NCBI RefSeq assembly: GCF_030285925.1
Contig: NZ_CP127251.1
Location: 2,666,001 to 2,730,000 of the forward strand
DNA: 64,000 bases
From: Devosia sp. YIM 151766
GTDB taxonomy: Bacteria > Pseudomonadota > Alphaproteobacteria > Rhizobiales > Devosiaceae
Direction: 5' to 3'
The notes under the pieces are model-generated. The model made no database searches. It was not told the DNA's origin and worked only from the letters and a program-made list of their open reading frames with translations. Numbering within the stretch: position 1 is the first letter of the stretch; every line of letters starts with the position of its first letter. The position numbers and the translations under genes are program-made. Positions 1 through 64,000 of the stretch are shown here, piece by piece.

Positions 1-411
1 TTCGGGCTCGCCGTGCTCATCGATTGCCATTCCATGCCGCGCATCGGCCGCCACGGCGAGCGGGCCGCGCCCGACATCGTCCTGGGCGACCGCTACGGCA
101 CCACCTGCGCCGGCCCGCTGGTCGATCTGGTGGAAACCGTCTTCACCGCCGCCGGCCTGCGCGTCGCCCGCAACCGGCCCTATGCCGGCGGTTTCTGCAC
201 CCGCACCTATGGCCGGCCCCAGCATGGCGTGCATGCCCTGCAGATCGAGATCAGCCGGCATCTCTATATGAACGAGGCCACCTTGGAGAAACATGCCGGC
301 TTCGAGCGCATCAAGGCCCTGGTCGAGCTGTTGATCCAGACGCTGGTGGGCATCGATCTGCCGACCCTGGCCGGCCACGGCGTCCTGATTGACAAAGCCG
401 CCGCCGAATAG
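1..411 (+). CDS. N-formylglutamate amidohydrolase family protein, C-terminal part (5' truncated by window edge)
   Basis: The reading frame is open from base 1 and ends at a TAG at 409-411, so only the last 136 residues are visible. Family members hydrolyse N-formyl-L-glutamate, the last step of one histidine degradation route, or act on related N-acyl amino acids in the cytoplasm. Visible family features are IDCHSMP near the start (metal-ligand His), a DIVLGDRYG stretch, NRPYAGGFCTRTYG and the closing HALQIEISRHLYM with its conserved Gln/Glu. The start codon and N-terminal third lie outside the window. The next gene is 440 bp away, so no operon is evident. Confidence 0.85.
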   Translation, partial: FGLAVLIDCHSMPRIGRHGERAAPDIVLGDRYGTTCAGPLVDLVETVFTAAGLRVARNRPYAGGFCTRTYGRPQHGVHALQIEISRHLYMNEATLEKHAGFERIKALVELLIQTLVGIDLPTLAGHGVLIDKAAAE

Positions 412-419
412 AGCATCGG

Positions 420-446
420 GCGAAAAAGTGGCAACCGGTTTTTCGC
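420..446. repeat. Imperfect palindrome of the rhizobial intergenic type
   Basis: Arms GCGAAAAAGTGG (420-431) and CCGGTTTTTCGC (435-446) pair over 10 of 12 positions around a CAA loop. The motif directly follows the stop codon of the preceding gene. Similar GAAAAGTGG...CCGGTTTTC palindromes are common downstream of genes in Hyphomicrobiales. That comparison is from memory, not a search. Confidence 0.5.
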
Positions 447-544
447 AAAGAAATGCGACATCGAGGAGTACGAGCCGGCGACTTGATGCAATCAAATCGC
501 ATGAGGCTCCGGGCCGCCGCATGGGGCGTTTACATCCATCGCGA

Positions 545-660
545 AAAAGAAGGGGCCGTTCCCAAAAACGGCCCCAGTCAAGGGAGGAACGATGTCTCAC
601 CGGCCGCGCCGCCGATATGGCGCCGACCCGGTGATCCACCATGCCCTACCGGGATGAGCC
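545..660 (-). ncRNA. Candidate small RNA ending in a Rho-independent terminator
   Basis: On the minus strand the perfect 9-bp stem GGGGCCGTT/AACGGCCCC (575-552, 6-nt loop) is followed by TTCTTTTTCGC, which is terminator-like. Just 5' of it is a CCTCCC stretch (585-580), a possible anti-Shine-Dalgarno seed. Further 5' is an inverted repeat TCACCGG...CCGGTGA (634-597). No minus-strand gene lies upstream that would need this terminator. The 5' end is a guess and no promoter was identified. The alternative is a plus-strand 21-codon ORF at 591 with the same bases read as its ribosome binding site. Confidence 0.3.
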
Positions 661-852
661 GATTTGCCCCCGATCACAAGGAACAAGTCGGTTTTTCACA
701 GCAGACGGGCCGACTTTGTTGCAAAAAAGAATCAGCCAATCTCGCCCTATTCGCCGGCCCGCCGCGATTTCCAACCCGTAATTTCACCAACTTTCGGCTA
801 CAAGGCCTTTAATCTCAAGGTCTTGCCCGCCGGCGCCCAGGACATATAGCCC

Positions 853-1644
853 ATGCCCGCCACAATCGACTTCGCTCGCATCCAATCCGTGCTTCTGGCC
901 GCTGCCGACGCCGCCGCCGCGCGCACCCTGCCCCTGTTCCGCACGCCGCTCGCCATCGACAACAAGCTCGAAAGCGGCTTCGATCCGGTCACTGAGGCCG
1001 ATAAGGGCGCCGAATCCGCCATTCGTGCCGTCATCGCCGCGGCTTTTCCCGACCATGCCATTATCGGCGAGGAATGGGGCCGCACCGGCGAGGGCCGCTA
1101 TAGCTGGATCATCGATCCGGTGGACGGCACCCGCGCCTTCATCTCCGGCGCCCCGGTCTGGGGCACGCTAATCGCTTTCGCGATCGACGGCGTGGCCGTG
1201 GCCGGACTGATGAGCCAGCCCTTTATCGGCGAGAGCTTTCTGGCCATTCCCGGCCGCTCGCTCTATCGGCGCGGCGACATCGCGCTGGCCAATCGCAGCA
1301 GTGGCCAGACCGAGCTGGCCGCCGCCCGCGTCTTCACCACCACGCCCAACCTGTTCCAGGGCGAGCATTGGAGCAAATGGCAAGCCATCGAGACGGCGAC
1401 GCGATTGCAGCGCTTCGGCATGGATTGCTACGGCTATGCCCTGCTCGCCGCCGGCCATGCCGATCTGGTGATCGAACCCTATCTCAACACCTATGACATC
1501 GCCGCCCTTGTCCCCATCATCCGCGAAGCCGGCGGCGCCATCGCCTGCTGGGACGGGTCCGAGCCGACCGGCGGCGGCGACGTGGTGGCCGCCGCGACAC
1601 CCCAATTGCTGGACAAGGCACTGGCCCTCATCAACGCCGTTTGA
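853..1644 (+). CDS. hisN: Inositol monophosphatase family protein, probable histidinol-phosphatase HisN
   Basis: 263 residues, normal for the family. Members are Mg2+-dependent phosphatases of the cytoplasm; the HisN branch removes phosphate from L-histidinol phosphate in histidine synthesis. Metal-binding motifs are visible: GEEWG around residue 75 and the IDPVDGTRAFISG block around residue 93, where Thr-Arg-Ala-Phe is typical of HisN-like members. The usual WDxAAG C-terminal motif reads as YDIAALVP here. The start is the first ATG after an in-frame stop and has only a weak ribosome binding site. A broader inositol-phosphatase or 3'-nucleotidase role cannot be excluded. It stands alone. Confidence 0.85.
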   Translation: MPATIDFARIQSVLLAAADAAAARTLPLFRTPLAIDNKLESGFDPVTEADKGAESAIRAVIAAAFPDHAIIGEEWGRTGEGRYSWIIDPVDGTRAFISGAPVWGTLIAFAIDGVAVAGLMSQPFIGESFLAIPGRSLYRRGDIALANRSSGQTELAAARVFTTTPNLFQGEHWSKWQAIETATRLQRFGMDCYGYALLAAGHADLVIEPYLNTYDIAALVPIIREAGGAIACWDGSEPTGGGDVVAAATPQLLDKALALINAV

Positions 1645-1742
1645 GCCCAGCATCCCTCCTGGCGCGAGGACGACTCGCCTCCAAGGCGGAATGTTTACAT
1701 CGGCACTGCGAGCCAAGCTGTCTCGGAACATGAGGCCCTTAG

Positions 1743-1858
1743 CTCCCTCCCCCTTGAGGGGAAGGCCGGGGAGGGGGTGCTGCGGTTCCTACATATCCGG
1801 CAGCCTCGCCCTGGCTCCGACACCCCACCCTCAATCCCTCCCCTCAAGGGGGAGGGAG
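1743..1858. repeat. Long inverted-repeat element, family A, copy 1
   Basis: The ends CTCCCTCCCCCTTGAGGGG and its near complement (to 1858) form a long imperfect hairpin around a central GGTGCTGCGGTTCC segment. The same ends and the same central segment recur at 21023-21172, and a short relative lies at 15893-15932. It lies in the gene-free 1645-2040 stretch between hisN and a convergent hydrolase gene. Confidence 0.75.
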
Positions 1859-1930
1859 GCGAAAGAGCCGCCGATCCTGTCGCCGGGGCAAGCACCCCAA
1901 TGTCATTCCCGCGACGGCGCCCCTCCCCCC

Positions 1931-2012
1931 ACTCGTCACCCTCGCGCTCGACGCGAGGGCTCTTGCAGCACCACCCATGAACAAGGGACCCTCGGTCGCG
2001 AGGCTGACGAGC
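1931..2012. repeat. Inverted-repeat element, family B, copy 1
   Basis: Begins ACTCGTCACCCTCGCGCTCG and ends with a diverged inverted copy (GGTCGCGAGGCTGACGAG). The inner GCGCTCGACGCGAGGG is itself nearly palindromic. A better-preserved copy lies at 20145-20229. Like family A it sits past the 3' ends of genes, here between convergent genes. Confidence 0.7.
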
Positions 2013-2040
2013 GGTGCTGCTGGGACGGTCGCGCGCCGCC

Positions 2041-3012
2041 CTAGCTCTGCTCGGTGATGAACGCGTCGAACGCCGCCAGCACCTGGCCGCGAATGGCATC
2101 GCTTTCCATGAACAGCTCGTGCCGCGCCCCGGCAATCACCATATGCCGGCCGGTTCGCAGCCGCAGGCCCAGACTTTCGATATTCGGCGTCGAGACGACC
2201 CGGTCGCGCGCCGCCGCCAGCATCAGCAGCGGGATTTTGAGCTGACCGGGAAAGCTGTCCTTGCCCGCCTCCACCATGGCGCGCAAGGCGGCGGCCAGCC
2301 AGCGGAAGGTGGGCGATCCCAGATAGAGACCGTCATCGGCGCGGATGGTCTCCACCATGCGCTTGTAGCGCAGCATGTCCGAGGTCAGCGGATTGTCCGG
2401 ATACATGGCCTCGTCCGGCCGCCGGTCGCCCCGGCGCGCCATCGGCAGACGCCCAAGACCGAGAAAACTTGCAGTCTCCGCGAACAAGGCCCAGCGCGGC
2501 AGGCTCTGCTCCATGCCGTGCAGCCCCACCATCGGCGTCGAGAGAAACACCCGGTCGAACATCATCCGGTCGCGCGTCGCCGCATAAAGGCTGGCCAGCC
2601 CGCCCATCGAATGGCCCACCAGATAATAGGGGCCGGGGCAATCGGGCAGCAGGATATCGGCATGAAAGCTCCTCAGGTCGGTCCAGTAATCGTCGAACCG
2701 GTCGACATAGCCCAGTTCCCGATTGCCGATTAGCCGGTCCGAGCCGCCCTGCCCGCGCCAGTCGAAGGTCGCCACGGCGAAGCCGCGTTGGCGGAAATCC
2801 TCGATGGTCTCGAAATATTTCTCGATATATTCGGTCCGCCCCTGCACCAGGCACACGCTGCCCTTGGGCGCTCCCTGTCCCTTGGGCCAGAGCGCGTAGC
2901 GCAGCCGCACCCTGTCCGGGGTGGTGAAATAGCCCACCCGCGCGCCTTCCGGCACCGGATTGGACGGGATGGCGGTCAATTTCGGTCCATTCGGATCGAC
3001 TTGGGCGGTCAC
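2041..3012 (-). CDS. Alpha/beta hydrolase, lysophospholipase / monoacylglycerol lipase-like
   Basis: 323 residues. The fold signature is complete: an N-terminal region around TTPDRVRLRYALWP, the FDWRGQGGSDR loop, the nucleophile elbow GHSMGG (Ser nucleophile, around residue 135), and a late DRVVSTPN (Asp) and GARHELFME (His) that complete the triad. This matches the PldB/YhhN-like serine hydrolases that cleave lysophospholipids or monoglycerides; the substrate is not determined by sequence. No signal peptide is seen, so it is probably cytoplasmic or peripheral. It starts 48 bp downstream of a strong minus-strand terminator hairpin, which means either independent transcription or attenuation. 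Confidence 0.85.
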   Translation of the reverse strand: MTAQVDPNGPKLTAIPSNPVPEGARVGYFTTPDRVRLRYALWPKGQGAPKGSVCLVQGRTEYIEKYFETIEDFRQRGFAVATFDWRGQGGSDRLIGNRELGYVDRFDDYWTDLRSFHADILLPDCPGPYYLVGHSMGGLASLYAATRDRMMFDRVFLSTPMVGLHGMEQSLPRWALFAETASFLGLGRLPMARRGDRRPDEAMYPDNPLTSDMLRYKRMVETIRADDGLYLGSPTFRWLAAALRAMVEAGKDSFPGQLKIPLLMLAAARDRVVSTPNIESLGLRLRTGRHMVIAGARHELFMESDAIRGQVLAAFDAFITEQS

Positions 3013-3059
3013 GTTCGGCCTCGCAGCGACATTGGCACCAGACCATATCGGGACCAGGT

Positions 3060-3185
3060 AAAAAAAGAAAAGCCAGCAACCGAACGGGCTGCTGGCTTTT
3101 CCGTCTGCGCGGTTCCTTGCGGGGGGCGGATGAAGGAACCGTCAGGGCAGTGAACTCCCGAACCGGATTGTTCCGGCCGCGTCCA
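3060..3185 (-). ncRNA. Candidate small RNA or attenuated leader with a strong intrinsic terminator
   Basis: On the minus strand an 11-bp perfect stem AAAAGCCAGCA/TGCTGGCTTTT (3100-3068) is followed by C-TTTTTTT (to 3060), a textbook terminator. Upstream is an 8-bp stem GGTTCCTT/AAGGAACC (3140-3111) with a C-rich loop (CCGCCCCCC) and a CCGG-AACAAT-CCGG hairpin. The flanking genes diverge, so no known upstream gene explains the terminator. Either a free-standing sRNA is encoded or the leader of the hydrolase gene is attenuated. The 5' end is a guess. Confidence 0.45.
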
Positions 3186-3354
3186 CATACCGCTTTCTAG
3201 AGCCGCGCCGCTGAACGGCAGCGGAGCGATGTGTTCATCCGCCGTTCATGCGGCCAATCCTGGTTCGATTCCACGCCAACGGGCTCTTGAACCCCTCAAA
3301 TCCCCACCTACATTTCTGGTATCCGCCGGCTATCCGGGGATTCCGGCCCTGCCC

Positions 3355-3433
3355 AGAGATGATGTTCGCCGCTTTCGGGAACATCGCGGGATGAGGGGCC
3401 GAGACCACACGTTGCTCATGGAGAATGTGACCA
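3355..3433 (+). promoter_or_regulatory. ROSE-type RNA thermometer upstream of the small heat shock gene
   Basis: The last hairpin pairs TTGCTC (3412-3417) with the Shine-Dalgarno region GGAGAA (3420-3425), including an unpaired G opposite G. That is the hallmark of ROSE thermometers, which open on heat shock. A second stem GATGTTC/GAACATC (3361-3367 with 3379-3385) lies upstream. Placement directly before an Hsp20 start codon is exactly where ROSE elements occur in rhizobia. The 5' limit of the element is approximate. Confidence 0.75.
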
Positions 3434-3889
3434 ATGCAGACTTATGATTTTTCCCCCTTCTATCGCTCCACCGTCGGTTTCGACCGTCTGTTCAGCCGCC
3501 TCGATTCCCTGTCCGGGCAGGAAGCCAAGACCTACCCGCCCTATAATATCGAGCGCACCGGCGACGATGCCTATCGCATCTCCATCGCCGTAGCCGGGTT
3601 TTCCAATGGCGATATCGCCGTGGAGACCAAGGAGAACAGCCTGGTGGTCAAGGGCGCCAAGGCCGCCGACAATGGCGACGGCAAGCGTGAATTCCTCCAT
3701 CGCGGCATTGCCGAGCGCGCTTTCGAGCTGCGCTTCCAGCTTGCCGATTATGTCGAGGTCACCGGCGCCAAGCTCGAAAACGGCCTGCTGCATCTGGAGC
3801 TGAAGCGCGAATTGCCCGAGAGCAAGAAGGCGCGCACCATCCAGATCGATGGCGGCAGCGCTGTTCTTGAGGACAAGTCCGTCAATTAA
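3434..3889 (+). CDS. Hsp20 family small heat shock protein
   Basis: 151 residues, typical of rhizobial HspA/IbpA-type proteins. It acts as an ATP-independent holdase that binds unfolding proteins in the cytoplasm. An N-terminal FSPFYRSTVGFDRLF stretch is followed by the alpha-crystallin domain (about residues 35-130) with YNIERTGDDAYRI at its start and the closing beta-strand pattern ENGLLHLELKRELPE. A C-terminal I-x-I-like tail (TIQIDGG) is visible. The ATG at 3434 sits 10 nt after the GGAG of the ROSE hairpin, which fixes the start. It is probably induced by heat through the thermometer and is followed by its own terminator. Confidence 0.95.
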   Translation: MQTYDFSPFYRSTVGFDRLFSRLDSLSGQEAKTYPPYNIERTGDDAYRISIAVAGFSNGDIAVETKENSLVVKGAKAADNGDGKREFLHRGIAERAFELRFQLADYVEVTGAKLENGLLHLELKRELPESKKARTIQIDGGSAVLEDKSVN

Positions 3890-3914
3890 GGCCTTGTCCA
3901 GCGGATGAGAAAGG

Positions 3915-3944
3915 GGCGCGGTCCGCAAGGTCCGCGCCTTTTTT
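3915..3944 (+). terminator. Rho-independent terminator of the Hsp20 gene
   Basis: Stem GGCGCGG/CCGCGCC (3915-3921 with 3932-3938) followed by six T residues (3939-3944), 26 bp after the stop codon. Confidence 0.85.
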
Positions 3945-4034
3945 CTTGTCCAGGGAACAAGTTCCGCTTCTGCCAGTTGAGCGCATGCAGGCCCCACGCC
4001 TCCCGTTTTTTACCCAGCGTCAAGGATATCCTTC

Positions 4035-4508
4035 ATGAAAACCCCCTCCATCGCCCTCAAGGCCAATGCCAAGTCCGCCGTGATCGACGTGCTCAATGCC
4101 CGCCTCGCCGATGCCATCGATCTGGCGCTGATCACCAAGCAGGCGCATTGGAACCTCAAGGGTCCCAATTTCATCGCCGTGCATGAAATGCTCGATCCCA
4201 TGCGCGCCGCCATCGACGAACATGTCGACATCATCGCCGAGCGCGTCGCCCAGCTCGACGGCATCGCCCTGGGCACCAGCCAGGTCGTCGCCAAGGCGAC
4301 CAGCCTTGCCCCCTATCCCACCGATATACGCAAGGTCACCGACCATCTCGCCGCCCTGGCCGACCGCTATGCGGCGCTGGCCAATCAGGTCCGCGAGGAT
4401 ATCGACACCACCGACGAAGCCGGCGACGCCGACGCGGCCGATATCCTCACCGCCTTTTCCCGCGAGCTCGACAAGAATCTGTGGTTCATCAAGTCCCACC
4501 TCGAATAG
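4035..4508 (+). CDS. dps: Dps, DNA starvation / stationary phase protection ferritin
   Basis: 157 residues, the usual Dps size. Dps dodecamers oxidise Fe(II) with hydrogen peroxide, store iron and coat the nucleoid. Seen in sequence: the ferroxidase motif TKQAHWNLKGPNF with its His near residue 37, HEMLDPMRAAIDEHVD supplying the Asp/Glu ligands, and a closing RELDKNLWFIKSHLE helix typical of the family. An N-terminal Lys-containing tail (MKTPSIALKANAKS) could contact DNA. The gene is monocistronic, between the Hsp20 terminator and the long gltB leader. Confidence 0.95.
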   Translation: MKTPSIALKANAKSAVIDVLNARLADAIDLALITKQAHWNLKGPNFIAVHEMLDPMRAAIDEHVDIIAERVAQLDGIALGTSQVVAKATSLAPYPTDIRKVTDHLAALADRYAALANQVREDIDTTDEAGDADAADILTAFSRELDKNLWFIKSHLE

Positions 4509-5000
4509 GCGCCCGGCCGGCTCCGGCGGGATGCCGCCGGCGATAGGACTTCGGCTTCTCTTTTTACCAATCCGCTGCTCCGCCGGCCTGTTGCCGGCGG
4601 ATTCAGGCAAAACTCCTACATTTTCCTATCGTATTTTCAGCGAAAACCCTATTTTTGCTGCTCCCGATGTGCGAAATCGCTTGCCGGAAATTTCAAAACA
4701 TGCAAATGTCGCCAGACTAGGACAGTGATCCTGCCCTAAAAACCAGGCGCCGCGCCGCTCTCCGCGGTCAGCGCCGGCCGGTTCGCGGTTCCGCCGATCG
4801 AGGGCGGTGGCGAATCGGCGGGGCTTGAGCGCCCGAATTCGAGCGGCCATTTGGATGCAGCGCCACTCCATGTGACATGAGTGAAAGCGCCGCCGAGCCG
4901 TAGCCGCTACGACCCGGGCGCCGACGCGACCCTGCTCTCCGGCGGCCTGCCGCCACATCATCATCCGGCCCGCAAGGGCCCATAGCGAGGAAAGCCTGTC
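4509..5000. other. Intergenic region and leader upstream of gltB
   Basis: No gene is supported. A perfect 9-bp inverted repeat TCCGCCGGC/GCCGGCGGA at 4579-4601 lies after dps but has no T-tract. Bases 4640-4700 are comparatively AT-rich and a plausible promoter area for gltB, but I cannot assign -35/-10 boxes with confidence. A clear ribosome binding site GCGAGGAAA precedes the gltB ATG. Confidence 0.5.
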
Positions 5001-9713
<4,713 letters not shown>

Positions 9714-9739
9714 GCCGCCGGCGTTAGACGACTAAGTCC

Positions 9740-9830
9740 ACCGGGTCATTTCCGCGAGAGCGGGAACCTCAATTGCCAAGCCAACGGCGAAAACAGAGAT
9801 CCCCGCTGTCGCGGGGATGACCCCGAAAAT
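9740..9830. repeat. Two small palindromes between gltB and gltD
   Basis: A CCGC-GAGA-GCGG hairpin near 9752 and a perfect 8-bp stem ATCCCCGC/GCGGGGAT (9799-9818, loop TGTC) face each other about 40 bp apart. This is the paired layout of widespread proteobacterial intergenic palindromes. It may stabilise or attenuate the gltBD transcript. Confidence 0.6.
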
Positions 9831-9872
9831 GTCGAAAGCGCCCCGGCGCTCAATACAGATAGGGAAACAGCC

Positions 9873-11300
9873 ATGGGTAAAGTCACCGGCTTTCTCGAAA
9901 TCGAACGCGAAGAGCCCCGCTATGAGCCGGCCTCCGACCGCATCCGCCATTTTGGCGAATTCACCATTCCGCTCACCGAGAGCCGGGTGGTGGATCAGGC
10001 CGCCCGCTGCATGGATTGCGGCATCCCCTTCTGCCATGGCGACAATGGCTGTCCGGTCAACAATCAAATCCCCGACTGGAACGACCTCGTCTATCATGGC
10101 GATTGGCAGCAGGCGGCGCGCAATCTCCACTCGACCAACAACTTCCCCGAATTCACCGGCCGCATCTGCCCCGCCCCCTGCGAGGAAGCCTGCACGCTGA
10201 ACCTCGAGGACGTTCCGGTCGCCATCAAGACGGTGGAACAGGCCATTGCCGACCGGGCCATCCGCTCCGGCTGGGTCACGCCGCAGCGGCCTACTCAGCG
10301 GACCGGCAAGACAATCGCCATTGTCGGCTCCGGCCCCGCCGGTCTCGCCGCCGCCCAGCAATTGGCCCGGGCCGGCCACGCGGTGCAGGTCTATGAACGC
10401 GAGCCCAAGGCCGGCGGCCTGCTGCGCTACGGCATTCCCGATTTCAAGCTAGACAAGCACCATATCGATTTCCGCGTTTCGCAGATGGAAGCCGAAGGGG
10501 TGGTTTTTCACTATGGCGTCAATGTCGGCGTTAACACTCCGCTAACCGATCTGGCCGGACGTCACGACGCCGTGCTGCTCTGCGGCGGCGCCGAAAAGCC
10601 CCGCCCCGTCGATGTCGAAGGCAGCGCCCTGGCCGGCGTCCACTTCGCCATGCCCTTCCTGGTCCAGCAGAATCGCCGCACCGGCGGCGAGGATGTCTCG
10701 GGCGAATTCCCGCTCAGCGCCGCCGGCAGACATGTCGTGGTCGTGGGCGGCGGCGATACCGCAAGTGATTGTATTGGCGTCTCTTTCCGCCAGGGCGCCC
10801 TGGCGGTGACGCAGCTCGACGTGCGCCCCATGCCGCCGGAAATGGAAAACAAGCTGACCAATTGGCCCAATTGGGCGGTCAAGATGCGCACCTCTTCCTC
10901 CCAGGCCGAAGGCGCCATGCGCGAATTCGCCGCCGGCACCATGAAAATCCTCGGCAATGCCAAGGGCCAGGTCACCGGCGTCGAATGCGCCCGCGTCGAC
11001 CGCCAGCGCCAACCCATTGACGGAACACAGTTTATTATCAAGGCGGACCTGGTGCTCTTCGCCATCGGCTTTGCCGGCCCGATCCAGGAAGGCTTGCTCG
11101 GCGAACTGGGCGCCGACCTCGACGAGCGCGGCAATCTCTTCGCCGACACCTTCGGCTACCAGACCTCCATTCCCGGAATCTATGCCGCCGGCGACATGCG
11201 CCGTGGCCAATCCCTGGTCGTCTGGGCCATCCGCGAAGGCCGCCAGGCCGCCCGCGCCATCGACAAGGACCTGATGGGCCGAACGGATTTGCCGCGCTGA
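9873..11300 (+). CDS. gltD: Glutamate synthase (NADPH) small subunit
   Basis: 475 residues, full length. It passes electrons from NADPH through FAD and 4Fe-4S clusters to GltB. The N-terminal cysteine clusters are intact ([17 protein letters not shown] around residues 46-62 and [11 protein letters not shown] around 100). The FAD Rossmann motif [18 protein letters not shown] is near residue 155 and the NADPH motif [11 protein letters not shown] near 290. The closing [19 protein letters not shown] is typical. It lies directly downstream of gltB and is presumably co-transcribed. Confidence 0.97.
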
Positions 11301-11327
11301 TACCGGCCTTTTCTCAGGCATCCAGCT

Positions 11328-11350
11328 GCCCCCGGGCTTGACCCGGGGGC
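11328..11350. repeat. Perfect 9-bp palindrome after gltD
   Basis: GCCCCCGGG (11328-11336) pairs exactly with CCCGGGGGC (11342-11350) around CTTGA. It lies 27 bp after the gltD stop and could end that transcript, but it has no T-tract. Confidence 0.6.
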
Positions 11351-11379
11351 CAGTTTCCGCCAGCACTTCGGCTCGAAGA

Positions 11380-11467
11380 CCTCATGGTGAGCCTGTCGAA
11401 CCACGAGGTCGGGCCCGCGGAATATCCAGCATCCGCGAACCCATGCTCCGACAGGCTCAGGATGAGG
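11380..11467. repeat. Inverted-repeat element ending in the hpt leader
   Basis: CCTCATGGTGAGCCTGTCG (11380-11398) is matched by an inverted copy CGACAGGCTCAGGATGAGG (11449-11467) with few mismatches. The right arm ends 12 bp before the hpt ATG and just before its ribosome binding site. If read as protein this element would give a spurious N-terminal extension to hpt. Confidence 0.7.
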
Positions 11468-11479
11468 TTCAAGAGGCCG

Positions 11480-12019
11480 ATGCCCCCAGCCCCCTATGTC
11501 GTCGACCAGCTGATTTCCGCCAAGGCCATCGCCGCCCGCGTCGAAGCGCTGGCCCGCGAGATCACCGAGACCTTCAAGGAGACCGACAAGCTCGTCGTTA
11601 TCGGCCTGCTGCGCGGCTCCTTCATCTTCATCGCCGATCTGGTGCGCGAGATCGACCTGCCGGTCGAGGTCGATTTCATCGAGGCCTCCTCCTATGGCAG
11701 TGCCATGGAATCGAGCCGGGAAGTCCGCATTCTCAAGGATTTGCGGGGCGAGATCGCCGGGCGCGACGTGCTGGTGGTGGAAGACATCATCGATACCGGC
11801 CACACGCTCAAGCACGTGCTGCAGATTCTCGAAACCCGCCATCCCCGCCGCATGGAAGTCTGTGCCCTGCTCAACAAGCCCAGCCGCCGCGAGACCGAGG
11901 TTCCCGCCCGCTGGATCGGCTTCGACATTCCCGACGAATTCGTCGTCGGCTACGGCATCGACTATGCCCAGCGCAACCGCAACCTGCCCCATATCGGCAA
12001 GGTGAGGTTCGTCGAATAA
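11480..12019 (+). CDS. hpt: Hypoxanthine phosphoribosyltransferase
   Basis: 179 residues, matching the family. It converts hypoxanthine or guanine and PRPP to IMP or GMP in purine salvage. The PRPP-binding loop [14 protein letters not shown] is near residue 100, and [10 protein letters not shown] and [10 protein letters not shown] supply the other active-site loops. I chose the ATG at 11480 because AAGAGG precedes it by 6 nt and because upstream in-frame codons lie inside a repeat element. It is followed by a hairpin shared with the convergent dehydratase gene. Confidence 0.93.
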
Positions 12020-12031
12020 TCTCCGTTCTCC

Positions 12032-12052
12032 CTTCTCCCACAAGGGGAGAAG
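12032..12052. terminator. Hairpin between the convergent genes hpt and uxaA-like
   Basis: CTTCTCCC (12032-12039) pairs perfectly with GGGAGAAG (12045-12052). It is followed by AAAA on the plus strand, so T-richness is poor in both directions. A terminator role is inferred from its position between two convergent stops. Confidence 0.45.
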
Positions 12053-12059
12053 AAAACCC

Positions 12060-13619
12060 CTACATCACCGCCCCGACCTGCCAGGGCACGAATTCATTGT
12101 CGCCATAGCCCAGCGCCTCGGACTTGGTCTTCTCGCCCGAAGCCACGCGCAGCAGGCACTCGAAAATCTCCTGCCCCTTGTCCTCGATGGACACGCCTTC
12201 GACGATATCGCCGCAATTGATGTCCATGTCGTCCATCATGCGCGCATACATGTCCGAATTGGTCGCCAGCTTGATCGATGGCACCGGCTTGCAGCCATAG
12301 GCCGAGCCGCGTCCGGTGGTGAAGGCCAGGATATTGGCGCCGCCCGCCACCTGCCCGGTCGCCGAGACCGGATCGAAGCCCGGCGTGTCCATGAACACGA
12401 AGCCCTTTTCGGTCACCTTCTCGGCATATTCATAGACCGCCGTAAGCGGCGTGGTGCCGCCCTTGGCCGCCGCGCCCAGCGATTTTTCCAGAATGGTGGT
12501 CAGCCCGCCCAGCTTGTTGCCGGGCGAGGGATTATTGTTCATCTCCCCGCCATTGCGGCCGGTATAATCTTCCCACCAATGGATGCGCTGGATCAGCTTT
12601 TCGCCCACTTCCTTAGAGACGGCGCGGCGCGTCAGCAGATGCTCGGCGCCATAGATTTCCGGCGTTTCCGAGAGGATGGCCGTGCCGCCATTGCGCACCA
12701 GGATGTCGGCGGCGACGCCCAAGGCCGGATTGGCGGTGATCCCTGAATAGCCGTCCGAGCCGCCGCATTGCAGCGCCAGGGTCAGATGGCTGGCATCCAC
12801 GGTTTCGCGCCGCGCCCTGGCGGCGATGGGCAGCATTTCCTTGATCCGCTCCACGCCCCAGTCGATCATCTTCTGCGTCCCGCCGATCTCCTGGATCGTC
12901 ATGGTCTGGAAGGTGTCGGTTTCCTTGAGGTTATAGGCTTCCTTCATCTTGTCGATCTGGAACGCCTCGCAGCCCAAACCCACCAGCAAGGCGGCGCCGA
13001 GATTGGGATTGGACGTATAGCCCCATTGGGTGCGGCGGAAGATCTGGTAGCCTTCTCCGCTCAAATCCATGGCGCAGCCGGTGCCATGCACGAAGGGGAT
13101 CACCCCGTCGATCTCGGGATAGTCGTCCAGCGCGCCGGAACGATTGATCGCCTCCGCCATGAACTTGGCCACCGTCGCCGAGCAGTTCACCGAGGTCAGG
13201 ATGCCGATATAATTGCGCGTGCCCACCGAGCCATTGGCGCGCCTGAAGCCCTCGAAGGTCGGGCGCTGCGCTTCCGGCACGAAATCCACCGGCATCACGC
13301 CTTCGGCAAAGGCATAATCATGGGTCAGCGTGCCGTCGGCGCCGCCCATGCCGCAATTGTGCTCATGCACCCAGTCGCCCGGGGCGATGCCGTCCTTGGC
13401 AAAGCCGATGATCTGGCCGAATTTCATCACCGCCTCGCCGGCGGCGATCGGGCGGGTCGCGAATTTATGCCCGCGTGGCACCCGGCGGATAATGGCGACG
13501 CCCTGCGCCGTTTGTGCGCCCACCTCTAGATTGGCCAGGGCCACGCCGATATTGTCGGCGACATTGAGCACAAGGGTCTTGCCCTCTGGCGGGCGGGTCA
13601 TGGTCATGGTCTCGGTCAT
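12060..13619 (-). CDS. UxaA-family sugar-acid dehydratase (altronate/galactarate dehydratase-like)
   Basis: 519 residues from the ATG at 13619, containing both the N-terminal SAF-like UxaA domain and the large C-terminal dehydratase domain. The N-terminal domain has [13 protein letters not shown] around residue 85. The C-terminal domain shows [47 protein letters not shown] and [19 protein letters not shown]. Family members dehydrate sugar acids such as D-altronate with Fe2+. It is transcribed away from a GntR regulator with a palindromic operator between them, and FucU and FAH-type genes are close. Here it may act on L-fuconate or a related acid; that substrate is inference. Confidence 0.85.
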
Positions 13620-13733
13620 GGCAATCAAGGTTCCGGGGGCTTGAAAACATCGCAAGGTGCTTCGTCCTGCCTTGGCTTACCCCCTCGCCGTGTGCCAAGG
13701 GAGAAACCGGCATTGTCATTCACCAGCGCTCTA

Positions 13734-13747
13734 GCTAACATGTTAGC
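13734..13747. promoter_or_regulatory. Perfect 14-bp palindromic operator, site 1
   Basis: GCTAACATGTTAGC lies in the divergent intergenic region and abuts the ATG of the GntR gene at 13748, 115 bp from the dehydratase start. The core CTAACATGTTAG recurs before lldD (19957) and with one base-pair change before the FAH gene (14982). It is the probable binding site of the adjacent FadR-type GntR regulator. Confidence 0.75.
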
Positions 13748-14497
13748 ATGAAAACGGAAGCCGGTCCTTACGATTTTCTCCCGGTGGCGGGCACCTTTTC
13801 GCGCGGCACCGTCACGCTGGATGTCACCAATACCCTGCGGCAGGCCATCGTCACCCTGGCGCTGGCTCCCGGCGCCATGCTGGATAAGACCGCCATCTGC
13901 ACCCAGCTCGGGGTCTCGCGCTTCCCGGTGAGCGAAGCGCTGGCGCGACTGGCCGATGAAGGCCTGGTCGACATCGCTCCACAGCGCGGCTCCACCGTGT
14001 CGCTGGTCAAAATCGCCGATGTCCGCGAATATATGCTGATCCGCAAAGGCCTCGAAAGCGAGGCCCTGCGCGTCCTGATCGGCAAGCATGATGCCGGAAT
14101 CATCGCGGCGCTGCACGCCAATATGGCGGCCCAGCGCGACGCGGCCTCGCGCGACGACGCCGAAACCTTTCACCAGATCGACGTCGCCTTCCATGACACC
14201 ATTTTCCGCACCATGCGGCTCAGCAAGGTCAAGGCCATCATCGACAAGGCCCGCGCCAATCTCGACCGCGCCCGCCGCCTGATCATCACCCCGCGCCGAC
14301 TGGCTTTGACCATTGCCGAGCATCAGGCCATTTTCGACGGCATTCTCGCCGCCGACGCCCCCCGGGCCATCGCCGCCATCCGCGCCCATATCGACGCCGT
14401 CATGGTCGAGCTCTTCGCCTTTGCCGGCGAACATCCCGAACTTTTTGCCGACGGTGCCGAATTCACTCCCGACAAAGACGATTTTCCTTTCGGCTGA
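13748..14497 (+). CDS. GntR family (FadR/FCD type) transcriptional regulator
   Basis: 249 residues. An N-terminal winged helix (about residues 20-90: TLRQAIVTLALAPGAML, TQLGVSRFPVSEALARL, RGSTVSLV) is followed by an all-helical FCD effector domain (about 95-230) with FHQIDVAFHDTIFRTM and EHQAIFDGILAADA carrying the usual metal-ligand His residues. FCD regulators usually sense sugar acids, lactate or other organic acids. It is divergent from the UxaA-like dehydratase with a palindrome directly against its start codon, so autorepression is likely. The effector is unknown. Confidence 0.92.
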   Translation: MKTEAGPYDFLPVAGTFSRGTVTLDVTNTLRQAIVTLALAPGAMLDKTAICTQLGVSRFPVSEALARLADEGLVDIAPQRGSTVSLVKIADVREYMLIRKGLESEALRVLIGKHDAGIIAALHANMAAQRDAASRDDAETFHQIDVAFHDTIFRTMRLSKVKAIIDKARANLDRARRLIITPRRLALTIAEHQAIFDGILAADAPRAIAAIRAHIDAVMVELFAFAGEHPELFADGAEFTPDKDDFPFG

Positions 14498-14512
14498 ACC
14501 CACGGAACCGCC

Positions 14513-14947
14513 ATGCTCAAACATATCCCGCCGCTTCTCGGCCCCGAGCTTCTCGCCACCCTGCGCGCCATGGGCCATGGCGACGAGATCGTCATCGCCG
14601 ACGCCAATTTTCCGGCCAGTTTCCTCGGCCCGGAAGTGCATCGCGCCGACGGCATCGCCGCCACCGACATGCTCGATGCGGTGCTGACGCTGCTGCCGCT
14701 CGACGATTTCGTCGACCAGGCCGCCATCGGCATGGCGGTAGTGGGCGATCCCGAGGCGCGCCCGCCCATCTTTGCCGAGTTCGCGGCGATCATTGCCCGC
14801 CACGAGCCCAAGGCCGGTTTTTCCACTATTGAGCGCTACGCCTTTTACGACCGCGCCAGACAGGCCGCCGCCGTGATCCAGACCGGCGAAACCCGGCTCT
14901 ATGGCAATGTCATCCTCAAGAAGGGCGTCATTCGCGCCGCCGCCTGA
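14513..14947 (+). CDS. fucU: RbsD/FucU family sugar mutarotase, probably L-fucose mutarotase
   Basis: 144 residues, the usual FucU size. These enzymes interconvert anomers of L-fucose (or D-ribose for RbsD). Visible features are the N-terminal LLATLRAMGHGDEIVIADANFPA, quoted here only in part as GHGDEIVIADANFPA, with the catalytic His, and the C-terminal TGETRLYGNVILKKGV with the conserved Tyr-Gly-Asn. The FucU branch is favoured over RbsD by the ANFPA and RLYGNVILKKGV patterns. It lies 15 bp after the GntR gene, suggesting one transcript. Confidence 0.88.
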   Translation: MLKHIPPLLGPELLATLRAMGHGDEIVIADANFPASFLGPEVHRADGIAATDMLDAVLTLLPLDDFVDQAAIGMAVVGDPEARPPIFAEFAAIIARHEPKAGFSTIERYAFYDRARQAAAVIQTGETRLYGNVILKKGVIRAAA

Positions 14948-14981
14948 CAAGACGGATTGGACCAAAGCCGCCCTCGACAGC

Positions 14982-14993
14982 CTAACATGTGAG
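14982..14993. promoter_or_regulatory. Palindromic operator, site 2
   Basis: CTAACATGTGAG differs from the perfect palindrome of site 1 at one position of the right half. It lies 35 bp upstream of the FAH-family gene. Confidence 0.6.
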
Positions 14994-15028
14994 CCCTATG
15001 AGGGGCCACGACACTAGGAGACCCTGCC

Positions 15029-15880
15029 ATGAAATTGCTTCGCGTCGGCGCCAAGGGCGCCGAAAAGCCCGCTATCCTTGCCCAGGACGGTTCCATCCGT
15101 GACCTGTCGGGCGTCGTCGCCGATATTGGCGGCGAGGCGCTGACGCCTGCCGGCCTCGCCAGGATCGCCGCCGCCGACATCGCCAATTTGCCTCAATTGG
15201 ACGCCGCCGAGCGCATCGGGCCCTGCGTGGCCAATGTCGGCAAGTTCATCTGTATCGGCCTCAATTATGCCGACCATGCCGCCGAGACCGGCTCCCCGAT
15301 CCCGGACGAGCCGATCATCTTCATGAAGGCCACCAGCGCCATTATCGGCCCCAATGACGACGTCATCATCCCCAAAAACGCCATCAAGCCGGATTGGGAA
15401 GTCGAACTCGGCATCGTCATCGGCAAGGAAGCCCGCTATGTCGACGAGGCCGACGCCTTCGACCACGTCGCCGGCTATTGCCTCGTCAACGACGTCTCCG
15501 AGCGCCATTTCCAGACCGAGCGCGGCGGCACCTGGGATAAGGGCAAGGGCAGCGACACTTTCGGCCCCATCGGCCCCTGGCTCGTCACCCGCGACGAGGT
15601 TCCCGATCCGCAGAACCTCAATATGTGGCTCGAAGTCGACGGCAAGCGCTACCAGGACGGCTCGACCAAGACCATGATCTTCGGCGTCGCCAATGTGGTT
15701 TCCTATGTCAGCCAGTTCATGAGCCTGCAGCCGGGCGACATCATCTCCACCGGCACCCCGCCCGGCGTCGGCATGGGCATCAAGCCCGATCCGGTCTGGC
15801 TCAAGCCCGGCAATGTCATGCGCCTGGGCATTGACGGCCTCGGCGAGCAGACCCAGAACGTCAAGGCCTATAGCGCCTGA
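15029..15880 (+). CDS. Fumarylacetoacetate hydrolase family protein, probable 2,4-diketo-3-deoxy-L-fuconate hydrolase
   Basis: 283 residues. FAH-family enzymes cleave C-C bonds of 2-keto or diketo acids with a divalent metal. Seen: LNYADHAAETG (His), IIFMKATSA, DWEVELGIVIGKEARY with the Glu ligands near residue 122, a VNDVSERHFQTERGGTWDKGK active-site loop (first part quoted), and TPPGVGMGIKP. The TERGGTWDKGK and VGMGIKP patterns fit the group that splits 2,4-diketo-3-deoxy-L-fuconate into pyruvate and L-lactate. That assignment is supported by FucU upstream and an L-lactate dehydrogenase under the same operator motif. AGGAG precedes the ATG by 9 nt. Confidence 0.82.
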   Translation: MKLLRVGAKGAEKPAILAQDGSIRDLSGVVADIGGEALTPAGLARIAAADIANLPQLDAAERIGPCVANVGKFICIGLNYADHAAETGSPIPDEPIIFMKATSAIIGPNDDVIIPKNAIKPDWEVELGIVIGKEARYVDEADAFDHVAGYCLVNDVSERHFQTERGGTWDKGKGSDTFGPIGPWLVTRDEVPDPQNLNMWLEVDGKRYQDGSTKTMIFGVANVVSYVSQFMSLQPGDIISTGTPPGVGMGIKPDPVWLKPGNVMRLGIDGLGEQTQNVKAYSA

Positions 15881-15892
15881 CCGCACGCTTCC

Positions 15893-15932
15893 GCGCCCTC
15901 CCCCTCCCCCTCCCCCTCAAGGGGGAAGGCGC
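15893..15932. repeat. Short hairpin related to repeat family A, between convergent genes
   Basis: GCGCCCTCCCCCTC (from 15893) faces AAGGGGGAAGGCGC (to 15932) with one or two mismatches, around a run of CCCCCT repeats. It fills the gap between two convergent stop codons and may act as a shared terminator. Confidence 0.55.
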
Positions 15933-16877
15933 TCATTGCCCCAGCACGATATCCACTTCCGCCCGCGTCGGCGGATTGCAGCCCTTGCGCCCGCAATTGA
16001 TCCCCGCCACCACCGCACCGAAACGCAGCATGGCGTGAAGCTGTTCGCTGCCCAGCTCACCGAGCTCGGCGGGCCGGAGCGCGTCATGCTCGGCCAGCCA
16101 GGTGAGGATTCCCGCCATCAGGCTGTCGCCCGCGCCCACCGTGTCGCCGAAAACGGGCGGCGCATAGATCGGCGCCTGCCCCTTGGCGCGGCGTGAGAAC
16201 GCCAGGCTGCCCGCTTCCCCCAGCGTCACCACCACCAATCGGCAATGGCGGCGCCGCAGCAAATCGGCGGCATGGTCCTCGATGCTGCGTCCCGGCTCCA
16301 GCCAGGCATGGTCCTCCTCGGACAGCTTGATGATATGGGCGCTGTCGAGGAAACCGGAGAGCCGCGAGCGATAGCCCTTCTCGTCCTCGATCAGCTTCTC
16401 GCGCACATTGATGTCGATCGAGATGACGGCGCCGCGCCCCGCCGCCGCCGCCACCACATCGGTCCAGATCGCCGCATCCTCGGCCAGGATCGGACAGAAG
16501 CCGCCGATCTGATAGAGCTGCACCGCCTCGGGCAGGGCCGCCAGCAGGCCCTCACGGCTAAAGGCCCGGTCGGCGCCGCGCTCGAATATATAAGAGGCCT
16601 GCATCTTCTCGTTGAAGGTGACGATGGCCCGGGTCGTCGGCGCCGCCACCCGTTCGCCGAGCAATATGCTGACGCCGGCTTCGGCCAATGGCGCCAGCAA
16701 TAGCTCGCCATGCGCATCCTGGCTGATGGGGCAGAGAAAGCCGGCATCATTGCCCAGCTTGGCCAGCGCGATGGCGCAATTGAACGGCGATCCGCCCGCC
16801 AGCGCCACCCGCTCCGCATCCGCTCCGGCCGCGACCGGCACCAGATCGATAAGGCTCTCGCCGCCGACGACAAACAT
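15933..16877 (-). CDS. PfkB family carbohydrate kinase (fructokinase-like)
   Basis: 314 residues from the ATG at 16877. The PfkB family phosphorylates sugars or nucleosides with ATP. The sequence begins MFVVGGESLIDLVP, typical of fructokinases, with the sugar-binding GGSPFNCAIALAKLG near residue 30 and the anion-hole/base motif DTVGAGDSLMAGIL near residue 245. The frame is open further upstream, but GAGGGG precedes 16877 by 10 nt and the family start pattern fits. The exact sugar is unknown. It is convergent with the FAH gene. Confidence 0.88.
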   Translation of the reverse strand: MFVVGGESLIDLVPVAAGADAERVALAGGSPFNCAIALAKLGNDAGFLCPISQDAHGELLLAPLAEAGVSILLGERVAAPTTRAIVTFNEKMQASYIFERGADRAFSREGLLAALPEAVQLYQIGGFCPILAEDAAIWTDVVAAAAGRGAVISIDINVREKLIEDEKGYRSRLSGFLDSAHIIKLSEEDHAWLEPGRSIEDHAADLLRRRHCRLVVVTLGEAGSLAFSRRAKGQAPIYAPPVFGDTVGAGDSLMAGILTWLAEHDALRPAELGELGSEQLHAMLRFGAVVAGINCGRKGCNPPTRAEVDIVLGQ

Positions 16878-17078
16878 GCCCTGCATTCCCCTCGCCAATC
16901 TTCGCAGCGTGCCAATAACACTTTCTGCCACCCTGTCACCAGCGTCTCGGCGAACGGCCGGTGCGGGGCCATGACTTGGCCGTAATAAACGCTTATAAAA
17001 CAAAGGTATTGCGGCCGCCCGCGGACTAGCCGATGATCTTCGGCCATAGCTGGGCCCCTCACGCTTTTTCAGGATGCC

Positions 17079-18716
17079 ATGAACGTCTATCTCGTGCTCA
17101 TCAACATTGCCGGTGCGGTCACGCTGCTCTTATGGGCGACCCGCATGGTCCGCACCGGCATGGAGCGGTCGCAAAAGGCCGTTTTGCACCGGTTGCTGAG
17201 CCAGGGAAAGCGTGGCCATATCAAATCCGCGGCCCTGGGCGGCTTCGTCGCCATCCTGCTGCAAAGCTCCACTGCCGTGGCGCTGATCGCCGCCGGCTTC
17301 GCCGCCAGCGGCAAGCTGACGCTTTCGGCGGGCCTGGCCACCATGCTGGGCGCCGATCTGGGCTCCGCCGTGGTCGTGCAATTGCTCAGCGTCAATCCCG
17401 CCTGGCTCATGCCCCTGCTGATGATTGCCGGCGGCCTGATGTTCTTTCGCAGCCAGAACCGCGACATCCGCCAGGCCGGGCGCATCGTCATCGGCATTGC
17501 CCTGATCCTGATGTCCCTGCGGCTGATCGGCGAAGCCACCGCGCCCCTGCGCGAGGCCCCGCTTCTGCCCGATGTGGTGGCCTATCTCGCCGGCGACCCC
17601 TTCACCGCTTTCCTGCTCGCCGCCATCTTCACCTGGATCATTCATTCCAGCGTCGCCTTCGTCCTGCTCGTCGCCACCTTCGCCATGCAGGGCCTGGTGC
17701 CGTTCGAGCTGGGCGCCGCCCTGGTGCTGGGCGCCAATATGGGCTCCTCCATCATCGCCTTCATGCTGACCCGCGCTGGCACCGCCGCCGCGCGGCGCAT
17801 CACCCTGGGCAATTTCATCTTCCGGGCGAGCCTGGCCGTGGTCGGGCTCGGCCTGCTCTGGCTCAGCCATCTCCCCGGCACCTGGCTCGGCCCCGACGCC
17901 GCCCGGCAGATCATCAATTTCCACCTGCTGTTCAACGTCGTCCTGCTGCTGATCGCCCTGCCGCTCACGACGCCCATGGCCCGGCTCACCCTGCGCCTGG
18001 TGCGCGCCGGGCCGGAGCGGGAGCAACTCCTGGTCCCGCCCAGCCGGCTCGACGACAGGCTGATCGAGCAACCGGCCCTGGCCCTGGCCAGCGCCAAGCG
18101 CGAATTGCTGCGCATGGCCGAGATCGTCGAGCGCATGCTGCAGCCAGTCATGGAGCTTTATGAAAGCGCCGATCCCGAAAAGATTCGCGAGATCAAGCAG
18201 CTCGAACACGCGGTCAATGCCGCCCAGTCCGATATCAAGCTCTATCTCTCCCGCATCCGCTATGCCCATCCCAACGGCCCGGAAGCCCTGCGCGGCCAGG
18301 AATTGGCGCAATTGGCGATCAATCTGGAATATGTCGGGGATGCGGTGGTCAAAACCCTGGTCAAGCTCGCCGAAACCCGCGCCGAGCAGAAGGTGAAATT
18401 CTCCCCCGCCGGCTGGCGCGAGCTCAACGACCTGCATTACCGCGTGGTCGAGAACCTGCATCTGGCGCTCAATGTGCTGATGTCGGATGACCGCGCCTCG
18501 GCCGAATTGCTGCTCGAGCAGAAAGCCTCGCTCGGCCATGCCGGCCGCGCCAGCGCCACCGAGCATCTGGTGCGCCTGCGCGAGGGCGCCCAACGGTCCA
18601 TCGCCACCAGCGATCTGCATCTGGAAACCGTCCGGGCGCTGAAGAATATCAACTCCCTGCTGGCCAGCGTCGCCTATCCGGTACTCCAGCGCACCGAAGA
18701 CCCGCAGCCGCAATAG
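17079..18716 (+). CDS. Na/Pi cotransporter family protein with PhoU-like C-terminal domain
   Basis: 545 residues. The N-terminal about 310 residues are a membrane domain with eight or more hydrophobic segments and two inverted-repeat signatures, LLQSSTAVALIAAGF near residue 60 and a second IIHSSVAFVLLVATF near residue 185. These are the QSSS-type motifs of the NptA family. The C-terminal about 200 residues are helical and PhoU-like (EIVERMLQPVMELYES, LAINLEYVGDAV). Family members transport phosphate with Na+, or regulate it. The second motif lacks the Gln (HSS). It is divergent from the kinase. Confidence 0.87.
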   Translation: MNVYLVLINIAGAVTLLLWATRMVRTGMERSQKAVLHRLLSQGKRGHIKSAALGGFVAILLQSSTAVALIAAGFAASGKLTLSAGLATMLGADLGSAVVVQLLSVNPAWLMPLLMIAGGLMFFRSQNRDIRQAGRIVIGIALILMSLRLIGEATAPLREAPLLPDVVAYLAGDPFTAFLLAAIFTWIIHSSVAFVLLVATFAMQGLVPFELGAALVLGANMGSSIIAFMLTRAGTAAARRITLGNFIFRASLAVVGLGLLWLSHLPGTWLGPDAARQIINFHLLFNVVLLLIALPLTTPMARLTLRLVRAGPEREQLLVPPSRLDDRLIEQPALALASAKRELLRMAEIVERMLQPVMELYESADPEKIREIKQLEHAVNAAQSDIKLYLSRIRYAHPNGPEALRGQELAQLAINLEYVGDAVVKTLVKLAETRAEQKVKFSPAGWRELNDLHYRVVENLHLALNVLMSDDRASAELLLEQKASLGHAGRASATEHLVRLREGAQRSIATSDLHLETVRALKNINSLLASVAYPVLQRTEDPQPQ

Positions 18717-18735
18717 GCCGACGGCCCCCTTCTCG

Positions 18736-19920
18736 TCACCCGCGCGCTATCGGCGCGTTGCGCGGCGGAAGGTCGTTGGAATAGATATTGTGCAGCCCGA
18801 CATTGAGAATGTCGCGCTCTCCGCACAGCGCCATGGTGGTGTCGAGTTCCCTGCGCATGATCTCGAGCACCCGCGTCACGCCCGCTTCGCCTCCCGCACC
18901 CAATCCATAGAGCATAGGCCGGCCGATAAAGGTCGACTTGGCGCCATAGGCCAGCGCCTTGATCACGTCCTGGCCCGAGCGGATGCCGCTATCGAGATAG
19001 ATTTCGGTCTTGTGCCCGACGCGGTCGACGATTTCCGGCAAGACCCGGATCGTCGATGGCGCGCCGTCCAATTGCCGCCCGCCATGATTGGAGACCACGA
19101 TGGCATCGGCGCCATTGTCGATAGCCGCCTGTGCGTCGTCGGCGTCGAGCACGCCCTTGACGATGACCGGGCCGCCGAACCGCTCCTTGATCCAGCGCAC
19201 ATCGCTCCAATTGAGCGTCGGATCGAACTGGCTGGCGGTCCAGGCCGACAGCGAGGCCAGGTCGTGGTCGCCGCTCACATGGCCGACAATATTGCGGAAG
19301 GTACGCCGCTTCGTCCCCAGCATGCGCAGGCACCAGAGCGGATGCTGCATCATCTGCCAGATCGAATGCGGGGTGAATTTGGGCGGGGTGGAGAGCCCGT
19401 TGCGGATATCCTTGTGCCGCTGGCCCAGGATCTGCAAATCCATGGTCAGGATCAGCGCCGAGCATTTCGCCGCCTTGGCGCGGTCGATCAGCCGATGGAT
19501 GAAATCGCGGTCGCGCATCACATAGAGCTGAAACCAGAACGGGGCGCCGGTATTTTCGGCGATGTCCTCGATCGAGCAGACGCTCATGGTGGAAAGCGAA
19601 AAGGGAATGCCGAATTTCTCGGCTGCCTTGGCCGCCTTGATCTCGCCATCCGCCACCTGCATGCCGCCGGTCGCCGCCGGGGCGATGGCCACCGGCATGG
19701 TGATGTCCCGGCCCAGCATCTTCACCTTGAGATTGCGCCCCTCCAGGTTCACCGCCACCTTCTGGTTAAGCAGGATCTTGGCAAAGTCGCTCTCATTATC
19801 GCGATAGGTGCTCTCGGTATAGGAGCCGCTATCGGCATAGTCGAAGAACATCTTCGGCACCCGCCGATGCGCCAGTCGCTTCATTTCGTCGACGGTCAGA
19901 ACCTTGTCGATAGCGGTCAT
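18736..19920 (-). CDS. lldD: FMN-dependent alpha-hydroxy-acid dehydrogenase, L-lactate dehydrogenase type
   Basis: 394 residues. It oxidises L-lactate to pyruvate using FMN, feeding the respiratory chain from the inner face of the membrane. Seen: FFDYADSGSYTE, MPVAIAPAATGGM, FWFQLYVM, the active-site VVSNHGGRQLDGAPS near residue 280 (His base and Arg) and the phosphate-binding DSGIRSGQDVIKALA. Its leader contains the same CTAACATGTTAG palindrome as the GntR/uxaA region. This links it to removal of lactate made by the FAH-type enzyme. Related oxidases act on mandelate or glycolate, but the lldD reading fits best. Confidence 0.9.
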   Translation of the reverse strand: MTAIDKVLTVDEMKRLAHRRVPKMFFDYADSGSYTESTYRDNESDFAKILLNQKVAVNLEGRNLKVKMLGRDITMPVAIAPAATGGMQVADGEIKAAKAAEKFGIPFSLSTMSVCSIEDIAENTGAPFWFQLYVMRDRDFIHRLIDRAKAAKCSALILTMDLQILGQRHKDIRNGLSTPPKFTPHSIWQMMQHPLWCLRMLGTKRRTFRNIVGHVSGDHDLASLSAWTASQFDPTLNWSDVRWIKERFGGPVIVKGVLDADDAQAAIDNGADAIVVSNHGGRQLDGAPSTIRVLPEIVDRVGHKTEIYLDSGIRSGQDVIKALAYGAKSTFIGRPMLYGLGAGGEAGVTRVLEIMRRELDTTMALCGERDILNVGLHNIYSNDLPPRNAPIARG

Positions 19921-19956
19921 TCACGGGCACTCCGGCTGTTTCGCCTGCCCTAGCAA

Positions 19957-19968
19957 CTAACATGTTAG
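19957..19968. promoter_or_regulatory. Palindromic operator, site 3, upstream of lldD
   Basis: Perfect CTAACATGTTAG, 37 bp upstream of the lldD ATG, where repressor binding would block transcription initiation. Confidence 0.7.
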
Positions 19969-19975
19969 CAGTCAA

Positions 19976-20031
19976 CTTCATGCCGGCCCTGCGGGTAAAA
20001 TCGCTCCGGTGGAGCGATTTTAGGCATGAAG
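19976..20031. repeat. Nested palindrome: perfect 11-bp hairpin inside an outer 9-bp stem
   Basis: AAAATCGCTCC (19997-20007) pairs with GGAGCGATTTT (20011-20021) around GGT, with T or A runs on both sides, like a bidirectional terminator. Outside it, CTTCATGCC (19976-19984) pairs with GGCATGAAG (20023-20031). More GC-rich inverted pieces continue to about 20105. Only operator and repeats fill 19921-20267. Confidence 0.65.
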
Positions 20032-20144
20032 GCCATGAGACTTCCAAGCGTGTCCGAAGGACAAGCAGCGCCGGTGGCGCTGCGCCAGCGCGGAAGGCCA
20101 TGAGAGCTATGCTCGAATGGCAGCCCGCAGCCGGTCCTCCCCGG

Positions 20145-20229
20145 CTCGTCACCCCCGCGCTCGACGCGAGGGCTCTTGCGACACGCCCCGAAAACACAAA
20201 ACCCTCGCGTCGAGCGCGAGGGTGACGAG
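20145..20229. repeat. Inverted-repeat element, family B, copy 2
   Basis: CTCGTCACCCCCGCGCTCGA... and its inverted copy ending GAGGGTGACGAG form a long hairpin around an AAAACACAAAA loop. The left arm matches copy 1 at 1931 almost base for base through CGACGCGAGGGCTCTTGC. Confidence 0.75.
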
Positions 20230-20267
20230 TGACGAGTGACGACTGACGGCTGATAATTTCCCACACC

Positions 20268-20948
20268 CTAGTGAACCGGCGCACTCATCCGCTTGTTCAC
20301 CGTCATCGTCGCGAAAATCACCACGAAGGCGAACACCACCATGCCCAGCGCCAGGATATGGGCCTTGTCCCATTCCAGCCGCTCGACAAAATCATAGATG
20401 GCGATCGAGATCACCTTGGTCCGGCCCGGAATATTGCCGCCGATCATCAGCACCACGCCGAATTCGCCCACACTATGGGCGAAGGCCATGATGCCGCCCA
20501 CCAGATAGCCGGGCCGCGCCAGGGGCAGCACCACCCGCCAGTAAAGCTGCCAGCGCCTGGCGCCCAGCGTATCGGCCGCCTCCAGCACCTCTTTTTCGAT
20601 GGCGGCAAAGGCATTGCGCAGCGGCTGCACCATGAAAGGCAGGGAGGCGATGACCGAGCCGATCACCAATCCGCCAAAGGAAAAGGCCAGCGTCCGCGCC
20701 CCCCATAGGCCGGCCAGCGCCCCGCCCGGCCCGTTCGGCCCCAGCGCCAGCAGCAGATAGAAACCCAGCACCGTGGGCGGCAGCACCAGGGGCAGCGTCA
20801 CCAAGGCCCCCACCGCCTCTTTCCCCGCCCAGCGCCCATGCGCCAGCCACCAGGCAAGGGGCGTGCCGGCGACCAACAGGATGCCTGTGACGCAAAACGC
20901 CAGCATCAATGTGAGGCCGATCGGAGCAATGAGCGGAGCGAGGTCCAT
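20268..20948 (-). CDS. modB: Molybdate ABC transporter permease
   Basis: 226 residues from the ATG at 20948, which has GGAAA 7 nt upstream. It forms the membrane channel for molybdate import with ModA and a ModC ATPase. Five hydrophobic segments are visible, and the cytoplasmic EAA loop reads EAADTLGARRWQLYWRVVLP near residue 130. The closing segment with HSVGEFGVVLMIGGNIPG is typical of ModB. It lies downstream of modA across a long family A repeat. No modC follows; the next gene downstream is lldD. Confidence 0.93.
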   Translation of the reverse strand: MDLAPLIAPIGLTLMLAFCVTGILLVAGTPLAWWLAHGRWAGKEAVGALVTLPLVLPPTVLGFYLLLALGPNGPGGALAGLWGARTLAFSFGGLVIGSVIASLPFMVQPLRNAFAAIEKEVLEAADTLGARRWQLYWRVVLPLARPGYLVGGIMAFAHSVGEFGVVLMIGGNIPGRTKVISIAIYDFVERLEWDKAHILALGMVVFAFVVIFATMTVNKRMSAPVH

Positions 20949-21022
20949 GATGATTTCCAAAAATTCGCGGTTTTAGCCCATTACGATGGGACATTCGGCT
21001 ACCTCAAGAAAAGCGACCCCAT

Positions 21023-21172
21023 CGCCCCCTCCCCCTTGAGGGGAGGGCCGGGGTGGGGGTGCTGCGGTTCCCGCAAAATCAGCAGTCTTGCCCGCGCTCC
21101 GCCACCCCCACCCCAGCTGCGCTATGGCCCTTCAGGCCAGCTACGCTACCCTCCCCTCAAGGGGGAGGGCGC
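21023..21172. repeat. Long inverted-repeat element, family A, copy 2
   Basis: Ends GCCCCCTCCCCCTTGAGGGG and CCCTCAAGGGGGAGGGC, with the shared inner GGTGCTGCGGTTCC next to the left arm. It fills most of the gap between modA and modB, so it would be transcribed within the mod message. Confidence 0.75.
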
Positions 21173-21234
21173 AGGAACCGCGACCTTGGCGCCTAACCGC
21201 GACTCCCTGAAAGAACCGCCGACCATGCCACCCC

Positions 21235-21972
21235 TCACGGCACCGAATACCCCGCCGCCTCGATCACCGCCAAAGCCGTTTCCGAGCGCAGAAAATCCAC
21301 CAAGGCCAAGGCCGCCGGATTGTTCTCGCCTTCCTTGAGCAGCACCGCGCCCTGGGCGATCGGCTCGTGCAATTCGGCCGGCACGATCCATTGATCGGTC
21401 TTGCCCAGCACCTGGCTGGCGGCCACGAAACCCAGTTCCGCATTGCCGCTTTCGATGAATTGCAGCGTTTGCGAAATATTCTCGCCCCAGACGATCCTGG
21501 GCTCCAGCGCATCGTAAAGTCCCAGCGCCGTCATGGTCTCCACCGCCGCGGCGCCATAGGGCGCGGCCTGCGGATCGGCGACCGCCAGATTGCCGAATTC
21601 AGCGCCCAGCGCCGCCCGCCCATCGCTGAGATCGCGGCCCGGCCCGTATAGCGCCAGCCGCCCCTCGGCATAGACGAAGAACGTGCCCTCGACGCCGAAG
21701 CCCTCGTCAATGGCCCTTTGCGGACGGTCGATATCGGCGGCCAGGAACACGCCAAAGGGCGCCGCCTGGGTGATCTGGGTATAGAGCTGCCCGGTGGCGC
21801 CGAAGCTCAGCACCACCTCATGACCGGTCTCGGCTTCGAACAGGGCCGCCAGTTCTTCGGAAACGGCGGTGAAATTGGCGGCAACGGCCACATTGACGCT
21901 CTCGGCAAAAGCCGGAAGCGCGGTCGTTGCCAGCAGGGCGGCGGAAAGCAGAATACGGGTCACGGCAATCAT
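21235..21972 (-). CDS. modA: Molybdate ABC transporter substrate-binding protein
   Basis: 245 residues from the ATG at 21972, with a signal peptide MIAVTRILLSAALLATTALPAFA. It binds molybdate in the periplasm and delivers it to ModB. Family features are VNVAVAANFTAVSEELAALF, FGATGQLYTQI (anion-binding Ser/Thr region), DPQAAPYGAAAVE and GENISQTLQFIESGNAELGFV (parts). No Shine-Dalgarno is visible; instead a perfect dyad CGATATG...CATATCG (21974-21997) directly precedes the start codon. Repression by a ModE-type protein is likely. The frame stays open upstream to 22023 without better starts. Confidence 0.93.
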   Translation of the reverse strand: MIAVTRILLSAALLATTALPAFAESVNVAVAANFTAVSEELAALFEAETGHEVVLSFGATGQLYTQITQAAPFGVFLAADIDRPQRAIDEGFGVEGTFFVYAEGRLALYGPGRDLSDGRAALGAEFGNLAVADPQAAPYGAAAVETMTALGLYDALEPRIVWGENISQTLQFIESGNAELGFVAASQVLGKTDQWIVPAELHEPIAQGAVLLKEGENNPAALALVDFLRSETALAVIEAAGYSVP

Positions 21973-21973
21973 C

Positions 21974-21997
21974 CGATATGTTTGACTGTACATATCG
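21974..21997. promoter_or_regulatory. Probable ModE operator, site 1
   Basis: CGATATG-N10-CATATCG, a 24-bp dyad with perfect 7-bp arms immediately upstream of the modA ATG. The CG-n-TAT layout with about 24-bp length resembles known ModE boxes. Confidence 0.7.
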
Positions 21998-22024
21998 ATG
22001 GCCAAAATCCCGCGCCGGCGCAAG

Positions 22025-22048
22025 CGATATGTTTAGCCAGACCTATCG
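22025..22048. promoter_or_regulatory. Probable ModE operator, site 2
   Basis: CGATATG followed by a diverged right arm CCTATCG, again spanning 24 bp, 27 bp from site 1. It overlaps the last codons and stop of the modE-like gene. Confidence 0.5.
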
Positions 22049-22401
22049 GTGATCAGCGACCGCAGCGCCGCGACATCCTCCCCGATCGCCGCCTGCGCCT
22101 TGTCCTGCATGGCCCGGTATTTCTCCAATACCTCATGCCCCAGCGGCGTCAGGCTGGCCCCGCCCTGCGCCGCGCCGCCGCGGCTCGACACCACCAGCGC
22201 CCGCCCGAATCCCTCATTGAGCGCCTGCACCAGGCTCCAGGCCCTTTTATAGCTCATCCCCATCGCCTTGCCGGCGGCGCTGATCGAGCCGGTGCGCACG
22301 ATCCCCTCCAGCAGATCCGCCCGGCCCGGCCCGATATAGGCCGTGTCGGTCAGCACGATACGCAGATGGCCGAGGCCGTGTTCGGGAACGGGTTTGCTCA
22401 T
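22033..22401 (-). CDS. modE: ModE-type molybdate regulator, DNA-binding domain only
   Basis: 122 residues with only the LysR-like winged helix of ModE: DLLEGIVRTGSISAAGKAMG and SYKRAWSLVQALNEGFGRAL, then the wing GGAAQGGASLTPLGHEVL. The molybdate-binding Mop domains of E. coli ModE (262 residues) are absent, as in many alphaproteobacteria. How it senses molybdate is therefore open. It precedes modA, with two dyad operators at its 3' end, and probably represses modAB when molybdate is plentiful. Confidence 0.85.
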   Translation of the reverse strand: MSKPVPEHGLGHLRIVLTDTAYIGPGRADLLEGIVRTGSISAAGKAMGMSYKRAWSLVQALNEGFGRALVVSSRGGAAQGGASLTPLGHEVLEKYRAMQDKAQAAIGEDVAALRSLITDRSG

Positions 22402-22428
22402 GAGCGCCGCTCGCCTTCCCGCGCAAAA

Positions 22429-23064
22429 TTATCCCCGCAATCCGCTCGCTTCCTGCGCCAACGCCTCGATCCGGGCGAAGTCGCCGCTCGCCATGGCATC
22501 GGCCGGCATGACCCAGGAGCCGCCCACGCAGATCACATTGGGCAGCGCCAGATAGGTCCTGGCCTTGGCCGCGTCGATGCCGCCAGTGGGGCAGAAGGTG
22601 ATATCGGGCAAGGGCGAAGCGAAGGCCTTGAGCACCGGCGCACCGCCCAGCGCTTCGGCCGGGAAAAATTTCAGGAACGAATAGCCCCGCTCGGCCGCCG
22701 CCATCGCCTCGGTCGGCGTGCCGATTCCCGGCAGCAGCGGAATGGCCACGTCTTCGGCCGCATCGAGCAGGCGCGGCGAGGCGCCCGGCGACACCATGAA
22801 ACGGCAGCCGGCATCGATCGACGATTGCATATGCGCCGCATTGCGCACCGTGCCCGAGCCGACAATGGCGCCGGTGACCTTGGCCATCTCTTCCATCACC
22901 TTGAGCGCATTGGGGGTGCGCAGCGTCACCTCCAGCACTGGCAGGCCCCCCGCCACCAGAGCCTCCGCCAAGGGTCTCGCCTGCGCTACATCGTCCAGAA
23001 TGATGACCGGTACTACCGGGGCAAGCGACAGAATGGAGCGAATGGCATTGGCGTCCTGCGGCAT
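22429..23064 (-). CDS. eda: 2-dehydro-3-deoxy-phosphogluconate (KDPG) aldolase
   Basis: 211 residues, the normal size. It cleaves KDPG to pyruvate and glyceraldehyde-3-phosphate in the Entner-Doudoroff pathway. Seen: VPVIILDD at the first beta strand, LEVTLRTPNA with the catalytic Glu, GSGTVRNA, FMVSPGASPRLLDAA, the Schiff-base lysine in FLKFFPAEALGG near residue 130, and CPTGGIDAAKA. The ATG at 23064 has GAGGAG 9 nt upstream. It ends 27 bp before the modE-like gene starts; sharing a transcript with it is possible but not evident from function. Confidence 0.93.
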   Translation of the reverse strand: MPQDANAIRSILSLAPVVPVIILDDVAQARPLAEALVAGGLPVLEVTLRTPNALKVMEEMAKVTGAIVGSGTVRNAAHMQSSIDAGCRFMVSPGASPRLLDAAEDVAIPLLPGIGTPTEAMAAAERGYSFLKFFPAEALGGAPVLKAFASPLPDITFCPTGGIDAAKARTYLALPNVICVGGSWVMPADAMASGDFARIEALAQEASGLRG

Positions 23065-23329
23065 GAAAACTACTCCTCGGCTGGAATTTGCCCCAGCGTT
23101 AGGCGCCCGGCCAATTTCCTGCAAGCTCCTTCATTGAATTGCCGGGAGAAAATACCGAACCGGCGTGAAGGAAGAAACCGTGCCGGCGATCACCCGTTAA
23201 GCGGCCGATCCGTTAGCCGATGGACCGATGTGCCGCGCTCGACGTTGACGATGTGTTACCCACTCGACCGACTTGCGACTGGGATGCGAAACGCCCACAT
23301 TGTCCATTCGATGCTTGAAGGAAGCGATC

Positions 23330-23626
23330 ATGACCGAAGGCGAATACAAGATCACCCGCGAGGAAGGCCCGACGCGCGGCCGCTATGTCATTCGCCTGGC
23401 TCCGGGCGCCGAGGCCGAGATGACCTATAGAAAAGCCGGCTCCGGCCCGATGATCATCGATCATACCGGCGTCCCCCCCGAGTTCGAGGGCCGGGGCATT
23501 GCCCTGCGATTGGTCAAGGCCGCCATTGCCGATGCCCGCCAGGAAAGCTTCAGGATTACGCCGGTCTGCTCCTATGTGGTCGCGCAATTCCGCCGTCATC
23601 CCGAATGGGCCGTACTTTTAAGCTAA
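23330..23626 (+). CDS. Small GNAT-family N-acetyltransferase (YjdJ / NATD1 type)
   Basis: 98 residues, typical of the one-domain YjdJ-like group. The acetyl-CoA binding part is visible: DHTGVPPEFEGRGIALRLVKAA (short quote EGRGIALRLV), then RITPVCSYVVAQFRRHPEW, the conserved closing motif of this group. The substrate is unknown. The ATG at 23330 follows GAAGGAAGC by 5 nt; in-frame codons from 23273 lack a ribosome binding site. It is convergent with the LprI-like gene. Confidence 0.88.
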   Translation: MTEGEYKITREEGPTRGRYVIRLAPGAEAEMTYRKAGSGPMIIDHTGVPPEFEGRGIALRLVKAAIADARQESFRITPVCSYVVAQFRRHPEWAVLLS

Positions 23627-23630
23627 GCCC

Positions 23631-24686
23631 TTAAAAACCATAGCGGATTTCCTCCGCTCCCGTGGCCAGATATGGCTCCAGATCGCTCCAGCGCACCCGC
23701 GCCTCCGGCGCGCCATAGGCATAGGCCGAGATTTCATAGGGCTGGAACTGGATGACCAGGGCGTAAGCATCGGAGAGGTTCCAGCGCGTCGGATCGACCA
23801 CGGCTTCGCTCAGATAGCTGATATCGTCCAGCATCAGGTTGTCGCCATGTTCGAGCCTGGCCGCAGCCAGCGCCAATTCGATCAGGGCCTCCTGCCATCC
23901 CGCGCCGGCGAACAGGTCCTGCGCCTCGAGGAACCTCCCCTCCTTGATCAGGTAATGCCGATAGCTGATACCCCAATTGCCGTGGGCGGCGCCATGACCA
24001 TACCAATATGTACTGGCCTTGAGACTGATCCGCCCCGTCCCCGCAACCTCTTGTATAATCAGCGAATTATTAGTGTCGATGCTGTTGTCGTCGTCGTTTT
24101 CACCCGAGCTTTCCCCCTCGACAATGACCGGCGCCATGCGCTCGCCCTCGGCCTGCACCGCCTCGTTGAAGCCGGCGGCGAAGTCCTCGCTGGAATCGAG
24201 TTGCACCATGGAAAATTCATGCCGGGCCACCGGCCACCAGGAATCCGGGTTCCCGGTCTCACGGGGATCGGGCAGCGCCGCATAGCGGGAGACGGGATAG
24301 AAACGCAGCCCCTCGATCATCCGGCTCTGCTCCAGAGCCTTGCTGCGATTGGTGAAAAGATCGACCAGACAGGCTATTCCGCGCTCGTCATAGGCCCCGG
24401 CCGCCAGCGGCGTGGCATCGCTGGTGCAGGCGCGCTGGGCATAGCTCAGCCATTCGCGCTGGCCGATACGCATCTCGCCCCGCGCCGATTCCGACAGCCC
24501 CCCGGTTGCCGTCTCATAGGTTGCCGCAAGCCGCTCATCGACAGCCGAAAGGTCGGGACTATTGCAAATGGCCTGTTCAAACGGCGTCGCGGCCTCGGCG
24601 CAGTCGAAGCTCGCTGCCGCCGTCACTCCCACGGAGCCGAAGAATCCAGCAAAAACCACGGCAAGACCGGAAAAGAAGCGGATCAT
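23631..24686 (-). CDS. Exported protein with LprI-like N-terminal domain and DUF3298-like C-terminal part
   Basis: 351 residues from the ATG at 24686. A signal peptide (MIRFFSGLAVVFAGFFGSVG, cleavage near AAA) is followed by an LprI/DUF1311-type domain: FDCAEAATPFEQAICNSPDL (four-helix region with paired cysteines) and REWLSYAQRACTS. LprI domains include periplasmic lysozyme inhibitors. The C-terminal half contains YWYGHGAAHGNWGISYRHYL, recalling DUF3298/RsiV-type domains, which also bind lysozyme. A role in resisting muramidases is therefore a reasonable hypothesis, not shown. It lies 66 bp after the cyclase gene on the same strand. Confidence 0.75.
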   Translation of the reverse strand: MIRFFSGLAVVFAGFFGSVGVTAAASFDCAEAATPFEQAICNSPDLSAVDERLAATYETATGGLSESARGEMRIGQREWLSYAQRACTSDATPLAAGAYDERGIACLVDLFTNRSKALEQSRMIEGLRFYPVSRYAALPDPRETGNPDSWWPVARHEFSMVQLDSSEDFAAGFNEAVQAEGERMAPVIVEGESSGENDDDNSIDTNNSLIIQEVAGTGRISLKASTYWYGHGAAHGNWGISYRHYLIKEGRFLEAQDLFAGAGWQEALIELALAAARLEHGDNLMLDDISYLSEAVVDPTRWNLSDAYALVIQFQPYEISAYAYGAPEARVRWSDLEPYLATGAEEIRYGF

Positions 24687-24752
24687 CTTAAGCCTCCATT
24701 GTGCCGATATCGCCCCCACGATAGCGGCGAAGCGCCATTCCGTCACCTGCAG

Positions 24753-26459
24753 TCAGGCCCGCAATGGCCGGGTCTGCATTTGATGGTCGAACACGACCAG
24801 CCGGTCGCGCCCCTGCGACTTGGCCATGTAAAGCGCCGCATCGGCCATATCGGCGACGATTTCCAGCGCATCTCCCTTTTCGGCGAGGCAAGCGCCGATA
24901 CTGACTGACATGGAAATCTCCCGGCCATCCGGCAATAGAACCGGCAATTGCCCCATTGCCGCCAACACCGATTCCGCCGCGTTCCGCACCATCTGCGGCG
25001 TGGCATCGGGCAGCAGGACGATGAATTCGTCCCCGCCCCACCGAGCGCAAGTGTGTCGATCCGCGATAGCGCCGGTAATGCGCCGGACCACCTCGATCAC
25101 GACGATATCGCCAGCGGCATGGCCGTAATTGTCATTGACCAGCTTGAAGTGATCAATATCGACCAGCAGCAATCCATATTGGGTTGTCGAGGCGGTTTCC
25201 GCATGGACGGCGGCCAAGCCGCGTCGATTGAGAACGCCGGTCTGCCCGTCTTTGAACGCCAATTGCTGCAGTTCCCGGGTCCGATCGCTGACCCGGGCTT
25301 CGAGCAGTCGGGTATTGTCGTCCACCACCGCGGCCATTTCGGCAAAAGCCCGGCCAAGCCGGCCGATCTCATCCCGGGTGCCGCTGCCGAATCCCAGGGC
25401 CGGCTCGAAATTGCCGGCCCGCGCCGCATGCACCACCTGTTCGAGCCGGACCAGACGGTCGAGCACCGTCTGCTTGAAAACCATCATCAACATGAAGGCG
25501 ACGAGCCCCATGACGCCAACCAGCAGCAATCCAATTGGCAGGAACAGGCGCCGGTCGATGATCGCGTCCACATCCATCAGGGTGATGTTGAACCAGCCAA
25601 GCCGGTCGAGATAGCCGATACCGGCCAGCGCCTGCTGGCCGCCAACGGTTACAAAGGTCGAACGGACCAAGCTGGTTCCGGATGCGACCTCCGCCATCAA
25701 GGCCCGCAGCCGCATCCGGTCATCATCGTTGTCCACCAGTGAGAAAATGCTGCGTTTGCCGGCCGTTTCCGCCGCCAGGCTCGCCAGATCGACCAGATTC
25801 TCGTCGCGATGGGCCTGCACCTGGCCGTGACGGTCCACGAACATGGAGGTCACGCCGATTTGAGGAATGTTGACCACTTCCTGAATGAAGGCGGAGAGAT
25901 CGATGCCGGTGCCCAAGACGCCAAGCACCGTATCCCCGTCGCGAATGACGCAATTCATCCAGACTTTGGTTACATGCAGATTGGCGTCGTTATCGACATT
26001 GAGATGGCAGCCTTCTCCCAGCGCCTTGGTGGTGAAATACCAGGCGTCACGAGAATTTTTAGCGTCCACCGCATAGCGGAACTGGTCCCCGGCATAGGAA
26101 TTGGCCGCATCGTTGAAATAGTAATTGCCGGACCGGTCGATGACGAAAAAATAGGAGCCGTCCGCGAAGCTCCGGCGATAATGCTCAAGCTCGGCAATAC
26201 CGCGCCGCCTCAGGCTCGGATTGTTCTCGTCGCTGGCCCAGTCGCGCATGGCCTGGCTGCCGGCAAGCGCCTCGGCCAGCGCCACTTCCCGCGTCAACGC
26301 CCCCAGGCCGCGATGCCGGTCATAGAGAACCTGCTTTTCGGCAAATAGCGTACCGAGTTGGATAATGGTGGAATTGGCGATCCAGTTAAACGCGGCATAG
26401 GCGGGCATGGCCACCGCGGCAAAGCCGAGCAGGACGAAAACCAGGACCCTCAACGACAA
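24753..26459 (-). CDS. Membrane diguanylate cyclase: dCache - HAMP - GGDEF
   Basis: 568 residues. An N-terminal membrane segment, a periplasmic double Cache sensor (about 40-280, with SYFFVIDRSGNYYFNDA and VLGVLGTGIDLSAF), a second membrane segment (LPIGLLLVGVMGLVAFMLMM), a HAMP/coiled-coil linker and a C-terminal GGDEF domain. The active site is intact: WGGDEFIVLLP near residue 475, with VDIDHFKLVND upstream. The RxxD inhibitory site normally 5 residues before GGDEF is absent. It should make c-di-GMP in response to an extracytoplasmic ligand. The only start in frame is a TTG without a clear ribosome binding site, so the N-terminus is uncertain. Confidence 0.9.
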   Translation of the reverse strand: MSLRVLVFVLLGFAAVAMPAYAAFNWIANSTIIQLGTLFAEKQVLYDRHRGLGALTREVALAEALAGSQAMRDWASDENNPSLRRRGIAELEHYRRSFADGSYFFVIDRSGNYYFNDAANSYAGDQFRYAVDAKNSRDAWYFTTKALGEGCHLNVDNDANLHVTKVWMNCVIRDGDTVLGVLGTGIDLSAFIQEVVNIPQIGVTSMFVDRHGQVQAHRDENLVDLASLAAETAGKRSIFSLVDNDDDRMRLRALMAEVASGTSLVRSTFVTVGGQQALAGIGYLDRLGWFNITLMDVDAIIDRRLFLPIGLLLVGVMGLVAFMLMMVFKQTVLDRLVRLEQVVHAARAGNFEPALGFGSGTRDEIGRLGRAFAEMAAVVDDNTRLLEARVSDRTRELQQLAFKDGQTGVLNRRGLAAVHAETASTTQYGLLLVDIDHFKLVNDNYGHAAGDIVVIEVVRRITGAIADRHTCARWGGDEFIVLLPDATPQMVRNAAESVLAAMGQLPVLLPDGREISMSVSIGACLAEKGDALEIVADMADAALYMAKSQGRDRLVVFDHQMQTRPLRA

Positions 26460-26566
26460 GGTGCGGGCGATGTGCTGACCGATGGAGCGGATGGAACACC
26501 TCGTTCAAGGCGTCGATATTGGCTGGCAACGCCTCAAAAACCCGTTAAAGCCAATCCGCGCCGCGC

Positions 26567-27160
26567 TCACAAAAATTGCTGGACGGCCGCCAATTCCTCC
26601 TGGCGCAATTCATGCCCGCCCTCATGCCAGGTCAGGCTGACATTGGCGCCATTGGCCGTGAAATAATCTGCCAGCGCCTGGCTTGCGGCGGCCGGGGCGA
26701 TCGGATCGTACCGGCCCGCCGTGATCAATACCTGTCGGTCGGAAAAATCAGCCTCGGCCGGCGTAAACGGAATGAGCGGATGCATAAGTACGGCGGCGTC
26801 GAACAGATCGGGCGCCGCGAACATCACCGAAGCTAGGATATTGGCGCCGTTGGAATAGCCCAGCCCCAGCACGCGAGACGGACGGCTATCCCCGATCTGC
26901 TCCGCAATGAAATCCGTCATCGCGGCTTTACGCTGCGCCAGGTCATCCATGTCATAGACGCCCTCCGCGGTGCGGCGGAAATAGCGGAGCGCCCCCTGCT
27001 CGCTGACGTCGCCGCGAGGCGCCACCCGCCGGGCTCCAGGCAGCAATTGTCCGGCAAGGTCGAAGAACTGGTCTTCATCGCCGCCCGTGCCATGAAACAG
27101 GAAAATGACGGGAGCTGCCTTATCGGCGCCCTCGGCGCTGCGGAAATGATATCGAGACAT
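26567..27160 (-). CDS. Phospholipase/carboxylesterase family serine hydrolase
   Basis: 197 residues from the ATG at 27160, which follows AGGAGAAGA. This is the small alpha/beta hydrolase type (MhqD/YpfH-like). Visible: FLFHGTGGDEDQF near residue 20, RVAPRGDVSEQGALRYFRR, the nucleophile elbow GYSNGANI near residue 108 (Ser), GRYDPIAP (Asp) and EGGHELRQEEL (His). It is predicted cytoplasmic, cleaving carboxyl esters of unknown nature. MhqD-type enzymes often sit beside a ring-cleaving dioxygenase, but none is here. Confidence 0.87.
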   Translation of the reverse strand: MSRYHFRSAEGADKAAPVIFLFHGTGGDEDQFFDLAGQLLPGARRVAPRGDVSEQGALRYFRRTAEGVYDMDDLAQRKAAMTDFIAEQIGDSRPSRVLGLGYSNGANILASVMFAAPDLFDAAVLMHPLIPFTPAEADFSDRQVLITAGRYDPIAPAAASQALADYFTANGANVSLTWHEGGHELRQEELAAVQQFL

Positions 27161-27278
27161 CTTCTTCTCCTGGCTGTCGGCCCCGATATTGGCGATCATC
27201 GGCGCCGACACAATATGCCGGCTACGCCACACTCCGTTGCATATTCAGAAACAATTGCGCCAGGCCAATGCCCGGACG

Positions 27279-27794
27279 TCAACGCGGTTGAGTGCTGACC
27301 AGCCCGGGCCGGTATCCGGCCAGGATTGCGGCGCGCAAGGCTTCGGCCGCGCTTTCCGCTGCCTGCTCTTCCACACCGCGCGCCGAGGCGAGATTGGTCG
27401 GGGACAATTTTCCGCCCTGATAGGCGCTATCGGCAAAGCGGGTAGCGGCGAACAGCGTTTCCCCATCCTGAACGATCGCGATCCGCGCTTCGACCCGGAC
27501 ATTGACCGGCCGCCCCACGGCAAAGGCATCCGACAGGGCGGAGGCGACCGATCTGCTGCTTGCCGAGACGCGCAGAACCGGGTCGTCCGGCCCCGCCTGG
27601 TTCGGAAACGCCACGCTCAATCGGTCAAGGATAATCCGTTCCAGACGATTGGCCGGCGGTGCGAAATTGAACCGCGCGTCGGCCAGACTCGCGCTCGATC
27701 GATCCCCATAGACCGGCGCAAAACTGGTACAGCCGCTTAAGAGGCCAGCCAGCAAGGCACCACCCAGCAAGCTCATGACATCGCGTCTTTTCAT
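27279..27794 (-). CDS. LptE-like outer-membrane lipoprotein
   Basis: 171 residues. A lipoprotein signal is present: MKRRDVMSLLGGALLAGLLS then GCTSFAPVYG, with the lipobox Cys near residue 22. The FAPVYG after the Cys resembles the xPLYG start of alphaproteobacterial LptE, and the rest has the same size and layout (ILDRLSVAF, RVEARIAIVQ, a closing Ala-rich helix). LptE plugs the LptD barrel in lipopolysaccharide export. Its ATG overlaps the stop of the upstream lptD by 4 bp (ATGA), indicating translational coupling. Sequence similarity alone is weak; the pairing with LptD carries the call. Confidence 0.65.
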   Translation of the reverse strand: MKRRDVMSLLGGALLAGLLSGCTSFAPVYGDRSSASLADARFNFAPPANRLERIILDRLSVAFPNQAGPDDPVLRVSASSRSVASALSDAFAVGRPVNVRVEARIAIVQDGETLFAATRFADSAYQGGKLSPTNLASARGVEEQAAESAAEALRAAILAGYRPGLVSTQPR

Positions 27795-30112
27795 GGTGTT
27801 CCTCCGCTGAGCCAGGATTGCAGCGGCACGGCGCCCGAATAGCCCACATTGAAACCGGCCGGCGCCGACAGGCGGAATGTGACCGTGGCGCGCAGGTCAT
27901 TCTTGTCTATATGCGTCGGGCCTGTGCGGGTGAGGTTGGCGGCCATATTGAGATAGCCATCATTGTAAGCGACGCCGCCGCCGACCTGCAGCCAGCTATT
28001 GCCGGCAATGTCCCAATAATAATTGCCGGAGGCCGACCAATATTCGTCAATGGGCACGGTCAACTCGGCGCCGATCTCATGCAGATTTCTTGTATTCCCC
28101 GCCAATGGCGTCGCCGCGGCATAGCGATAATTGAGCGCGCCGCCCCAGCCGTCCTGGCTATAGGCGACGCCCAGCCCGGCCCGCGCCAGGCTCAGATCAT
28201 CGGTGTCAAGCTGCGCCTTGCCGCCGAACTTGAAGGCATCGGCGACGACACCATAGGCGCCGAGCACCGCATAAGAAGCCGCGCTGTCGAGGCCGGATGC
28301 GACACCGGCCCGTTGCCGGTTGGGCGCGGCAAAGACATTGGTTCCGGCAAGCTGGAAGGATTGCCCGGCCACCAATTCGAGATAATTTCCATCATCAAGG
28401 CTGGCCAGATAGCGGCCGCCGACATTCAGCCGCAGCCCGGTCTCCTGCCGGTCGATGCCGGTAAAGCGGTTATAGCTGAACAGATTGGTATCGTCGAAGA
28501 TCACGCTTTGCGAATCTTCATTGGTGATGCCTGGCTGGATGCTCGAAGCGCCCCGATAGACGATTTGCGCAATGGGCTCGACCAGATGGGTGATGCCCGG
28601 ACTGCGCGCCACTAATGGATAGCGGACATCGAGCGCCGCAATGGGCGTCGCGCCCAGGAGCGTACTGGCAGCAGGGGCTTCCTTCGCCGAGCTTTGCCCA
28701 TCATATCCTGCCGTATCTAGCCTGATACCGGCAAACGGCGTCACCACGGCGCCGCCAGCGATCCACTGGTTCTGCCAGCTCGCCTGCGCCATGCCATGCA
28801 TACGGGTTCCTGCATATCCAAAGTCGTAAGGGACACCACCAGGAGCGGAATAATGATCTCGCTCGCGATAAATACCCAGCATCCGCGCTTCCACCGCGAC
28901 CTGTCCGGCTCCCGGAGCCAGCTTGAAGGTCCGTTCCACCCGCAGATTGGGCAACGCCATGCCCTGTTGCTCGCGCTTCTGATCCGTATTGTCGCCAAGC
29001 AGATTGAATTGCTGCAGCCGCGCATCGATGTAAGTGTCCTCGGTCAGATGCGTCGCATAGACTTCATTGACCGCCGCGCGGCGGGGGCTGAGCTGATAAT
29101 CCTTGAAATAGGCGCTGTCGGTAAAGGCCGCATAGGCAAAGCCGAGCGTCCAATCCTCGACCGGCCGGAACTCGCCCTGTGCCTGCACGGCGCCGCGCCA
29201 ATCGCGTTTGGCATCGGGGAAGCTGAAGGCGTTCGGATCGAATTGGTGCAGGCCCGAAGCCTTGATGCGGAACGAGCCCTGATCGAACCGCTGCACCCAT
29301 TCGGCGCCAAGGAGAAATCCCTGGCGGGACAAAAGCGTTGGCGTCAGAATGATATCGGTCGTGCGGGTCGAATAGACCGGGAACGACATTTCCGCCCGCA
29401 TGCCGATCTGCTCGCTATAGCCCAGGCTGGGCCGCGGCAGGGCGTCCAGCGCTTCATTGCTGAGATCGGGCAGCCACAAATAGGGCAGCCATGCCACCGG
29501 CACGCCGAGCAGCGACAGGATCGGCTGCTCGAAGCTGACCGAACCATCGTCGACATTCTGCACCACTTTGGCGGCGCTCATCGACCAGCCGATCCGGCCA
29601 CCATGTTTGCCGATACATTCCCCGCAAGGCGCATAATCCGCATTCATCAGGATAGAGCGCAATTCCCGGTCGAAATCGGCGCTATCGGCAGTGATCCGCG
29701 ATCCGTCATAGGCCGTGATCGTCATCGAATCGAGCAATGTGCGCTTGAGATTGCCGGTTAGCGCCAGGGTGGAACTCTGCGAAACATTGCCCGCCGGGTC
29801 GGTGACCCGGACATTGCCCACCACATCCATCTCACCGCCGCCGCGACGATAGACCAGCTCATTGCCGGTAATGGTATAGCCGCTGACCCGTAGCACCACC
29901 TCGCCACGGGCGGTGATGATATTGCGCACCGAATCGAAAACCAGCTCCTCAGCCTCGACCGCCGTGGAGGCCGCCGGATCGATGGGAGCATTGAAAAAGC
30001 TCTCGGGCACCAGCCGCTGCGCCTGGGCCGGCACAAGGCCCGCCAGTCCGAAACCGACAATGGCGGCCAAAGCCGCCAGGCCCAGAAGATTATGGCGATA
30101 TACCGGCCTCAA
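27791..30112 (-). CDS. lptD: LptD-like LPS-assembly outer membrane protein
   Basis: 773 residues. A signal peptide, an OstA/LptA-like N-terminal domain (about 50-150: AEELVFDSVRNIITARGEVVL in part, GNELVYRRGGGEMDVVGNV) and a beta-barrel domain. The PVAWLPYLWLPDLS segment is the equivalent of the family PxxYLPY motif. A CGEC pair is present in the N-terminal region (NADYAPCGECIGKHGG); no C-terminal cysteine pair is visible. LptD inserts LPS into the outer leaflet. The usual neighbours lptF, lptG, surA, pdxA and ksgA are missing. The start is a TTG; no in-frame ATG lies nearby. Confidence 0.85.
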   Translation of the reverse strand: MRPVYRHNLLGLAALAAIVGFGLAGLVPAQAQRLVPESFFNAPIDPAASTAVEAEELVFDSVRNIITARGEVVLRVSGYTITGNELVYRRGGGEMDVVGNVRVTDPAGNVSQSSTLALTGNLKRTLLDSMTITAYDGSRITADSADFDRELRSILMNADYAPCGECIGKHGGRIGWSMSAAKVVQNVDDGSVSFEQPILSLLGVPVAWLPYLWLPDLSNEALDALPRPSLGYSEQIGMRAEMSFPVYSTRTTDIILTPTLLSRQGFLLGAEWVQRFDQGSFRIKASGLHQFDPNAFSFPDAKRDWRGAVQAQGEFRPVEDWTLGFAYAAFTDSAYFKDYQLSPRRAAVNEVYATHLTEDTYIDARLQQFNLLGDNTDQKREQQGMALPNLRVERTFKLAPGAGQVAVEARMLGIYRERDHYSAPGGVPYDFGYAGTRMHGMAQASWQNQWIAGGAVVTPFAGIRLDTAGYDGQSSAKEAPAASTLLGATPIAALDVRYPLVARSPGITHLVEPIAQIVYRGASSIQPGITNEDSQSVIFDDTNLFSYNRFTGIDRQETGLRLNVGGRYLASLDDGNYLELVAGQSFQLAGTNVFAAPNRQRAGVASGLDSAASYAVLGAYGVVADAFKFGGKAQLDTDDLSLARAGLGVAYSQDGWGGALNYRYAAATPLAGNTRNLHEIGAELTVPIDEYWSASGNYYWDIAGNSWLQVGGGVAYNDGYLNMAANLTRTGPTHIDKNDLRATVTFRLSAPAGFNVGYSGAVPLQSWLSGGTP

Positions 30113-30453
30113 GAATTCTCGCCCTTCTTTCCAGGCTCTCGCCAGGAAGAAAGCGCCGCGCTGCGCCCGAACTCAAACACTATCGCTTCCCTACGCGCAA
30201 TGGCGGACCAAACCAGATCGATAAAGTACCGCCCAATCTAGCCCCGGGCAATGAACAATGTGCAAACCACGCAGTCGCGCCGTGCCATAGCGCCATCTCC
30301 GCAACATTGCGGGGCCTGGTCGCTGGTCACCCCGCTCGGACGCAACGGCACGATTTTCCTGTCCGGTCTCCTAAGCCACCCGCAAGGATCGTCGTGAATG
30401 CGGAATTGTATCCGGGGACCGCACCACAGGAATTTAGTCGCTTCCTGGACGCC
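30113..30453. other. Intergenic stretch with no recognisable feature
   Basis: 341 bp between lptD and a small secreted protein gene. I see no convincing ORF, tRNA or terminator. It presumably holds the lptD promoter near 30,150-30,230, where the bases are less GC-rich, but I cannot name boxes. Confidence 0.4.
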
Positions 30454-30888
30454 TTAGCCGTCTTCAAAAAGTTCGAAATCTTCATCAAACGAATAGGTTC
30501 GACAATCGACGCGCGGCATTCCTGCCAGAAGGCCAAGCTCGGCGCGTGATGAGAAGATATGCAGTGGAATAGGGTCCGACATTTGGCCCAGCGGGATGTT
30601 GGCGGGGTTTGTGCTGCATTCCCGGCGATCAAATGTCAGGATATAGTTCACGATGGACGCGCAGCGGCGGCAATCCTTGATGTCGGCAAGGTGCATTTGA
30701 CATTGGAACGCGACCTCGCCAAGGACGCCGGAAAGACTGGCTTCGCCGGCATGGTTGAATTTCAGTTCGGCGTCGATAGTCTTGCTTGAATAGACGCAAC
30801 TTGCCGCCGGCTGGTCAGCTCGGAGCCCGGTGGGTAAACCAAACGACGCGAGTACCGCGACGAATGATGCGCTGATCAGACTATTCAT
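30454..30888 (-). CDS. Small exported protein of unknown function
   Basis: 144 residues. An N-terminal signal peptide (MNSLISASFVAVLASFGLPT, cleavage near LRA-DQ) precedes a mature part with six cysteines (for example AFQCQMHL, DCRRCASIV, RRECSTNP, RVDCRTYSF). This suggests disulfide bonds in the periplasm. No family is recognised. Its ATG overlaps the end of the upstream LprI-like gene by 8 bp, so the two are coupled and probably work together. Confidence 0.6.
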   Translation of the reverse strand: MNSLISASFVAVLASFGLPTGLRADQPAASCVYSSKTIDAELKFNHAGEASLSGVLGEVAFQCQMHLADIKDCRRCASIVNYILTFDRRECSTNPANIPLGQMSDPIPLHIFSSRAELGLLAGMPRVDCRTYSFDEDFELFEDG

Positions 30889-31762
30889 CAGTCGGCCAGA
30901 CCGCGCCCTGCTCGCCGTCCTGCGTGATCCTCAATTGGCCGCTCTCGATCACCCAGCCAATGTGGTTGGTCGCGCTGAAAACGGCCCGCGCGGGTGGGGC
31001 GGCCGGCACTGGCCCGAGGATTTCAAGACGCGGCCCATTGCCGTCGACGGTACACAGATTGGCGATGGCATGACTGACGTCGCCTTCATCGTTTTCTCTG
31101 GCGAACAGGAAAATGCCGTCGTCGCAGTCCGCGCCGCCATTGCAATAGCTGCACGAGGTGATGTCTATCGTTTCGCGCTGCCCATCGGCCAGTGAGATGT
31201 CGAGCAAGCGCTGATCGCCATCCTGCCGCGTGGCCCAGGCAATGCCGGCTTCCTCATCGCTGCGGGCGAGACCGGTGGGGTCGCCGAAATGGCTGGCGGC
31301 GCGCAGCAATTGCAGGTCCCGGCACCACGCATAGGCATGGTCGGTGAGAAAGACGAGGCTCTCAAGCCGTTTTTGCGTCAGGTCCAGCCGGCAGGCGCCA
31401 GCATTGATCCAGGCGCCGGTATTGCCGGGGGAATTCTCGATCAGCGTGCAATAGCTCTCGCGATAGTCGAGCCAGGCCGATTGCGCAGCGGCAATCGCAT
31501 CGCGATCCGCCGCGCGGCAATAGTTCTTTGCCGCTCGCGCGAGCGCGGTCTCGATATCCAGATCGAGGACGGCGCTCCGATCGATCATGCAATCGCCGGC
31601 CATCGCGCCGCCGAGAGCGTAATCAGGCTGATCGAGGCAAGCCTCATAGGCTTCGCCGAGACTGAAGGACTCAGCCCCGGTCGGCGTGCCAGCCAGCCCA
31701 AGGAGGGCCGAAGCGAATACCAATGATATTGCAATAGTCGATAGGCCGCCGGCACTCTTCAT
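30881..31762 (-). CDS. Exported cysteine-rich protein with LprI-like region
   Basis: 293 residues with a signal peptide (MKSAGGLSTIAISLVFASAL). The N-terminal part has the DUF1311/LprI layout: a first Cys (YEACLDQP), a long helix with AAKNYCRAADRDAIAAAQSAW and the LDYRESYC...GACRLDLT tail (short quotes). The C-terminal part (DITSCSYCNGGADCDDG) is unrecognised and has four more cysteines. It would be periplasmic. By analogy it could inhibit a lytic enzyme; this is inference. It is the first gene of a two-gene unit with the 144-residue protein. Confidence 0.65.
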   Translation of the reverse strand: MKSAGGLSTIAISLVFASALLGLAGTPTGAESFSLGEAYEACLDQPDYALGGAMAGDCMIDRSAVLDLDIETALARAAKNYCRAADRDAIAAAQSAWLDYRESYCTLIENSPGNTGAWINAGACRLDLTQKRLESLVFLTDHAYAWCRDLQLLRAASHFGDPTGLARSDEEAGIAWATRQDGDQRLLDISLADGQRETIDITSCSYCNGGADCDDGIFLFARENDEGDVSHAIANLCTVDGNGPRLEILGPVPAAPPARAVFSATNHIGWVIESGQLRITQDGEQGAVWPTDE

Positions 31763-31838
31763 ATCGCCACTGCTCGCATCGTCCTATTCCCCTGACGCAT
31801 TTGTCCGCAATATTCCAGCAATCGTCACACGAGCTGTC

Positions 31839-32327
31839 TCATTCCATCCTTGAGACAGTCCCCCAATCTTCGACACCTTTGCGCAACAGCCGGAAATTCA
31901 CACAATCGCCGCCATGATGTCCGGCCCGGCTCCAACACCACCGCAGATTGCTTCCATTGACCGTCAAATTGGCCGTCTGCGCATAATCTCTGTAGGCGTT
32001 ATATGTATCTTTAAGAATACTCGGCTTGCCGACGAACTTTATTACGCAGGTATTCGTGCCTGTTGCCGTGGCAGAAAGGTGCTGCGGCTCCATGTATGAC
32101 GCTTCGTATATTGTCGCTCTTGAGCCAAAGTCAGAACTCGTTGCCGTCAAAGTGTCAAGAAATACGTAGTACGATTGCGCCATAAAATTCATTCTGGCGT
32201 ACTGCCCGCTGATCGGACCAATATCATTTCGCCAGTACCCATAGAACGCCGGCCCGCAATTCGCGAAAGCGGCGCCTGAAAATGTCAGCGTCGTGACCAG
32301 CACCAATAGCTGCAGGATTATCCTCAC
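31839..32327 (-). CDS. Small exported protein of unknown function
   Basis: 162 residues. A clear signal peptide (MRIILQLLVLVTTLTFSGAA, cleavage at AFA-NCG). The mature part has four cysteines (NCGPAFYGYW, TNTCVIKF, LRWCWSRA, GDCVNFRLL) and is rich in Tyr, Thr and Asn. No family is recognised. It stands 76 bp upstream of the LprI-like gene on the same strand, so it may share its promoter. Bases 32328-32554 before the next gene diverge in two directions and show no other feature. Confidence 0.6.
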   Translation of the reverse strand: MRIILQLLVLVTTLTFSGAAFANCGPAFYGYWRNDIGPISGQYARMNFMAQSYYVFLDTLTATSSDFGSRATIYEASYMEPQHLSATATGTNTCVIKFVGKPSILKDTYNAYRDYAQTANLTVNGSNLRWCWSRAGHHGGDCVNFRLLRKGVEDWGTVSRME

Positions 32328-32554
32328 AGTCCACTCCTTCGCATTTCAACAATTGCGTCCGGTCAGCACGGCCGCAAATGCTTGACGTTAGACGGGAACA
32401 AGGGGCGCGCAATCACCCGTAAGGGTGATGCCGTCGCCGGCAGTCGCTGTTATCGTCAATTGCTGACGGGATTCCGGCGGACACCATGACAGTACAAAGC
32501 TTTTTCGCCGGCGGAAAACGCAGTCTTGAAACGAAACCGGCTGGGCAGGCATAA

Positions 32555-34096
32555 ATGTTGAACGGTCTTCGATTTATCGCTCTGCCTCTGGCGTTGATGG
32601 CGTCCGCGCCGGCGCTCGCTCTCGAGGCCGAAATACTCGAAGAGGTGGCGCTTCAACTGCGTGAGAGCTGGGCGTCATCCTGCGTCACTATTCCGCTCGG
32701 CAATCATCAATATGCCGCCGAGGCACCAGCGGCGTCGGGCGCCGAACAGGCCGGGCTGAGCTTCGACCGCGCGGTCGATCTGGGCGGGTGGGACAAGATC
32801 GACGCGGTGACGGTGACTTTTTCGGATTACCTGGGCAATCCAACCCCCGAACCATCCGTCGACGGCGGTGCCGTGCTGGTCGAACTGGTCGCAGCCGATG
32901 ATCCCCTGATAGAGGTCGCCCCCGACACGCGTTCCGCCTGTTTTGCCTTGCAGGGCAGTTTCGCCGATATCCGGCCCACATCGATCATTCCCGTAACGCT
33001 CGATGACGGGCGGCCGGGACGGGTCTATTTCTTCGATTATACCGCCAATTGGTCGCCGGCGGTCGCGCAACGCTACCAGATGGGCTCGGAGAGAGTTGCG
33101 GCGGTTTTGGTCAGCTTCGATCCGGGGACCGGCTGGAACCGGATCGAGTCATTGAGCACCGAGGAGGCTGGGCTGTCATTCCCGCCCGACAGTTTCAGCA
33201 GTGACGGGCTGGCCCGGTTCGACATTGAACACGAGGACAGGATCGAAATAGTCGAGGTTCCCGAGAACTATCAGGCGGACCTGCCGCTGGCGGTACGGTA
33301 TGGGACGGTATTTCCGGCAGATGTTGCGGCCTGCCGGGGGGGAGAGCCATGGGAGCAGCCGGACTGTCTCGGTGCCGTTGCCCAAAGCGGCGCTATTCTG
33401 GGGGCGCTCAGCCGATGCGCGCGCGACGATACCGGATGCCTCACCGACCTCTTCCATGCAGAGGCGCCCGACACGATTGCGGATTGGTGCCTGCCCCAAC
33501 AGGGCGATGACGGGTCCAAATTGCCCCGGTGCCAGGCATTTGCCGCGCTTACCGGCACACAGGACCAGCCCGCCGCGGCATTGCCCCATTGGCGTTCTCC
33601 CAGGCTGATCCGGCGGGACGAGCCCGGCGGCGCGGCGTTCTTTATCCGCGCGCATTCGCTTGAATACGGGCCGCTAGCAGAGTTTGAAATTTCTGAAAGG
33701 GAACGAAGCGATGGCACGCCCTATCTCAAGATTACCTGCGGCGCGGGGCAGTTGGGCGCCGCCATGCTGTATGCGGCCCATTCGCCGCTCTGGGCGGCCG
33801 GCGAGCCGGTTTCCGCCAATGTGAAAGGGCGGTGGGACGAGGAGCATGACACCGCATTCGTGCTGGTCGCCGATAGGGATGGATCAACACTGGCGTTCGA
33901 TGACGGCGATATCGCAAGGTTCTTTGGGAACGCCTTGCGCGGCGAGAGCTTCGATCTCACCACTTCAGGCGACGCCGCCATGCGCGCCCATTTCTCGATC
34001 AGACGAATTGTCAGCGCTTTCGGCGACGATATCGACCTGCCGGCCCTGCTCTCAGAGGCCGGATGCGGCGCGGCCGTCGGGGAGGCAGGCTTGTAA
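32555..34096 (+). CDS. Large exported protein of unknown function
   Basis: 513 residues with a signal peptide (MLNGLRFIALPLALMASAPA, cleavage at LALEA). No domain is recognised. A central cysteine-rich piece (ADVAACRGGEPWEQPDCLGA, ALSRCARDDTGCLTDLFHAE in parts, ADWCLPQQ) recalls the LprI-like proteins on the other side. The C-terminal part is beta-rich (LKITCGAGQLGAAMLYA, GSTLAFDDGDIARFF). The stop TAA overlaps the ATG of the ankyrin gene (TAATG), so translation is coupled. It is the first gene of a plus-strand series of exported proteins. Confidence 0.65.
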   Translation: MLNGLRFIALPLALMASAPALALEAEILEEVALQLRESWASSCVTIPLGNHQYAAEAPAASGAEQAGLSFDRAVDLGGWDKIDAVTVTFSDYLGNPTPEPSVDGGAVLVELVAADDPLIEVAPDTRSACFALQGSFADIRPTSIIPVTLDDGRPGRVYFFDYTANWSPAVAQRYQMGSERVAAVLVSFDPGTGWNRIESLSTEEAGLSFPPDSFSSDGLARFDIEHEDRIEIVEVPENYQADLPLAVRYGTVFPADVAACRGGEPWEQPDCLGAVAQSGAILGALSRCARDDTGCLTDLFHAEAPDTIADWCLPQQGDDGSKLPRCQAFAALTGTQDQPAAALPHWRSPRLIRRDEPGGAAFFIRAHSLEYGPLAEFEISERERSDGTPYLKITCGAGQLGAAMLYAAHSPLWAAGEPVSANVKGRWDEEHDTAFVLVADRDGSTLAFDDGDIARFFGNALRGESFDLTTSGDAAMRAHFSIRRIVSAFGDDIDLPALLSEAGCGAAVGEAGL

Positions 34097-35709
34097 TGCG
34101 GCTCATAGTCCTGCGGAGAGCCAGGATGCTGGCACTGCTTCGCGCCATTGCCATTCTGATGGGCGCTTCCACCGCAGCGCTATATCCTTCGCAGGGCGTC
34201 GCGCAGCCTGTGGCGGACCCGGTGGCGCAGACGATGGTGGGCCAACTCCAATCGGCTATTCTGCGAAATGACGCGGAGCACCTGGAGGCGTTCTCGAAAG
34301 TAGGGCTCAATCTCGCCCTTCTTGGCGATGACGGCCGGCGTTTGATGTTCCTTGCGGCGGAAGAAGCGCAGGAAACAACCATCGATCTCCTGATCGGGCT
34401 GGGAGGTGATGTCCAGGCGCGCAACGCTATGGGTTACACTCTGGTAATGGCCGCCCTGGCAGCGGGAAATCTGGAGAATGCGCTGCTCTTCCGCGAGCGC
34501 GGCGTCAAACTTGACGTGCTGGGCCATGACGGCCACAGCGCCGAAACCCTCGCCGAGCTTATCGGCGCCGAGGGCTTTGATTCCGGACGGACTGCGCCGG
34601 TGCTGACCCTCGATCAGGCTCAAGCCGATCGTCTGCTGCTGCTGGCTGTCGAGCATGGTGACCTCGAGGGCATTAATTTCGCCTTGGCTAATGGCGCCAG
34701 CCTTGGAGCCTCTGCCGTCAATGGCTGGTCGGCTGTGATGCTTGCAGCGCTGGCAGGCGATGAAGAGATCCTGAGTCTGCTGGTGTCGGAACTGAAGCGG
34801 GACGGTGCCGATGGTCTGGCCAGCGAGCGGAACCGGACCGTAGGACAAGATAAATTCGATGTGGTGCTGGCCGCATTGGTCGGCGAAGGCGGCGGCTTGG
34901 AGCCAGATCACCAAAAGGTCGTCGAATTGCTCGGCAGGCTGCGGACCGATTTGTTCGATGGCGACTTTCCGGCAGAGCGCCTCCGGCTTTATCGATCTGT
35001 AGCGGAGCGCATGAATTATGATCCGCTCATCATCGATCCTGCGTTGGAGCCGGGCGCGGATGCCGGGCGGAGTTCCGACCGCCTGTCATCCCCGGAATTT
35101 CTGCCTGAATTCGAATATTACCTGCCCTATGCCATTGCGGACAACCAGACCGGCTGGTGGATCGTGCAAACGGTGCTTGAGTCCGAGGGGTTGCTCGAAA
35201 TTGTCGACGATTTTCCGGGGCCGAATACCTATTCCGCCCTGCTTTCCTATCTGGAACCCCTTGAGCAAATTCTTGCCGATCGCGCCATGGAGGCAATGAT
35301 CCGGGCCGATAATGCGGATAGCCAGCCGGTGCCCGGGGCTTATTTCGGGTATGGCGAGGTCGGCGATAGCAAAGGCGAATATAAAATCGCCATTGTCGAC
35401 GGGACTGACCGCAGAATACCCGCTGGATATACCGGATATATCTATTACCCGGATGGCGGCGAGCCCCGCTACAGCTTCAAATTTGCCCTCGATGGCGGGC
35501 CGCAACACTGCATTGTCACCAATGACGACCCGGACACGCGCAGCCGCATGTTCCGCTGCCCATTGCTGAACGGCGTGGTGACGCTGACCAATACCAGCAG
35601 TTACGATTCAACCTGGTTGTCGCTCGATTTCGGCTCGGGCGAAGACAGCGTCCTCACCCTTACAAATCGCTCCTCTCCGTTCCAGATACCGCGACCGGGA
35701 GGACAATAA
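34096..35709 (+). CDS. Exported ankyrin-repeat protein with PG-binding-like and C-terminal beta domains
   Basis: 537 residues from the ATG at 34096. A basic N-terminus and hydrophobic segment (LRAIAILMGASTAALYPS) form a signal peptide. Residues about 45-235 carry ankyrin-like repeats (DDGRRLMFLAAEEAQETTID, AMGYTLVMAALAAGNLENAL, NGWSAVMLAALAGDEEILSL). The region about 330-410 (PEFLPEFEYYLPYAI, FPGPNTYSALLSYLEPLEQI) is paralogous to the next gene, including a peptidoglycan-binding-like PG..T..AL pattern. A C-terminal domain (PAGYTGYIYYPDGG, NDDPDTRSRMFRCPLLNGVV) is also shared. No catalytic motif is visible. Function unknown. Confidence 0.7.
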   Translation: MRLIVLRRARMLALLRAIAILMGASTAALYPSQGVAQPVADPVAQTMVGQLQSAILRNDAEHLEAFSKVGLNLALLGDDGRRLMFLAAEEAQETTIDLLIGLGGDVQARNAMGYTLVMAALAAGNLENALLFRERGVKLDVLGHDGHSAETLAELIGAEGFDSGRTAPVLTLDQAQADRLLLLAVEHGDLEGINFALANGASLGASAVNGWSAVMLAALAGDEEILSLLVSELKRDGADGLASERNRTVGQDKFDVVLAALVGEGGGLEPDHQKVVELLGRLRTDLFDGDFPAERLRLYRSVAERMNYDPLIIDPALEPGADAGRSSDRLSSPEFLPEFEYYLPYAIADNQTGWWIVQTVLESEGLLEIVDDFPGPNTYSALLSYLEPLEQILADRAMEAMIRADNADSQPVPGAYFGYGEVGDSKGEYKIAIVDGTDRRIPAGYTGYIYYPDGGEPRYSFKFALDGGPQHCIVTNDDPDTRSRMFRCPLLNGVVTLTNTSSYDSTWLSLDFGSGEDSVLTLTNRSSPFQIPRPGGQ

Positions 35710-35714
35710 CGACA

Positions 35715-36599
35715 ATGTTCGCAGCATCAGTTCTGCAATTCATGCGTCCCCTCCTGCTGCCGGTGCTCGTCATTGCGGCGGGGGCACATTTGGTCTCCGG
35801 GGCCGCGGCGCAGGGCGGCATTGTCACCGGCGGTCCCGAACCGCTAACCCCGGAAGCGGAAGAACTCCTGCGCGAGGGAGATGAATTTCTGGAGAATCTG
35901 CGCCAGGACCTCTTGCAACAATTGGAAGACTTCAGGCTGGAATATGGCACATCCGCCCCCGAATTCCTGCCGCCGCTTGAATACGATCTGCCTTTCGGCA
36001 TGCCTGCCGACCGCAATGGCTGGAGGCAGGTCCAGCAAAAGCTCCAGGCCGCCGGTTTCTATGACGCCGCCATCGATGGAATTCCGGGCGAAAAAACCCA
36101 CGCGGCATTGCTGGCCTATATGGAAAACCTGGAACAGAGCTTGGTGGACCGGGGCATCGAGGCCATCAGACGAGGCAAGAAGGCCGCACCATGGCGCGAT
36201 GGCCATTCCGAATTGGGCTATGGCGTGGAAGGAGACCGGGCCGGCGAGTTCAGAAGGGTGGCGGTAGATGGGGCGCCGGCGATGCAGCCCGCAGGCTATA
36301 GCGGGTACTCGTTCGAGCGAGACGGGGCCCACATTTATCAGTTCTCCTATGCAATCGAGGGCAGCCCCGACCAAGCCTGCAAAGTGCATAATGACGACGA
36401 AATTCTATCTGACCTCCGCCCGATAGATCGCGCATTCACATGCCCCTTGTTGAATGGCGAAATTATACTTGGAAACGGTTATATTCTCGATTTTCCTTTC
36501 ACAGCTTTGGGGATGAATATTGATGGGGTTATAGAACTTTTTGGAGAATTCCGGTGGCACCAGACCCCGACCCAAATACCAACGCATATCATCGAGTAA
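35715..36599 (+). CDS. Exported protein, paralogue of the C-terminal half of the upstream ankyrin protein
   Basis: 294 residues with a signal peptide (about residues 1-33). A short helical segment (EEDLL-type, residues 45-75) precedes a stretch resembling a peptidoglycan-binding domain: GWRQVQQKLQAAGFYDAAID then GIPGEKTHAALLAYMENLEQ. The C-terminal part (PAGYSGYSFERDG, KVHNDDE, RAFTCPLLNGEIIL) matches the ankyrin protein's end. The shared PEFLP, PG-x-x-T and CPLLNG motifs in the same order show duplication. It lies 5 bp after the ankyrin gene, surely in one operon. Probably periplasmic; function unknown. Confidence 0.7.
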   Translation: MFAASVLQFMRPLLLPVLVIAAGAHLVSGAAAQGGIVTGGPEPLTPEAEELLREGDEFLENLRQDLLQQLEDFRLEYGTSAPEFLPPLEYDLPFGMPADRNGWRQVQQKLQAAGFYDAAIDGIPGEKTHAALLAYMENLEQSLVDRGIEAIRRGKKAAPWRDGHSELGYGVEGDRAGEFRRVAVDGAPAMQPAGYSGYSFERDGAHIYQFSYAIEGSPDQACKVHNDDEILSDLRPIDRAFTCPLLNGEIILGNGYILDFPFTALGMNIDGVIELFGEFRWHQTPTQIPTHIIE

Positions 36600-36658
36600 G
36601 CCGCGTCGCCGTCAGGCCGGCCTAGGCCGGATTCCAAGACCAAGGAAAGGTCGCAAGA

Positions 36659-38086
36659 ATGTTTGAATTAGGCGTTTCAAGCGACAGTCCGCAGCATCTT
36701 TCATGCCGGTCTCTGCCGCTGCGCATCCTTGCTATGGTAATTGTTGCCACTGGCCTCGCAGGCACCACGCCCGCATTGGCAAATCCGAATAATCCAACCC
36801 GTATTGAAGATTGTAACGCCGAGACTGCGCAGTTCAGCAGCAGGTTATCGTCCGTAAGAGAGCAACTGCACATATGTATTATGAGGCGAGTGCCCGGCGA
36901 ACCATGGGGACCGGTTTCGCAGTGCGGCCGTTCAAACGCCCAATCCTGCTTACCGTTGGACAATCAGTTATGCGAACTGGAGGCACAGAAAAGACTGGCG
37001 CGTGACGCGTGCGTGGCCCGCGTGAGACTTCACCAGCAGGAAGAGGCGGAGGAAAGACGCCGACAGGCCGATGAAAAGCGGGCGGAGGCGGCGCGCCAGA
37101 GAGAAGCCGCCGAACTCGAGCGTGCGCAAGGCAATCCAATGGCGGCGGCGATCGATGTTCAGATAGGCGCGGTTGCGGGGGGTCTTGGCGCAGCAGCCGC
37201 TGGCGGCATTCCCGTGGGATTGCCGATAGGCGCCCTGCATCTGTCGAATGAATTTTCGGCGATCGGCGGCGCCGCAGCCAATCGCATCCGCATGGATTCG
37301 CTCAACCAGCTCGAGAATGCGCTGAACGCCGCGCTGGGCATGAGCACGGAAGGGGCGGGGCCGAATGCTTCATCGCCCTATGACCGCCGGCCGACCCAGG
37401 CGCAGATCGCTTACGAGTTGAACGCTCCGCTGGACCAGGCGGAGCGGGCCGCTGCGCTGCAAGTGCATCTGCCCTTTGGCGGCGAGAGCGCCGTCGTCGG
37501 TGCGAACGCCCAATATTTGACCGACCTCGCCTATGCGCGTGCCAACGGCACGCTGACGACGCCCCTGTCGCAGACGCAAATCCAGTCCGCCATAAGCGCG
37601 GGGAGCGTCACTGGCGGACAAGGCGCGAGCTTGGCGATCATCGAGGACGAGGAGCCATTGCGGCAGGCGTCAGAATATGAAGATGGGCTATTGCAACAGC
37701 AGAGGCTGGCCAGCCTCGGTGAGGTTCAGGCTCGTCTCGAAAGCGAGCGGCTGGCGGAAGCGGAAAGACAGTGGGCCATGCAAGTGCAGCAGCAAATCTG
37801 GGAATCGCAGAATGTTTATTCTGCTCAGAGTTCGAGTGGGGGCGAGCTTTCAAAACCAGATTGTGTTGAAGTGGAGGAGTTGAGCCACCACCCGGGAAAA
37901 ATTCACGTGCGCAACCACTGCGATTACGACGTGTCTCTGAATAATACAAATATTCCGGTCATAAATAACGGATTTGAATACACTTGCGATAGAGATACAT
38001 ATATCGGATTTGCTCACCCATCCAGCCAATACCCCACGTTCAATCAAATTATTAGAGATTGCTTGCGAGATATAACTAGGAAGTAG
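36659..38086 (+). CDS. Exported coiled-coil protein of unknown function
   Basis: 475 residues. AAGGAAAGG lies 8 nt upstream of the ATG. A long n-region then a hydrophobic segment ending GTTPALA gives a signal peptide of about 41 residues. Residues about 110-160 are a charged coiled coil (LHQQEEAEERRRQADEKRAE), followed by a glycine/alanine-rich segment (GAVAGGLGAAAAGGIPVGLP) that could insert in a membrane. A second helix lies at 355-395 (LESERLAEAERQWAMQVQQQ). The C-terminal 90 residues are AT-richer in coding and contain four cysteines (RNHCDYDVSLNN, EYTCDRDTYIG). No family is recognised. Confidence 0.6.
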   Translation: MFELGVSSDSPQHLSCRSLPLRILAMVIVATGLAGTTPALANPNNPTRIEDCNAETAQFSSRLSSVREQLHICIMRRVPGEPWGPVSQCGRSNAQSCLPLDNQLCELEAQKRLARDACVARVRLHQQEEAEERRRQADEKRAEAARQREAAELERAQGNPMAAAIDVQIGAVAGGLGAAAAGGIPVGLPIGALHLSNEFSAIGGAAANRIRMDSLNQLENALNAALGMSTEGAGPNASSPYDRRPTQAQIAYELNAPLDQAERAAALQVHLPFGGESAVVGANAQYLTDLAYARANGTLTTPLSQTQIQSAISAGSVTGGQGASLAIIEDEEPLRQASEYEDGLLQQQRLASLGEVQARLESERLAEAERQWAMQVQQQIWESQNVYSAQSSSGGELSKPDCVEVEELSHHPGKIHVRNHCDYDVSLNNTNIPVINNGFEYTCDRDTYIGFAHPSSQYPTFNQIIRDCLRDITRK

Positions 38087-38094
38087 GATATAAA

Positions 38095-38829
38095 TTGCAG
38101 GTATTTATATCCCATATTCACGTGCTTTTGAACAATTTGCTGCTGCCAAGAAATGTCGTGGCTATCCTTGTTCTGTCATTTTTCTGCACGACAGCCAGGG
38201 GCGATCCATTACCTGCTGATTTTGTAGCTTTGCAATGGCACGGTGACGCCCAGTATTTCTTCTTCGCCAAAGGGCATCCGGACATGCCGTACCAGTCGGT
38301 GAATCGTGACGAGTCGTTGCGGGTCGAACAGGACGGCGTTGTCATCTATATCGACCATCTCCCTTCTCAGCGCCTGGCCGAAAATGTCGTGCCGGTCATC
38401 CAGATATTCGACGAGCACATGCCCGCGATTTCGGCTGTCTTCAGCGACAGCGAAACCGTCAGCGGGTCGGTATGGGTGGCGTTTGCCCGGCTCGATCCCG
38501 GCACCGAAAAGCCCCAGATCGTGATGACGCGCAATCAGGGCGGCGGCGCGATTTGCTGTTTTGAGACCACCATTTTTTCCAAGATCGCGAGCGGCTGGGA
38601 GCGGATCGAGGCGCCCTATCAATATGCCGACCTGCATTACAGGATCATGGATGTCGACGGAGACGGTTATGCCGAACTCGTCGGCCTCGACAGCGACTAT
38701 CTGGCGGCTGGGAGACGGACACGGCCGGAGCCGATTCCCGTTCTGGTCTATGCACTGCGAGGGCCGGAACTGCGGGATGTCACCGACAATACTGCCCACG
38801 CAAACGGGACATTCATGGAAGGGGAATGA
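38095..38829 (+). CDS. Exported protein with GGAxCC / DVDGDG pattern
   Basis: 244 residues from a TTG at 38095 with AGGA 7 nt upstream, 8 bp after the preceding stop. A hydrophobic N-terminus (VVAILVLSFFCTTARG) serves as signal peptide. The mature part contains MTRNQGGGAICCFETTIFS and, about 35 residues later, IMDVDGDGYAELVGLD, an FG-GAP/VCBS-type calcium loop. The same two elements in the same order occur in the convergent gene at 39667-40530. Likely periplasmic; role unknown. Confidence 0.65.
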   Translation: MQVFISHIHVLLNNLLLPRNVVAILVLSFFCTTARGDPLPADFVALQWHGDAQYFFFAKGHPDMPYQSVNRDESLRVEQDGVVIYIDHLPSQRLAENVVPVIQIFDEHMPAISAVFSDSETVSGSVWVAFARLDPGTEKPQIVMTRNQGGGAICCFETTIFSKIASGWERIEAPYQYADLHYRIMDVDGDGYAELVGLDSDYLAAGRRTRPEPIPVLVYALRGPELRDVTDNTAHANGTFMEGE

Positions 38830-38830
38830 A

Positions 38831-39634
38831 ATGTCGTCTTTTGATCGTCGATGGCTGAGCGCAATCGCCCTATCGGGTGCCGTCCTGGCCGCATCCAATG
38901 GGGCTATTGCCGATAGTGATGCCAACGAGAATGAGGCGTTTGGCGCAAGCGTCGCACCCTATGAGCGGATATTGCTCGAATTCGTTTCTCCACCGCCACC
39001 GCCAGGGCTGACCGGGTTTACGTCCGAACTGGCCGACATTGCTACGGGCCGCGATGCCCAACGTCTGGAGCCGTTCCTGGCCCGGGACTTTTTCTGGGAA
39101 CGAGATTATGGCGGCGGCTTCGAGCAGGCTGCATTGGCTCTGGACAACTTCAAGGCGGCGCTCTCACTCGATGCGACCAAGACCTCGAGATCGTTCGTCG
39201 CCAAACGTTGGAACGATCTCGATCGGCTCCTGCGGGAAAACACGTTCATGGCGCACCCCGAACGCGCGGGGGTGTATTGCACGCGCGCCGACCCGGCCTT
39301 TATCGATCCGGTCTTGGCCGAGACGGTCGCTCGAGCGACCGAGAGCCAATATGACATCGACTGGATTTACGTCCGGAACCGTCAGGACGTTCGGAATATT
39401 CCCGATGCAGCCGCGCCCGTTATCGCGCAGCTAGAGAACGAAGCAGCACAGATCGCCGGCTGGACATTCCTGCAGGAAGAAGACGATTCCTTCTGGTATG
39501 AGGTGGCCTTGCCAACCGGCGCGCGCGGCTATCTGATGGATGCGCAGGTCGAGAACTGGCTCGACCACCGCATCTGTTTCGACCAAACCGAGCAGGGCTG
39601 GCAGATCGCCGGCTATCAGGGCGGCGGCGATTGA
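38831..39634 (+). CDS. Exported protein of unknown function, possible SH3-like C-terminus
   Basis: 267 residues from the ATG at 38831, one base after the previous stop; the upstream gene's end supplies GGGGAA as ribosome binding site. A signal peptide (LSAIALSGAVLAASNGAIA) precedes a proline-rich linker (VSPPPPPGLTGF). The middle is helical. The last 90 residues (IDWIYVRNRQDVRNIPDAAA, EDDSFWYEVALPTGARGYLM) have the spacing of a bacterial SH3-like domain, a type that often binds cell wall. It ends the plus-strand secreted-protein series. Confidence 0.65.
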   Translation: MSSFDRRWLSAIALSGAVLAASNGAIADSDANENEAFGASVAPYERILLEFVSPPPPPGLTGFTSELADIATGRDAQRLEPFLARDFFWERDYGGGFEQAALALDNFKAALSLDATKTSRSFVAKRWNDLDRLLRENTFMAHPERAGVYCTRADPAFIDPVLAETVARATESQYDIDWIYVRNRQDVRNIPDAAAPVIAQLENEAAQIAGWTFLQEEDDSFWYEVALPTGARGYLMDAQVENWLDHRICFDQTEQGWQIAGYQGGGD

Positions 39635-39666
39635 TGCCGTTCAGTTCGCGCCGGCCTGAGGCCAGG

Positions 39667-40530
39667 CTAGCGGTCCGTTTGCAGTGGACTGGGGGGCGCG
39701 GGCGCACCTGGGCCAGTTAGCTGCAGCGCGCGTATCGTCTCGTTGATTTCATTTTCGATGGTGTCGATCTCTGCCCCGGCCAGGCCGGCATCCGCCGGCG
39801 CCGCCTCCATGCGGGCCGAGATTTGTGGCAGGACCTCATCCAGCGTACCGAGCCGATAGGCAATCGCGCCCCAGGCCACGCATGCTTGCCTGTGCCATCC
39901 CCCGTCGCCGCCGCAATCGTCCGCTATGGTTATTGCGGCCTCCAAAAGATGGTTTCGGTAGCGTGGGTCCGGGGTGACATCGCTCAACCGGCCATCCCGC
40001 ATACCGAGGATAAGCGGCGGCGCCCACATCTCGGCCATAGCGCCTTCGGCATGACCGAAGCGCGGGTCCGGCCGGGCAATTTCGAAAACTCCATCGCCAT
40101 CGACGTCATCGAGCTCGAAGACATCGCCTTCAAATCCGCCGGCACTCATCCAGACGGGCGGGGAAGCCAAGGGCAGCAGATTGAAATCCGTGCAGCAATG
40201 CGCGCCCCCCGAATATGTCGCGATGACCAGCACCGGGGCGCCAAGAGCCATCGCATAGATGCCGATGCCTGCCCCATAACTGGTTTCGAATATCTCCTGG
40301 CTGAACAGCAAACCGTTCTTGAGGATCCGCAATTCTAGCGCGTTCTCCGCAGCGCGCGCCGCGGAGAAGCTGAAATCGCCATACTGGTAGAGCGTTGCGC
40401 CGCCCTGAAAACCCCATTCCACCATGCTGTTTTCATCGATGGTGATAGGGGTGGCGAGTTGCCCGGCCTGCCCGGATGATCCAACAGTAAGCGCCAGAAG
40501 AGATGCACAAAGAACGGCTCGCATATTCAT
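39667..40530 (-). CDS. Exported protein with GGAHCC / DVDGDG pattern
   Basis: 287 residues with a signal peptide (MNMRAVLCASLLALTVGSSG). The mature part carries ATYSGGAHCCTDFNLLPL and, 35 residues on, ELDDVDGDGVFEIARPDPRF, a calcium-loop type element. These match in order and spacing those of the 38095-38829 protein, so the two share a domain. A C-terminal extension with two cysteines (ADDCGGDGGWHRQACVAWGA) and a Pro-rich tail is unique. It faces the plus-strand series and ends 32 bp from it. Confidence 0.65.
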   Translation of the reverse strand: MNMRAVLCASLLALTVGSSGQAGQLATPITIDENSMVEWGFQGGATLYQYGDFSFSAARAAENALELRILKNGLLFSQEIFETSYGAGIGIYAMALGAPVLVIATYSGGAHCCTDFNLLPLASPPVWMSAGGFEGDVFELDDVDGDGVFEIARPDPRFGHAEGAMAEMWAPPLILGMRDGRLSDVTPDPRYRNHLLEAAITIADDCGGDGGWHRQACVAWGAIAYRLGTLDEVLPQISARMEAAPADAGLAGAEIDTIENEINETIRALQLTGPGAPAPPSPLQTDR

Positions 40531-40664
40531 CGGAACACCACTTTCTCACCTCAACCAGCGCCAGGTTGAGCCCTCGTGTCGGCGCGGTGGCGGAGCCCAC
40601 GCCGATCCTGGCTTATTTCGTCCCAGAAAAATCCCCCGCCGGGGTGATGGCTCCACGCGCTCGC

Positions 40665-41774
40665 CTATCCCAATTGCACCGGCGCATGGATCAGCCGCAG
40701 CAAGGCCGACTGACTATTCACGCCCAGCTTGAGATAGAGGTGCTTGACCTGCGTTCGCACAGTTTCCACCGAGACGCCGGCTTCCAATGCGATCTGCGAG
40801 TAGGATTTTCCGCCAGCGATGCCAATGAGGGCCCGAAGTTCGGCGGGCGTCAAATCGTATCGAAGCGCGAAACCCTCCGGATCGAACCGGCGCCCCGCGC
40901 CGCCGAGCGGCTCGATCAAGACGACGACAGTAGGACCGGCGAAATACCAGGACAATCGGTCTTTTTCGATGCGGGTGAGCGTGAGCTTGAGGGCGCCGAC
41001 CCGAAAGCTGCGGGACTTCTCGCCCCTATAGCCGTGCTGAAGCATTTTTGTTGCTGCGAGCCGCGCTTCCTCACCGGCAATGTGGAGACGGCCCGTGGCC
41101 AGGAGCGCCAGCTCCGGATGGCGGTCTATCAAAGCAGCTGCGGTATTGGAGATGGTTTTCGGACGCATGCCCTCGCCGAGCACCACAACGCCAACATCGA
41201 TGGCTTCGAACAACTGTTCGCCGAAACCAGACAGTTCCTGGCCCTCCCGGCGACGATAATAATCCGCCGCCCGACGCAGATGCGGATAAAGAAACGCCAG
41301 CCGATCCGACAAGGTTTGAACGTGTTCCTGATCCTCGTCGGCGGTCAGGACGCTCAACATGACGGAACGCGAAGCATTCTTGACGATCGTGAGCCCCGCG
41401 CCATCCCGCGTATCATAGGGCAACAGGAAATCGTTAAAGAACTCGGATTGGACGAAACGGTCCCGCCGCAGCAGATCGTCACCGATCACTGCCTGGCCCT
41501 CATCCTTGGCGACGCAATTGGGAGCCCAGGGATTGATCGCCGCGAAATAGTCTTCGTAATCGGAGACCAGGACTTCATCGCAGCCATAATAGTGCCCGAA
41601 CATACCCTCGCCGTCGCGGGCATCGTGAGAGACAAGAACGGCCCAGCCATCGCCCTTTCGATCCAGCAATTGATCAAAAAATACATTCCAGGAAGATTCG
41701 CCGAGCAATGCCGCATAGAGATGATCGACCAGATCTTCGCGTCGTGCGCTCTCGTGTACCGATTCAGACCGCAT
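40665..41774 (-). CDS. LuxR-family transcriptional regulator with unknown N-terminal sensor region
   Basis: 369 residues. The C-terminal 65 residues are a LuxR/GerE helix-turn-helix (YDLTPAELRALIGIAGGKSY, SQIALEAGVSVETVRTQVKH, LYLKLGVNSQSALLRLI). The N-terminal 290 residues resemble PAS/GAF-like regions of other stand-alone LuxR regulators (HYYGCDEVLVSDYEDYFAAI, AIDVGVVVLGEGMRPKTISN) but no autoinducer-binding signature is seen. No response-regulator receiver domain is present. It may control the neighbouring exported-protein genes; this rests only on position. Confidence 0.88.
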   Translation of the reverse strand: MRSESVHESARREDLVDHLYAALLGESSWNVFFDQLLDRKGDGWAVLVSHDARDGEGMFGHYYGCDEVLVSDYEDYFAAINPWAPNCVAKDEGQAVIGDDLLRRDRFVQSEFFNDFLLPYDTRDGAGLTIVKNASRSVMLSVLTADEDQEHVQTLSDRLAFLYPHLRRAADYYRRREGQELSGFGEQLFEAIDVGVVVLGEGMRPKTISNTAAALIDRHPELALLATGRLHIAGEEARLAATKMLQHGYRGEKSRSFRVGALKLTLTRIEKDRLSWYFAGPTVVVLIEPLGGAGRRFDPEGFALRYDLTPAELRALIGIAGGKSYSQIALEAGVSVETVRTQVKHLYLKLGVNSQSALLRLIHAPVQLG

Positions 41775-41965
41775 CCCAGGACCTCCCTTTCCCCGTCACC
41801 TTAAAAGATGTTTCGATGCTGTTTTAAGATTAGCCCACACTGAGATTGGCTAGTCAATGCAGTCGATCGCTCGAGATTTAAGCTCCTGTCGAGGAACCGG
41901 AAGAATGGCCTTTGATTATAATGTATTGATGCCGATATTTTCAGCGCTTTCGGCTCCGCCAAATT

Positions 41966-42088
41966 CTACACTGCATGGCGGATACGCGACTCGATGCTAG
42001 AACTCACAAGCGTTTGTTGGTGCTCAATAGAGGCGAATGCACACAGCATGCCGATCAGGAGCACGGCCAGCACGATCACGAGGACCAT
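41966..42088 (-). CDS. Small single-pass membrane protein (40 residues)
   Basis: The minus-strand ATG at 42088 is preceded by AGGAGG with 7-nt spacing, an ideal ribosome binding site. The product starts with a hydrophobic helix (VLVIVLAVLLIGMLCAFAS) and has a short Ser/Arg tail (SSSIESRIRHAV). The frame is open further upstream to 42277, but no start there has a ribosome binding site. No family is recognised. The gene is not joined to any neighbour. Confidence 0.5.
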   Translation of the reverse strand: MVLVIVLAVLLIGMLCAFASIEHQQTLVSSSIESRIRHAV

Positions 42089-42378
42089 CTTCGGTCCTCC
42101 TATCTTGGGGATCCGGCTCCGTACGGGCTCGACGCGCTGGATTACGGGTGTTCCATTGACGATCATCACGGCGTGCCGGGTCAGCGTAGCATTGACCGCG
42201 GTTCCTGTTGTCATCAGCCGGGGTTTCGGGCGCCGCCGTAGCGCCCGGCCCGTACCCGGGGCCTGAGAGGGAGCCATCAGACGAAATCGGAGTTCATTGG
42301 CGCGGCCAAACTACCCTGCAATCGTGCTCGCATGCTTACACAATGCCTACACGAGACCAGCGAGTGCTCCAAGTAAGC

Positions 42379-42404
42379 AAAAGGCGTCCCGAAGGACACC
42401 TTTT
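42379..42404. terminator. Bidirectional terminator-like hairpin
   Basis: AAAAGG-C-GTCC (42379-42389) pairs with GGAC-A-CCTTTT (42394-42404), one internal mismatch, loop CGAA. It could have served the tRNA gene whose 3' end remains at 42688, 280 bp upstream on the minus strand. Confidence 0.45.
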
Positions 42405-42687
42405 AGCAATTGATTGCCCGACTCGAACATGGAGATTCTGCAAAGCGGACGGTGTGGCAACCCTACCCCACCACGTCAAAGCCTGTATCGAGCGCAATGA
42501 CCGGCTCACTACCATCGCTCTCGGGGCGTCCCGCCGCGTGAGTACATGGTCTGACCTGCTCACGGTCCCACACATTCTGACCAACAAAAAGCCGACAACC
42601 AAGTCTCATTACCGCTTCCTGATCCACCTTAGTGGGCGACGTGTGTGCGCTACGGCCCCATCCCGTTTGTTTCCGACGGGCAATGCC

Positions 42688-42730
42688 GCGGGAGTAGGAT
42701 TTGAACCTACGACCTTCAGGTTATGAGCCT
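42688..42730 (-). tRNA. 3' fragment of initiator tRNA-fMet (CAT), attachment-site remnant
   Basis: On the minus strand the bases from AGGCTCATAACCTGAAGG (anticodon arm, CAT) through GTCGTAGGTTCAAATCCTAC (T arm) to CCCGC match the 3' half of alphaproteobacterial initiator tRNA. The D arm and 5' acceptor strand are missing: 42731 onward is unrelated and AT-rich. One base in the acceptor strand differs from my remembered consensus. A 3' half-tRNA next to an integrase is the usual mark of an element end. Its polarity places the element to the right. Confidence 0.8.
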
Positions 42731-43026
42731 AGCCCGGTGGTTTTTTGAAAATCTATAAAATTCAAGAACTTACCCGACAAGCTCTTGATATCATTTATCA
42801 TTCATCTCCGCATCCGACCGCACTCAACTGCATCGGATGGCGTGAAATAGGGTTGAAACGGCGTATGGCTGTTGAGGTGGCGTTGAGTTTACGCGCGGCG
42901 TCCACGCGAATTTTGCACCCGGCCCAACCGCTAGCGAGGTGCCAATCGATGTTTCCGGGCCGCCCTTGCTTTTCCGTCGGGGGAATGGGTCAATGGTCCC
43001 GAGGGGACGACGGGAGGAGGTAGGGC

Positions 43027-44283
43027 ATGACGTCGCGAACCCGCCTGACCGAAAAACTGGTGCGCGCAGCTGAACCGCGCTCGGGCGACTATCAGATTTT
43101 TGATAATGAAGTGCTTGCCTTCGCACTGGTGATCTATCCATCCGGCACCAAGGCATTCAACCTCTCTTATCGCGTGAGCGGTCGGCAGCGGCGCATTGTC
43201 ATCGGGCGGTGGCCAGACTGGAGCGTTGTGGCCGCCCGGGAACGCGCCAAGGAACTACGTCGCGCAATTGACATGGGTGCCGACCCTATGGACGAGCGGC
43301 AGCAAGTCCGCGAGGCGCCCCGCATTTCGGATTTGATCGACCGCTATATCGAGGAGCACCTGCCTCGCCTCGCGCCACGAAATGCGGCCGACCAGACATC
43401 CATGCTGCGCAACAGGATCGAGCCGGAGTGGAAAAGCCGGCTGGTCGAGGACATCACCCCAGCCGACGTAGAAAAGCTGCTGACCAGAATTGCCCAGGGC
43501 CGTGCACGCCCGCACAAGGCAAATCCGAAGCGCAAGCGCAGTAAGCCGCTGGCCAAGCCCAAACCGACACCTATCCGCGCCAATCGCGTCGGCGAGGTCT
43601 TGCGGAAAATGTTCACCCTCGCGGTTCAATGGAAAATGCGCGACGACAACCCGGCCACCAGTTTCCGCAAGCGCATCGAGATCGAACGCGAGCGGTTCCT
43701 CTCGCCTGATGAAATCAGCCGACTCGCGGAGGCCCTGGCCGCAGTTGAAGACCAGCGCGGGGCAACCATCATCAGGCTATGCCTTTTGACTGGTGCTCGG
43801 TTGGGCGAAGTGCGCTGCGCGCGTTTCGAGCAGTTCAACCTGGACCTTTTATCCTGGTCCAAACCCGCAGCGACCACCAAGCAGCGCCGCATCCATCGCC
43901 TGCCGATTTCCAAAGAGGTCGCTGCTATTGTGCGATTGCGCCGCACAGCGGTGGGTATGGATTGCGCCTGGCTCTTTCCCGGCGACGCCGCCGACAAGGA
44001 CCAGCCGGTTCAGGATTTGAAACGGTTCTGGCGAAATATTCAGAAGGATGCGGACCTGCCCGATGTCCGCATCCACGATCTGCGCCACACCTTTGCCTCG
44101 CTGCTGGTCAGCGGTGGCGCTTCGCTAGAAATGATCGGCAAGCTGTTGGGTCACACCCAATACCGGACCACCCAACGCTATGCCCACCTCCTCGATGGCC
44201 CTCTGCGCGCCGGCGTCAACGCGGTGGCAGATATGGTGAAACCGCGCCTGAGGGTGATTGGCGGGGCTGAACAAGAGCGCTGA
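43027..44283 (+). CDS. Tyrosine recombinase, P4-type integrase
   Basis: 418 residues. An N-terminal arm-binding domain of the DUF4102 type (LTEKLVRAAEPRSGDYQIFD, GRWPDWSVVAARERAKELRR) precedes the core-binding and catalytic domains. The catalytic residues are visible: Arg in LLTGARLGEVRCARF near residue 258, HDLRH near 357, GKLLGHTQ near 376 and the Tyr in TTQRYAHLLD near 388. Such enzymes integrate islands and prophages into the 3' ends of tRNA genes. It lies 300 bp from the tRNA-fMet fragment and is complete, so the element may still be mobile. Confidence 0.93.
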   Translation: MTSRTRLTEKLVRAAEPRSGDYQIFDNEVLAFALVIYPSGTKAFNLSYRVSGRQRRIVIGRWPDWSVVAARERAKELRRAIDMGADPMDERQQVREAPRISDLIDRYIEEHLPRLAPRNAADQTSMLRNRIEPEWKSRLVEDITPADVEKLLTRIAQGRARPHKANPKRKRSKPLAKPKPTPIRANRVGEVLRKMFTLAVQWKMRDDNPATSFRKRIEIERERFLSPDEISRLAEALAAVEDQRGATIIRLCLLTGARLGEVRCARFEQFNLDLLSWSKPAATTKQRRIHRLPISKEVAAIVRLRRTAVGMDCAWLFPGDAADKDQPVQDLKRFWRNIQKDADLPDVRIHDLRHTFASLLVSGGASLEMIGKLLGHTQYRTTQRYAHLLDGPLRAGVNAVADMVKPRLRVIGGAEQER

Positions 44284-44536
44284 TATCTAATTGGGACGAG
44301 AGAGCGATCCGAAAGCCTCATCTGAGAAGTTCATGGGCTGGCTGACGACGCGCACGATGCCCCCATCCTTCGAAAGCAACCCCGGGCATTGTTTAGCCTT
44401 TACAGCAAAGCGGCCACCAAAATGGACCAGATCTCGCCGAACTTAGGACAATATTGCCATCAGGAAGACCTCCGTGGCTTCATCCCGGATGAATGATGGG
44501 CTATATGATCTGCGAATACACAAAGAGCGCTCACTA

Positions 44537-45904
44537 ATGAAACTCACCATTTTCGGCACGGGCTATGTCGGCCTCGTCACGGGCGCCTGTCTGGCGGATG
44601 TCGGGCATCATGTGGTGTGCGTCGATATTGATGCCGAAAAGATTGCACGGCTGGAGCAGGGCGAGATCACGATTTACGAGCCGGGTCTCGAAGCGGTGGT
44701 TGAGCGCACCGTGGCGGCCGGCAATCTGGAGTTTTCCACGGACGTGGCCCGCGGCGTCGCCCATGCCCAGGTGCAGTTCATCGCCGTTGGCACCCCGCCT
44801 GACCAAAACGGCGCGGCCGATCTGCAATATGTGCTCGCCGTCGCCCAATCCATCGCCGCTGCCATGAACGATCACAAAGTAGTGGTCGTCAAATCCACCG
44901 TCCCTGTCGGCACCAGCGACAAGGTCCGTGCCAAACTCAATGAGGTCCTCGCTGAGCGCGGCGCGGGTCACGGGTTCGACGTGGTTTCCAATCCCGAATT
45001 CCTCAAGGAAGGCGCGGCGGTCAATGATTTCCTCAAGCCCGACCGCATCATCATTGGCGCGGCGACCGATCGGGCCCGCGCGGTGATGAAGGAGCTCTAT
45101 GAGCCCTTCAACCGCAATCACGATCGCACCCATTATATGGACGTCCGCTCGGCCGAACTGACCAAATACGCCGCCAACGCCATGCTCGCCACTAAGATCA
45201 GCTTCATCAACGAGATCGCCAACCTTGCCGAGCGGCTTGGGGCCGATATCGAAGAGGTGCGCCGCGGCATCGGCTCTGATCCGCGCATCGGCTATCACTT
45301 CATCTATCCGGGCCTGGGCTATGGCGGCTCGTGCTTTCCCAAGGATGTGCAGGCCCTGGGCCGTACCGCCACCGAGATCGGCTATGATGCACCCCTGATC
45401 GCAGCCGTCGAAGCGGTCAACAACCGCCAGAAAACGACGCTGTTTGACAAGATCGCCGCCCATTTTGGCGGGGAAGACAAGCTCGCCGGCAAGCGGATCG
45501 CCCTTTGGGGCCTCGCCTTCAAACCCAACACCGACGACATGCGCGAAGCGCCCTCGCGGGTGCTGATCGAGGCCCTTCTTTCGGCAGGCGCCACCATCAC
45601 CGCCTATGATCCGGTGGCCATGGATGAAACCCGCCTCCTCTATGGTGATCGCGCTGGGTTGGCGCTGGCTGCCGATCAATACTCCGCGCTGACCGGAGCC
45701 GATGCGCTTGCCATCTGTACCGAATGGCAGCAATTTCGCGCTCCCGATTTTGACCAGATGGCCGCCCGCATGGCGGCGCGCCTGATCTTCGATGGCCGCA
45801 ACATCTACGCCCCGGACCGTCTGCGGGCAGACGGCTGGAATTATTACAGCATCGGTCGCACCCCAGCCTTTGCCCGCCCCGAAGCAGTCGAGAAGTTCTC
45901 GTGA
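44537..45904 (+). CDS. ugd: UDP-glucose 6-dehydrogenase
   Basis: 455 residues. It oxidises UDP-glucose to UDP-glucuronate with two NAD+, supplying uronic acid for surface polysaccharide. Seen: the NAD-binding [54 protein letters not shown] and the catalytic cysteine in [14 protein letters not shown] near residue 264. The C-terminal domain has [20 protein letters not shown]. The ATG at 44537 begins the family pattern; 21 upstream in-frame codons are not conserved in the family. Its stop overlaps the GTG of a truncated epimerase (GTGA). Confidence 0.95.
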
Positions 45905-46050
45905 AAGTCCTCGTTACAGGCAGCGCCGGTTTTATCGGCTTTCGCGTCATGTGCCGGCAGATCAAGCGCGGTGCACCCCTTGAGGGCACAACATCGTCAA
46001 GGGTGAAAAGCGCAGCGATGAAACACGTTTTATCCTGGCCAATTTATTAA
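45901..46050 (+). pseudogene. Truncated NAD-dependent epimerase remnant
   Basis: A GTG start overlapping the ugd stop opens a 49-codon frame beginning [20 protein letters not shown], the Rossmann start of a UDP-sugar epimerase. About 25 residues in, similarity to the intact epimerase at 47446 ([20 protein letters not shown]) ends and the frame runs into unrelated, AT-richer sequence and a TAA. It is the stump of an ancestral ugd-epimerase operon cut by recombination near 45,975. Confidence 0.75.
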
Positions 46051-46119
46051 CTTGCAGGATCTTAGCAATACTCATTTCTGCTTTGATATTCTGATGTACA
46101 CACGCGAGAAAAACTCAAA

Positions 46120-47421
46120 ATGGCAATTGCATCCCCAGCCGCTCCTCAGACCCTGGAAGACGCGACAATTGCGGTCATCGGCCTTGGCTATGTGGGGCTT
46201 CCACTAGCTGTTGAGTTCGGCAAAAAGCGTAAAGTAATTGGTTTCGACCTCAATTCGCACCGCATCGAGCAACTGAGAGCTGGAAAGGATTTGACGCTTG
46301 AAGTCGCAGACGATGACCTCAGAAGTGCGCGCAATTTACGATACTCTTGCGACGCCGAAGATTTATCTGCAGCTAAAGTGTTCATAGTTACGGTTCCCAC
46401 GCCCATCGACCAAACTAAACGTCCGGATTTAGCCTCCTTACTTAATGCAAGTGAGACTATCGGAAAGGTCCTGAAACCGGGCGATTTGGTGGTTTATGAA
46501 TCAACAGTTTACCCTGGCGCAACTGAAGACGACTGTGTCCCGGTTTTGGAGCGAGTTTCCGGCCTTACCTTCAATCAGGATTTTTTCGTCGGCTATAGTC
46601 CCGAGCGGATCAACCCGGGCGATAAATCGCATCGATTACCAGATATAAAAAAGGTGACCTCGGGCTCTACGCCCGAAGTCGGAATCCTTGTTGATCGGCT
46701 TTATGCTGAAATTATCACCGCCGGCACCCATCTCGCGCCCTCGATTAAGGTCGCCGAAGCCGCCAAGGTCATTGAAAATACCCAGCGCGACCTCAACATC
46801 GCCCTAGTCAATGAGCTAGCCATCATCTTCAACCGGCTCGAAATCGATACCCAGGCGGTTCTCGAAACGGCCGGCACCAAGTGGAACTTCCTGCCGTTTC
46901 GCCCCGGCCTCGTCGGCGGACACTGCATCGGCGTTGACCCCTATTATCTGACGCAGAAGGCCCAGACGGTCGGCTATCACCCTGAAGTCATCCTCGCCGG
47001 CCGCCGGCTCAACGACGGCATGGGCGGCTATGTTGTTTCGCAGCTGGTCAAGAAGATGCTCAAGGAACGCCTGCATGTTGACGGCGCCCGCATTCTCGTC
47101 ATGGGCTTCGCCTTCAAGGAGAACTGCCCCGACGTGCGCAACACCCGCGTTATCGACATCGTGCGCGAACTCTCCGACTACAACGCCCGTGTCGACGTGC
47201 TCGACCCCTGGGTCGACGCCGAGGCCGCCGAGGCCGAATACGGCATCCGCCCGGTTGCCGAGGCCGAGCCCGGCGCCTATGACGCCATCGTCCTTGCCGT
47301 CGCCCATGACGAGTTCCGGGCCATGGGCGCTTCTGCCATCCGCGCGCTGGGCAAACCCGGCCATGTGCTTTACGATCTCAAATATGTGCTGGGCGCCGAC
47401 GAGAGCGACCTGCGCCTATGA
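46120..47421 (+). CDS. tviB: Nucleotide-sugar dehydrogenase, TviB/WbpO type
   Basis: 433 residues. This group oxidises UDP-GlcNAc or UDP-GalNAc to the uronic acid form. Seen: [20 protein letters not shown] near residue 18, [44 protein letters not shown], and the catalytic Cys in [15 protein letters not shown] near residue 270. The C-terminal [16 protein letters not shown] is typical. The coding sequence is a mosaic: 46321-46380 is 28/60 GC while 47221-47280 is 45/60. The change falls near 46,700-46,740, yet the protein is intact. It is downstream of the epimerase remnant and 24 bp before the intact epimerase. Confidence 0.9.
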
Positions 47422-47445
47422 ACCGATAGGGATAGCCATTCACCC

Positions 47446-48480
47446 ATGAAAATTCTTGTCACCGGCAACGCGGGTTTCATCGGCTTTCACGTCGCCCAGC
47501 GCCTCATCGCGCGCGGCGATAGCGTCGTCGGCTTCGATATCGTCAATGACTATTATGACCCGGCCCTGAAACGCAGACGCCTCGAGATCCTCGCCGAACA
47601 GGGCCTCCGCCAGGGCGCCGACTACACCTTCATCGAGGCCGATCTTGCCGATGCCGAAGCGGTCAACGCCGCCTTCAAGACACACAAGTTCGATCGCGTC
47701 ATCCACCTCGCCGCCCAGGCCGGCGTGCGCTACTCCATCGAAAATCCCCACGCCTATGTGCAGTCCAACATCGTGGGCTTCACCAACATCATCGAAGCCT
47801 GCCGCCACCACACGGTCGGCCATCTCACCTATGCCTCGACCTCGTCGGTCTACGGCGCCAACACGAAAATGCCCTTTTCCGAGCGTTACGGTGTCGACCA
47901 CCCCTTGCAATTTTACGCCGCGACCAAGCGCGCCAACGAGCTGATGGCCCATTCCTATTCACACCTGTTCGGCCTGCCGACCACCGGCCTGCGCTTCTTC
48001 ACCGTCTATGGTCCATGGGGCCGGCCCGACATGGCGCTGTTCAAGTTCACGCGCAACATTCTCGCCGGCGAGCCGATCGACGTGTTCAACCACGGCAACC
48101 ACACGCGCGACTTCACCTATGTCGACGACATCGCCGAAGGCGTGATCCGCACGTCGGACGCCATAGCCCGGCCCGACCCGACCTGGGACAGCGCAACCCC
48201 CAACCCCGCCACCTCCAACGCTCCCTATCGCCTGTTCAACATTGGCAATTCCTCTCCGGTTAAGCTCTCTGCCTATATCGAGGCCATTGAAGAGGCGCTG
48301 GGCAAAAAGGCGATCAAGAACCTCTTGCCCCTCCAGCCCGGCGACGTGCCCGACACCTATTCGGACACCACAGCGCTCGAAGCCGCCGTCGCCTACCGCC
48401 CCGCCACCCCGGTCACCGAAGGCGTCCGCCGCTTCGTCGAGTGGTATCTGAACTATCACGGCCACACGGCACACGTGTGA
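47446..48480 (+). CDS. UDP-glucuronate 4-epimerase-like NAD-dependent epimerase (CapI/LpsL type)
   Basis: 344 residues. It interconverts UDP-glucuronate and UDP-galacturonate for surface polysaccharide. Seen: the NAD-binding [40 protein letters not shown] (typical of CapI), [18 protein letters not shown], the Ser and Tyr-Lys catalytic set YASTSSVYG and [10 protein letters not shown] near residue 165, and [17 protein letters not shown]. The high GC content matches the end of tviB upstream. Its stop overlaps the GTG of the flippase gene. Confidence 0.92.
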
Positions 48481-49772
48481 GGGCTTTGCGCAACGCTATC
48501 GGTGCGCTCTCGCGACGTCCTTTCGTGCGCAATGTCCTGGCCGTGGCAGGCGGAACTGCCGCGGCTCAGGCGATTACCATGACCTTCGCGCCGGTAATAA
48601 CCCGGATCTACGGTCCTGAAGCCTTTGGTGTGCAGGGCATATTCCTCTCGCTTGTATCGATTGCCGCGCCGCTGTCGGCTCTGGCCTATCCGATCGCTAT
48701 CGTACTGCCGCGCACAGATAGCGACGCCCGGGCATTGATGCGCCTCTCTATCCTCGTCGCGTGCTGCATCGCGGCGCTGCTGGCGCTTGTCTTGCTGTTG
48801 CTGTTTGATCCGCTGGCCAGCGTGCTCGGTGATGGTGCCATGGCGCCTTTTCTCTGGCTGCTGCCGCTGGTTGTGCTGGCGTCAGCATGGCAACAGTCTT
48901 CGCAGCAATGGTTGATCCGCAAGGAACGGTTCACCGCGCTCGCGCGCATCGCAATGGTCCAGGCGTTCCTCGTCAACGCTGCGCGCGTTGGTCTGGGCAT
49001 GATCAGCGCCACGGCCACCATGCTGGTCGCGGTAACTACGGTCGGTATCGGGCTGCACGCTGCAATGCAAACGTGGAGCGGGCGACACGCGAGGCAGGCT
49101 GCACCCCGTCCGGGACACACCTGGGATGCCATAAGGACCCAGGCGCGCGAACACAAGGATTTCCCTCTATTCCGCGCGCCGGAATCGGTGTTGAGCGCTT
49201 TTTCTAATGCGCTGCCCGTGCTGGTTCTCGCTGCCGCCTTTGGTCCGACAGAAGCTGGATTTTTTGCCCTTGCCCGGACGGTGCTTTATCTCCCGGTCGA
49301 ACTGATCGGCCAGAGCGTCGCCAGCGTCTTTTATCCCCGGCTCAACGCCGAGGCGCTCGCCTCGCGTCCGCTTTTGCCACTCCTGCTCAGGGCCTGGAGC
49401 GCACTCGCGGCGATCGGATTGCCGCTCTTTGGCGCAATTGCGCTGGCAAGCCCATGGCTTTTTGCCTTTGTTTTCGGTGAAGATTGGTATCGGGCGGGTG
49501 TGTATGCCAGTCTTTTATCGCTCTGGCTTTTCCTCATGCTCGCCAATCGCCCCTCTCTTGGGGCCACCTCGGTCATGGGCATGCAGAGAGTCTTCTTGGC
49601 TCAGGGGGTGATTGCACTGATCCTCAAGATCATCGCGCTTTATGTCGGCGCTTATGTTCTGGTCGATGACCTCTGGACAATCGCGCTTTTCAGCTTGGCT
49701 GGGGCAGTCTCTGCACTGCTGCTGATGGCGTCAGTTGCGATTAGGGCCAGGGCCTTACCCAAACAGATTTAA
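48477..49772 (+). CDS. Polysaccharide flippase, Wzx-like
   Basis: 431 residues from a GTG at 48477 that overlaps the epimerase stop (GTGTGA). About twelve hydrophobic segments cover the length, as in the oligosaccharide flippase (MOP/PST) superfamily; the N-terminal [20 protein letters not shown] then [20 protein letters not shown] is characteristic. It moves the lipid-linked repeat unit across the inner membrane. The middle has [20 protein letters not shown], also family-like. Its neighbours (sugar-nucleotide enzymes, glycosyltransferases, polymerase) fit a Wzx/Wzy pathway. Confidence 0.9.
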
Positions 49773-49787
49773 ATGAGTTGAGAAATA

Positions 49788-50825
49788 ATGATGCTTGCAA
49801 TTCACGTTAAGTCGGGTGGCTTTGCCAATTCCTGGGTTGCCTATTGTAGAAAAAACGGCATTCCCTTCCGCGAAGTCGATTGCTTTGCGAGCAATATCAT
49901 GGAGCAGCTGCGCGGATGCACAGCGCTGCTTTGGCATTGGAGGCATAATGACTATCGCGCTGCGTTATCGGCCCGCCAATTGATCGCTTCTGTTGAGACA
50001 ATGGGGGTGCGTGTCTTTCCAGACACGCCAACGTCTTGGCACTACGATGACAAGCTGGGTCAGAAATATCTGCTTGAGGCGATTGGCGCGCCACTCATTC
50101 CAACCCATGTCTTCTATGATAGCGACACCGCTTTGGCGTGGTTGCAACAGGCAAAGTTTCCGCTGGTGTGGAAGCTGCGCAGTGGAGCAGGTTCGCAGAA
50201 TGTACGGCTGGTGCACACTCTCGCGGCGGCGCGAAAGATCGTCGCCCGCTCGTTCGGTCGGGGGTGGAAGCCGGTCCGCTTGCACGCGTTAAGAGAGCGT
50301 CTGTGGCATTTCCGCAAAACACCGAACCTGCGCGGCTTTGTAGATATTGGCAGAGGAATTGTTCGTACGTTCGTGCCCCACGAGAAAGATCGCAATCTGC
50401 CCATAGAGCGCAACTACGTTTATTTTCAGGACTTTGTGCCGCAGAATGACAGCGATATCCGCGTCGTTGTCATTGGTAAGCGCGCCTTCGGCATTCGCCG
50501 TATGGTGCGCGAGGGGGATTTTCGGGCGTCGGGCAGTGGTGTCCTCAAGTATGACCGCGCGGAAATACCGCTAGATTGTGTTGCCCTCGCGTTTCAGACC
50601 ACCAGCGCACTCTCAGCGCAGGCTTGCGCCTTCGATTTTGTAAGGGACGTTTCAGGTTGGAAAATAGTGGAGATCAGTTATGCCTTCACTGCGCCGGCAT
50701 ATTATGGTTGCCCCGGTTGGTGGGACTCGGATCTTAATTGGCATGATCAGCCTGTCCGTCCTGAAATATTTATGATTGAGGACTTACTTACACAAAGTTC
50801 ATTTGCAGGAGAGCTTCTTGGCTAG
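49788..50825 (+). CDS. ATP-grasp family protein in a polysaccharide locus
   Basis: 345 residues. A pre-ATP-grasp domain (residues 1-95) precedes an ATP-grasp fold with KYLLEAIGAPLIPTHVFYDS and FPLVWKLRSGAGSQNVRLVH (nucleotide-binding Lys and loop near 128). Later come YVYFQDFVPQNDSDIRVVVI and FRASGSG near 245. The metal-binding Glu remains in WKIVEISYAF, where the usual E-x-N reads E-x-S. RimK-like enzymes join amino groups to carboxylates. In a locus making uronic acids this could amidate a uronic acid, which is my inference. Its 3' end overlaps the next glycosyltransferase by 8 bp. Confidence 0.8.
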   Translation: MMLAIHVKSGGFANSWVAYCRKNGIPFREVDCFASNIMEQLRGCTALLWHWRHNDYRAALSARQLIASVETMGVRVFPDTPTSWHYDDKLGQKYLLEAIGAPLIPTHVFYDSDTALAWLQQAKFPLVWKLRSGAGSQNVRLVHTLAAARKIVARSFGRGWKPVRLHALRERLWHFRKTPNLRGFVDIGRGIVRTFVPHEKDRNLPIERNYVYFQDFVPQNDSDIRVVVIGKRAFGIRRMVREGDFRASGSGVLKYDRAEIPLDCVALAFQTTSALSAQACAFDFVRDVSGWKIVEISYAFTAPAYYGCPGWWDSDLNWHDQPVRPEIFMIEDLLTQSSFAGELLG

Positions 50826-51927
50826 GTTGACCGACATTTCGCTTTTCTTGCCCTCCCTGCGCGGCGGGGGCGCTGAACGCGTAATGGTGACGCTCGCCAA
50901 TGGCTTCGCTGAGCGCGGAATTTCCGTCGATTTGGTGGCTGCAATGGCAGAGGGGCCTTATGTTGAACAGGTTTCAAGCGCGGTCCGCATAGTCGATCTG
51001 AAGTCCCCCCGCATCCTGAAAAGCATTCTCCCGCTTATGCAATACCTGCGGAAAGAAAGACCAAAAGCACTTCTGTCCACGCTGCGACATGCCAATGTCG
51101 CAGCCACGATTGCCCACAGGCTGACGCGCTCCGACGCGCGGCTCGTCCTGCGTGAAGCCAGCAAGGTCGATAAAACTGATTTTCCTGGAATTCCGGGTTA
51201 TTTGAATCTGCTTCTCTATAAGTGGGCTTATAATTCAGCCGATAGTGTCGTGGGCATTTCGCAAGGCGTATCAGACGATATTCGCGCTATCGCCAAAAAT
51301 TCCAATGTCGTTACTATCCATAATCCTGTCGACCTTGAGCGGGTGCAGGCTCTCTCCAGAGAACCCCTGATCGTTGATGAGAATATTAGGAATCGTGGTT
51401 TCATATTGTCTGCAGGGCGCCTCACTGCAGCAAAGGATGTCCCCACGCTTCTTCACGCATTCGCCCTCATAAAGGACAGAACAGAGCTTTACCTGGTCAT
51501 AATTGGTGAAGGCGAACTGCGCGAGGAGTTGGAAACGTTGTCCAGGAGCCTCGGGATTGCGGAGCGTGTTTTGATGCCTGGTTTTTCCGCTAACCCATAT
51601 GTGTGGATGCGGGCCTCGCGCCTTTTCGTCCTATCCTCCGCGTGGGAGGGCTTTCCAAACGCTCTTATTGAAGCCATGGCCTGTGGCACCCCTATTGTCA
51701 GTACCGACTGTCGTAACGGTCCGTCCGAAATCCTCGAGGGCGGCAAATGGGGCAGGCTAGTTCCGGTGAGGGACAGCTTAGGCCTAGCTGCTGCATTGCA
51801 GGCGGCGCTAGCCGACGAACTGTTGCCCAATGTACGCCAACGAGTGGAGGACTTCCGGAAGGGGCGAATTATGGAAAAGTATGCTTCTGTCTTGGGACTT
51901 AATCTAGGTGTGTCTGTGAGTAGTTAA
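50818..51927 (+). CDS. Glycosyltransferase, GT4 family
   Basis: 369 residues from a TTG at 50818 with AGGAG 6 nt upstream, overlapping the ATP-grasp gene. GT-B fold: an N-terminal FLPSLRGGGAERVMVTLANG, a linker, and the C-terminal nucleotide-sugar site GRLTAAKDVPTLLHAFALIK and SSAWEGFPNALIEAMACGTP (EX7E motif near residue 285). It adds a sugar to the lipid-linked repeat unit at the cytoplasmic membrane face. Donor and linkage cannot be read from sequence. Confidence 0.92.
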   Translation: MARLTDISLFLPSLRGGGAERVMVTLANGFAERGISVDLVAAMAEGPYVEQVSSAVRIVDLKSPRILKSILPLMQYLRKERPKALLSTLRHANVAATIAHRLTRSDARLVLREASKVDKTDFPGIPGYLNLLLYKWAYNSADSVVGISQGVSDDIRAIAKNSNVVTIHNPVDLERVQALSREPLIVDENIRNRGFILSAGRLTAAKDVPTLLHAFALIKDRTELYLVIIGEGELREELETLSRSLGIAERVLMPGFSANPYVWMRASRLFVLSSAWEGFPNALIEAMACGTPIVSTDCRNGPSEILEGGKWGRLVPVRDSLGLAAALQAALADELLPNVRQRVEDFRKGRIMEKYASVLGLNLGVSVSS

Positions 51928-51947
51928 GACATCTTGAAATTCTGGCA

Positions 51948-52943
51948 CTATGCTAGCCCATAACCTGGCCAAGGTAGGCCCCAGGCGCGGGCGTATAGCA
52001 GAAGAGAGTAAGCGGCAATAGCTAGCACGAAAGTCCCTTTTTGCCATCCAGGTAAGCGAAATCCCGAAAGAAGAACGAAAAGGACACCTGCCTCCCAGAT
52101 CCTGCCCGCTAGGGGCGAAAAGATATATAAGGCAAGGTAACTTACGAGTAGAGCTATGGAAAATAAGTTATTGTTTATATATTCCCTTCCGCCTGAGATA
52201 AATATAGCGAGTATTCCTGCCCAGAATATCGCGGCGAGGCCAGACCCCTGAGGGTCTATAGCTTGATATTCGTTGCCTTGCCTAGCTTCCGTAAGAACCG
52301 CCATTAGCGGAATGGTTATGGTTATTAAGCAGCATATTGTTGCAATTGATGCCACTTTCAGTTCCGAGGAGAGGCGCATCCTTGAAATAGCCCATGTGAC
52401 TATCCAGACTGCGCCGATAATGTAGAATCCAACATGTATGAGTGGAGCTAACCCCATTAGCACGATCTTGATCTGGCGCCTTTCTGATAAGAGCCCAGCA
52501 AGGAAAAACATAATTGCAACGCCTTGGCGAATTTGTGCTGTATTGTTTTTCAGTACAAGAGGAAAGGTAAGGATAAGTAGAATCGCAATATAGTTTCTCG
52601 GTTGAGCCTTGGCGACTAGTGCTGCCGTTATGAATGCAGGAACAATACTCATTGCTTGAATCGTTGCCTCAGGACTTAAAATGCGTCCAAGAAGGCTCAC
52701 GGCAGCAAACCATAGTGGCTCTTGAAAAGGTAGAAGAAGAATATTTAACCCAGAATAGGCGCCTAGAATTTGCATGCCATTTAGAACGTGCCCAACGTAG
52801 TTCGCATGATCTTTCATGGAGTAGTAGGGAATAGAAGAAATTGGCAATGCGTATAATAATGCTGCTAGTAAACAGACAAATATAGTATGAGCGGGCTGTC
52901 GATGGTCAACTTTATGACTTCCGTATCTCAGAGAATTGTGCAT
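51948..52943 (-). CDS. EpsG-like membrane protein, probable polysaccharide polymerase (Wzy)
   Basis: 331 residues with about nine hydrophobic segments. The pattern SMKDHANYVGHVLNGMQILG near the N-terminus, a periplasmic loop, then KNNTAQIRQGVAIMFFLAGL (the conserved R-Q-G of EpsG-type proteins, near residue 137) fits the EpsG/Wzy group. It would link repeat units in the periplasm. It is the only gene of the locus on the minus strand and is clearly more AT-rich than its flanks, which suggests separate acquisition. Confidence 0.8.
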   Translation of the reverse strand: MHNSLRYGSHKVDHRQPAHTIFVCLLAALLYALPISSIPYYSMKDHANYVGHVLNGMQILGAYSGLNILLLPFQEPLWFAAVSLLGRILSPEATIQAMSIVPAFITAALVAKAQPRNYIAILLILTFPLVLKNNTAQIRQGVAIMFFLAGLLSERRQIKIVLMGLAPLIHVGFYIIGAVWIVTWAISRMRLSSELKVASIATICCLITITIPLMAVLTEARQGNEYQAIDPQGSGLAAIFWAGILAIFISGGREYINNNLFSIALLVSYLALYIFSPLAGRIWEAGVLFVLLSGFRLPGWQKGTFVLAIAAYSLLLYARAWGLPWPGYGLA

Positions 52944-53128
52944 GCGGCGCTCAGTCCGTGACGTTAGGATATGTTAATGAGGGCTGGCATTGGACGGTCT
53001 GAATGGATTCCGTCATATTCTTGAACGCCGTTTCTCCTATAGCTGCCCACTTAAAAGAGTATATCAAAGGGTCCTATCTTGCGCCAAATAGTAGCTCCTC
53101 GTATCGAAGTTTGGCCAGTATAAGCGCC

Positions 53129-54280
53129 ATGAGTCAGCCCTTCGTCCATATCATTACCAGCCTCAGCGATGGCGGGGCCGAAGCAGTTCTGTTTAGGCTT
53201 GTCGCTTTTCATGATCCCCAGAATCATGTGGTGATCTCGCTCTCTGGCAAAGGCAAATATGGCCCTCTTTTGGAAAGGTGCGGCGTAAAGGTACATTACC
53301 TGAATATGCCGCGCGGGCGTCTCACTTTTGGCGGCCTTCGCAAACTGTTTTCCATTCTGCGGAGGGAGCGTCCCCACGTCGTACAGACCTGGATGTATCA
53401 TGCCAATCTTGTTGGCGGGTTAGTGGCGAGGCTGACCGGATGCCGAAAGGTTTTCTGGAATATCCGGCATGCCGACCTCACCCCCGGTGCATATGGAAGG
53501 GGCACCCGCTTGGTGTCCCGCCTCTGCGCACGTCTCTCCCGTTTCGTGCCCACCGGAATCGTCGCCTGCGCGGAGCGCGCCCGTACCGTCCATATCGCTG
53601 AGGGATATGATGCGCGCAAGTTCACCGTCATCCCCAATGGCTATGATATTGCGCGCTTCCGGCCCGATGCCGCGACACGCGACGCCTTGCGGCGGGGAAT
53701 AGGAGTCGGTCCCGATACCGTCTTGCTTGGCCTCGTCGGCCGCTGGAACAAGGAAAAGGATCACTCCAATCTTCTTGCCGCCCTCTCGCGGCTCGCGGCT
53801 GACCGGCGGGATATCCGCCTGCTCCTAGTTGGTACCGGCTGCACGGCGGATAACGCCGAGCTTGTGAGCACCATCGCCCATCATGGGCTTTCCGGCCGTG
53901 TCATCGTCGCCGGCCGGCGCGATGACGTTCCGGCGGTGATGAATGCGCTCGATCTCCATATCCTTTCCTCCAGCAGCGAAGCCTTCCCCAATGTGGTGGC
54001 CGAGGCCATGGCCTGCGGCACGCCCTGCGTCGTCACCGATGTGGGTGATGCGGCCTTGATCGTTGGTGAGACCGGCTGGATCGTTCCCCCGCGCGATGCC
54101 GACGCTCTGGCGGCGGCCACGGCCCGCGCCGTCGAGACAATGGCGGATGCCGCTTTATGGCAGCACAGGCAGGATAACGCGCGGCGCCGCATAGAGGATA
54201 ACTTTTCTCTGGCCACCATGGTCGCCCGTTACGAGGCGCTCTGGCGGGATGCGCCGGACGACGCGGTCCGAACGCAATAA
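53129..54280 (+). CDS. Glycosyltransferase, GT4 family
   Basis: 383 residues from the ATG at 53129; the frame is open to 53003 but the family pattern begins here. Seen: HIITSLSDGGAEAVLFRLVA, TWMYHANLVGGLVARLTGCR, the Pro-Asn-Gly of VIPNGYDIARFRP near residue 180, LGLVGRWNKEKDHSNLLAAL and SSSSEAFPNVVAEAMACGTP (EX7E). It is similar in layout to the other two transferases. Bases 52944-53128 between it and the divergent EpsG gene should contain both promoters. It overlaps no neighbour; the next gene starts 14 bp on. Confidence 0.92.
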   Translation: MSQPFVHIITSLSDGGAEAVLFRLVAFHDPQNHVVISLSGKGKYGPLLERCGVKVHYLNMPRGRLTFGGLRKLFSILRRERPHVVQTWMYHANLVGGLVARLTGCRKVFWNIRHADLTPGAYGRGTRLVSRLCARLSRFVPTGIVACAERARTVHIAEGYDARKFTVIPNGYDIARFRPDAATRDALRRGIGVGPDTVLLGLVGRWNKEKDHSNLLAALSRLAADRRDIRLLLVGTGCTADNAELVSTIAHHGLSGRVIVAGRRDDVPAVMNALDLHILSSSSEAFPNVVAEAMACGTPCVVTDVGDAALIVGETGWIVPPRDADALAAATARAVETMADAALWQHRQDNARRRIEDNFSLATMVARYEALWRDAPDDAVRTQ

Positions 54281-54293
54281 ATTCTGGAAAATT

Positions 54294-55463
54294 ATGCACG
54301 AACAACAGCCCCAAACCGCAACGAAATCGCACATGTGCATCGCCATCATCGGTAACGCTGGTGGTTCCATGCTCAATTTTCGCGCTCCTCTTATTCAAGA
54401 TATAATTGCGCTCGGTCACAAGGTTCTGGCTTTTGCTCCAGATTATGACGATGATACCAAAGAAAAACTGCGTGAGGTTGGCGCCGTTCCGCTAGACTAC
54501 ACTTTGTCACGCACAGGGCTGAATCCATTCAGGGACTTTTCAGACATTGTGCGTTTGCGCCGGGAACTAGAGGGAATATCTCCGGATATGACCTTATCCT
54601 TCAGCATCAAACCAGTAATATACGGAACGATTGCAGCCCGCATGGCGAACACTCGCCACAGGGTGGCTCTGATTGAAGGTCTGGGTTACGCCTTCACACG
54701 GGACGGAAAATCCAGCCTGAAGCGCCGTTCCGTCGGGGCCCTGGCCCGAATTCTCTATCGCCTTTCTCTCACTTTCGCCGAGCGCATCTTTGTGCTAAAC
54801 TCCGACGACTTCAACGACTTGGTGGATATGCGCATTGCGCCCGCCAATAAAATCACGGTGCTAAGCGGCATCGGCGTCGAGCTCGACAAATGGCGCCCCG
54901 CTCCCCCGGTCCTCGCTCCCATCACCTTCACGCTTGCCGCCCGCCTCATCAAGGACAAAGGCGTCATCGAGTTCGTCGAAGCGGCTAGAATAATCAAGGC
55001 AAAACAAGGCGACAACGTGCGCTTCGTTTTGCTCGGCCAGATCGACACCAACCCTCAGGCGATCGAGAAGGCAACACTCGATAAGTGGGTGGAAGAAGGC
55101 ATTGTCGAATGGCCCGGCCATGTCGATATGCGAGAATGGCTAGCAAAAACAAGCGTTTTCGTCCTCCCTTCTTATTACCGTGAAGGCGTGCCACGCAGCA
55201 CGCAGGAAGCCATGGCCATGGCTCGTCCAATAGTCACGACCGATGTTCCGGGATGTCGTGAAACCGTTATAGACGGGCGAAACGGCTTCCTCGTTCCGCC
55301 CCGCGACCCCGCCCTTCTTGCCACAGCAATGGAGCGTTTCATCGATGAGCCTCAGCGGATCACGCATATGGGCATAGAGAGCCGCAAAATGGCGGAAGAA
55401 CGGTTTAACGTTAAGAACATCAATGCAATAATGATTGCAGCAATGGGGCTTTCCGCACGGTGA
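54294..55463 (+). CDS. Glycosyltransferase, GT4 family
   Basis: 389 residues from the ATG at 54294 (GGAAA upstream). The N-terminus MCIAIIGNAGGSMLNFRAPL and HKVLAFAPDYDDDTKEKLRE, then LSFSIKPVIYGTIAARMANT and ALIEGLGYAFT, match the group of GT4 enzymes next to galacturonate/N-acetylgalactosamine transfer such as capsular CapJ-like proteins. The donor site is LPSYYREGVPRSTQEAMAMA (EX7E near residue 300). It is the last gene of the polysaccharide block. No initiating phosphoglycosyltransferase is present in the window. Confidence 0.9.
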   Translation: MHEQQPQTATKSHMCIAIIGNAGGSMLNFRAPLIQDIIALGHKVLAFAPDYDDDTKEKLREVGAVPLDYTLSRTGLNPFRDFSDIVRLRRELEGISPDMTLSFSIKPVIYGTIAARMANTRHRVALIEGLGYAFTRDGKSSLKRRSVGALARILYRLSLTFAERIFVLNSDDFNDLVDMRIAPANKITVLSGIGVELDKWRPAPPVLAPITFTLAARLIKDKGVIEFVEAARIIKAKQGDNVRFVLLGQIDTNPQAIEKATLDKWVEEGIVEWPGHVDMREWLAKTSVFVLPSYYREGVPRSTQEAMAMARPIVTTDVPGCRETVIDGRNGFLVPPRDPALLATAMERFIDEPQRITHMGIESRKMAEERFNVKNINAIMIAAMGLSAR

Positions 55464-55623
55464 ATTCACATGCGTTCCAACGTGGCAAGGCCCTCTGCGC
55501 CACCACGCGGACGCAGAACGACCTCAGCATAGTATCGACTGGATACTGCACTAAGTTGCTGAGGTCTTTACGCTTCGGTCCTGGCACTCACTAGCAGATG
55601 GGCGTCAGAACTGCTTAAGCCCC

Positions 55624-56205
55624 CTACTGAAGAGCTCTCCAGACGGGCGTTAAACGCCGGCGTATCGAGCGCTCATCAGGTGCCTCGCCCTTCTCGTCGC
55701 GGCGCGCAAACCACTCCTGAAACTCGCGTACGAATTCGGCTTGTGTGTCTGGGAGGCCGCGCTCGTGTATGCGTTTGATGACTGCCACGAACATTGCCTC
55801 CCAATCATATTTATGGTTGGGCCGCCCACTGGCCGTGCGGCGCGCGAGCCCATTTTCCTCTTCAAATCTAGCCTTTTCTATCGCGCTGATCAGGATGTCG
55901 GGTCGAGCGACCATAAGGCCCTGCGGCGACATGATGAAAGCCCAAGTAGCTTCGCCTGGAGGCCGAACACGGTGGATAGGAACTTCGGTCGGTCCTGTTC
56001 CGTCGCGACGAAACATCGGCATCAGGTCCGCTGCGTGCAGTTCGATCAGACCGGACAAGGGACCATTACTCGTTTGGATAAAGGGCGCGCTAGTCGTCAG
56101 TTGCAGGCGTTCCATTGCCGCCCACTCGACAATATCTGTTGGGGTGCATCCCCAACGTGCAGCGGCCTCGAAACTCGAAAAAAACACTCGCGGTGGCAGT
56201 GTCAT
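55624..56205 (-). CDS. Hypothetical phage/island protein
   Basis: 193 residues, soluble, no recognised family. The N-terminal 50 residues (FFSSFEAAARWGCTPTDIVE, WAAMERLQLTTSAPFIQT) could be a DNA-binding helix set. The C-terminal end (DERSIRRRLTPVWRALQ) is a pattern I associate with uncharacterised proteins in alphaproteobacterial mobile elements. It diverges from the phage HTH gene at 56575 across a 370-bp control region. I take it as the first gene of the prophage-like block. Confidence 0.6.
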   Translation of the reverse strand: MTLPPRVFFSSFEAAARWGCTPTDIVEWAAMERLQLTTSAPFIQTSNGPLSGLIELHAADLMPMFRRDGTGPTEVPIHRVRPPGEATWAFIMSPQGLMVARPDILISAIEKARFEEENGLARRTASGRPNHKYDWEAMFVAVIKRIHERGLPDTQAEFVREFQEWFARRDEKGEAPDERSIRRRLTPVWRALQ

Positions 56206-56574
56206 TGTAGTTTCCTCCTCAAAGTCATTGCGGAGCCCGTTTGGTCCCAGAAACGATGAAGTGGCCTTGTTTAGTTTTCCCTACAAAGAGCTCCGTTTTT
56301 TTTAAGCCATCTGGGCAACTGTACGTTCGAATCGGGCATCCAAGAGCAATGATAGCCAATGTGACGAGTATTCCGAACTAAAGGGGCAGTGTCATTTTCG
56401 GCGCAAAAAGCACCAGCTTTTCGATTCCTAGCCAGATTGCTTCCTCAACAAAATAAAACGATGGGTGGCGCCCCTTCTTGCTAGTAGCGCCACCCTTTGC
56501 CTTCCCGCCACCCAGTTAGTTCATACAGTCTCAGACTGGTGTTTTCGGCCCCTAACGGACCTTGGAGCGCTAAA
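56206..56574. promoter_or_regulatory. Divergent control region with inverted and direct repeats
   Basis: No gene. Holds a perfect 9-bp inverted repeat GGGTGGCGC/GCGCCACCC (56463-56471 with 56487-56495) and a 12-bp direct repeat GGCAGTGTCATT (56195-56206 and 56385-56396). The second repeat copies the start of the flanking minus-strand gene (ATGACACTGCC). T-runs at 56289-56296 and AT-rich 56,400-56,460 suit promoters. The inverted repeat could be a phage repressor site or a minus-strand terminator (it is followed by ATCGTTTTATTTTG on that strand). Confidence 0.4.
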
Positions 56575-56823
56575 ATGACTGAGGCGACCGCCCCGACCGA
56601 AACGATGCTGGCATCTGGTCTGCTCGACGACTGGATGAGTCGCAAAGAACTTGCCGAGGAGTTGAGCCTGTCCGTGGATACGCTCTCGCGATGGGAAACC
56701 CAGCGCATAGGCCCGCCATGTATAAGGATCGGGCGTCGGGTGCTGTACCGCCGCGGCGCGGTGCAAGATTGGCTCCGTCGGGCGGAAGAGCGCACCTCTA
56801 GCCGAACCCGGGCTCGATCATGA
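56575..56823 (+). CDS. Small helix-turn-helix DNA-binding protein (AlpA / excisionase-like)
   Basis: 82 residues from the ATG at 56575, with GGAG 9 nt upstream. A MerR/AlpA-type winged helix: WMSRKELAEELSLSVDTLSR near residue 20 and RIGRRVLYRRGAVQDWLRRA near 50. Such proteins act as excisionases or phage regulators. Its end overlaps the next ATG by 4 bp (ATGA), so the two are coupled. Together with the integrase at 43027 it could direct excision, but distance leaves this open. Confidence 0.8.
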   Translation: MTEATAPTETMLASGLLDDWMSRKELAEELSLSVDTLSRWETQRIGPPCIRIGRRVLYRRGAVQDWLRRAEERTSSRTRARS

Positions 56824-57152
56824 GCGCCGAGATAGTAGACTTTCCCACCATGTCCCTTGAGCGCGCTCGCGAGATCATCGCCACACCAGATCTCTTCGGT
56901 GGCGGTCAGATCGTCAAGGCGTGCAAGGTGCTATTTGCATACGGTACCGCCGCTGACATGCGAATGGTCTTGGCATTGCAGCAATCGGGAATCGTTGCAG
57001 GCTTTGAGCCGGCGCAATCGCCGCCGCTTCGGGCTTTGCGGCGGCGCAAGTGGCAGGCGGCGATGCTCGCCCTCTACGTGTTGGCCGCAGCAGCGCTGGG
57101 CACTGCGGTGCTCGCGTCCTTGTTGTTTAACGCAATCAAGGCAATGCTTTAG
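56820..57152 (+). CDS. Small protein with C-terminal membrane segment
   Basis: 110 residues, coupled to the HTH gene by an ATGA overlap. The N-terminal 70 residues are soluble and helical (TMSLERAREIIATPDLFGGG, YGTAADMRMVLALQQSGIVA). A basic stretch (RALRRRKWQ) then leads to a hydrophobic helix (AMLALYVLAAAALGTAVLAS), giving an inward-facing N-terminus. No family is recognised. The following 258 bp hold no clear gene until 57411. Confidence 0.6.
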   Translation: MSAEIVDFPTMSLERAREIIATPDLFGGGQIVKACKVLFAYGTAADMRMVLALQQSGIVAGFEPAQSPPLRALRRRKWQAAMLALYVLAAAALGTAVLASLLFNAIKAML

Positions 57153-57410
57153 TGAAATTGCTATTTCCGACCCCCTTGTCTGACTGCTAGCAACTCGGTT
57201 CCGCGTGGACGGACGCTCGCCGTATAGTAACGCGCCATTTTCTGCATCTCGCTACCACAACGGGACGATTGCGCTATTTGCTTGGCGGAGAGCATAGCCG
57301 TGGCTGACGATGCTGTGATGGCATCGCACTCGACAATCGTCTCGACGCCGGCAATTCGGCTCAAGGCTTAAACTTCCACCAGAACATCTTGGCAACGGCA
57401 CAGGGGTGGC

Positions 57411-57527
57411 ATGATCAATGCCACCCACCGCCATGCTGCCACCCCTCGCGATGTGATCCTCTGCTGCCTGGCAGAAGAGGAGATCTTCATGCAGTCGATT
57501 TCGCATTTCTTGGGACCAGTATTATGA
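57411..57527 (+). CDS. Short ORF (38 residues) coupled to the HTH replication-type gene
   Basis: ATG at 57411 with CAGGGG just upstream; it ends in TGA overlapping the ATG of the next gene (ATGA at 57524). The predicted peptide starts MINATHRHAATPRDVILCCL and ends SISHFLGPVL. A short coupled reading frame in front of a phage replication gene may act as translation control or be a real small protein. Family unknown. Confidence 0.4.
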   Translation: MINATHRHAATPRDVILCCLAEEEIFMQSISHFLGPVL

Positions 57528-58225
57528 GCCATAAGGCCTCACATTGGCTGGCGACCATTCCGGCAGAGGCCATCACCAACGGTGCCTTCCGGGTGCTGTT
57601 CCATCTCTGCGATGCCCACAATTCTCAGCGGTATCCGGAGACCGCTTGTTTCCCGAGTCAGGAGAAGTTGCGTGCTTCAACAGGGTTGTCGAACGGCGGA
57701 CTGAACAATGCTCTCAACGCGCTTGAGGTGGCCAATCTCATTCGCCGCCGGCAGACCCGGAATGCGGATGGGACGCGCGGGCCGACCTACTACATCCTCG
57801 GGTGCGATCGCGATCTGACACAAGAGCCATCTCCACAAAATGGAGATGGTTTTCGCGCTGAAAATCCCCTCAAAACGCCTGTGGATAAGTCTGTGGATAA
57901 CTCGCTGACCATCTCCAAATCCGGGGGCCAACCATCTCCAAATTCGGCCCCCAACCATCTCCAGTGGAGTGGAGATGATCCTGTAATAGAACCAGTAAAA
58001 GAACCTTCGCGGGCGCGAGCGCCGATTTCCACACCTGTGGAAAACTCGCCCGAATGCTCCACCCGGCGCGCCGCGATCGTCGCTGAGATGGCCCGAAAAT
58101 ATCCCGCCCTGATCCGTCCACCCCGAGATCTGGCTGAGGACGCAGGCGAGCGATCTGGTGGCGCGCTGCGCCAGGGCCGTCACCAGCCCGCACCGGCAGG
58201 AGCGGTTCGGGATCATCGGAAATAG
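57524..58225 (+). CDS. Helix-turn-helix (HTH_36-type) phage replication-like protein, probably frameshifted at the 3' end
   Basis: 233 residues as read. An N-terminal winged helix (about 10-95: AFRVLFHLCDAHNSQRYPET, FPSQEKLRASTGLSNGGLNN) is typical of phage/plasmid replication or helicase-loader proteins. A Pro/Ser-rich linker follows. After MARKYPALIRPP (about 58,115) the frame becomes Arg/Gly/Pro-rich. The frame one base later gives HPEIWLRTQASDLVARCARA then VTSPHRQERFGIIGNSL, which reads like real protein. A one-base slip in the CCACCCC run near 58,119 would join them. A mutation, sequencing error or programmed shift are all possible. Confidence 0.7.
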   Translation: MSHKASHWLATIPAEAITNGAFRVLFHLCDAHNSQRYPETACFPSQEKLRASTGLSNGGLNNALNALEVANLIRRRQTRNADGTRGPTYYILGCDRDLTQEPSPQNGDGFRAENPLKTPVDKSVDNSLTISKSGGQPSPNSAPNHLQWSGDDPVIEPVKEPSRARAPISTPVENSPECSTRRAAIVAEMARKYPALIRPPRDLAEDAGERSGGALRQGRHQPAPAGAVRDHRK

Positions 58226-58245
58226 CTTGCAAGGAGGAACGAAGG

Positions 58246-58722
58246 ATGACCGACCAGTTCACACCAGCATGGATCGAGGAGCGCTTCGAACAGGCCGTCC
58301 GCACATTGCGGCAGCTGCCCAACCCGCGGGGCTCGACGCCGCGAGGCTATACGTCCTCATGGCCGGACTATGCCAATGATCCTGGACAGTCCTACGGCTA
58401 CCACGATGCCCGCGTCCGGATGGTGCCGAGCCCCAAAGAGATTGGGGCCATGGAGGAATGTTTCGAGTGGCTGGGTTGGCTCGAGCCTGGAGATGCTCGG
58501 ATCGTCTGGCTGCGCGCCGAAGGCAGGCGTTGGCGGCAGATCGGGATCCGAATGGGCTGTGTTCGGCAGACCGCATGGCGGCGCTGGGCTGCGGCGCTGA
58601 TTACCATCTCTAAGCGCCTGAATAAAAAGCACAAAGCTGGCGAAGCGCGGTCCCGAGCAAAAAATGCGCCGGGCGAAAGCGTGGTTAAACCGGCTCCCGA
58701 CGTGGTTCGGACGTTGTTGTAA
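58246..58722 (+). CDS. DUF6362-type phage protein
   Basis: 158 residues with AAGGAGGA upstream. The layout WIEERFEQAVRTLRQLPNPR, a DYAND region, EIGAMEECFEWLGWLEPGDA and RIVWLRAEGRRWRQIGIRMG followed by RQTAWRRWAAALITISKRLN fits DUF6362, found in alphaproteobacterial prophages. The second half looks like a sigma-like or recombination-directing helix-turn-helix. Its molecular role is unknown. It follows the replication-like gene in the order common to such prophages. Confidence 0.75.
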   Translation: MTDQFTPAWIEERFEQAVRTLRQLPNPRGSTPRGYTSSWPDYANDPGQSYGYHDARVRMVPSPKEIGAMEECFEWLGWLEPGDARIVWLRAEGRRWRQIGIRMGCVRQTAWRRWAAALITISKRLNKKHKAGEARSRAKNAPGESVVKPAPDVVRTLL

Positions 58723-59023
58723 CGGCGCGGGACGTTGAACTTTTGGCGCGACATAATCGGGTCAAATCTGGCAGATTCTGGATATGCTCGGGAGAGCTGG
58801 CGGCTGAGAGCAACGACGCGGTTAGTTGTCAGAGTTGAGACTTCGTAGCGCCCCGTCCCAGCCCCTCCCCGCTTCGGGTCCTTCCGGGCGGCGACCGTAT
58901 GCGGGGGGGCTTTGCGCGCCAAGCCGCTAGTCACAAAGGTTTTTTTGGGGTTCGCGGCCAAGGTTCGCACCTTTGGGTTCGCGGTTCGCACCCATCGTTT
59001 TAGGCGTTGCGGTAGAGGCCAAC
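58723..59023. other. Non-coding stretch after the DUF6362 gene
   Basis: No gene is supported; the long minus-strand frame across it shows no family pattern. The bases 58,945-58,990 contain GGTTCGC/GGTTCGCGG pieces repeated irregularly, too few and too uneven for a CRISPR or tandem array. Confidence 0.4.
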
Positions 59024-59052
59024 TGGCCGGGGCTTTCGAGCTCCGGCCTTTT
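59024..59052 (+). terminator. Strong terminator with UUCG tetraloop
   Basis: GGCCGGGGCT (59024-59033) pairs with AGCTCCGGCC (59038-59047), 10 bp including one G-T pair, closed by TTCG, then five T (59048-59052). It ends the transcript from the DUF6362 side, or an RNA in 58,723-59,023. Confidence 0.85.
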
Positions 59053-59167
59053 TCTTGGCACCGCTTGATCGAGGTTTCCGGCTGAAATGCCGGACGGGCG
59101 CGCGGCCCGGGCACGGCTTGAGCCGCTGTTTCCGCGAAGTCGTCGGCTGCAGACGGCGCACAAGTTC

Positions 59168-59241
59168 TGCGGAGAGGATGCTGGTTCCCACCCCGGCTCA
59201 TAATCAGGGCCACGCCGGTTCGATTCCGGCCTCCGCGACCA
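59168..59241 (+). tRNA. Phage tRNA-like gene with CAT anticodon
   Basis: A 7-bp acceptor stem TGCGGAG (59168-59174) with CTCCGCG (59231-59237), discriminator A and encoded CCA (59239-59241). The T arm is perfect (GCCGG-TTCGATT-CCGGC). The anticodon loop CTCATAA has T33 and CAT at 59199-59201. The anticodon stem has one mismatch (CCCGG/TCAGG) and the D arm does not pair well, with A rather than T at position 8. It is therefore either a divergent phage tRNA-Met/Ile2 or a decaying one. Confidence 0.6.
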
Positions 59242-59327
59242 GACCCGGTGGGACGCTACCGGTCAGGCCGCCCAGCCTCTCGATCCTCCCCGAGGGTCTG
59301 GGCGGCCGCAATCTTTCGGAGGAACTG

Positions 59328-60683
59328 TTGAAAATCGAGATGTTGGCAGTCGCCGACCTGGTGCCCTATGCCCGCAATGCGCGGACGCACCCGGAGTGGC
59401 AGATTGCGCAGATCGCCGCCTCGATTGCGGAGTTCGGGTTCGCCAATCCGATCCTGTGCGGGCGCGACAGGGTGATCATCGCTGGCCATGGGCGCCTGCT
59501 CGCCGCCGAGCGGCTGGGGCTTGAGACGGTCCCGGTGATCGTCCTCGACCACCTCGACGAGCGGCAGCGCCGAGCGCTGGTGATCGCCGACAACAAGATC
59601 GCTGAAAACGCGGGCTGGGACGAGGAGCTGCTGCGGCAGGAATTGGCCACGCTGCGCGAGGATGGCTTCGATCTCGACATCGTCGGGTTCTCGGAGACCG
59701 AGCTTGAGGAAATTTTGGGCGGGCTCGACGACGCGGGCGAACCGCCGGCGCTGGGCGATCCCGACCATGTGCCCGAGGTGCAGAAGCGTCCGGTCAGCCA
59801 GAGGGGCAATGTCTGGCTGCTCGGTGCGCATCGGGTGATGTGCGGAGATTCGACGTCCAAGGCGGACATGGCCACGCTCTGCGGTTCCGAGCTGGTCGAC
59901 GCTTGCTGGACCGACCCGCCCTACAACGTGGATTACGAGGGGTCGGCTGGGAAAATCCAGAACGACAATATGGCGTCGTCGGACTTCCGCCGGTTCCTCG
60001 TCGAGGCTTTCGGGGCCACTGCCTCGGTGATGAAGAAGGGCGGGCCGATCTATGTCGCGCACGCCGACACCGAGGGGCAGAATTTCCGGGCCGCGTTCAA
60101 GGATGCCGGGTTCAAGCTGTCCGGGTGCCTGGTCTGGGTGAAGCCCAGCCTTGTGCTCGGGCGGTCCGATTACCAGTGGCGTCACGAGCCGATCCTTTAT
60201 GGCTGGAAGGTCGGCGGGCCGCACAAGTGGTACGGCGGTCGAACCCGCACCACCGTGATCGAAGATCAACGGCCTCCCCTGCGGATCATGCCGGACGGGA
60301 CGCTGCAGATCGACATTGGCGGTCAGGTGATCATCGTCTCGGGCGAGAAACTGGCGGTGGAGACGCTCGACCAGTCGGTTCTGCGCGCGGACAAACCGGC
60401 GCGCAATGCCGAGCATCCGACCATGAAGCCGGTCGGGCTCATTCTCGAGATGCTTGAGAACTCGACCAAGCGCGGCGACCTAGTGCTCGATCCGTTTGGC
60501 GGCTCGGGATCCACGCTGATTGCTTGCCATGGCGCGGGCCGATCCGCTCGGCTGATGGAGCTCGACGAGAAGTTTGCGGATGTCATCGTCCGCCGGTGGC
60601 AGGAATACACGGGCCTCGAGGCGCGGCTCGAGGAAGACGACCGCACTTTCGATGTGGTGGAAGCGCAATGCAAAGCCGCGTAA
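59328..60683 (+). CDS. ParB-domain DNA methyltransferase (phage)
   Basis: 451 residues from a TTG at 59328 with GGAGG 5 nt upstream; the product then starts KIEMLAVADLVPYARNARTH, the common start of this group. Residues 1-110 are a ParB/Srx-like domain (FGFANPILCGRDRVIIAGHG, LVIADNKIAENAGWDEELL). The methyltransferase follows: catalytic TDPPYNVDY near residue 203 and the SAM-binding LDPFGGSGSTLIACH near 388, motif IV before motif I as in beta-class N4/N6 enzymes. It probably protects phage DNA; the recognition site is unknown. Confidence 0.92.
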   Translation: MKIEMLAVADLVPYARNARTHPEWQIAQIAASIAEFGFANPILCGRDRVIIAGHGRLLAAERLGLETVPVIVLDHLDERQRRALVIADNKIAENAGWDEELLRQELATLREDGFDLDIVGFSETELEEILGGLDDAGEPPALGDPDHVPEVQKRPVSQRGNVWLLGAHRVMCGDSTSKADMATLCGSELVDACWTDPPYNVDYEGSAGKIQNDNMASSDFRRFLVEAFGATASVMKKGGPIYVAHADTEGQNFRAAFKDAGFKLSGCLVWVKPSLVLGRSDYQWRHEPILYGWKVGGPHKWYGGRTRTTVIEDQRPPLRIMPDGTLQIDIGGQVIIVSGEKLAVETLDQSVLRADKPARNAEHPTMKPVGLILEMLENSTKRGDLVLDPFGGSGSTLIACHGAGRSARLMELDEKFADVIVRRWQEYTGLEARLEEDDRTFDVVEAQCKAA

Positions 60684-60877
60684 TGTCGTTGGTCGAAGCC
60701 ATCACGAACGTTGCGGTCGGCTTTGGTGTGGCAACGAGCACCCAGATCGTGGTGTTTCCTTGGTTCGGCCTCGAGGTCAGCCTCGGCGAGCACCTAGCGC
60801 TGGGCGCGGTGTTCACTGCAGTGTCGATCGCCCGCAGCTACACGCTTCGGCGCGTGTTCAACGGGTTTGGACGATGA
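60683..60877 (+). CDS. Small membrane protein, DUF7220-like
   Basis: 64 residues from an ATG overlapping the methyltransferase stop (TAATG). Two hydrophobic helices are visible (AITNVAVGFGVATSTQIVVF and LALGAVFTAVSIARSY), then a basic end (TLRRVFNGFGR). The pattern PWFGLEVSLGEHLALG is one I associate with DUF7220 proteins of alphaproteobacterial prophages. Role unknown. Its stop overlaps the next ATG (ATGA). Confidence 0.75.
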   Translation: MSLVEAITNVAVGFGVATSTQIVVFPWFGLEVSLGEHLALGAVFTAVSIARSYTLRRVFNGFGR

Positions 60878-61599
60878 CCGAGCGGCCGCGCGCGCTGCGC
60901 TTTGCCACCAGCAAGGTCCGGCGCGTGGTACATCGGACCGGCACGGCGGCCAAGGTTATCGGCAGACTTGAGCCGGGCGTCCGGATAACCGGGCTGACCG
61001 CCGGGCAGTTCTCGGCGATCGACGCCATGGAGCACATGGTCGACGAACTGGGGCCGGCAGCGGTGCGGGTGTCGACGTGGACCACCGGCATCTACGATGT
61101 GCGCCGGGCGCGGGATATCCGGACTCGGGGGCGTATCACCGATATCCGTATGTTGCTCGACCGGGGCACGTTCGAGAAGTCGCCCAAATATGCCGGGCCG
61201 CTGATCGAGGTGCTCGGCATTGATGCGTTCCGATGCGTGTCGGTTCACGCGAAGGTCGTCATCGTCTCGGGCGAGCGCGGCAACGCGGTGATGCGCTCGA
61301 GCATGAATCTGAACAAGAACCTGCGCACCGAGCAGTTCGACATCGACGTCTGCGACGAGGTCGCCGGGCTCTACACCGATTGGTTCGATGCGCTCTGGGA
61401 AGAGTCGGGGCGCAGCCAGGACAACCGGACCATCATCCGGGCGGTCTATGACCGGTTTCTGGCCGATCCCGAGGCGGTCGACGGCCCGAAGGACACCGAG
61501 CGGCCGGCCAATCCTCCGAAGTCGAAACGGGAGACGGTGGGCAGGCTGCGGGACGCGAAGTTCTCGATGTCTGATCTGTCGGATCTGATCGGGGAGTAG
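60874..61599 (+). CDS. Phospholipase D-like phage protein
   Basis: 241 residues from the ATG at 60874. The PLD-type half site is visible: VSVHAKVVIVSGERGNAVMR (HxK near residue 130) followed by RSSMNLNKNLRTEQFDI with the usual Ser/Asn spacing. Only one HxK is present, so it would work as a dimer, like Nuc-type nucleases. The N-terminal half (YDVRRARDIRTRGRITDIRM) is poorly characterised. Nuclease action on DNA in the packaging module is a plausible guess. It is coupled to the DUF7220 gene. Confidence 0.75.
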   Translation: MTERPRALRFATSKVRRVVHRTGTAAKVIGRLEPGVRITGLTAGQFSAIDAMEHMVDELGPAAVRVSTWTTGIYDVRRARDIRTRGRITDIRMLLDRGTFEKSPKYAGPLIEVLGIDAFRCVSVHAKVVIVSGERGNAVMRSSMNLNKNLRTEQFDIDVCDEVAGLYTDWFDALWEESGRSQDNRTIIRAVYDRFLADPEAVDGPKDTERPANPPKSKRETVGRLRDAKFSMSDLSDLIGE

Positions 61600-61701
61600 G
61601 AGGCGGCTGCCGAGCCGCGCTCCCATCAGGCAAGCGCGAAGGCGCTGGAAACAGAATAAGAACAGCCGTTTAGGTGAATTGGGGAAGGGTGTTAGTCTCG
61701 C

Positions 61702-62328
61702 ATGGGTTTGTCACGGCGGGCATATGCGGCGCACCGTGGCGTCTCTGATACTGCGGTGCGCAAGGCCATTGCGTCAGGCCGGATATCGGTCGAGGCGGAT
61801 GGGACCATTGATCCCGTCAGGGCGGACGCGCAGTGGGCTGCGCAGACGGACCCGGCTCGCCAGCGCGGTGTCCACTCGCAGGAGCTGGGCAACGAGACGG
61901 CAGCGGCGACCGCCTCGGCAAAGGCGCAGGCCGTCACGCGGCCGGTGCCGAATGCCGCCATCGACGCGGTCAACGAGACCATGCGCGATCACGCGGCTGA
62001 CGGCGGGGAGGTTCCGCCCGAGCCGGGCGATGGCGGGCAGGTCTCGTTCGTGCGCGCCCGCATGGCGAACGAGGTTCTGAAAGCGCAGACCGCGCGGGTT
62101 CGCCTGCAGAAGATGAAGGGCGAGCTGGTCGACCGCTCGAAGGCAACGGCGGCGGTGTTCGACCTGGCTCGGCGCGAGCGGGATGCCTGGTTGAACTGGC
62201 CGCCCCGGATCGCCGCGAACATGGCGGCGGAGTTGGGGATCGAGGCGCACGCCATGGAGCAAGTGCTCGACAAGTATCTGCGTCAGCACCTCTCGGAACT
62301 GGCCGAGGTCAAAATTGATCTCCGCTGA
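61702..62328 (+). CDS. Phage terminase small subunit, Nu1-like
   Basis: 208 residues. The N-terminal winged helix (LSRRAYAAHRGVSDTAVRKA, IASGRISVEADGTIDPVRAD) resembles lambda Nu1, which binds the packaging site. A middle low-complexity linker leads to a helical C-terminal part (ANEVLKAQTARVRLQKMKGE, RDAWLNWPPRIAANMAAELG) typical of the lambda-like group. The start is the only ATG after an in-frame TAG at 61693. The next gene, the large subunit, overlaps its end by 14 bp. Confidence 0.88.
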   Translation: MGLSRRAYAAHRGVSDTAVRKAIASGRISVEADGTIDPVRADAQWAAQTDPARQRGVHSQELGNETAAATASAKAQAVTRPVPNAAIDAVNETMRDHAADGGEVPPEPGDGGQVSFVRARMANEVLKAQTARVRLQKMKGELVDRSKATAAVFDLARRERDAWLNWPPRIAANMAAELGIEAHAMEQVLDKYLRQHLSELAEVKIDLR

Positions 62329-64000
62329 ATCGTTCGAGGGTGCGGACGAAATTCGCCGCTCCTGGCTCGCCGGCCTCGCACCCGACCCGGCGGTGACCGT
62401 CTCGCAATGGGCGGACCGCCACCGGATCCTGTCCTCGAGGGGTGCCTCGGAGGCGGGGCCGTATCGGACGGCGCGCACGCCGTTCATGCGCAAGATCATG
62501 GACGTGCTTTCGCCGAGCGATCCCGCCCGGCGCGTGGTGTTCATGAAGGCCGCGCAGGTCGGGGCGACCGAAGGCGGCAATAATTGGGTCGGCTACTGCA
62601 TGCACCGGGCACCCGGTCCGTTCCTTGCGGTGCAGCCGACCGTCGATCTGGCAAAGCGCCTGTCGCAGCAGCGTATCGATCCTCTGATCGAGGATAGTCC
62701 GGCGCTGCGCGATCTGGTGACGCCGTCGCGTTCGAGGGACTCGGGCAACACGATTTTGGGAAAGCGCTTTCCCGGCGGTCAGTTGATCCTGACCGGTGCA
62801 AACAGCGCGGTGGGCCTGCGCTCGATGCCGGCGCGATGGGTGTTCCTCGACGAGGTCGATGCCTATCCCGGCGACGTCGACGGCGAAGGCGATCCCATCG
62901 CGCTCGCGGAAGCCCGGACCATTTCGTTCGGGCACCGGGCGAAAATCTTTCTGGCGTCGACCCCGACTATCAAGGGGTGGTCGCGCATTGAGCGGGAATG
63001 GGAGTTGAGCGACCAGCAGCGCTATCATGTGCCGTGCCCGGATTGCGGCGCGCTGCAATGGCTCAAATTCGAGCGGCTGCGCTGGGAAGCGGGCCAGCCC
63101 GAGACGGTCCGATATGTCTGCGAGCATTGCGAGGCCCCCATCGCCGAGCGGCACAAGACGTGGATGATGGACGAGGACAACGGGGCCGAGTGGGCCGCGA
63201 CGGCCCCGCCCGATATGATCGAGAAGGCAGCGGCCGCCGGCATCGTCGGTTTTCATATCTCGGGGCTGTATTCCCCCCTCGGGTGGCTGTCCTGGGAGGA
63301 TATCGCCCGGGATTGGGAGGCGGCGCAGGGCAATGATGCGTCTCTAAAGACGCTGAAAAATACCGTGCTGGGCGAGACCTGGCAGGAAAAGGGCGAGGCT
63401 CCGGACTGGCAGCGGCTCTATGAGCGCCGCGAACGGTGGAACCTCGGGCAGGTGCCGGATGGCGGGTTGGTGCTTACCGCCGGCGCAGACATTCAGCGCG
63501 ACCGCATCGAGGTCGACGTCTGGGCCTGGGGCCGGGGGATCGAGAGCTGGCTGGTCGACCACATCGTTATCGATGGCGACGTGGCGGGCACCGAGGTGTG
63601 GGACAAGCTGGCCGATCTGCTCGGGCAGACATGGCCGCATGCATCGGGCGCGGAGATGAGCCTTGCGCGGCTCGCGGTGGACACCGGCGACGGCATGCAC
63701 ACCGACGCGATCTATGCCTGGGTACGCAAGATGGGCCGTGGGCAGGTGATCGCGGTCAAGGGTCGGGCCGGGTTCGATCGGTCGATGCCGGTCGACGGGC
63801 CGACCTATGTGGACGTCACCGAGGGCGGCCGCAAGTTCAAGCGCGGCGCGCAGCTCTGGAATGTCGCGGGCGCGGTGTTCAAGTCGGAGTTCTATCGGTT
63901 CCTGCGGCTCTCGCCGCCGACCGACGAGGATCTGGCGGACGGTTCGGGCTTCCCGGCCGGCTACGTCCATATCCCGCGCGGTGGTGTCACGGCGGAATGG
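62315..64000 (+). CDS. Phage terminase large subunit GpA, partial (cut by window end)
   Basis: 562 codons visible from a TTG at 62315 (GAGG 7 nt upstream). It packages phage DNA into the prohead using ATP and cuts it. Seen: VTVSQWADRHRILSSRGASE, the ATPase motif VVFMKAAQVGATEGGNNWVG near residue 70, the Walker B RWVFLDEVDAYPGDV near 170, a zinc-like CPDC...CEHC pair near 240-270, and the start of the nuclease domain LTAGADIQRDRIEVDVWAWG near 390. The family has about 600-700 residues, so most of it is here. Confidence 0.93.
   Translation, partial: MISAESFEGADEIRRSWLAGLAPDPAVTVSQWADRHRILSSRGASEAGPYRTARTPFMRKIMDVLSPSDPARRVVFMKAAQVGATEGGNNWVGYCMHRAPGPFLAVQPTVDLAKRLSQQRIDPLIEDSPALRDLVTPSRSRDSGNTILGKRFPGGQLILTGANSAVGLRSMPARWVFLDEVDAYPGDVDGEGDPIALAEARTISFGHRAKIFLASTPTIKGWSRIEREWELSDQQRYHVPCPDCGALQWLKFERLRWEAGQPETVRYVCEHCEAPIAERHKTWMMDEDNGAEWAATAPPDMIEKAAAAGIVGFHISGLYSPLGWLSWEDIARDWEAAQGNDASLKTLKNTVLGETWQEKGEAPDWQRLYERRERWNLGQVPDGGLVLTAGADIQRDRIEVDVWAWGRGIESWLVDHIVIDGDVAGTEVWDKLADLLGQTWPHASGAEMSLARLAVDTGDGMHTDAIYAWVRKMGRGQVIAVKGRAGFDRSMPVDGPTYVDVTEGGRKFKRGAQLWNVAGAVFKSEFYRFLRLSPPTDEDLADGSGFPAGYVHIPRGGVTAEW

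Follow-up and report, generated by a model that had tools for sequence, protein, structure and literature searches.

The palindrome CTAACATGTTAG is most likely the operator of the GntR-family regulator encoded in the window (the whole 64,000-nucleotide stretch of Devosia sp. YIM 151766 DNA under analysis; Table 1), and this regulator would act as an autoregulated, effector-released repressor of a fucose-type sugar-acid route and of hydroxyacid oxidation. This reading is built on the conservation of the sites, their fixed positions and the gene order, as seen in sequence comparisons. From this conservation we infer binding by the GntR protein; repression, effector, substrate and promoter elements are predicted.

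The sequence-only reading of the window had placed one palindrome before three units: against the gntR start codon, 35 bp before the gene for the FAH-type hydrolase, and 37 bp before lldD. The first two positions were recovered as described (an exact copy 1 bp from the gntR ATG, and a one-mismatch form at 35 bp from the hydrolase gene). The exact copy before lldD was also present, at a distance of 36 bp rather than 37 bp. No further copy was found in the window at up to two mismatches, in agreement with that reading, and the PfkB and Na/Pi genes between the FAH gene and lldD carry no copy of the operator. Three window matches at up to two mismatches compare with a mean of 0.50 in shuffled sequences; because 1 of 100 shuffles also gave three matches, the excess judged from the window alone is only moderate.

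Table 1. Operators, putative promoter elements and genes of the predicted regulon in the window
Feature	Position	Strand	Remark
UxaA/GarD-type sugar-acid dehydratase, divergent from gntR	12060-13619, ATG taken at 13619	-	Pfam GD_AH_C, GD_AH_second, SAF
Putative -35 of gntR, TTGTCA	13713-13718	+	17 nt before TAACAT
Operator 1, CTAACATGTTAG inside GCTAACATGTTAGC	CTAACATGTTAG 13735-13746, GCTAACATGTTAGC 13734-13747		exact copy; gntR ATG at 13748
Putative -10 of gntR, TAACAT	13736-13741	+	within operator 1; leaderless transcript proposed
GntR regulator, FadR/FCD type, 249 aa	13748-14497	+	PF00392 and PF07729 both over cut-off
FucU/RbsD-type mutarotase	14513-14947	+	PF05025
Putative promoter with operator 2 in spacer position	-35 TCGACA 14974-14979; weak -10 14997-15002	+	
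Operator 2, CTAACATGTGAG	14982-14993		one-mismatch copy; FAH ATG at 15029
FAH-type 2,4-diketo-3-deoxy-sugar-acid hydrolase	15029-15880	+	PF01557
lldD, FMN-dependent L-lactate dehydrogenase type	18736-19920	-	NF008398
Operator 3, CTAACATGTTAG	19957-19968		exact copy; lldD ATG at 19920, minus strand
Putative promoter with operator 3 in spacer position	-35 TTGACT 19975-19970; weak -10 TAGGGC 19952-19947	-	

The genome holding the window (G000; 3.29 Mb, one contig) and the genomes of its genus were scanned, with the reversed pattern of the palindrome as control. The whole-genome search at one mismatch that had been proposed gave 5 places in G000 and 2 for the reversed pattern. The two places outside the window lie before the gene for a GlcD/Dld-like FAD/Fe-S dehydrogenase (Dld) and before that for a RhaK-like FGGY kinase. 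Among 75 genomes of the genus, 74 had at least one exact copy, and the total was 288, whereas the reversed pattern occurred once. Orthologs of gntR with at least 71% identity were listed for 72 of the 75; the genomes without a listed ortholog (G049, G060, G062) are all 55-78% complete. Every exact site of 18 other Devosia genomes (G001-G018) was taken in (n = 74). Five orthologous targets account for 72 of these sites: gntR/uxaA (18), lldD (18), Dld (17), FAH (11) and FGGY (8). Copies scattered without relation to promoters, named in the sequence-only reading as the contrary outcome, were therefore not the pattern for these 72, and the other two also precede enzyme genes. One lies in G016 before a zinc alcohol dehydrogenase gene. 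The other lies in G002 between an SDR gene, whose product is nearest to 8XWK (282 bits), an L-2-keto-3-deoxyfuconate 4-dehydrogenase (KDFDH) according to an excerpt of PMC11199699, and a fuconolactonase-like gene (79.9 bits, under the cut-off of 400).

When G000 was included, the exact site was present at gntR in 19/19 genomes, at lldD in 19/19 and at Dld in 18/19 (the Dld of G007 was left out). The site at FAH, with one mismatch allowed, was found in 14/19; G006 has a symmetric two-mismatch form, and FAH of G002, G004, G005 and G007 had nothing closer than five mismatches, a point against the preferred reading. One operator before three units, with positions kept across the genus, makes a single regulator very probable. 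The regulon had been described as local. This part of the claim fell: at least three further operons far off in the genome belong to the set, and a local-only regulon was rejected on the distant sites in G000 and the FGGY and aldo-keto reductase (AKR) loci.

Beyond the genus, the site was sought within 120 bp upstream of gntR in the best 80 of 555 candidate orthologs from named records. It was present in 80/80 (72 exact, 6 with one mismatch and 2 with two), whereas the best matches of the reversed pattern upstream of the same orthologs had 3-6 mismatches. This set reaches Arsenicitalea, Labrys, Microvirga, Mesorhizobium, Aestuariivirga and Dongia. Downstream of gntR, the Dongia loci L215 and L217 have genes resembling those for a lactonase, KDFDH and FAH. 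Family genomes outside the genus had an exact copy in 29/61, compared with 6/61 for the reversed control. Eight genomes outside the genus were read: seven had one exact copy and one had two, located at gntR/uxaA plus one before an AKR gene, and no exact site was found at lldD or Dld. Because these genomes mostly have one exact copy, the ancestral unit was probably the gntR/uxaA divergon, and the spread to scattered targets appears to have taken place on the Devosia side.

At the order level, the 26 best loci (L131-L156) were compared by the helix type of the GntR protein. Proteins of the SRFP type had the site in 15/15 (11 exact, 1 with one mismatch and 3 with two). The site at up to one mismatch was found for 4/7 proteins with an SRS or SRQ helix (L150, L151, L153, L155; none at L135, L146 or L149) and for 0/3 with an SRTP or SKTP helix; L148 has an exact site, and its helix reading is unreliable. 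The SRFP helix was rejected as sole cause of the operator on account of the four SRS/SRQ relatives, and it is not needed for the site; the operator is therefore common to a somewhat wider GntR set than the orthologs, and a related protein with another helix could also read it, a point against the preferred reading. These distant relatives and the shuffle result from the window would suit the idea that the palindrome arose by chance, is an unrelated repeat or serves a different protein as its site. Nevertheless, the genus-wide excess over the reversed pattern, together with the way the site accompanies gntR into other families and Dongia, makes this idea highly improbable. A chance origin was rejected on the genus-wide counts and the 80/80 ortholog sites.

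We also compared the sites with putative promoter elements. The distance from site to gntR ATG was 1 bp in 19/19 genomes read, and a -35-like hexamer (at least 4 of 6 letters of TTGACA) stood at a fixed offset from gntR in 18/19 genus sequences. Because TAACAT is part of the operator, only the gntR -35 counts as independent evidence. Hexamers of this kind were found at a fixed offset in 18/19 sequences for lldD and 13/14 for FAH; the -10 elements of both match TATAAT in only ~2 of 6 letters, and such weak -10 elements weigh against the preferred reading. For Dld and FGGY no promoter elements could be assigned by the offset count, and a by-eye promoter reading of these two was dropped since the count disagreed. 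The site positions at gntR, lldD and FAH would suit a repressor. An activator role at FGGY, weighed from site position only, found no support.

Outside the window, the exact copy in G000 lies 10 bp before the ATG of the 971-aa Dld-like protein, for which the best NCBIfam model was GlcD (161.6 bits, under the cut-off of 567.9). The FGGY kinase gene has CTAACATGTCAG (in the gene's direction) 57 bp upstream. Among the best 30 FGGY loci, 29 have the site at up to one mismatch, 29-62 bp from the start (the miss is L309). An NDH-2-like gene follows FGGY in G000 and in 7/8 loci of other genomes; L074 has an unrelated small frame instead. In G000 the gap between the two genes is 28 nt and contains AAGGAG, as read by eye. 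On its domain match (PF22366, NDH2_C, 36.6 bits; cut-off 27.7) and its structure match (376 bits to 9MQY, an NADH:ubiquinone reductase), the predicted product of the second gene is a type II NADH dehydrogenase (NDH-2). Among the best 30 AKR loci, 29 have the site at up to two mismatches (the miss is L262): CTAACATGTCAG in 26 and two-mismatch forms in 3. The latter include G000, where the symmetric form CTGACATGTCAG stands 27 bp before the start. The nearest solved structures to the AKR are L-galactose dehydrogenases (102 bits), and an AKR homolog in another genus of the family (G084) has an exact site. A sugar-binding-protein gene lies downstream of the site at L198 (one mismatch, 75 bp) and L209 (exact, 51 bp).

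The G000 kinase has ~53% identity to FGGY kinases annotated beside rhaM and is the one member of its family in the genome at E 1e-40; in a wide protein search, the best 120 matches carried no functional name more specific than FGGY kinase. The rha stretch of G000 encodes RhaD (1079 bits, cut-off 568), RhaI (805 bits, cut-off 647) and RhaM. No RhaK-like kinase was found in the 19.9 kb around these genes, and no operator at up to two mismatches in the stretch searched. RhaK in rhizobia has been suggested to act mainly as a rhamnulose kinase (excerpt of PMC9025865).

By domain make-up, the regulator belongs to the FadR (FCD) subfamily (PF00392, 51.1 bits, cut-off 27; PF07729, 67.8 bits, cut-off 24.3). 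Membership stands despite an off-consensus operator, because domain make-up and not the operator defines the subfamily. Every NCBIfam GntR model that matched the protein did so without reaching its curated cut-off. Residues D145, H149, H192 and H214, candidate metal ligands of the FCD domain, are invariant in 31/31 regulator sequences; together with the domain itself they fit a carboxylate effector. That effector might be L-lactate or another 2-hydroxyacid, with the sugar genes following as its producers, as in an LldR-like system. The frequent exact sites at lldD and Dld and the NDH-2 gene behind most kinase genes agree with such a system, but the protein reaches 33.8 bits with the LldR model NF007741 (cut-off 311) and the eight genomes outside the genus had no exact site at either dehydrogenase gene, so that we consider it unlikely.

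The mutarotase, AKR, UxaA-type dehydratase and FAH hydrolase would make up most of the non-phosphorylating route III. As described in excerpts of PMC11199699 and PMC6336799, this route degrades L-fucose or D-arabinose by a mutarotase, 1-dehydrogenase, lactonase, dehydratase, KDFDH and FAH-type hydrolase, and ends in pyruvate plus lactate or glycolate. The mutarotase scored 129.7 bits with NF011949 (L-fucose mutarotase; under the cut-off of 141) and 43.5 bits as RbsD. The hydrolase scored 441.9 bits with NF053535 (under the cut-off of 500), and its nearest solved structure is 8GSR, an L-2,4-diketo-3-deoxyrhamnonate hydrolase (336 bits). LldD was over the cut-off of the subfamily model NF008398 (406.8 bits; cut-off 376) and below that of NF033901 (356 bits; cut-off 550). 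The dehydratase is nearest in structure to galactarate dehydratase 6U7L (342 bits); the candidate of a plain galactarate dehydratase was rejected, since TIGR03248 gave 400 bits with a cut-off of 731. Several enzyme models thus remain under cut-off (FucU, FAH, lactonase, GlcD), which is a point against the preferred reading.

G000 has a lactonase-like gene at 95.8 kb and KDFDH-like copies at 251 and 912 kb. None of the three had an operator at up to two mismatches in the stretches searched, also a point against the preferred reading; KDFDH is under the operator in G002 and without it in G000. One G000 copy lies in a locus without operator that also has genes for a sugar transporter, a further GntR protein of FCD type and an L-fuconate dehydratase of the enolase type (575 bits to 2HNE). 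This second locus, with its own regulator, transporter and dehydratase, counts against the preferred reading, and it speaks against the UxaA-type enzyme of the window as the L-fuconate enzyme.

The sequence-only reading had the route end in pyruvate plus lactate, with oxidation of the lactate. The hydrolase and lldD can accommodate this end, and pyruvate plus glycolate is likewise possible. Candidate substrates are L-fucose, D-arabinose or L-galactose. With the same regulator and operator, the main substrate may be D-arabinose (or L-galactose) and the end pyruvate plus glycolate (or glycerate). The UxaA-type enzyme would then dehydrate D-arabinonate (or L-galactonate), and the acid from the end of the route would be oxidised by LldD and the GlcD/Dld-like protein. 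We consider this a possible though somewhat doubtful alternative. The D-arabinonate dehydratase of H. huttiense, in a route III that gives glycolate, belongs to the UxaA/GarD family, and an enzyme set as here can convert D-arabinose to pyruvate plus glycolate (excerpt of PMC6336799). The enolase-type L-fuconate dehydratase elsewhere in G000, GlcD as best model (under cut-off) for the Dld-like protein, and the L-galactose dehydrogenases nearest to the AKR point the same way. Against these stand lldD above its L-lactate dehydrogenase cut-off, the higher FucU than RbsD score of the mutarotase, a hydrolase nearest to a lactate-yielding rhamnonate-type enzyme, and a RhaK-like kinase that points to deoxyhexoses. 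The last gene and lldD appear to favour lactate-yielding deoxyhexoses.

In the preferred reading, a fucose-type repressor, the route would be non-phosphorylating, of the L-fucose type and ending in pyruvate plus a 2-hydroxyacid, and Devosia would add the oxidation of that acid. When effector is absent, a GntR dimer would cover the -10/start region of the gntR promoter, which may give a leaderless transcript, and from operator 1 would also shut divergent uxaA. At FAH and lldD the dimer would sit in the -35/-10 spacer and block RNA polymerase. The effector would probably be a carboxylate, for example a sugar acid or a 2-keto-3-deoxy sugar acid, and would release the mutarotase, dehydratase, 1-dehydrogenase-like AKR and diketo-acid hydrolase. 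LldD and the GlcD/Dld-like dehydrogenase would then oxidise the 2-hydroxyacid made by the hydrolase, and in Devosia the regulon would extend to the gene for the RhaK-like kinase and to the NDH-2 gene that follows.

We tentatively propose, as a reading that falls just short of an even prospect, that the ancestral state was a self-contained sugar-acid repressor, the gntR/uxaA divergon found in Hyphomicrobiales and Dongia, and that in Devosia it developed into a switch acting across the chromosome, which would link oxidative deoxyhexose/pentose catabolism with the respiratory chain. One operator, of a type not usual for FadR-type proteins, would then control the only RhaK-like kinase, NDH-2 and two hydroxyacid dehydrogenases, and growth on L-rhamnose would depend on a fucose-type regulator. 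The analysis as a whole gives a specific, testable Devosia regulon with fixed operator positions, and co-regulation suggests roles for loosely annotated enzymes. It would also illustrate clearly how a repressor of neighbouring genes can grow into one with dispersed targets, respiratory genes among them. The off-consensus operator is common to a GntR set in which the Arg typical of the VREA helix stretch is missing; operator and helix set together would aid the reading of operators from GntR sequences.

The core of the Devosia operator is AC-AT-GT and not TKGT-N2/3-ACMA, to which BioR and NanR are published exceptions. A literature text search with CTAACATGTTAG gave no paper, and one with TAACATGTTA gave none on bacterial sugar regulation among the matches listed; no paper on this operator or the Devosia regulon was found in a search that left RegPrecise outside. 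The TKGT-N2/3-ACMA motif is the usual operator of the FadR subfamily (excerpt of PMC4494728), whose regulators of sugar acids and hydroxyacids include UxuR, DgoR, GlcC and LldR (excerpts of PMC4494728 and PMC5343134). With these four, the Devosia regulator shares a wHTH plus FCD architecture, a palindromic site, autoregulation (proposed here), a divergon with a metabolic gene and a carboxylate-linked pathway; unlike theirs, its targets are scattered over the chromosome. In described route III systems, control by such a GntR protein is not mentioned in the excerpts of PMC11199699 and PMC6336799; by comparison, the Devosia genes lie dispersed, and not all of those in G000 have the operator. RhaR regulons resemble the Devosia regulon in that a deoxyhexose regulon is extended to L-lactate oxidation, so that lldD within such a regulon already has a precedent, whereas the regulator family and operator differ (excerpt of PMC3870299). 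Rhizobiales RhaR systems have rhaK in the rha operon (same excerpt), whereas the only kinase of this family found in G000 lies elsewhere, under the GntR operator. We conclude that the regulon is genuine and well conserved; it is of a kind already familiar, and has an operator that departs from the consensus and an unusual list of targets.

The 12-bp palindrome that is the putative GntR operator was also present about 200 bp upstream of a different GntR gene, in an exact copy at one locus (L201) and with one mismatch at another (L199). The GntR gene downstream of both copies encodes an SSRTTVREA helix. At locus L254, a GguC/AraD1-family gene lies immediately 5′ of the operator-bearing aldo-keto reductase (AKR) gene and its operator; a homolog occupies the equivalent position in L240.

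Within the window, a strong inverted repeat, AATCGCTCC/GGAGCGATT, is flanked by a modB-like gene and the lldD operator, and is perhaps a terminator. A similar inverted repeat occurs upstream of lldD in L089. An intergenic sequence rich in CCCTCCCC/GGGGAGGG recurs in the window. The long antisense frame is probably a by-product of high GC content.

Coordinates of the features described
Feature	Locus	Position	Strand	Remarks
GguC/AraD1-family gene	L254	3386-4381		NF040903, 549 bits (above cut-off)
901-aa open frame	window	6993-9698	minus	antisense to glutamate synthase-like gene
Inverted repeat	window	~19996-20022
Recurring intergenic sequence	window	15898-15925, 21036-21170
Palindrome copy	L199	4174
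Palindrome copy	L201	13101
L-rhamnose locus	L253 (own genome)	9321-19002		RhaI, RhaD, DeoR-like regulator, transporter, rhaM
KDFDH-like gene	L255	5047-5778		accompanied by sugar ABC transporter
KDFDH-like gene	L256	6837-7568		adjoins TRAP-transporter-like genes

The L-rhamnose locus of the Devosia genome contains no RhaK-family kinase. This genome also has a second L-fucose-type locus (L255, 246-258 kb), from which the operator is absent. It encodes a GntR regulator of the FCD type together with the sugar ABC transporter, a copy of L-2-keto-3-deoxyfuconate 4-dehydrogenase (KDFDH) and an L-fuconate dehydratase of the enolase type. The KDFDH-like proteins of L255 and L256, which belong to the same genome, are closely alike, and each is 77-78% identical to the G002 protein.
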